Source of the DNA: a virus
Virus record (IMG/VR): IMGVR_UViG_3300021197_000790
Coordinates: 1 to 24,392 of that record
Reading direction: 5' to 3' (one strand)
DNA: 24,392 nucleotides
Of this stretch, positions 1 to 24,392 are shown piece by piece. The notes under the pieces were generated by a model. It was not told where the DNA came from. It was given only the letters and a program-made list of their open reading frames with translations, and searched no databases. A program made the position numbers and the translations under genes. Each line of letters starts with the position of its first letter. Position 1 is the first letter of the stretch.

Positions 1-174
1 AGCACTATACTCAGCAGTATGTTGTTTTAAAAATACCACAGTATTTTGAAACCTTTTATTAAACATATAAGGCTCAACAATATTGTTTACTCTCACAAAC
101 AATTCTGGATCAGTAATTAAGAAGTTTAAATACATCTCTTGTATTTCTTCTGTGTAGTTCTCTATATTATCCAT
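1..174 (-). CDS. 41: Replicative DNA helicase gp41, N-terminal part (runs off the left edge)
   Basis: About 58 codons are visible, from an ATG at 174-172 to the window edge. The segment around FLITDPELFVRVNNIVEPYM and the following FNKRFQNTVVFLKQH resembles the N-terminal helical domain of T4 gp41, a DnaB-family 5'-3' helicase. The shared pattern is a short hydrophobic helix, an aromatic/acidic loop, then a KxxFxxI/V-type helix. The ATPase core would lie outside the window, so the call rests on this domain and on position directly after primase, as in T4-like phages. The start overlaps the end of the upstream SGNH-like gene, and GGAG lies about 13 bases before the ATG. A different helical protein cannot be excluded from so short a piece. 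Confidence 0.6.
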   Translation of the reverse strand, partial: MDNIENYTEEIQEMYLNFLITDPELFVRVNNIVEPYMFNKRFQNTVVFLKQHTAEYSA

Positions 175-955
175 TTATTCTTTTAAACTCCCTAGTAAGT
201 TCTGCCGCAATTATTTGATGACCTTTTGGTGTTGGATGTAATGTATCATCTATATCATCTCTTACCATAAAAGATAATGGTCTTTTTGTCCAATTGTTTA
301 AATTTAATTGGCTTGCCAATATCTTTTCATAATCAGTTTCTACACCAGCCTTGTTAATCATAAGCGGTAAATGACTAGTAGCATTCATAGATGTAAACAT
401 ATACGGTATACATTTATTTTCTAAATACGTTTGTAAAACTAACAGTTGTTGAAAGTATTTTACAACATAATCTGTTTCACTGTATTGCCAAAAGTAATCA
501 TCTGTTGCTGACTTTGTTACTTTATCTATTGTATTTAACTCTGACTCAGTGTATTCTACATTTTTATCGAAATGCATTGCATACATAATTTTATCTGTAT
601 ATGCTTTATCAGTAGTTTGTAATTTATCTGTAGGGTCTATTAATTCAAAATAGTTACACAGATTCCCCCATTCTCCTAATGGTTCAAAGTATACCTCCTT
701 TCTATGCATTGCTGTCCATTGTATTATAACTGCATCAACAGGATTATTGTCTATAAACTCTATAGCCCGCCTAAGAATTTTATCATTACTATTACCACCT
801 ACTGCTAAATTTGTAATTGAATAATCTGGTATTCTAGATGTTAGTTTATTGGGCCATACATAATTAGGTTGTGGATTCAAATTACCATTCTTGTCATGAA
901 TGTCTTCATGTCCTCCACTCCAACTGCATCCGTTTATTAGTAATGTTTTTTTCAT
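167..955 (-). CDS. SGNH/GDSL-hydrolase-like protein
   Basis: A 262-residue protein with the outline of the SGNH fold. An N-terminal beta strand runs into LLINGCSWSGG (residues 5-15), where Ser11 is in the position of the GDS nucleophile. NLAVGGNSND at about 49-58 resembles the second block with its oxyanion Gly and Asn. DTLHPTPKGH near the C-terminus supplies the DxxH pair, Asp237 and His240. Such enzymes hydrolyse esters or acyl groups on lipids or glycans; the substrate here cannot be read from sequence. The first block is GCS rather than GDS, so activity is inferred. No signal peptide is seen. Its ATG overlaps the primase stop (ATGA), so it is probably translated with primase and sits between primase and helicase. 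Confidence 0.65.
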   Translation of the reverse strand: MKKTLLINGCSWSGGHEDIHDKNGNLNPQPNYVWPNKLTSRIPDYSITNLAVGGNSNDKILRRAIEFIDNNPVDAVIIQWTAMHRKEVYFEPLGEWGNLCNYFELIDPTDKLQTTDKAYTDKIMYAMHFDKNVEYTESELNTIDKVTKSATDDYFWQYSETDYVVKYFQQLLVLQTYLENKCIPYMFTSMNATSHLPLMINKAGVETDYEKILASQLNLNNWTKRPLSFMVRDDIDDTLHPTPKGHQIIAAELTREFKRING

Positions 956-1929
956 AACATTTTTGCCTTTACTTGATTCTTAATCTTATTGCTACTTGCA
1001 TGTTTTACAATACTTGCAAGTGTAAGAAGTCTACCATACTTACTAACAGCATCAGCGGCATCTTTGCATTCTGCACTCCAAGGTGGAAAACTTATTTCCC
1101 ATCCTAATTCAATTGCTTTTTCAATAAGTTCTTTACCTGCTTCATCTCTATCAGGACAAAGTATAACACGTTTATTTAGTTTGTCAATGAGGTGAGCCTG
1201 TTCTGCTGTAACGCCATTTCCTAATACACTAATACCATCTATGAGTATAGCATCAAATACACCTTCAACAACCACAACAAAGTCTCTGTCGCTGTCAACA
1301 AACTTGTCTATGTTAAACACATATCCACTTTGCATGTTTAACAAATACTTTGCAGTTTCTTTGTTAGGTGGGTTTACATGTCTGCCAGTCCAACCAACTA
1401 ATTGATTGTTATACATAAAAGGAATGGTTAGCCTGGCATTGTACATGCTATTGTTAATATGCAACAAAGGAAAGTTTCCTAATAGTCCACGTTCTATTGC
1501 ATACTGTTTAACTTTATGGTCGTCTGGTAAATCTTCTACTAAAGTAGTTTCGTCTGGTAAGGTATGTGTTTTAAAACTAGCCGCTGTATAAACATAATCG
1601 CTAGTTTCTTCTATTTCTAGTTCTTCACTATGTTTCATTAAGTCTAATACAACTTTGTGTATATCAGTAACTGGTACACCTAACGTTTCACATAACTTTT
1701 TGTACTTACCACCTAGTTTAGGACTTGGAGCCCAGCCTGTTGTAAATCCACAGTTAAAACAATGATAACTTATTTTAGCATTGCTTTGTATTACACCACC
1801 ACGTTTTCTTTTATCACTGCACATTGGACAATTGAATGTAGTCCAGCCACTAGGAGTTTTGCCATTATTTAACGGCAAATTGTCCATAAGTAATCGATGT
1901 ACGTTGTCTACGAGTTCATGATGATGCAT
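952..1929 (-). CDS. 61: DNA primase (T4 gp61 type)
   Basis: A 325-residue DnaG-family primase, which makes RNA primers for lagging-strand synthesis together with gp41. A CHC2-type zinc ribbon is formed by Cys34, Cys37, Cys57 and Cys60. The TOPRIM domain shows VVVVEGVFDA (catalytic Glu222) and CPDRDEAG (Asp260 and Asp262, metal binding), followed by a KDAADAV segment. Length is close to T4 gp61 (about 340). The start at 1929 keeps the helix before the zinc ribbon. A consensus sigma70-type promoter lies directly upstream and no Shine-Dalgarno sequence is present, so the transcript should begin about three bases before the ATG. The stop overlaps the next start as ATGA. Confidence 0.93.
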   Translation of the reverse strand: MHHHELVDNVHRLLMDNLPLNNGKTPSGWTTFNCPMCSDKRKRGGVIQSNAKISYHCFNCGFTTGWAPSPKLGGKYKKLCETLGVPVTDIHKVVLDLMKHSEELEIEETSDYVYTAASFKTHTLPDETTLVEDLPDDHKVKQYAIERGLLGNFPLLHINNSMYNARLTIPFMYNNQLVGWTGRHVNPPNKETAKYLLNMQSGYVFNIDKFVDSDRDFVVVVEGVFDAILIDGISVLGNGVTAEQAHLIDKLNKRVILCPDRDEAGKELIEKAIELGWEISFPPWSAECKDAADAVSKYGRLLTLASIVKHASSNKIKNQVKAKML

Positions 1930-1938
1930 AACAAAACT

Positions 1939-1966
1939 ATTATAACACCATTCTGTGTAAAGTCAA
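1939..1966 (-). promoter_or_regulatory. Sigma70-type promoter of the primase gene
   Basis: Read on the minus strand: -35 box TTGACT at 1966-1961, 16-base spacer, -10 box TATAAT at 1944-1939. The predicted start, about seven bases after the -10, falls near 1932, some three bases before the primase ATG. The stop codon of the preceding gene lies right beside the -35 box. Confidence 0.85.
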
Positions 1967-2779
1967 CTAATTTCTTAATAAAACTTTATCAAAAGATCCG
2001 GAGGTTTTAGCAAATTTAACTCTAACCCAATTGGTGTTGACTGTGAAATTATAAGCATCTATTCCACTAAATGCTGTAGTGAAAGGAACAATTGATTGTC
2101 CAGAATCACCTTGAACGTTAATGTCATACCAATCACTATCCTGTGTTGGTGTACTAGATAAAGCAGAACCTTGTATAGTAACATTACCCACAAAGTCAGT
2201 CATATACATACCAATGGTATGTTGACTGTGTTTGAAGTTTTGGTCTTGATTACCGTACATTGCACTTGTAACAAAAACATTAGACCCTTGGTCTTGGAAT
2301 GTTGTTTGTGTTTGCGTTGGAATTGGATCGTACTCTAGTTGACTTCTAATTTCTAAGTCTGTAATAATTCTGTCGTTTTGGTTTGCATACAAAGGACTTT
2401 GTGTTACACCACTATCACTACTTTCACTAATACTAATTTGATATAACCCTGGGCTCAAATCTGCTAAATCACCAGGTACAAAACTAAGTTTTGCTTCTCC
2501 GGTTGTTCCGCTATTAATTAATTCAAGTTGTTTGAATATAACTCTTTTATTTGTATTTGGGTTTATAACACTAGCATATAGTGTCTTGGTTGATAAGTTT
2601 TGTAAAACTCTGTCTCTATTTCTCACAAAAAAGTTCAATTGAGAATCGAACCCTTTATGTACTGTTAGTTTATTTTGATTCATTGGTCTATTGTCCACTG
2701 TTATTCCATCAGACGTTAATACTAAGTCTACTGACGGGTTTCCTAAAATGTATAATGTATTTGTACTTCCATACGACAT
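1967..2779 (-). CDS. Probable virion protein with a BppU-like N-terminal domain
   Basis: A 270-residue, beta-rich protein. Residues about 38-120 (KLTVHKGFDSQLNFFVRNRD, then an LSFVPGDLADLSPGLYQISI stretch) have the pattern of the Ig-like N-terminal domain of baseplate upper proteins (BppU family): a short unit describing a field, followed by a strand-turn-strand pattern ending in GLYxI. The rest is Ser/Thr/Gln-rich without recognisable motifs. A late-type box GATAAATA lies 26 bases upstream of the ATG and a GGAAG Shine-Dalgarno precedes the start, so late, structural expression is inferred. It is isolated from other virion genes, between a plus-strand gene and the primase. A tail- or neck-decorating role is likely but not shown. 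Confidence 0.6.
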   Translation of the reverse strand: MSYGSTNTLYILGNPSVDLVLTSDGITVDNRPMNQNKLTVHKGFDSQLNFFVRNRDRVLQNLSTKTLYASVINPNTNKRVIFKQLELINSGTTGEAKLSFVPGDLADLSPGLYQISISESSDSGVTQSPLYANQNDRIITDLEIRSQLEYDPIPTQTQTTFQDQGSNVFVTSAMYGNQDQNFKHSQHTIGMYMTDFVGNVTIQGSALSSTPTQDSDWYDINVQGDSGQSIVPFTTAFSGIDAYNFTVNTNWVRVKFAKTSGSFDKVLLRN

Positions 2780-2803
2780 ATTTTATCTTCCATTTAATAT
2801 ATG

Positions 2804-2811
2804 TATTTATC
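2804..2811 (-). promoter_or_regulatory. T4-late-like promoter box for the BppU-like gene
   Basis: GATAAATA on the minus strand matches seven of eight bases of the T4 late consensus TATAAATA and the NATAAATA form reported for cyanomyoviruses. The transcript would have a leader of about 20 bases containing GGAAG. The same box lies at similar distance before the 979-residue and 233-residue genes. Confidence 0.65.
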
Positions 2812-2820
2812 TTAGTTACT

Positions 2821-2828
2821 TATAAATA
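2821..2828 (+). promoter_or_regulatory. T4-late-like promoter box for the plus-strand gene
   Basis: A perfect TATAAATA ends six bases before the ATG at 2835. T4 late transcription starts about six bases after the box, so the mRNA would begin at or next to the start codon. It is divergent from the GATAAATA box at 2804-2811, making a bidirectional late promoter region of 55 bases. Confidence 0.6.
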
Positions 2829-2834
2829 TGTTTG

Positions 2835-3212
2835 ATGACTAAACACACAGATTTACAAGAAAAATTCCCATTCCTTACAGGTTTAGAGTTCAATAATGTC
2901 GAATATGTCGGAATTGTACAAAATAGAGACGGTCAAATCATAAGTTTTTACGATATTGAAAAATGTAGAAATAACAAAGAACGTAAATTAATGTTAGAAC
3001 ATGCAGATTTATGGTGGTGGGAATCAAACCGTATGCTACCTATCGATGTATTCCTATTTCATGAGATGCAAGAATTTAATCATTGTTTAAGAACGTTTAT
3101 GAATAAAGAGACTGAGATATTATTTGGACCTGTTACAAGTATGCAGAATATTCTTAAGAAGAGAATTAAAAGACGCAGTATTCAGTTAGTTAAGAAAGTT
3201 CCTAACGAGTAG
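2835..3212 (+). CDS. Uncharacterised 125-residue protein, the only plus-strand gene
   Basis: I do not recognise the family. The ATG at 2835 is preferred to a TTG one codon earlier. The N-terminal half is mixed, with GLEFNNVEYVGIVQNRDGQI as a likely beta-hairpin. The middle has a tryptophan-rich ADLWWWES segment, and the C-terminus is strongly basic (LKKRIKRRSIQLVKKV), which suits nucleic-acid or lipid-head-group binding. There is no signal peptide. A TATAAATA box abuts the start and no Shine-Dalgarno is seen, so it is predicted to be a late, leaderless gene. Its end overlaps the convergent DnaE-like gene by 11 bases, so the two transcripts are antisense at their 3' ends. Confidence 0.8.
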   Translation: MTKHTDLQEKFPFLTGLEFNNVEYVGIVQNRDGQIISFYDIEKCRNNKERKLMLEHADLWWWESNRMLPIDVFLFHEMQEFNHCLRTFMNKETEILFGPVTSMQNILKKRIKRRSIQLVKKVPNE

Positions 3213-3780
3213 TTCCTGCTTGTTCCACAATTAGATTTAACTGTACAACAATTAATGTTGCATACCCTATTGCATGGCTTCTTTTAAAGAAATAATCCTC
3301 TGTTTTTTGCCACACTTCTTTCTCAATTACTTCCCAAGTATTTCCTACCAAATGTCTTTTACCTGGTCTTATTAATGCAAGTATCATTGCTAACTGTTCT
3401 ATACTTGTAGGCATGTGTTGTTTTACAATTTCATAATGATTGCTAATATGAAATAACTGTTCTACCAACTCTTTGTGTCCAAACAACTCCCACATTGGTT
3501 CTGTGTTTAGCAGTTTATCTAGATGTGCTTCATCTTTTATTTGTTCATACACATGGTTATTTAGAAAGTCAACTTTAAAGTAACCTAATTCTTCTGCTTC
3601 TTTGTGGTCTATTGTGCTGTAACCTTCTAAAGGAAAGTTTGGAATAGGTTGAAAGTAGACACCTGTGTTGTGCTTTGTAAATTCGCCATCACGTTTAATA
3701 CTAGCAGGAATAACATCAACAAGTTCTAAGAACTTATCTCTATTTGCCATATCAATGTCTACATCAAAATTTATTTTCAT
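3202..3780 (-). CDS. Miniature DnaE-like protein (C-family DNA polymerase palm remnant)
   Basis: A 192-residue protein that lines up with separated pieces of bacterial DNA polymerase III alpha subunit (about 1,160 residues). FDVDIDMANRD (5-15) matches E. coli FDMDFCMEKRD without gaps, placing Asp6 and Asp8 on catalytic Asp401 and Asp403. KHNTGVYFQP (36-45) matches KHAGGVVIAP. ELGYFKVDFL (64-73) matches the GLVKFDFLG block, with Asp71 on catalytic Asp555. IEQLAMILALIRPG (127-140) resembles the block ending ALFRPGP. FFKRSHAIGYATL (164-176) matches FNKSHSAAYALVSYQT. PHP, most of the fingers, and the beta-binding and OB domains are absent. The order of blocks is kept, so it is a compressed homologue and not chance. 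Whether it polymerises is unknown. Its ATG overlaps the stop of the 74-residue gene. Confidence 0.72.
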   Translation of the reverse strand: MKINFDVDIDMANRDKFLELVDVIPASIKRDGEFTKHNTGVYFQPIPNFPLEGYSTIDHKEAEELGYFKVDFLNNHVYEQIKDEAHLDKLLNTEPMWELFGHKELVEQLFHISNHYEIVKQHMPTSIEQLAMILALIRPGKRHLVGNTWEVIEKEVWQKTEDYFFKRSHAIGYATLIVVQLNLIVEQAGTTR

Positions 3781-4001
3781 CTATAACTGCCTATTAGGTC
3801 AGGACCGTCTGTGATAAACTCTAATCCTGCCATACTACCAACATATATCTTATGTTTAGTATCATACTGTAAGTTTACTTTAACAGTATTCATGTAAACT
3901 GTCAAGAAACTTTCTGGTTTAAAGTCACCTGTTTCTACTTTTAATGTTTTACCATTATCTGTGCATTCTACAATACACTCTTTTGCATATGATTCATTCA
4001 T
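3777..4001 (-). CDS. Uncharacterised 74-residue protein
   Basis: Not recognised. A small, probably beta-rich protein: alternating hydrophobic pattern in ECIVECTDNGKTLKVETG and in VYMNTVKVNLQY. It has no membrane segment or catalytic motif. It lies directly after the stop of the 105-residue gene and overlaps the DnaE-like start by four bases (ATGA), so it is translationally coupled to that gene and may be its partner. The reading frame is tightly packed between two genes, which supports it as real. Confidence 0.72.
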   Translation of the reverse strand: MNESYAKECIVECTDNGKTLKVETGDFKPESFLTVYMNTVKVNLQYDTKHKIYVGSMAGLEFITDGPDLIGSYR

Positions 4002-4319
4002 TTATTTTCCTATTTTCATTTTATCTAACATTTTCTTAGAATCAAACATCGCTTTAAGTGGATTGTCGTCATCTAATTCTTTTAATACATCTATTAGTGT
4101 TACTAAATCTTTCAATGTATCTTGACTAAGTGTAACATCACCGACTTGTAGTGTTTGGCTACTATTTAGAAAGTCTGTGTTTATAGTTAAGTTATCATCA
4201 GTACCTGTTAATGTAAATGTATCTGCTGATGTATCTGATGAAATTGTAATAGTATCCGGCATACCTACACCGCCACTTAAAACTGTTGTATAAAAATCTT
4301 CTGATTCGTAATTAGTCAT
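4002..4319 (-). CDS. Uncharacterised 105-residue protein
   Basis: Not recognised. The ATG at 4319 (MTNYESEDFY) is chosen because GAGG lies about nine bases upstream, inside the end of thyX; an in-frame ATG 15 bases earlier lacks that spacing. The first half is a low-charge Thr/Ser/Asp-rich beta-like region (DTITISSDTSADTFTLTGTD). The second half is a predicted helix, TLKDLVTLIDVLKELDDDNP, ending in a basic tail. The strand-rich then helical pattern could suit a small virion or scaffold-like protein, but the position after thyX gives no firm hint. Four bases of overlap or less separate it from its neighbours, so it belongs to the same operon. Confidence 0.7.
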   Translation of the reverse strand: MTNYESEDFYTTVLSGGVGMPDTITISSDTSADTFTLTGTDDNLTINTDFLNSSQTLQVGDVTLSQDTLKDLVTLIDVLKELDDDNPLKAMFDSKKMLDKMKIGK

Positions 4320-4986
4320 TGTTAAAAACCTCATTTGCTAGTGGAAAAATCTTACTAATAACATCGGCACATGCTTTTGCAATTTCGATGTGTTCTAATT
4401 GTGTACCATTTGCACCTCTCAACTCAATGTAATGTACCCAACTTCTTAATGTACCATTAACATACAGTCTACTAACTGTATTGCCTTCTGGTAATACTGC
4501 TCTTGCTTGTTCTTTAGCAATCCCATTTTCTATAGCCCAGCCATATGCCTCGTTGGCAACTCTGATAACTTTCTTTTGTTCTTCATTCCATTTAGCAATA
4601 AGTTCATAATCATCTGCTGTTGCTGGAATACTGTTTTGCCTATTTTTTGGATCTTGGAATCTTGCTTCTCTAACTTCAAAGTCTAAACTTTTAGTTGGGT
4701 CTGCATAACGTTGACTAAACTCTTGGAAACTAAAACTTCTATGTCTTAGAATCTGTCTAGCAATGTCTCTGGTTGTTTCTATTTCTAAACATACACTAAC
4801 CATTTCTAATGGTGACCAATGTTTATGTTTCATTAGATACTTAATAAGTTTTTCACTGGTCTCACTATTCATTTGACCTTCTGGATTACTTACTCTGGCA
4901 CAAAATGCCACAAGTTCTGTAGCACTCGCACTATCTATAATGTGACTGCCGTCTGACTTACTATAACTAATTAAATTTACGTTCAT
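4312..4986 (-). CDS. thyX: Flavin-dependent thymidylate synthase ThyX
   Basis: A 224-residue ThyX, close to the usual 220-250. It makes dTMP from dUMP using methylene-tetrahydrofolate and FAD/NADPH, supplying thymidine for phage DNA. The signature RHRx7S is present as RHRSFSFQEFS (residues 81-91), followed by the usual QRY. HWSPLEM at 56-62 matches the conserved substrate and flavin-contact segment, and LPEGNTVSRLYVNGTLRSW is the typical C-terminal block. Start at 4986 overlaps the stop of the zinc-finger gene (ATGA). It lies among replication and nucleotide-salvage genes. Confidence 0.96.
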   Translation of the reverse strand: MNVNLISYSKSDGSHIIDSASATELVAFCARVSNPEGQMNSETSEKLIKYLMKHKHWSPLEMVSVCLEIETTRDIARQILRHRSFSFQEFSQRYADPTKSLDFEVREARFQDPKNRQNSIPATADDYELIAKWNEEQKKVIRVANEAYGWAIENGIAKEQARAVLPEGNTVSRLYVNGTLRSWVHYIELRGANGTQLEHIEIAKACADVISKIFPLANEVFNND

Positions 4987-5651
4987 ATATTTGCGTCCTT
5001 ACACGTTTGTTTTATTTGCTTTACTTCTTCTTTAGATGCTGTAAACAGTTTCATCCAAAATGGAGGATCAATCATTTCCTCAATTAACTTTACTTGTTCA
5101 TCGTTAAATCTTTCTAACAGTTTGTTGCCTGTATTACTTAGATAAATTACCCACGGACTAATTTTAGCCGACCTAATATCGTGAACTGCTCTACTAGGAC
5201 TTACTGTTGTAAAATAATCTTGCCATTTCTCATCTGATTCTTCACTCCATTTTGCAAGATATACTATTGTTCGTTCTAATGCTCTAAGACCTGGTTCTTT
5301 TCTACAGTACTCTTTAACAAACTTATCATACTGTCTATCTGATGTCCATTGTTTTAGTTTAATGCCATTCTTGATTAACCATTCTGTAAACTTTTCTGGT
5401 TCTAACCATTCATTCACTGTACAACTTCTACCAAATTTAACAAAGGCTTCATAGTATTGACTCATAATAAAGTCTTCCATGGTCTTAGGCTTTGTTGCAC
5501 TAGTATTAATATCATAAAACATTTGAAATGCTCTGTGACCTAAACGTATATGGCTCATATCTTTATCTGCCCAACGTCTTTTCTTTACACACATATGGGC
5601 CGCAAGTGTAGATTCACTACGAAACTCTTTGTTGCACCATTTACATTTCAT
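4983..5651 (-). CDS. Zinc-finger protein of unknown function
   Basis: A 222-residue protein beginning with a compact zinc-binding motif: Cys3, Cys6, His19 and Cys21 in CKWCNKEFRSESTLAAHMC, a C2H2-like (C2HC) finger. The rest is mixed helical with many Trp, Lys and Glu residues and no motif I recognise. Conserved hypothetical proteins with such an N-terminal finger occur in marine T4-like phages. A DNA- or RNA-binding role in replication or late transcription is inferred from the finger and from its position between the gp62-like gene and thyX, with ATGA overlaps on both sides. Confidence 0.75.
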   Translation of the reverse strand: MKCKWCNKEFRSESTLAAHMCVKKRRWADKDMSHIRLGHRAFQMFYDINTSATKPKTMEDFIMSQYYEAFVKFGRSCTVNEWLEPEKFTEWLIKNGIKLKQWTSDRQYDKFVKEYCRKEPGLRALERTIVYLAKWSEESDEKWQDYFTTVSPSRAVHDIRSAKISPWVIYLSNTGNKLLERFNDEQVKLIEEMIDPPFWMKLFTASKEEVKQIKQTCKDANI

Positions 5652-6112
5652 TTAATTATCTCTTTAATCTCTTTATCTGTATAAGCATGAGCTTGAAAAA
5701 ACTTTTTAAGTTCATCTTTATCATTTATACTTAACAATAAGTCTATTTCTTCTTGACTAATATGTGGATATATCTTTGCAATAGCATCCGACACCTTATT
5801 CTTTTTTCTTTTACTGTTAGGTGGTTTTATGTAAGGGTGATGTTGTACCTTACCACTACCAACTGCTGTCATAAGTAACCATTGTAGTTCAGGGTGTTTG
5901 CTTATATCACTAAACTTGTGATTAACTAATTCATTTACCATCCAAATATAGTTTGGTGCTTCTCCGCCTTGCACACTACTAGCATACCTCATCATCATCC
6001 AGGCACTAAATGCCTTCTTTTGTTCAGCAGTAAGATTATTATACCAGCCACGGTCTTTTTTATCTATGGCTTTCATAACTTCTGCTAAAGGTATTTGAGG
6101 TTTCTTAGCCAT
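5648..6112 (-). CDS. 62: Possible clamp-loader small subunit (gp62-like)
   Basis: A 154-residue, mostly helical protein. FSAWMMMRYASSVQ (35-48), a helix with NYIWMVNELVNHKF, and LQWLLMTAVGSGKVQ (about 78-92) follow the order of T4 gp62: a helix with a charged face, a VxxxN helix, then YLMAAVPRGK. T4 gp62 has 187 residues; shorter versions occur in marine relatives. In T4, gp62 and gp44 form the clamp loader that loads the gp45 sliding clamp. gp44 and gp45 are not next to it here, which weakens the call. The GTG-free ATG start at 6112 overlaps the end of the 46-residue gene, and the stop overlaps the zinc-finger gene. Confidence 0.5.
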   Translation of the reverse strand: MAKKPQIPLAEVMKAIDKKDRGWYNNLTAEQKKAFSAWMMMRYASSVQGGEAPNYIWMVNELVNHKFSDISKHPELQWLLMTAVGSGKVQHHPYIKPPNSKRKKNKVSDAIAKIYPHISQEEIDLLLSINDKDELKKFFQAHAYTDKEIKEIIK

Positions 6113-6245
6113 TCCTTGGGTCCTGCTGTTGGGTGATCCACTCTTTAATTCGCTTTTCCTGTTCTTTAATTGTTTCTGCTTGGTCTTTTATAGTTTTCTT
6201 TTGAAACTTTAATTTATCAGTTTGATGTTGTTGTTTTTGACTCAT
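6105..6245 (-). CDS. 46-residue coiled-coil microprotein
   Basis: A small gene filling the gap between the nucleosidase-like gene and the gp62-like gene. GGAGG lies seven bases before the ATG, the ATG shares bases with the preceding stop (TAATG), and its own stop overlaps the next start. Nearly the whole protein is a charged helix (TIKDQAETIKEQEKRIKEW) with hydrophobic residues at heptad spacing: Leu12, Ile19, Ile26 and Ile33, and Trp36. This is a plausible dimeric coiled coil. The function is unknown; it could be a partner of the adjacent gp62-like protein. The signals for translation are the main reason to accept it. Confidence 0.72.
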   Translation of the reverse strand: MSQKQQHQTDKLKFQKKTIKDQAETIKEQEKRIKEWITQQQDPRNG

Positions 6246-6796
6246 TAAAAACCTCCTACAATCTGTTGAAATATTTTTATGTAATGTTCTTCGCCATCTG
6301 CTACAGTTTTTGCCCAGTCATCATTTGCATTTTCATCTGCACTATCGCTAATATACTTAAAACATCTAAAGTTTACATCTGCTTGTTTACATGCTTTTGC
6401 TATTGCATAGGCTTCCATATCTACAACGTCTGATATAACTTCTTCTTTTGTAAAGTCGCTTACAAAATTATCTCCTGTACTACAACACATATCTTCTATA
6501 TCACCATTTAATAAAACAACACCTTTCTCAAAAGGTGTTTGCCCTGTAGCAAAACCTAGTTCACAACACTTCATATCACGTTGTACAAAGTTTTTAATTT
6601 CATGTATTCCAGATGTTACACTAACACCGCCTGCTGTACCAAAATTGAATACAGTTTCTGGTTTATATCGTTCTATTAGTTTACCAGCAGTAATACCTGC
6701 ATTGACTTTACCAACACCTGTAAAAAATACATTATCCCAATCTGCCATCTTAGGTGCTTCTTGTTCTAAAGCAATCAATATAATATTACGCATCAT
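6245..6796 (-). CDS. MTA/SAH nucleosidase-like protein (nucleoside phosphorylase fold)
   Basis: A 183-residue member of the PNP/UDP phosphorylase superfamily, closest in motifs to 5'-methylthioadenosine/S-adenosylhomocysteine nucleosidase (about 230 residues in E. coli). ALEQEAP gives Glu11 at the position of catalytic Glu12. GVGKVNAGITAGKLIERYKP then NFGTAGG (51-57) matches the IGKVAAA...NTGSAGG region. STGDNFV matches VSGDAFI. VVDMEAYAIAKAC (124-136) contains the ribose-binding Met-Glu. ISDSAD gives Asp151 at the position of catalytic Asp197. It is some 50 residues shorter, missing a surface stretch in the middle. It would release adenine from MTA or SAH. Its start lies inside the end of apt (11-base overlap), linking it to adenine salvage. 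Confidence 0.82.
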   Translation of the reverse strand: MMRNIILIALEQEAPKMADWDNVFFTGVGKVNAGITAGKLIERYKPETVFNFGTAGGVSVTSGIHEIKNFVQRDMKCCELGFATGQTPFEKGVVLLNGDIEDMCCSTGDNFVSDFTKEEVISDVVDMEAYAIAKACKQADVNFRCFKYISDSADENANDDWAKTVADGEEHYIKIFQQIVGGF

Positions 6797-7316
6797 ATTC
6801 TACCACACTATAACTATCTATTCCACAATACTCCTTTAGTTTAGCAGTTCCTTGTAGGAAAGTCAAGTCAATTACACAGGCATATTTCATATCCATTACT
6901 TTAAACTCCTGTAAGAGCTCAAATATAGCACTTGCAGTTCCACCCGTAGCACTTACATCATCTATGATACAAACGTTGCTGTCTGGCCCTAATTTTGCGT
7001 CCTGCTTTATGTTTAAGTTTGTTTCTGCGTACTCATATGTAAAGTGATGTGTATGCAAAGGCCCTGGAAGTTTGCCTGGCTTCCGAACTATGTGTAAAGG
7101 TATTTCCATATCTAATGCCACTGGAGCACCCCATAAAAATCCTCTGGCATCTGGTGCCACAATATCTGTAATTTTATTACGCATACAAAAGTCTGTTAGT
7201 TTAGTAACAGTATACTGAAATGCTTTTGGATTTTCTAAAATACTTGTAACGTCTTTGTATTGTATTCCTTTAACAGGAAAGTCAGGTACAGTTTTTATTA
7301 CTTTTTTAAGATCCAT
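6786..7316 (-). CDS. apt: Adenine phosphoribosyltransferase
   Basis: A 176-residue APRT, the usual length (about 180). It joins adenine with PRPP to make AMP. TVPDFPVKGIQYKDVTSIL is the N-terminal adenine-recognition block of the family, VRKPGKLPG is the conserved basic loop, and IIDDVSATGGTA (about 117-128) is the PRPP-binding motif with its acidic pair. The ATG at 7316 is preferred to an upstream TTG. It overlaps the stop of the 248-residue gene by 11 bases and the nucleosidase-like gene by 11 bases. With that enzyme it makes a two-step route from MTA or SAH to AMP. Confidence 0.93.
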   Translation of the reverse strand: MDLKKVIKTVPDFPVKGIQYKDVTSILENPKAFQYTVTKLTDFCMRNKITDIVAPDARGFLWGAPVALDMEIPLHIVRKPGKLPGPLHTHHFTYEYAETNLNIKQDAKLGPDSNVCIIDDVSATGGTASAIFELLQEFKVMDMKYACVIDLTFLQGTAKLKEYCGIDSYSVVEYDA

Positions 7317-8052
7317 TCTCAAGTTCCCATTCTAAGTTTTCAGCATGTTCTTCCCAATACTCAGATAAGTCGCCATCTTCAGGATCAATATATTCATCTC
7401 TCCATTTGTCTGTAATCCAACCAACTGCGGCTTCGTAACTTTTGCCCGTTGTATCATTGTAGTCATAGTCTGCTTCTAATAGATTTTTATCGTACCAAAG
7501 GTCTTCTACAAAATCGCCTAAATGTGTTTCTACAATACTGAATACTAATTTATTAGGATCAAAAGGTTCGTCAGATTCTACAAACCAAGTTGCAAATCCA
7601 CCTTTTTCTGAACTATGAAATAACATCACAGGAGTACATCCTTCTGAATCAGCATTTATGTCTGTGCTAATATATGCACCTTCTCTGCCTTTTAGTGTAT
7701 GTCCTTCAACTTCCATTTCATTTTCATCATATGCATATTTGTCATCTTCATTAGTTATATCACTTACAAAGAATCCGCCATCTGCATAAGCGGCATTGAT
7801 ATGTTCTATATCATCTACTCCATACCAACCTTCTATTTCATTAGTGTCTTCAAAAATATCAGGAGAGTCGGAATCAAGATCCTCGTCATCGTCCCATTCA
7901 CTTAGTGCAAGTACATGTGGTATGAAAGTTTCATATGTACCTTCCTCTTCGATTATAGGTGCCCAATATTTAACGAACTCTTCTGATACTGAGCCAACTG
8001 CAAGTTCGCCGCCATATCTTCCGCCTTCAATTCTATACTTAAATTTTGCCAT
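7306..8052 (-). CDS. Uncharacterised acidic 248-residue protein
   Basis: Not recognised. Strongly acidic throughout, with runs such as EWDDDEDLDSDSPDIFEDTN (about 92-111) and many Trp and Tyr. MAKFKYRIEGGRYGGELAVG at the start looks like a beta-hairpin. The composition recalls DNA-mimic proteins, but acidic proteins are common in these phages and this is not evidence of function. GGAG lies seven bases before the ATG. It is co-transcribed between an unknown gene downstream of uvsW and apt. Confidence 0.75.
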   Translation of the reverse strand: MAKFKYRIEGGRYGGELAVGSVSEEFVKYWAPIIEEEGTYETFIPHVLALSEWDDDEDLDSDSPDIFEDTNEIEGWYGVDDIEHINAAYADGGFFVSDITNEDDKYAYDENEMEVEGHTLKGREGAYISTDINADSEGCTPVMLFHSSEKGGFATWFVESDEPFDPNKLVFSIVETHLGDFVEDLWYDKNLLEADYDYNDTTGKSYEAAVGWITDKWRDEYIDPEDGDLSEYWEEHAENLEWELENGS

Positions 8053-8066
8053 ATTTTTTCTCCAGT

Positions 8067-8570
8067 TTAATCTAACAAATTTCCAATATCAATCTCTTGT
8101 GGTATTTTGTTTGCTTCTTTAACAAACATTGCACACGCAGGATTGCTAGTGTTCTCTAAGGGTGCTAACAACATGTGTCCATTCTTTAATTTTGGAAAGA
8201 ACCATTTTACATCTTGAAAGATATTTGTAATCTTAACTTCATGTGCTTCTAGTAATTTTCCACTTAATGGATTTAAGGTTGCTGTTAGGAACCCTCTATT
8301 ATTTAAACTGGTAAGTGGTAATACTTCTATTCCACTCAAATCTTCATCTGTAATTGCAATACTCCAATCCATTGGCATTTGGATATTGTAGTCGCCTATC
8401 TGCAAACATATTGCAGGAGCATAAAAACTCTCCAAAAAGATTAAAGGTAAAAAATAGTAATCCATCCATTCAGGATCACTGGTATCAAATACACCAAATC
8501 TTATATCATCTATTTCATCTGGTACATTATCTATTTCATATACGGTATTATCTACTGTTAATATTTTCAT
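8067..8570 (-). CDS. Uncharacterised 167-residue protein downstream of uvsW
   Basis: Not recognised. Hydrophobic and beta-rich, with an acidic N-terminal third (DNTVYEIDNVPDEIDDIRFG) and a central YFLPLIFLESFYAPAICLQI stretch that is hydrophobic but is not followed by a typical membrane anchor. Three cysteines have no metal-site spacing. The ATG overlaps the uvsW stop (ATGA), so it is translationally coupled to the helicase, and a role in recombination or replication is inferred from that alone. Confidence 0.75.
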   Translation of the reverse strand: MKILTVDNTVYEIDNVPDEIDDIRFGVFDTSDPEWMDYYFLPLIFLESFYAPAICLQIGDYNIQMPMDWSIAITDEDLSGIEVLPLTSLNNRGFLTATLNPLSGKLLEAHEVKITNIFQDVKWFFPKLKNGHMLLAPLENTSNPACAMFVKEANKIPQEIDIGNLLD

Positions 8571-10024
8571 TTATACTCCACTTTAGTAACTTGAAAAGGG
8601 AATCCTTGTTCTTTATAGAATGCTTTTCGTTTGGTTAAATGTCGCTTACTATATTTTAGATTACTTGTGATGTCGACCACATTCAAATAATCCTTATCTT
8701 CTGCTTTACGGATTCCTCTACCGATACTTTGTATAACTCTTACAAAACTTTTACCTGGCTCTAAAAGAACTAAGTTAAAAATTCTTGGTATGTTAATACC
8801 GACCGCCGCAACACCGTAAGTTGCGACTATTACTTTATTATCCATCTCAGATACTTGGGCATATTCTGTTTGCCTATCTTTGACTTTCATATCTCCACTA
8901 ATAAATACCCAGTCTGGATTCTTTTCCATTAAAAGTTCACCAGTTGCTATTCTATCTATTAGAACAAGTGTATTACCAGAACCACTTAGTCCTTTAATAA
9001 TATCACTTATGTGACTTACTCTGCCGTCGTCTGTTACAAGCCATTTTAATTCTTGTGCATAGTTGTTAAACCCTAACACACCATCTTGTAATTGAAATAT
9101 GTTAATGTCTAACTTTGCTAACACACCTCTGTCTTGTAATTCTTTACTGCTTAAATTTCCTGTAACTGGACCTAAACAACAAGTACACCCAACTGCTTCA
9201 TACTCGTCTTTTGGTATAGTGCCTGTTAGTCCCCAACGAATAGGAACATTAGCAAATACACCACCTAGTAAGTTTCTTAATACATCTGCTTTTGCTTTGT
9301 GTACTTCGTCTACCATTATACACACAACACCTTCTAGGAATTGGTCAATAGGAAAGTCTGCTTCATACTTTTTACTTTTCTTTTCTAGTATTGCTAGACT
9401 TTGCCAAGTACATATTGTATGTGTTTTATCATACTCTTTCCTATCACCAAATAATACGCCAACATCAAGACCTAAATTTTTATAGTCTCTTTCTGTTTGT
9501 ACTACCAAATCTTTGTTAGGAACAATAACTACAGTACGCCCATATGGCTCACATAAATCGCTTAAGGCGGCTGTTATGAGAGTCTTACCGGCCCCTGTAG
9601 CCACTTCCTGCAAACTTTGTGGGTTTGCAATAAACTCGTTAATAACTTCAACTTGATAATCTCTAAGTATAATAGGTTCACCTTCTGCAGGATGTCCTTT
9701 GGGCCATGCTGTATTCTCATACCTTGTTTGCTCAATGGGTTGAAAATTAAACTTCCATTCATCACGTTGATCCTGTATTTCAATTTCGTAACCATCTGCT
9801 TGTACAATAGGCAATAACCTATCCAGCATGTTCATATATGTTCTACCACCAATATCACAATACCTGACACAACCATCCCATCTGCCTAGTTTATAAGCAG
9901 GCATATGATATGCATAAGGTAAGAAATATTTACAAGCATCAGAAATTTTACGTCTAGTGCTTGGTGCTAATCCAACAAACTTTACGTTTACTTCATCTCT
10001 TATTTCTAGAACACATTTAGCCAT
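8567..10024 (-). CDS. uvsW: UvsW-like SF2 DNA helicase
   Basis: A 485-residue helicase (T4 UvsW about 500). The N-terminal domain has LGRWDGCVRYCD (46-57), matching the GNWDGR block of T4 UvsW. Motifs follow in order: LRDYQ (120-124, Q-like), ATGAGKT (142-148, Walker A), DEVH (239-242, Walker B), GLTGT (motif III), and QSIGRGIRKAED (motif VI, arginine fingers). In T4 it remodels branched DNA and R-loops, switching origin replication to recombination-dependent replication. A sigma70-type promoter lies directly upstream, and its predicted start falls on the ATG, so the mRNA should be leaderless. The promoter overlaps the end of the receptor gene. Confidence 0.95.
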   Translation of the reverse strand: MAKCVLEIRDEVNVKFVGLAPSTRRKISDACKYFLPYAYHMPAYKLGRWDGCVRYCDIGGRTYMNMLDRLLPIVQADGYEIEIQDQRDEWKFNFQPIEQTRYENTAWPKGHPAEGEPIILRDYQVEVINEFIANPQSLQEVATGAGKTLITAALSDLCEPYGRTVVIVPNKDLVVQTERDYKNLGLDVGVLFGDRKEYDKTHTICTWQSLAILEKKSKKYEADFPIDQFLEGVVCIMVDEVHKAKADVLRNLLGGVFANVPIRWGLTGTIPKDEYEAVGCTCCLGPVTGNLSSKELQDRGVLAKLDINIFQLQDGVLGFNNYAQELKWLVTDDGRVSHISDIIKGLSGSGNTLVLIDRIATGELLMEKNPDWVFISGDMKVKDRQTEYAQVSEMDNKVIVATYGVAAVGINIPRIFNLVLLEPGKSFVRVIQSIGRGIRKAEDKDYLNVVDITSNLKYSKRHLTKRKAFYKEQGFPFQVTKVEYK

Positions 10025-10029
10025 AGTTT

Positions 10030-10059
10030 ATTATACTACCATTTCCTTTGTATTGTCAA
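10030..10059 (-). promoter_or_regulatory. Sigma70-type promoter of uvsW
   Basis: Minus strand: TTGACA at 10059-10054, 18-base spacer, TATAAT at 10035-10030. The predicted transcription start is about 10023, inside the ATG at 10024-10022. The -35 box lies in the last codons of the TonB receptor gene, so the promoter is embedded in the end of that gene. Confidence 0.8.
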
Positions 10060-11736
10060 CTTAATTTCTCTACCTTGAGTACCATACCCTGGTAAAACCT
10101 CTGTGTCTTCGTCTAACACGTTATTAACATTAAGTGCTAATTGTACATTAGAATCAAATGTTTTAACATATCCCAAGTTTAATTTTTGCAAATCCTCTAA
10201 TTCGTCGCCATCATAATCTCCAGGCTTTCTATCATATGCACCTGTGTAAGTAGCATTTATATTATGAGAACCAAAGTCTTGATTGTAACTTAATACTGCA
10301 ACATACTTAGGCACTCTAGCCTGCTCTGTATCTGTTGCTTTTAGCATTACGCCAAATGCTCCAAATGTTTGCGAGTATCTAAACCCTTTAGTTTGGTATG
10401 CACCTGTATTAAGATATTTTGCATTGTTATAAACAGTTGTAGTTGTTGATGTAGCATTTCCTTCTTCGTCAATATCTATTGTTACAACATCTTCAGAATA
10501 TCCTGGTTGGTATTCTATTGCTTGTTCAAAGTCATACATAAAAATACTTAATACACCAAATCCTAATTCATACCCAACTGCTTCTTCTGGTAGTAAATCT
10601 AAGTTAGCATCAACCCAACCATCTCCATTTAATTCGTATAAGTTTGGTCTTCTATAACTTGTACCAGCATTAAAAAAGAATTGATTCTTTTCAATACCAA
10701 ATCTCATAGCATTCTGGTCTTCATTGCCAACTCTAAAACCAAAGTTATAATTTAAGGCAAACTCGGCATTAATATTTAAGTAAGCACCATAATTATCTCT
10801 TGTATGCTTTTCATTGTTTAAACTTTCATACTGTTCCTGGCTTCCGTCTACACCATATGCAATTTGCAGTTTTTGAGATAGATTAGTTTGGTCTCCTATT
10901 CTTACATAGTCTGTACTACTCTCATTAGAGTAAGACATCCAATCACCGGAATAATATTCTGATTGCTGATGAGTTCTACCTATAGTAAAGTACTCATTGT
11001 TAATAGCAACATTATACTTCTCACCGTCTTGTACACAATTATTCGTTGATGCAAAACTAGAATCATAACAATTATCATAGTCATATTCAAAGTCTGTAAA
11101 CTTTGCTGTAATAGTAAAGTCCTGAACATCTACATTAAGTTTAACATTTTTATTTGAATATGCATCAACTTCTGTGTTGTCATTTCTTGCTTGATTATCT
11201 ACACCTAATTCTGTGTACTGTATCCAGTTTGTTGGTGCTAAGTTTAGGTACCTATGGCTATTACTTCCTGCACCCAATGTAAATCCTTTTGTAATAGTAT
11301 CTTTAATTAATACAGTTCCAGCAATACTGCTTGATCCGTATACAACACTATTAGGACCTGAGATAACTTTTATATCTTCTCCAGTTACAACATCTACTCC
11401 AAAGTTATACCATGCTGAGCCAGGCTCGTTTGCTGGTATACCATTTCTAAAGACTGTGGTGTGTATTGTTTGAGCACCACGTTCATTGTAACCTTGGAAG
11501 GCACCGTATCCACCTGCTGTCCAAGTGTATGATGGTAATACTTTTGTAATTAAATGTGTTTCTGTTAGTGGGTCTGTTTCTGTCGTTGTTACTTGTTGTG
11601 CCACTACTACAACTTCCTCTATTTCTTCTGCTTCTGCATTAAATGATATTGCCATTAATACCATAACTACAAACACAAAATATAAAGGACTAAAATTGAT
11701 ATGGAAATTCCAGTCAATTTTGTTCTTGCTTTTCAT
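10036..11736 (-). CDS. TonB-dependent outer-membrane receptor, BtuB-like
   Basis: A 566-residue receptor, short for the family (600-900; BtuB about 614). A long basic n-region (1-16) precedes a hydrophobic core (about 17-32), with a cleavage-site-like NAEA before EE at 36/37. EEVVVVAQ (40-47) looks like a TonB box, which contacts TonB for energy coupling. The plug domain follows: YNERGAQTIHTTVFRNGIPA, then GPNSVVYGSSSIAGTVLI (the conserved GPxSVLYGxxAxGGxI block). The barrel carries SYRRPNLYELNG, and the C-terminus NVLDEDTEVLPGYGTQGREI resembles BtuB [20 protein letters not shown], ending in an aromatic Trp as outer-membrane proteins do. Cargo might be cobalamin or a siderophore-like chelate. 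It has its own strong promoter and GGAG Shine-Dalgarno. No frameshift is visible. Confidence 0.92.
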   Translation of the reverse strand: MKSKNKIDWNFHINFSPLYFVFVVMVLMAISFNAEAEEIEEVVVVAQQVTTTETDPLTETHLITKVLPSYTWTAGGYGAFQGYNERGAQTIHTTVFRNGIPANEPGSAWYNFGVDVVTGEDIKVISGPNSVVYGSSSIAGTVLIKDTITKGFTLGAGSNSHRYLNLAPTNWIQYTELGVDNQARNDNTEVDAYSNKNVKLNVDVQDFTITAKFTDFEYDYDNCYDSSFASTNNCVQDGEKYNVAINNEYFTIGRTHQQSEYYSGDWMSYSNESSTDYVRIGDQTNLSQKLQIAYGVDGSQEQYESLNNEKHTRDNYGAYLNINAEFALNYNFGFRVGNEDQNAMRFGIEKNQFFFNAGTSYRRPNLYELNGDGWVDANLDLLPEEAVGYELGFGVLSIFMYDFEQAIEYQPGYSEDVVTIDIDEEGNATSTTTTVYNNAKYLNTGAYQTKGFRYSQTFGAFGVMLKATDTEQARVPKYVAVLSYNQDFGSHNINATYTGAYDRKPGDYDGDELEDLQKLNLGYVKTFDSNVQLALNVNNVLDEDTEVLPGYGTQGREIKLTIQRKW

Positions 11737-11758
11737 AAATTCTCCGGTTATGTTTTAG

Positions 11759-11778
11759 GTAAACCGTCCTCGGCTTAC
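11759..11778 (-). promoter_or_regulatory. 5'-terminal hairpin in the receptor mRNA leader
   Basis: On the minus strand GTAAGCCG-AGGA-CGGTTTAC forms an 8-bp stem (one G-U pair) with an AGGA loop. It starts about four bases from the predicted transcription start and ends about 22 bases before the receptor ATG, outside its GGAG. Hairpins at the extreme 5' end commonly protect mRNA from decay, which is the inference here. Confidence 0.5.
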
Positions 11779-11788
11779 GTCTATTATA

Positions 11789-11816
11789 ATTATACGTCTT
11801 TACTGCCAAAAGTCAA
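11789..11816 (-). promoter_or_regulatory. Sigma70-type promoter of the TonB receptor gene
   Basis: Minus strand: TTGACT at 11816-11811, 16-base spacer, TATAAT at 11794-11789, with a second TATAAT directly after it. The predicted start near 11782 gives a 46-base leader. It lies just downstream of the intrinsic terminator, so the receptor has an independent transcription unit. Confidence 0.87.
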
Positions 11817-11839
11817 GTAAAAATGTTAATTAAATATAT

Positions 11840-11871
11840 AAAAGGTGAAGCCCGGAGGATATCCGGGCTTC
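11840..11871 (-). terminator. Intrinsic terminator after the AAA+ ATPase gene
   Basis: A perfect 10-bp stem, GAAGCCCGGA / TCCGGGCTTC, with a five-base loop, followed on the minus strand by ACC and TTTTATATATTT. On the plus strand no T-run follows, so it acts in the minus direction. The GC-rich stem stands out strongly from the AT-rich surroundings. Confidence 0.82.
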
Positions 11872-11872
11872 G

Positions 11873-11921
11873 TGGTGCTCTAGTGGGGGATGACTAACGT
11901 TGAGCACCAGGGAACCGTTAG
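11873..11921 (-). ncRNA. Candidate H-type pseudoknot RNA element between AAA+ gene and terminator
   Basis: Two interleaved inverted repeats are seen on the minus strand: CTAACG (11921-11916) with CGTTAG (11899-11894), and TGGTGCTC (11909-11902) with GAGCACCA (11880-11873). The order stem1-5', stem2-5', stem1-3', stem2-3' is that of an H-type pseudoknot with stems of 6 and 8 bp, loops of about 6, 2 and 13 bases, and the terminator hairpin directly after it. It could be the 3' UTR of the ATPase mRNA, a stable small RNA released from it, or a regulatory element for read-through into the receptor gene. It matches no riboswitch I can recall. Confidence 0.55.
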
Positions 11922-11936
11922 CAATATATAATTATC

Positions 11937-12983
11937 TTATATCGCTCCTGACATACAAGTAGTTTTGGCTAAACTTTTCCAGTTCTCAGAATCCATTTTT
12001 CTAAGGTCTGCAATCTTAAGAACCATTCTCAAACTAATCTCCCTTAGTATGTTTTGGTTCTCAGTCATAAAGTCAATAACTTCTTTGTCGCCATCTTTAC
12101 CAAACTTGTATTCTTCAAGCATACCGTCTTCAACGATTTGGTTAATTCTAAGAAACTTATCTCTCTTAGAGTTCATTGTAAGATCCAAGTAGTGACATCT
12201 TGACATAAGTGCCGCCAAGTGATCCTTAATCTTCTTAGAACGAACGTTTTCAAAATCAACGTTAGTAATAAAGATACAACCACCTTTGAATTCAAACCTA
12301 TCAGGAATACCTTCTCTACGAAGTGCTTGTGATTCTGACTTCCAAGTAATAGTTCGTTTCTTACCTGAGTCCAAAGTAGCCTTAAGCATGTTCAAACATA
12401 CTTCATCAAACAACACACTATCACAGTCATCAAATACAAGTATGTTACCTGCCGCTGAATTATTATATAGTGTTTGGAACAAACCAATTGGAGTAACTGA
12501 ACCTTTAACAACTTCAGTCCTTGCAGGCTTACCAGCAACTTCTGTTAGCATGTCATAATCTTCTAAAACAGTTTCAACACCAAATGACTTACCAACTCCT
12601 GGAGGGCCACTTACTATCATACCACGTACTGTACCTTCTGCTACAGCATGAGTCATACGATCCAAAATATCAAAACGTTCTCTGATACGTTCAATTGCTT
12701 GAACATCAGTTTCTTCCTTTTCTTCTTTTGGAGTATTGTCTATTTTAGGCTGTTCAGCATAAACACTTGGAGTAACATACTCTAAGTCTTTTGTAGGATC
12801 TTCAATTAAAATCCTAATGCTTGAAAATTTCTCACCCATCGCTTCACTACCATCAACGGTAATAAAAGCACCTTTTTTGCCAATGTTAAGTGGCTTAATG
12901 ATTGGAAATACTGTATCAACGATTTCGTTTTTACGGTAAGTACCAGTCTTAACCTTTACATAATTTAAAGTTTGTTTTGTCAT
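11937..12983 (-). CDS. AAA+ family ATPase of unknown role
   Basis: A 348-residue ATPase. Residues 1-80 form a non-ATPase N-terminal domain, followed by an acidic linker (PKEEKEETD) and the AAA+ core: GPPGVGKS (126-133, Walker A), ILVFDDCD (181-188, Walker B), FITN (238-241, sensor 1) and a likely arginine finger in the SRCH region. It is not the clamp-loader gp44: the N-terminal domain and motif context differ. Similar ATPases occur in marine T4-like phages without known function. It has its own sigma70-type promoter, a structured leader of about 55 bases and a terminator, so it is a single-gene unit. The ribosome-binding site would be GGGGA about eight bases before the ATG. Confidence 0.85.
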   Translation of the reverse strand: MTKQTLNYVKVKTGTYRKNEIVDTVFPIIKPLNIGKKGAFITVDGSEAMGEKFSSIRILIEDPTKDLEYVTPSVYAEQPKIDNTPKEEKEETDVQAIERIRERFDILDRMTHAVAEGTVRGMIVSGPPGVGKSFGVETVLEDYDMLTEVAGKPARTEVVKGSVTPIGLFQTLYNNSAAGNILVFDDCDSVLFDEVCLNMLKATLDSGKKRTITWKSESQALRREGIPDRFEFKGGCIFITNVDFENVRSKKIKDHLAALMSRCHYLDLTMNSKRDKFLRINQIVEDGMLEEYKFGKDGDKEVIDFMTENQNILREISLRMVLKIADLRKMDSENWKSLAKTTCMSGAI

Positions 12984-12986
12984 AAT

Positions 12987-12995
12987 GTCATCCCC
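12987..12995 (-). promoter_or_regulatory. Ribosome-binding region of the AAA+ gene, complementary to the downstream RNA element
   Basis: GGGGATGAC on the minus strand sits three bases before the ATG and holds the only purine-rich Shine-Dalgarno candidate. It is perfectly complementary over nine bases to GTCATCCCC in the long loop of the pseudoknot candidate after the same gene (11894-11886). Confidence 0.45.
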
Positions 12996-13045
12996 GACGT
13001 TTATGTTGTTGTTTAAGGAACCCTTTTCCCTAACTCTTATATACT

Positions 13046-13073
13046 ATTATACTTCTTTTTGAGTGGAAGTCAA
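13046..13073 (-). promoter_or_regulatory. Sigma70-type promoter of the AAA+ gene
   Basis: Minus strand: TTGACT at 13073-13068, 16-base spacer, TATAAT at 13051-13046, preceded by AAAAAGG. The predicted start near 13039 gives a leader of about 55 bases, which includes a small stem TTAGGGAA / TTCCTTAA (with one G-U pair). Confidence 0.85.
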
Positions 13074-13102
13074 CCTTTTTACCAAAAAAAGTGGTAAAAA
13101 AG

Positions 13103-13642
13103 TTAATCTTTTTTGATGTTTAGCATGAACAAGCAGGTTTGTAGGCATTTTGCCTGCCATTTGGCATCATCTACAGCACTATGTAATGCTTCTTGAACGC
13201 CTTTTCTAGGGTCTACATCCATTAAACTGAATACAGTCCTGCTGTCTCTGATTTGCCAATATGCCCAATTTGTGTGGGTGTTTAGCATTTTATATAGATT
13301 CTCAATAATGACCATATCAAATTGTGGGCCTTGACACCATATTTGGTCACAGCCTACAAGCCATTTATTAAGCGATTTTGTGAATTCATCTAGTTGTATT
13401 CTGCCTTCTTCAGCAAATGCAATATCCTGAATTTCTTGTGATTGTTTGCCCCACCATTCTATTGTGTTTTGGTCAACATCTCTGCCTAGTTCTGTTTGGG
13501 CATCAATGTCTAATTTAGCATCAAAGAATGTGTGTGGTTCTTCATTGGTGTAAGGATTGAACTTTACACCACCCACACTTAATACTACTGCTTCAGGCGT
13601 TGTAGCCAAAGTTTCAATATCAATCATTGCGTGGGTGGTCAT
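13103..13642 (-). CDS. dexA: DexA-like 3'-5' exonuclease (DnaQ/RNase T fold)
   Basis: A 179-residue DEDDh exonuclease, shorter than T4 DexA (227). Exo I is MIDIET with Asp8 and Glu10; exo II is GPQFDM with Asp109; exo III is HSAVDDAKWQ with His154 and Asp159. NTIEWWGKQSQE (59-70) matches the NTIEWW block shared by DexA and the Rv2179c-like exoribonucleases. It could degrade host DNA or RNA. An AGGAG sequence lies about seven bases before the ATG. It follows the 56-residue gene, and both are read from the promoter at 13862-13890. Confidence 0.87.
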   Translation of the reverse strand: MTTHAMIDIETLATTPEAVVLSVGGVKFNPYTNEEPHTFFDAKLDIDAQTELGRDVDQNTIEWWGKQSQEIQDIAFAEEGRIQLDEFTKSLNKWLVGCDQIWCQGPQFDMVIIENLYKMLNTHTNWAYWQIRDSRTVFSLMDVDPRKGVQEALHSAVDDAKWQAKCLQTCLFMLNIKKD

Positions 13643-13661
13643 CTAATTCTCCTATACAGTT

Positions 13662-13832
13662 TTAGAACGTTTTGATACTTACGTTAGTATACATACGTTC
13701 AAAGGCGGCTTTTGCTTCTTTTAATGTGTATGGTTTTTCGTTCCAATCTTTGCGTTCTGTACAATTCATATTATACCAATTACAAAAATTGTGTTCAGGT
13801 GTTGCTGATTCATCGTATTCAAATATTTGCAT
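13662..13832 (-). CDS. 56-residue microprotein
   Basis: A short open frame with excellent expression signals: a perfect TTGACA-N17-TATAAT promoter and AGGAG six bases before the ATG. The protein starts MQIFEYDESATPEHNFCNWY and has a Cys/Trp/Tyr-rich middle (residues 15-30), an amphipathic helix TLKEAKAAFERMYTN (36-50) and a short tail. I do not recognise it. Being first in a strongly promoted unit suggests an early host-takeover role, which is inference. It ends 20 bases before the exonuclease gene. Confidence 0.75.
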   Translation of the reverse strand: MQIFEYDESATPEHNFCNWYNMNCTERKDWNEKPYTLKEAKAAFERMYTNVSIKTF

Positions 13833-13861
13833 ATTTCTCTCCTAAAAGTTATATGTAATAC

Positions 13862-13890
13862 ATTATACGGATATTTGGTATGAATGTCAA
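13862..13890 (-). promoter_or_regulatory. Consensus sigma70-type promoter of the 56-residue gene and dexA
   Basis: Minus strand: TTGACA at 13890-13885, 17-base spacer, TATAAT at 13867-13862. Both boxes and the spacing are exactly consensus, the strongest promoter in the window. The leader is about 22 bases and carries AGGAG. Confidence 0.9.
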
Positions 13891-13895
13891 CCTAA

Positions 13896-14477
13896 TTACG
13901 CATCTAATTTTCCGAAGTATTGTTTGAACAGACGTTCTTCCCAATAGTATGCTTCACGTTCCCATGGTTGATGACTGTAAGAAACCTTACTGTAATCTGC
14001 TTTTTTCCATCTCATAGTACTACCAGATAGTTCACCTGATAAAAACTGCTTTGCATGTATTAGCTCGTGCGTTAAATTAATAAGCATTTCTTCACGTGAA
14101 AAGCGATAGCCTTCAGAAGTTCTTGCAAGTTCTATATCAATGTGGTGCTTATCGCCCCAGCAATATCCTCCTGCTTGTTCTTCTAGTGCATTGTGGATTT
14201 GTACATCAACTGTGACGTTGCGTCTTAGTTTTATAGGAATAATGTTTTCTAACATTAACTCTGATACTGACTCTACAAATCGCTTATTTTTGAACTGTCC
14301 CACTATACAGACTTCAATCATATCTTGGTTTTCCACCCAGTTAGCAATAGTGCTTATAATAGCATCTTCTGTGGGTTTGTCAACCTTTTTGTAAGTTAAT
14401 GATTTTGAAGGAATTAACTGATTACTATGTCTTCCATTCCGGCTGTTCTGAGCCTTGTTATGTGACCTATTTGCCAT
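13896..14477 (-). CDS. HExxH metallopeptidase-like protein
   Basis: A 193-residue protein with a zincin motif, NLTHELIHAKQFLSGEL (134-150): His137 and His141 would bind zinc and Glu138 would be the catalytic base. WEREAYYWEERL (172-183) offers Glu173 or Glu175 as a third ligand, as in gluzincins. A GYCWGDKHHIDIEL strand before it is typical of the edge strand in such folds. No signal peptide is seen, so it acts inside the cell or the virion. The start at 14477 has no clear Shine-Dalgarno and lies 64 bases inside uvsY in another frame; the basic first 30 residues could be wrongly included. SprT-like proteins share HExxH, but no zinc ribbon follows here. Confidence 0.7.
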   Translation of the reverse strand: MANRSHNKAQNSRNGRHSNQLIPSKSLTYKKVDKPTEDAIISTIANWVENQDMIEVCIVGQFKNKRFVESVSELMLENIIPIKLRRNVTVDVQIHNALEEQAGGYCWGDKHHIDIELARTSEGYRFSREEMLINLTHELIHAKQFLSGELSGSTMRWKKADYSKVSYSHQPWEREAYYWEERLFKQYFGKLDA

Positions 14478-14875
14478 TGTTTAGTATCTAGTCCCTTCAT
14501 TATACCTAGGTATTGATTCCTAAGTAGACTGTATTGATTGCAAAGGTGTGTTAGGTTAATAACACTATCTTCACTATCAACAAATTTTTCTGCGTCTCTA
14601 CTACTTAGTGTCCTGTTATAGGATTCTAAATACTTTCTGAATGTTTTACTTCTTTCCTTACGAAGTTCAATATTCAAGTGTTCTAGAATTGCTTCTATTT
14701 CTTGTAATTGATTAAATCTGTGTTCTGTAATGCCAGGAAGAGAAGCACTAGATTTCTCTAGACTTCCCTTTATACTGCATTCGTACTTGGCTTCTTGTAG
14801 TTCCTTTTCATAGTAATTAATTGAATCAACAATCTTACCTAAATCTTCTACTACCGAATTATACCAACCTGCCAT
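14414..14875 (-). CDS. uvsY: UvsY-like recombination mediator
   Basis: A 153-residue helical protein. The C-terminal half (SLLRNQYLGIMKGLDTKQWQ then IGHITRLRTAGMED) matches the end of T4 UvsY, which has a WGILLDF helix, a region of switching residues and an IKHIQDMR helix. The middle (IEAILEHLNIELRKERSKTF) corresponds to the basic DNA-binding helix. In T4 it loads UvsX on gp32-coated single strands. Its place just downstream of uvsX supports the call. A 78-residue gene separates the two. The start is at 14875, with a weak GAGG-like site upstream. Confidence 0.8.
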   Translation of the reverse strand: MAGWYNSVVEDLGKIVDSINYYEKELQEAKYECSIKGSLEKSSASLPGITEHRFNQLQEIEAILEHLNIELRKERSKTFRKYLESYNRTLSSRDAEKFVDSEDSVINLTHLCNQYSLLRNQYLGIMKGLDTKQWQIGHITRLRTAGMEDIVIS

Positions 14876-14878
14876 AAC

Positions 14879-15115
14879 TTAATCCCATTCCTCGTCTTCG
14901 TCATCTTCGATATCGTTGCCAATATCATAGTGACCAATAACAGCGGCTTTAAGAGCTCCGTCAAATGTATGTGCTTCTTCTTCAATGCCAGACATATCAC
15001 ATTCTTCATCCATTACACGGACTAAATGTTCTGCGGCTTCTACTCTATCCTTCTTCTGGATATAGTTTTTCATTGATTCCCATACACTAACTAATAATTG
15101 TATCTCAGGATTCAT
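14879..15115 (-). CDS. Small acidic protein between uvsX and uvsY
   Basis: A 78-residue protein, helical in its first two thirds (LLVSVWESMKNYIQKKDRVE then AAEHLVRVMDEE) and ending in an acidic tail (NDIEDDEDEEWD). No catalytic motif. Its ATG overlaps the uvsX stop and its end lies three bases from uvsY, so it is made with both recombination proteins. An acidic tail could mimic DNA or contact gp32, UvsX or UvsY; this is inference from position. Confidence 0.78.
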   Translation of the reverse strand: MNPEIQLLVSVWESMKNYIQKKDRVEAAEHLVRVMDEECDMSGIEEEAHTFDGALKAAVIGHYDIGNDIEDDEDEEWD

Positions 15116-16221
15116 TATTCTAACTCCTCTACATTGGGGTCGTCTACCAAAGTTTCATCATCTACTAAGTCGTCAAAGTTTTCATCTCCAACAACTGGTA
15201 TTTGATTCCACTCGTCCATAACTACTTGTAAACGTTCTTCAGTCCACTGCTTTCTAAACTCTTTAATAATTTCGCCTGTAACAGGAGATGTATATTCAAG
15301 TTTATTACCAGTTTTTGTAACGATACCTTTTGCCTCAAGCAATTCTAAAATACCTGAGTAAGGATTCATTCCTGTCTCATATGGTATCTTAACTTGTACA
15401 CTTTCAAACGGTTTGCTGTAACGAGTTTTCATTACTTTACATGCCGCTCTAATACCTTGTACAGTAGTAGTTTTGTTACCATCCTCATCTTCTTTAAGTT
15501 TAAGTTTCTTCATTGCAACTACAATACTTGAAGCATATACAAAACCTTGTCCGCCGGATATTTTATCATCTGGGTCAAACATATCTTGTGATGCGTATGT
15601 ATGGTTAGTAGCAACAAGTCCAATTGGATGTGGTGCTAGTTGGTTAACTGTATTTCTAACTAAGGCTGTTAATGCCTTTGGCTTTCTACCCATATCACCT
15701 TTCATGTCACCTTTTTCAAATTGTGCAACATCAGTTGGTGTTAATAACATACCCAAACTGTCTACTACAAATAGCATTTTAGGTTGTTCATCGTATGGTA
15801 AGTCACCATAGTTAGTTTTATAGTCTTTTACAAATTCACTGATTGTTTTAGCAACGTCATCAATCATGCTAACACTAATTTTGAGAAGTTTCTCAGGACT
15901 AGTGTCTACATCTAATGCTTGTAGCCAATCTTCATCGAGTGCATTTTCACTGTCAAATAATACAACTTGACAGCCTTGGTCTTGTGCGTTTTTAACTAAA
16001 TTGCCTGAACAGATAAAACTCTTACCTGAACCAGATTCTCCTGCAAATACACTTACCTTACCAAGTGGGACTCCTTTATGGAAGTCCCCACTTATTAAGT
16101 AATTTAAAGTGTAGTTACCAGTTGATATCCAATCCTGAGGGTCATGAAAGCCTGCACTGATACCAGTGATGCCTTTAGTTATGCCCGTCCTGAATTTAGT
16201 TAGGTCAAATGGTTTCTGCAT
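15115..16221 (-). CDS. uvsX: UvsX RecA-like recombinase
   Basis: A 368-residue strand-exchange protein (T4 UvsX about 390). Walker A is AGESGSGKS at about 60-68, with catalytic Glu in the FDSENALDEDW segment; Walker B is MLFVVDSLGML; the L2-like region with GGQGFVYASSIVVAM follows. The C-terminus is acidic (DDLVDDETLVDDPNVEELE), as in RecA-type proteins where such a tail limits DNA binding. It works with gp32 and UvsY. AGGAG lies about seven bases upstream of the ATG, in the short gap after gp32. Confidence 0.96.
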   Translation of the reverse strand: MQKPFDLTKFRTGITKGITGISAGFHDPQDWISTGNYTLNYLISGDFHKGVPLGKVSVFAGESGSGKSFICSGNLVKNAQDQGCQVVLFDSENALDEDWLQALDVDTSPEKLLKISVSMIDDVAKTISEFVKDYKTNYGDLPYDEQPKMLFVVDSLGMLLTPTDVAQFEKGDMKGDMGRKPKALTALVRNTVNQLAPHPIGLVATNHTYASQDMFDPDDKISGGQGFVYASSIVVAMKKLKLKEDEDGNKTTTVQGIRAACKVMKTRYSKPFESVQVKIPYETGMNPYSGILELLEAKGIVTKTGNKLEYTSPVTGEIIKEFRKQWTEERLQVVMDEWNQIPVVGDENFDDLVDDETLVDDPNVEELE

Positions 16222-16230
16222 TATCTTCTC

Positions 16231-17247
16231 CTAGGATCTGTTACGAATCATATTTAAAATATCATCCGCACTAGGCTTATCACCATTTGCTTCTGCTGTT
16301 GCAGGAGCAGGTGCAGTTGCTTCAGCCACAGGTTCAGCCGTTGCAGGAGCAGGTGTTTCTGCTACTGGTTCAGTTGTTACTGTTGGTGCTGGAGTTTCTA
16401 CTACCGGAGCCGCTTGTGCTGGTGCTGATGTTGTAGGTTTTGCTGAAGCATTTGCAGGAACATCTACGCCATAAGGCTTGTAGAAGTTACCCCAACGTTC
16501 AACATCATACAACTCACCATCAACTGATGCTTGGAACATTTCGCTAATTGCGTTAAGTTCATCTTGCCCAGGTCTTTTTGGTAAAAAGTCTGATAATGTA
16601 TATAAACCATTTTTATCAATTGCCGCTAATTCTTCTTCATTTAAGCCACGTTCTTTACGAGCCCATTTAGAAGTACTGTAGTCAGCATATTGACCTTTAG
16701 TGGTTTTCATAACCCTAAAGTCTGTACCATTTACATAATCAGTAGGAATGTTTTCCATATCTGGGTCCATCAATGCTGATTTGATAATGTTAAAGATTTG
16801 AGGGGATATAACAAAACGTCTGATTGGATTTTCAGGTGCTGTTTCGTTAAGTGGGTTTTCAGTAACATATCCTTGGAATATGTAACTTCTTTTTTTCCAG
16901 TACTTACGACCCATGTCTTCTAGACTTGCGTCTTTAAACCAAGGACGAACCTCAGTTAATACTGGACAAGTATCTCCGTACATTTCTGCACATGGTACTT
17001 GTACTGTAACAGGTTTACTGTCACCGCCTTTTACACCTGGAAAAGAAAGTCTAATCATTTGTCTTTCTTGCCAAAAGAACGTGTTATCAGGATCTGCATC
17101 AGGTAAGAACCTGAGGACTGCTGATGTTCCTTCGTCGATATTCCAGTGTGGATAAATGGCGTTGTCGCCGCCTGTTGATGATTGGCTAGAACTTTTAGTG
17201 TTCTCCATGCTTGCCAATTTAGCCCTTATTTCTGCCAAAGATGCCAT
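16231..17247 (-). CDS. 32: Single-stranded DNA-binding protein gp32
   Basis: A 338-residue gp32 homologue (T4 about 301). The N-terminal LAEIRAKLASMEN helix corresponds to the basic self-association arm. The OB-fold core contains LRFLPDADPDNTFFWQERQM and PVTVQVPCAEMYGDTCPVL. Of the T4 zinc ligands, Cys86 and Cys94 are at the positions of Cys77 and Cys87, but the third Cys position is Leu97 and no His is nearby, so zinc binding is probably lost. The C-terminal 90 residues are a Pro/Ala/Thr/Glu repeat linker ending in DDILNMIRN, longer than in T4. It coats single-stranded DNA and organises replication and recombination. AGGAG precedes the ATG. Confidence 0.92.
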   Translation of the reverse strand: MASLAEIRAKLASMENTKSSSQSSTGGDNAIYPHWNIDEGTSAVLRFLPDADPDNTFFWQERQMIRLSFPGVKGGDSKPVTVQVPCAEMYGDTCPVLTEVRPWFKDASLEDMGRKYWKKRSYIFQGYVTENPLNETAPENPIRRFVISPQIFNIIKSALMDPDMENIPTDYVNGTDFRVMKTTKGQYADYSTSKWARKERGLNEEELAAIDKNGLYTLSDFLPKRPGQDELNAISEMFQASVDGELYDVERWGNFYKPYGVDVPANASAKPTTSAPAQAAPVVETPAPTVTTEPVAETPAPATAEPVAEATAPAPATAEANGDKPSADDILNMIRNRS

Positions 17248-17265
17248 AATAATTTCTCCTATGTA

Positions 17266-17342
17266 TGTGCCATGTTTGTAATACTGTCTGTGTTTATGTA
17301 TTACTAATGCCTAAGTTTATATTCTTTGTGCCATGTTGTCAA
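17266..17342 (-). promoter_or_regulatory. gp32 promoter and structured leader with a repeated 11-mer
   Basis: Minus strand: TTGACA at 17342-17337 and TATAAA at 17321-17316, with a 15-base spacer, so weaker than the other promoters. AACATGGCACA occurs twice on the minus strand, at 17337-17327 in the spacer and at 17276-17266 just before the ribosome-binding site. Between them a 7-bp hairpin, GTAATAC / GTATTAC (17304-17278), has a 13-base loop. The T4 gp32 leader is a target of autogenous control, so operator or translational-repressor function is inferred. Confidence 0.5.
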
Positions 17343-17386
17343 CCTTTTTTTGTCTTTCGACAATAACCGTTGTCTTGTTATAATAG

Positions 17387-17394
17387 TATTTATT
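17387..17394 (-). promoter_or_regulatory. Possible weak late-type box upstream of gp32
   Basis: AATAAATA on the minus strand overlaps the stop of the 979-residue gene, about 140 bases before the gp32 ATG. It fits NATAAATA but such 8-mers also occur by chance in this AT-rich sequence. T4 gene 32 is transcribed both early and late, so a second, late promoter would be expected here. Confidence 0.3.
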
Positions 17395-20332
17395 AATCTT
17401 GTATAAAACTGTTTATAAAATCGGTATATTTCTCTTCTTCTGTTACAGTATGGGCCATTTCAGCATGGTCTGTTCTTTGTGCTGAAAGTAAAGAAGCCTT
17501 AACTGCTCTATATTCAAATTGATTCATTTGTCCACCATTGCTTAGTTTATTACTAATGCTACCTAAGTAGTTTGCAAGTTGTGGACTCTTAGCAGTAGAT
17601 CCTAACTGTGATACTTGATGTCCTAGTTTTGCTTCTGGTGTAGCAAAGTCCATTGGATCTTCACTAATAAGTTCTTTAACACCTGCAAAGTTTTCTGATT
17701 CTATTGTTTTCATAATCATGCTTTCAAATGCAGATTGTTTATTAACTAACTTACTGATAGTTTCATGTACTTTACCTACTTTGTCATCAAAGTGTGTTTC
17801 TGTAAAGTGGTCTTCTAAATTTACTTCATTTACAATATCAATATTGTTCATGTCTTTTAGACTTTCAACTGCTTTACTGTAAGTTTTTACACCGCTTAAT
17901 TTTTTAAACGTTTCTTTAATTGTGCTAATATGCTGTCTTGCAAGTTCTACATAGTCATTATTTTCTTCATTTATAAGACCTTGCTTCTTAACATAGTTTG
18001 CGAATTCTTTTAATGTTTTTAATTCAGTACACATAGCAACAATACTTTCACCTACTGTATCGTGCATTTGTCCACCGTTATATAAATGTCTTGCCATTGC
18101 TCTGGCACCATTTAAGTTTTTGCTTGGGAATAAGAATCTTTCTTCATTATTCTCAATGAATATCTTTTGTATGTTTCTACTTCTAGAACCACGTACTTCT
18201 TCGTTTACTGCTTTAGTATGCTTAACAATAATCTTTGTTCCGCCTAGTGGTTGGTTACTTGTTTTAATACTGCCTCTCATAGAACCTAAACTTGCTTCTA
18301 CAACAATACTTTCTTCTACAGACTCTTTTTTAGTGCCGTATGTTTTACAAGGATTTTGTCCACAGCCACAATTTTTACCTTCTAGTATAAAGTCACCATG
18401 TTCATGTTCTTTAACATCTGACATACTAGCAATAACTTTTTTAACATCATCTTCAAAGCCTGCTTCTTTACATGCATCTTCTAGAGCACCTAGTCCAGCC
18501 GCTCCACCTTCTTTTTCTAAAGTTTTTCTAATACAGTCTTCTACACTTTTTTCTGCTTCTTCAATTGATTCTTCTTTGCTATGGCTGTCTATATAAACAC
18601 CTATGGAACCTTCAGGGTATGTTTCGTCATTGCTATCATCACTGAAGTCTACTTCATCGTCACTGGCATCAAAATATCCAACTACTTTGCCGTCCTTAGG
18701 ACTAATGTTGAACTTTTGTGCTATTGCTTGTAATTCTTGTTCGCTATGTCCTGAATTAGCATTATCATAACCATCAAAGTCCATATAACCAATTTCTTTA
18801 CCGTCTTTGTCAAAATATAGTAGGTCACTTGCGTAAACAAAATCATCATCTTCTTCAATTGATTCTTGAGGTACATTCATACCTGGAAGTTCTTGTGGTT
18901 TGTCATTGGTAAAGTTGTAATTCTTTAGTTCATCTTTAATATCAGGATCATTCATTCTTTCTATATACTTGGCTCGTACTATTTGTTGTATTTCTGGTAA
19001 ACGTTTATAATCATTGTCAGATAAGTAAAATTCACTGGTATCAGGATAATCCATTTCACCTCTATCAAAATCATATCCGCTCATAGTATCGCTGTCTAAC
19101 AAATCATGCAATTCATCAAGAGCACCATCTAAAGGATCTTCATGCATATCATAACTAGGGAAGACTTCATCGGCAATTCCACCTACAATATCTGATGCTT
19201 TATCTTGGCTCATTTGAGTAAAGTCTTGTTGTAAGAAATATCTGGTCATCGACCCGGGCTCATTTTCTTCTATTTCTTTTATAGGTAGTCCGGCTCTTTT
19301 TCTTATATCGTTTAATTCTTCATTCTGTTTACTATTAAATATTTCAGGTGCTTTTGGATCTTGGTCTAATGATGCATGACCTATTACGTCTTTAACTGTT
19401 TGTTGATGTTTAATTATTGTTTGGACATCATTATCTGATATTTCGCCATCTGAAGTTGAAGGATATGTCCAATCATCATTGACATACTCACCGGAATCTT
19501 CAACTGATGTGCCTAAATCTTCCATTGCATTACCGGCATCGGTTTGTGGTTCATCACCCATACCCATCGCATATAGAGTATTAAAGATGTCTGACATTTC
19601 ACTTCCAATTTCTTCTTTGCTCATAGAAGCAAGTGGTAATTTAACAAATTCCATAGCCAAATCGTTTTCGTACTCGGAGTCATTCTCTTCATCTTCAAAT
19701 ACATCATCGTCGTTCATTGCTTTTATGCTGGCATCCATTAATTCTTTTGCTGAGTCATCGTTTTCAAATCCGCACTCTGTTGCAAAGTCCATTGTTGAAC
19801 TATAATACATATCACTAAAATCTGGTTTTAGTTCTTTAAGTTTTGCACCAATCTCTTGTGGTGTTTTACCTAAATTAATTTGTTCGTTACCTAAGAACAT
19901 ATACAAGGATTGGTCATCATTACATCCTACAACTGTTCTATCTTCTTTGATAGTTTCTAGCCCTGCTAGTTTTCTCATTCTATTATGTTCTTTCATGTCT
20001 GCTTCTCTTGATATGTTAATTGCTTCACTGCTTGGTTTTAGTGTTTTACCAAATACTCTAAAGTCCAACATCATTAAATAGTCTTTTGCTATTTCTGTTA
20101 ATTGGTTTCTTAGTGTATCTGTTTGGTCAGTATTAGCACTGATACTAAGTCTTATTTCTTCTTTAGGAACATTAAGTGTAACTAGTAAGTTTGGGTCTTC
20201 AACAAAAAATCTAATTGCATCTCCTGGATCGCCTACAACTTCGCCTTCTTTATTATAAGTATCAATTTGGAATCCATAACCTTTTAATAGGTTAAAAACT
20301 CTATCTGCTACTGTTTTTACACTTGTTGCCAT
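17393..20332 (-). CDS. Large acidic protein of unknown function, probable virion or assembly component
   Basis: A 979-residue protein, the largest in the window. Residues 1-105 form a compact mixed domain (VADRVFNLLKGYGFQIDTYN then FFVEDPNLLVTLNVP). Then follow long acidic, low-complexity regions. MRKLAGLETIKED (119-131) and IRKRAGLPIKEIEEN (343-357) are copies of one motif. A QESIEE/EESIEE/KESVEE motif appears near 489, 587 and 670. A cysteine cluster CGCGQNPC lies at 655-662. The C-terminal third is helical, with KFTxxE-like coiled segments. No enzyme motif is seen. A GATAAATA late box lies 26 bases upstream and the gene follows gp17, so a structural or assembly role is inferred; I do not recognise a family. 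Confidence 0.75.
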   Translation of the reverse strand: MATSVKTVADRVFNLLKGYGFQIDTYNKEGEVVGDPGDAIRFFVEDPNLLVTLNVPKEEIRLSISANTDQTDTLRNQLTEIAKDYLMMLDFRVFGKTLKPSSEAINISREADMKEHNRMRKLAGLETIKEDRTVVGCNDDQSLYMFLGNEQINLGKTPQEIGAKLKELKPDFSDMYYSSTMDFATECGFENDDSAKELMDASIKAMNDDDVFEDEENDSEYENDLAMEFVKLPLASMSKEEIGSEMSDIFNTLYAMGMGDEPQTDAGNAMEDLGTSVEDSGEYVNDDWTYPSTSDGEISDNDVQTIIKHQQTVKDVIGHASLDQDPKAPEIFNSKQNEELNDIRKRAGLPIKEIEENEPGSMTRYFLQQDFTQMSQDKASDIVGGIADEVFPSYDMHEDPLDGALDELHDLLDSDTMSGYDFDRGEMDYPDTSEFYLSDNDYKRLPEIQQIVRAKYIERMNDPDIKDELKNYNFTNDKPQELPGMNVPQESIEEDDDFVYASDLLYFDKDGKEIGYMDFDGYDNANSGHSEQELQAIAQKFNISPKDGKVVGYFDASDDEVDFSDDSNDETYPEGSIGVYIDSHSKEESIEEAEKSVEDCIRKTLEKEGGAAGLGALEDACKEAGFEDDVKKVIASMSDVKEHEHGDFILEGKNCGCGQNPCKTYGTKKESVEESIVVEASLGSMRGSIKTSNQPLGGTKIIVKHTKAVNEEVRGSRSRNIQKIFIENNEERFLFPSKNLNGARAMARHLYNGGQMHDTVGESIVAMCTELKTLKEFANYVKKQGLINEENNDYVELARQHISTIKETFKKLSGVKTYSKAVESLKDMNNIDIVNEVNLEDHFTETHFDDKVGKVHETISKLVNKQSAFESMIMKTIESENFAGVKELISEDPMDFATPEAKLGHQVSQLGSTAKSPQLANYLGSISNKLSNGGQMNQFEYRAVKASLLSAQRTDHAEMAHTVTEEEKYTDFINSFIQD

Positions 20333-20356
20333 TTACTTGTATCTCCGTTATGTATG

Positions 20357-20364
20357 TATTTATC
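20357..20364 (-). promoter_or_regulatory. T4-late-like promoter box for the 979-residue gene
   Basis: GATAAATA on the minus strand, 25 bases upstream of the ATG at 20332-20330. It is identical in sequence and nearly identical in distance to the boxes upstream of the BppU-like gene and the 233-residue gene. Confidence 0.65.
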
Positions 20365-20378
20365 ATTTAACTAAGATT

Positions 20379-21974
20379 TTACAGCAATCCAACGGGCATG
20401 GGTTCATCATATTCGTCATACGGCCCATCATCGTCAGGTCTTGAACCATCGCCAATATTTTGATTTACCACTGTAAATATGTCATCTTCAAATGTACTAA
20501 TGTAACTAATCATTCTACACACAATAACCATACTCATAACTAAGTCGTCTGATTCACCTGGTTGCCCTGCAAAACTATTACCACGTGCAACAAAGTTTTT
20601 AAGTTCACTTAAAAATGCTTTACTGTAGACTTTTAGTTTGCCTTGCTCTATAAAACGTTTAAGTTGTAAACAGCCGTCAATTTTAGTTTTACTGCTTGTA
20701 TGAAATCCTTTACGACCTCGCTTGCCTTGTACTTTAACAGGATCGTGTAAAAATGTTCCTGGGAATTGTTCTTCGCCTGTATCTCTAATAACAACCAAAG
20801 CGGCTTCTCCAATTGTATTATTCTCTACTGTCCAATATAATTCTTTTGAACCGTATTGTTTTAATTCTTTTAGAATATCCATCATAACTCTTATTTGTCC
20901 TTCGACAGGAGTTTTGTTATGACACCATTCTGCTACTTGTACCATGCTAGGTAATTCTACTACTTGTATTGCAGAGTTATCTCCGCCTGTTCCAGCACTA
21001 GGATCTAACGATAGCACATACATTTTATCTGCTGTGGGCCTTTTGTACCAGCGAACTTGTCCTGTCTTGTACAGGGTTTCTGTGTGGGCCATATTAGCCA
21101 AATGCAATGCATCTATTAATGTTTCATTGTATATAATAAATTCACATTCGTGTTCACGTCTAAAACGTTCTTCACCAATTCTACTCATTTCTTCTGTAGC
21201 CCAGTCGCTATCTCTATCAGGATGTTGATCCCATGTAGCAAGATAACCTTTAAATCCGTTTATACCCACATCTTGTTCATTGCCATATTCATCTACCGTT
21301 TTAATTGCTTGATTCCAAATACCTGCAAAAGTATCGTCATCACTATTTGGCGTACTAGTAACAATACACTTACCGCCTGTTGCTAATGTTGGAGATAATG
21401 AAGTCCAAAACTCTTTGGCTATTCTAGGTGGTACGAATGCAAACTCATCTAAGTATACTAATGTAAGTGACATACCACGACCAGTGTTTTCAGTTGTTGT
21501 ACTTGCAACAATCCTACTGCCGTTATCGAACGTTAAACTTGTTTTATTGTACTCTACAACACCTGCCCTAATATGATTTGGAATGCTTTCATATGCATAA
21601 CGTATACGTTGCATAATTTCTTGGGCACCAGCCGCCTTATGAGCCGCAACTAGTATTGTACTGTCTGGCTTAAACATTGCAAACCACAATAAGTAACCTG
21701 CCGCCACAGTGGTTTTACCCATCTGTCTGCCCAGCATGTTTATACTATAACGATGTGCATTGTAATTAGCAATTAAATCTTCTTGATAATCGAAAGGTTC
21801 AAACTTAATACCACCTTTTGTAGGGTGTTGTATCTTTACAAAGTTCTTCATAAAGTGCATTGGACCTGTATTAGGGTCGCAACATGCTTGAAACTCTCTC
21901 AGCATATCAGGATCATACGGAATCTTCGAATATGCTTGTTTAACTAACTCTGTATTTACTGTTCCTTTTGGCAT
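20379..21974 (-). CDS. 17: Large terminase subunit gp17
   Basis: A 531-residue terminase (T4 610). The ATPase domain has an adenine-binding FDYQ at 61-64, Walker A GRQMGKT (82-88), Walker B LVYLDE (172-177, catalytic Glu177) and the coupling motif IVTSTPN (204-210). The nuclease domain starts with LSLDPSAGTGGDNSA (321-335, metal-binding Asp324), with further acidic residues in WTVENN and ESDDLV near the end. It powers DNA packaging and cuts the concatemer. The T4 C-terminal tail is shorter here and ends in an acidic, Pro-rich stretch. It starts eight bases after the 2OG-like gene. Confidence 0.96.
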   Translation of the reverse strand: MPKGTVNTELVKQAYSKIPYDPDMLREFQACCDPNTGPMHFMKNFVKIQHPTKGGIKFEPFDYQEDLIANYNAHRYSINMLGRQMGKTTVAAGYLLWFAMFKPDSTILVAAHKAAGAQEIMQRIRYAYESIPNHIRAGVVEYNKTSLTFDNGSRIVASTTTENTGRGMSLTLVYLDEFAFVPPRIAKEFWTSLSPTLATGGKCIVTSTPNSDDDTFAGIWNQAIKTVDEYGNEQDVGINGFKGYLATWDQHPDRDSDWATEEMSRIGEERFRREHECEFIIYNETLIDALHLANMAHTETLYKTGQVRWYKRPTADKMYVLSLDPSAGTGGDNSAIQVVELPSMVQVAEWCHNKTPVEGQIRVMMDILKELKQYGSKELYWTVENNTIGEAALVVIRDTGEEQFPGTFLHDPVKVQGKRGRKGFHTSSKTKIDGCLQLKRFIEQGKLKVYSKAFLSELKNFVARGNSFAGQPGESDDLVMSMVIVCRMISYISTFEDDIFTVVNQNIGDGSRPDDDGPYDEYDEPMPVGLL

Positions 21975-21982
21975 ATTAATAT

Positions 21983-22627
21983 TTACCTAAGTAATGTTCC
22001 ATTTTCATACATTTTTGTTACTTCTTTCATGCCAATATTAAAAGGTGCTGAAACAGATAGTACAGTTCTTGGTGATGTACAATTTTCATTTACGGATCTG
22101 TGTAAACATGCAGTATTATAAAAGAAAGGAATATTGTCTTCACTAATATACTCTTTAACAACATTAACATCTTCATGCTTAACACCTTTTGATATGTATC
22201 TATCTATAAAATCTGGGTCTACATCATAGTTCTTATGTATTCCCCACTCTGCTTTAGTAGTACCTAAGTCTCCTTGTATAAGAAAATTTAATGCACATAG
22301 CCTATTTTGTAATAATGGACCTTCGCAATGCCAGTCACCGTTTTTACCTGGATCTGTTTTTATAATATATGCATTAGTAAAACGTATTGTAAACATGTCA
22401 TTACACCATTCTACTAATTGCTTTGCTACATACTCGTCTATAGTACCAGTTACCCAATCAGATTCTTTGTCACTTGTTTGTAATAGTCTAGTTCGTTGCC
22501 CTTGCTCTGATGTATTCATAAAATCTAATATTTGAGAAGAGGCTGGATCACCTATTACCTCAGTATTACTGAAAAATTCATCTGGTAATTTTATATCAGG
22601 TATTTTAAAGTATAGATTTTCATGCAT
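21983..22627 (-). CDS. 2-oxoglutarate/Fe(II)-oxygenase-like protein
   Basis: A 214-residue protein with the outline of a double-stranded beta-helix oxygenase. GDWHCEGPLLQNRLCALNFL (97-116) gives an HxE pair (His100, Glu102), and FFYNTACLHRSVNENCTSPR (168-187) gives the distal His176 and Arg187, at the spacing seen for the Fe ligand and the 2-oxoglutarate-binding Arg in this superfamily. Enzymes of this type hydroxylate proteins, nucleic acids or small molecules; the substrate is unknown. It lies between gp16 and gp17, an unusual site for an enzyme. A TATAAATT box near 22643-22650 may be a weak late promoter. Confidence 0.65.
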   Translation of the reverse strand: MHENLYFKIPDIKLPDEFFSNTEVIGDPASSQILDFMNTSEQGQRTRLLQTSDKESDWVTGTIDEYVAKQLVEWCNDMFTIRFTNAYIIKTDPGKNGDWHCEGPLLQNRLCALNFLIQGDLGTTKAEWGIHKNYDVDPDFIDRYISKGVKHEDVNVVKEYISEDNIPFFYNTACLHRSVNENCTSPRTVLSVSAPFNIGMKEVTKMYENGTLLR

Positions 22628-22662
22628 ATGACTACTTATGCGAATTTATAGTGGATTTATTG

Positions 22663-23025
22663 TTATTTAGAACTGTTCATTAAGAAGTCTTTAAGTCTGT
22701 CTCTAATAACACTACTTAAAACTTCTTTATCTGTGGACATTGATACATCTGGTTTTGCATCTGGGTCTATTTCTGTTCTCGGAAATTGCATTCCTGTAGG
22801 ATCTTCTTCTGGTTTTGAAACAACTACTGCATCTAACGGCATTTCTTCTGAATCACATGCATCACATGGCTCTTCTTGTGCTTCTGGTCCACCCGACGGT
22901 AAAGTAATGCCTACTTTTTGTAGCATTATTTTTAATCCATCAATTGAATCTGCAGATGCATCGATAGTCACTGAGGCATTATCACCATAAAGTGATTTCT
23001 TATAAGAATGCCCTTCGTCTGACAT
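22663..23025 (-). CDS. Uncharacterised acidic 120-residue protein
   Basis: Not recognised. Residues 17-40 (ASVTIDASADSIDGLKIMLQ then KVGI) form a strand and helix. A Pro/Glu-rich middle includes CDACDS (three residues between cysteines, no full metal site). The C-terminal helix is EVLSSVIRDRLKDFLMNSSK. The ATG and the stop of the preceding gene share bases (TAATG), so it is translationally coupled to the 233-residue gene and lies in the packaging module. A head-assembly role is inferred from position only. Confidence 0.75.
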   Translation of the reverse strand: MSDEGHSYKKSLYGDNASVTIDASADSIDGLKIMLQKVGITLPSGGPEAQEEPCDACDSEEMPLDAVVVSKPEEDPTGMQFPRTEIDPDAKPDVSMSTDKEVLSSVIRDRLKDFLMNSSK

Positions 23026-23726
23026 TAGTTTCTTCTTGAACTTTGTGATACAACATCAACATGCTTGGCTTCTGGAGCCAAACCACCGTGTGCTTTACCG
23101 GTAATTGTATCATGCATTGCTTGTAGGTCATCTCCCATAATACCATCTTTGCTTGGATAGTTACGGAAGTAATCTGCACCTTTTTCTGCTTTAATTTTTT
23201 CTAACTCTGCTAAGAATTTAGCATTGTATTCTTCTCCAAATAGAGGACCGTCTGTTTCACCTTGTTGTGCTTCATAATGGTCTTGTTCTGCAGAGCTATC
23301 TACTTCGTCTAATATTGCTTCTGGAACTTCTACTTGTCTGTCTTTGTCATTAGCAAGTCTTTCTTCAGCCATTTCGCTTTCAATCCTTTTAGGATTGTCT
23401 ACGCCCATAACAATTACACGTTCATGGTCACAACCACAAGCAACTGCTACATACACTTCTAAAATTCTTTCATTGACCGGATATTTTAACACAACATCAG
23501 TACTACATACTTCTGAAGTAACACTTAGACCTTTAAGTCTTTTGAATTCAATTGGATTCTCTTGTATAGGCAACCTTTTCCAAGGTGTAGCACTTACAAG
23601 GTTATACTTTTGCAACGCACTTTCTAATTTAGATAGGTCGTCTGCACTACAATCTCTTGCTAATTTAATTCTGTAACCGTATTCTTTATTGAATGATTCG
23701 GTTATAATGTCTTTAAGTTCTCTCAT
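23025..23726 (-). CDS. Uncharacterised 233-residue protein in the packaging module
   Basis: Not recognised. Residues 1-110 look folded: an N-terminal helix (LKDIITESFNKEYGYRIKLA), two hydrophobic strands (VYVAVACGCDHERVIVMGVD, about 90-110) and conserved-looking Cys and His. Residues 111-190 are charged and helical, with coiled features. The last 40 residues are Gly/Asp/His-rich. GGAG precedes the ATG by eight bases and a GATAAATA late box lies 22 bases further up. A structural or packaging function is inferred from late promotion and position after gp16. Confidence 0.75.
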   Translation of the reverse strand: MRELKDIITESFNKEYGYRIKLARDCSADDLSKLESALQKYNLVSATPWKRLPIQENPIEFKRLKGLSVTSEVCSTDVVLKYPVNERILEVYVAVACGCDHERVIVMGVDNPKRIESEMAEERLANDKDRQVEVPEAILDEVDSSAEQDHYEAQQGETDGPLFGEEYNAKFLAELEKIKAEKGADYFRNYPSKDGIMGDDLQAMHDTITGKAHGGLAPEAKHVDVVSQSSRRN

Positions 23727-23747
23727 GTTAATAACTCCGTATGCACT

Positions 23748-23755
23748 TATTTATC
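23748..23755 (-). promoter_or_regulatory. T4-late-like promoter box for the 233-residue gene
   Basis: GATAAATA on the minus strand, about 22 bases upstream of the ATG at 23726-23724, identical to the boxes before the BppU-like and 979-residue genes. A short leader with GGAG follows. Confidence 0.65.
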
Positions 23756-23772
23756 ATATTTCGGAAAATTTA

Positions 23773-24297
23773 CTACTTTTCCTTTGTGTTGATAATTTTA
23801 AGTAGTTCATTTCTGTCTACCACTGCACCATTTGTACCTGAAGTACTGCTTGATTGTGCATTGTTATCAAGTCTACCCTTTTTAATCATTAAATCAATTT
23901 GTTTTAACTTGGAATCTATTTTACTGTCTTTGGCTTCTAAGGCAGTCTTTAACATTTTGGCGGCACTATCAAATATACTGCCTGCTTCTCTGTCTCCAAC
24001 GTTCATACCTAAGTTCATTAACTGTTGATAACTGTCAACTGCCTGTTGAGCAATGTCGTCCATCTCTGAATCATGCTCTTCAAGACCTTTAACATTTTGT
24101 AATGCATGGTCAATCTTTTCTGCATTAGTTAATGCTGTTTGTACATCTTCAATATCCACTGCTGTAACATCAAATTCTGAAATGTCATTCAAGTCTGGAA
24201 GTTTATCCTCAGTATCTCCTATAATTTTATTAGGTTCGTCTGAATCTGCTTCGTCCATTGGTGGTAAATTAAATTCTTCTTCTAGTTTTTTGGTCAT
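23773..24297 (-). CDS. 16: Small terminase subunit gp16
   Basis: A 174-residue protein (T4 gp16 164). An acidic N-terminus (LPPMDEADSDEPNKIIGDTE) precedes a long helical centre (EKIDHALQNVKGLEEHDSEM then DSYQQLMNLGMNVGDREAGS, then AAKMLKTALEAKDSKIDSKL), which corresponds to the coiled-coil oligomerisation core of T4 gp16 with its AAKIFLETAKNAD segment. The C-terminus is Ser/Gly-rich. It recognises phage DNA and regulates gp17. A perfect TATAAATA box ends five bases before the ATG and no Shine-Dalgarno is present, so the gene is predicted to be leaderless. Three genes separate it from gp17. Confidence 0.78.
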   Translation of the reverse strand: MTKKLEEEFNLPPMDEADSDEPNKIIGDTEDKLPDLNDISEFDVTAVDIEDVQTALTNAEKIDHALQNVKGLEEHDSEMDDIAQQAVDSYQQLMNLGMNVGDREAGSIFDSAAKMLKTALEAKDSKIDSKLKQIDLMIKKGRLDNNAQSSSTSGTNGAVVDRNELLKIINTKEK

Positions 24298-24302
24298 ACT
24301 GC

Positions 24303-24310
24303 TATTTATA
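24303..24310 (-). promoter_or_regulatory. T4-late promoter box for gp16
   Basis: A perfect TATAAATA on the minus strand, ending five bases before the gp16 ATG. With a start about six bases after the box, the transcript would begin at the ATG. It lies in the gap after the stop of the upstream partial gene. Confidence 0.65.
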
Positions 24311-24315
24311 CTATG

Positions 24316-24392
24316 TTACAAGTACTTTGTAATGTTATATGGTATAGATACATAAGGCAAGTCCACTACTTGACGTATTTGGTTTACAAATT
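24316..24392 (-). CDS. C-terminal end of an upstream gene, cut by the right edge
   Basis: One minus-strand frame is open from the edge to a TAA at 24318-24316 and reads FVNQIRQVVDLPYVSIPYNI followed by four residues. The other frames in this stretch close earlier or look less protein-like. In T4-like phages a head-tail joining gene usually precedes gp16, so it may be one of these. With only 24 residues no family can be named. Confidence 0.4.
   Translation of the reverse strand, partial: FVNQIRQVVDLPYVSIPYNITKYL

What the first reader, a model, noticed from the sequence alone, without database searches (positions are those of the whole stretch)
11840..11921. Pseudoknot candidate joined to a strong terminator between the ATPase and receptor genes
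Two perfect inverted repeats (6 and 8 bp) are interleaved in H-type pseudoknot order, followed directly by a 10-bp GC-rich terminator hairpin. The whole element is about 80 bases in otherwise AT-rich sequence and resembles no known riboswitch in my memory. It could be a ligand-sensing element controlling read-through into the receptor gene, a nuclease-resistant 3' end, or a small RNA.
Basis: seen in the sequence. Interest (0 to 1): 0.62.

Follow-up and report, generated by a model that had tools for sequence, protein, structure and literature searches.

The report
Phage mRNA tail pairing own start
The tail of this phage gene's mRNA folds into a conserved structure whose exposed C-rich stretch matches the ribosome-binding or start-codon region of the very same gene across a large group of uncultured phages, so the gene probably limits its own translation.

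Summary
On the minus strand, 11921-11847, two perfect interleaved helices (6 and 8 bp, H-type order) run into a 10-bp terminator hairpin. The element is conserved in 32 distinct close relatives. It belongs to the upstream AAA-ATPase gene, not to the receptor: in 14 relatives that lack the receptor it is still there, and in the window the receptor has its own promoter. No Rfam family matches. A ligand switch controlling read-through is not supported. What the element does show is complementarity of its most conserved stretch (CGUUAGUCAUCCCC) to the initiation region of its own gene (GGGGAUGAC before the start codon). In distant relatives both sides have changed together: a 3' hairpin loop CUCCCAC and an SD-bearing hairpin loop GUGGGAG. 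91% of 106 loci have at least 8 contiguous complementary bases, against 5% of other genes. Swapping partners between clades abolishes the match. The own start site is the strongest target (once tied) in 9 of 10 contigs. Best reading: 3'UTR-to-own-RBS pairing that represses translation, in cis or as a 3'UTR-derived RNA, working like S. aureus icaR or V. cholerae OppZ. The pairing is well supported by comparison; repression is inferred. No RNA data exist here.

The parts
13046..13073 (-). sigma70-like promoter of the ATPase gene (TTGACT-16-TATAAT)
   Evidence: a similar promoter lies upstream of the gene in 105 of 106 relatives
13013..13033 (-). 5'UTR hairpin with AAGGG loop (ttagggaa-AAGGG-ttccttaa), role unknown
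   Evidence: sequence; different stems around the same loop in 16 of 32 clade-A relatives
12987..12998 (-). Ribosome-binding region GTC-GGGGAT-GAC; GGGGATGAC (12995-12987) is the pairing target, start codon at 12983
11937..12983 (-). AAA-type ATPase gene, 348 aa, homologous to T4-group nrdC.10 proteins (PHROG 1250, function unknown)
11916..11921 (-). 5' arm of pseudoknot helix S1 (CTAACG)
11910..11915 (-). conserved C-run GTTCCC in loop 1, partner unknown
11902..11909 (-). 5' arm of helix S2 (TGGTGCTC)
11894..11899 (-). 3' arm of helix S1 (CGTTAG); also part of the invariant block
11886..11899 (-). Invariant seed block CGTTAGTCATCCCC; GTCATCCCC (11894-11886) is complementary to the gene's own RBS
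   Evidence: block conserved; complementarity and controls
11873..11880 (-). 3' arm of helix S2 (GAGCACCA)
11847..11871 (-). 10-bp terminator hairpin followed by ACCTTTT
   Evidence: covaries in relatives
11789..11816 (-). Separate sigma70-like promoter of the downstream TonB-dependent receptor gene

Best explanation
The element is the structured 3'UTR and terminator of a monocistronic ATPase mRNA. Its exposed seed base-pairs with the initiation region (Shine-Dalgarno or start codon) of the same gene. The pairing is either long-range within one mRNA or from a released 3'UTR fragment acting on other copies of it. Most likely it blocks ribosome binding, so translation falls once full-length transcripts accumulate: negative autoregulation. 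Shown by sequence comparison: the 3' helices, the 5' hairpin in distant relatives, the seed left unpaired in predicted folds, the self-complementarity and its maintenance across clades. Inferred: that the duplex forms in cells, that it represses, and whether it acts in cis or in trans.
For: (1) The invariant block of the 3' element, CGUUAGUCAUCCCC, contains GUCAUCCCC, the exact complement of GGGGAUGAC at the window gene's own RBS. (2) In 74 more distant loci the 3' seed is CUCCCAC and the SD is GUGGGAG (72 exact cores): both sides differ from the window and are still complementary. (3) Longest complementary run of own RBS with own 3'UTR is >=8 in 96 of 106 loci, against 22 of 430 other genes in the same loci; partners swapped between clades fall from 9.6 and 8.2 to 6.0. 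(4) With the seed as query, the own RBS is the best target in 9 of 10 contigs (32-288 genes each in those; one tie). (5) In contigs of 61, 51, 38 and 37 kb TGTGGGAG occurs once, at this RBS, and its complement once, in this 3'UTR. (6) In clade A, where the SD does not pair, pairing moves to the start codon (AUGACUAAC) and the Thr codon is ACU in 12 of 12; where the SD pairs it is ACA in 17 of 17. (7) In distant relatives the SD lies in the loop of a covarying hairpin and the seed in the loop of a covarying 3' hairpin, with the seed predicted unpaired. (8) Promoter upstream and terminator downstream bracket the gene. (9) icaR gives an experimental precedent for a UCCCC motif in a 3'UTR blocking its own SD (PMC3868564).
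Against: No transcript or protein data. Loci are related, so the counts are not independent events. In a single genome, with the seed not fixed in advance, the match is only modestly unusual. Within the 74 distant loci the 7-base core is nearly invariant on both sides, so covariation of the pairing rests on the clade A versus B/C switch, the register shift and the codon switch; flanking bases follow only partly. The L050/L051 type keeps only 5-7 perfect pairs, and in its 340-kb contig other start sites score better. Cultured relatives of the gene show no clear self-pairing. In the start-codon type the seed overlaps helix S1, so pseudoknot and RBS pairing would compete.
Confidence: 0.72

Rival explanations
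1. The element is mainly a source of a trans-acting phage small RNA with several targets (other phage or host mRNAs); pairing with its own mRNA is one target among many.
For: C-rich exposed seeds next to a strong terminator resemble SD-targeting sRNAs. In clade A the seed is invariant although the gene's own RBS changes between types. In the L051-type contig another gene's start region scores better than its own.
Against: In 9 of 10 contigs the own RBS is the top target, usually by a clear margin. TGTGGGAG is nearly absent elsewhere in several contigs. The other gene hit in the L051-type contig is not conserved as a target in its ortholog.
Confidence: 0.13
2. It is simply a stable 3' end: a transcription terminator plus a protective structure against 3' exonucleases, with no regulatory pairing.
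For: Terminator hairpin conserved and covarying; very stable fold; structures next to terminators can stall nucleases (general knowledge).
Against: It does not explain why the loop stretch is the most conserved part, nor its matched complementarity to the own RBS in two clades and the synonymous codon switch.
Confidence: 0.08
3. A ligand-sensing pseudoknot controls read-through into the TonB-dependent receptor gene.
For: H-type pseudoknot followed by a terminator; the receptor follows in 80 of 96 loci, and in about a third no promoter-like site lies between.
Against: The element persists where UvsW, not the receptor, follows (14 of 96 loci). The receptor has its own promoter in the window. No Rfam riboswitch match. 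Distant relatives keep a C-rich loop and terminator but no conserved pocket. No antiterminator alternative was seen.
Confidence: 0.03
4. The two matching segments are DNA inverted repeats at the ends of a mobile cassette carrying the ATPase gene, not RNA elements.
For: They are inverted repeats about 1.1 kb apart flanking one gene.
Against: The upstream copy always sits on the RBS or start codon; each copy lies in its own covarying hairpin in B/C; the repeat sequence differs between clades and shifts register onto the start codon.
Confidence: 0.02

Closest known systems
icaR mRNA 5'UTR-3'UTR pairing, Staphylococcus aureus (PMC3868564)
   Same: A C-rich anti-SD motif (UCCCCUG) in the 3'UTR pairs with the SD of the same mRNA (UAGGGGG).
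   Different: Here it is a phage gene; the seed sits in a pseudoknot or hairpin loop joined to the terminator; in distant relatives the SD sits in a hairpin loop, so the contact would be loop-loop; and the pair of sequences changes together between clades. Repression and RNase III cleavage were shown for icaR, not here.
OppZ and CarZ autoregulatory 3'UTR-derived sRNAs, Vibrio cholerae (PMC7398697, PMC9438474)
   Same: RNA from the 3' end of an mRNA is predicted to target a ribosome-binding region of its own transcript.
   Different: OppZ is cut by RNase E, uses Hfq and targets an internal cistron; here the target is the first and only cistron, and no processing is known.
hok mRNA fold-back inhibition (fbi/tac), from general knowledge
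   Same: The 3' end of an mRNA pairs with its 5' end and keeps it untranslated.
   Different: hok needs 3' processing to become active and encodes a toxin with an antisense RNA; nothing of that is seen here.
S. aureus RNAIII / RsaE type UCCC loops (mentioned in PMC3868564)
   Same: C-rich exposed loops complementary to SD sequences.
   Different: Those act in trans on many mRNAs; here the best target is the gene's own RBS.

Membership tests
icaR-type 3'UTR-to-own-SD pairing | C-rich motif in the 3'UTR complementary to the SD region of the same mRNA | tested here: met
icaR-type 3'UTR-to-own-SD pairing | Pairing is specific to the own RBS | tested here: met
   Own RBS is the best target in 9 of 10 contigs, one tie among them, one exception
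icaR-type 3'UTR-to-own-SD pairing | Pairing represses translation and creates an RNase III substrate | not testable with these tools
   Needs experiments
3'UTR-derived autoregulatory sRNA (OppZ/CarZ type) | Stable RNA released from the mRNA 3' end by RNase E and bound by Hfq | not testable with these tools
   No RNA data for these uncultured phages
H-type pseudoknot | Two interleaved helices conserved in relatives | tested here: met
   Clade A only: S2 covaries, S1 has one compensated pair. Distant clades keep the hairpin but not clearly S1
Known riboswitch or other Rfam family | Match to a curated covariance model | tested here: not met
   No gathering-level hit in the window, only tRNAs in relatives; best weak match ES205, 21 bits against 86 required
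Read-through riboswitch | Sits upstream of and controls the receptor gene | tested here: not met
   Element stays with the ATPase gene where the receptor is missing; separate receptor promoter in the window
Intrinsic terminator | GC-rich hairpin followed by a T-run | tested here: met
   the T-run is short (ACCTTTT)

The most novel reading that the evidence does not exclude
A widespread group of large phages uses a self-addressed RNA contact: a 3' pseudoknot or hairpin loop kisses the SD-bearing 5' hairpin or the start codon of the same mRNA, with a pairing code that has been rewritten in step on both sides during evolution. In the window's clade the pseudoknot helix mimics the target (CUAAC) and acts as a lid that opens to bind it. 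This would be a new RNA family for feedback control of a phage gene.
Probability: 0.4. Interest if true: 0.75.

Novelty: new variant of a known kind. Interest (0 to 1): 0.63.

Why it matters
Pairing of a bacterial mRNA's 3'UTR with its own start site is known from a few single genes studied one at a time. Here comparison of about a hundred phage loci shows such pairing held for one gene while both partner sequences change. That gives a natural mutate-and-compensate experiment and a ready test bed for 3'UTR feedback. It would also give a first functional handle on a widespread T4-group ATPase of unknown role, which these phages apparently need to keep in check.

Tried and rejected
Riboswitch or read-through switch: rejected on synteny, promoter and Rfam. 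Generic anti-SD sponge: disfavoured because the own RBS is the top target. Mobile-element terminal repeats: disfavoured by position on the RBS and covarying hairpins. blastn of the intergenic region against cultured phages gave only short chance-level matches. Cultured relatives: four T4-type or Vibrio phages have runs of 6 (background); PA5oct has an 8-base match that also lies in its terminator stem, left open. A scan for relatives of the PA5oct protein found none. The other high-scoring target in the 340-kb contig was checked and is not conserved. A possible pairing of the GTTCCC block with the 5'UTR GGGAA was looked at by eye and not supported. With an unanchored run-length test in single genomes the signal is modest, so the claim rests on comparison between lineages.

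Full report
What is there. The element reads on the minus strand directly after the stop codon of a 348-aa AAA-type ATPase gene (11937-12983): CTAACG - GTTCCC - TGGTGCTC - AA - CGTTAG - TCATCCCCCACTA - GAGCACCA - C - GAAGCCCGGA/TATCC/TCCGGGCTTC - ACCTTTT. The stretch is far more stable than shuffles (z -6.7). No Rfam family reaches threshold in the window; the best sub-threshold match is ES205 with 21 of 86 required bits.

Setting. The window is a virus record of 24,392 bases in a collection of uncultured viral contigs. Its genes include T4-type UvsX, gp32 and UvsW relatives (inferred from the Pfam matches) and a large terminase 58% identical to that of the jumbo Pseudomonas phage PA5oct. The ATPase belongs to PHROG 1250, function unknown, and is a distant relative of nrdC.10 of T4-group phages. 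It is bracketed by its own sigma70-like promoter (13073-13046) and the terminator; the next gene, a TonB-dependent receptor, has another promoter (11816-11789). In 96 relatives with a readable downstream gene, the receptor follows in 80 and UvsW follows directly in 14 of the B/C loci, and the element is present in both. So the element belongs to the ATPase gene.

Conservation of the structure. Three searches with ATPase proteins gave loci that reduce to 106 distinct cases: 32 of the window type (clade A) and 74 more distant (B/C). 'Clade' here means a group by seed type and protein similarity; no tree was built. In clade A the 8-bp stem and terminator covary; helix S1 has one compensated pair, one wobble variant and three cases with a mismatch. 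The most conserved stretch is unpaired or S1-paired: CGTTAGTCATCCCC is invariant or nearly so while flanking loops vary in length. In clade B the stem around CCTCCCAC pairs in 100% of cells, with both-sided changes in four of eight pairs. In clade C other hairpins carry CTCCCAC in the loop.

The key relation. GTCATCCCC in the element is the exact complement of GGGGATGAC, which starts 12 bases before the ATPase start codon. In B/C the SD is GTGGGAG and the loop is CTCCCAC. The SD there sits in the loop of a small hairpin with stems such as gccu/gggc, aauguu/gacauu, uuuuugu/gcaaaaa and uguuu/gaaca around an invariant GUGGGA; this covaries beyond every shuffle on three measures. The contact in those phages would therefore be loop-loop.

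Tests. (a) Longest complementary run between own RBS and own 3'UTR is at least 8 in 96 of 106 loci but in 22 of 430 other genes of the same loci. (b) Swapping partners between clade A and B/C lowers the mean run from 9.6 and 8.2 to 6.0 both ways. (c) With the conserved seed as query, the ATPase's own RBS is the most stable target in 9 of 10 contigs of 24-250 kb holding 32-288 predicted genes, one of them a tie; the exception is the 340-kb contig of the L051 type. (d) In contigs of 61, 51, 38 and 37 kb TGTGGGAG occurs once, at this RBS, and its complement once, in this 3'UTR; an 83-kb contig has one extra copy. (e) Within clade A some members have another SD (GGGAG); in them pairing moves to the start codon (GATGACTAAC) and the Thr codon there is ACT in 12 of 12, against ACA in 17 of 17 members whose SD pairs and 14 of 16 Thr codons in B/C. 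This synonymous choice is what pairing predicts. (f) The seed is predicted unpaired in the isolated 3' RNA of B/C and largely so in clade A.

Limits. Loci share ancestry, so counts overstate independence. Within B/C the 7-base core hardly varies, and bases next to it follow only partly. In one genome alone, with no seed fixed beforehand, the match would not be striking. The L050/L051 type has only 5-7 perfect pairs. Cultured relatives do not show it clearly. The conserved GTTCCC block in clades A and B and an AAGGG-loop hairpin in half of the clade-A 5'UTRs are unexplained.

Mechanism. Pairing covers the SD or start codon, so the simplest effect is to block initiation. The mRNA can be translated until its 3' end is made, after which the seed closes the start site of the same or another copy. 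Repression by such pairing has been shown for icaR (PMC3868564), and autoregulation by a released 3' RNA for OppZ (PMC7398697; PMC9438474). In clade A the S1 arm CTAAC has the same sequence as the target in AUGACUAAC, so the pseudoknot may be a lid that competes with the target; this is inference. Whether it acts in cis or trans is open.

Verdict. The best description is a new phage RNA element that works like icaR-type 3'UTR-to-own-RBS pairing. It is not claimed as a proven member, because repression was not testable here.

Noticed in passing
window 13013-13033 (-): A 5'UTR hairpin with loop AAGGG and different stems in relatives (16 of 32 clade-A loci) lies upstream of the SD; loop partner unknown.
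   Followed up: partly
window 11910-11915 (-); clade B loci such as L208 near 4070: A C-run GTTCCC/GTTCCCCC just before the seed hairpin is conserved in clades A and B with no identified partner.
   Followed up: partly
window 10036-11736 (-): A TonB-dependent receptor (Plug domain match) encoded in a phage genome between the ATPase and UvsW genes; missing from this place in 14 of 96 relatives. A marine megaphage also has a putative TonB-dependent receptor (PMC9723777).
   Followed up: partly
L223 2192-3390 (PA5oct): The PA5oct relative's RBS (GGAGTAGCAT) is complementary over 8 bases to the 3' arm of the hairpin after its stop codon; could be chance or a third version of the same scheme.
   Followed up: partly
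window 13862-13890 and 10030-10059 (-): Two perfect 12-of-12 sigma70 consensus promoters (TTGACA, TATAAT; spacers 17 and 18).
   Followed up: no
window 6245-7322 (-): Adjacent phosphoribosyltransferase-domain and nucleoside-phosphorylase-family genes, a possible purine salvage pair.
   Followed up: no
L022 3' of the ATPase gene: An extra hairpin (TGGTCTACTTGTAGACCA) is inserted between the S2 helix and the terminator.
   Followed up: no
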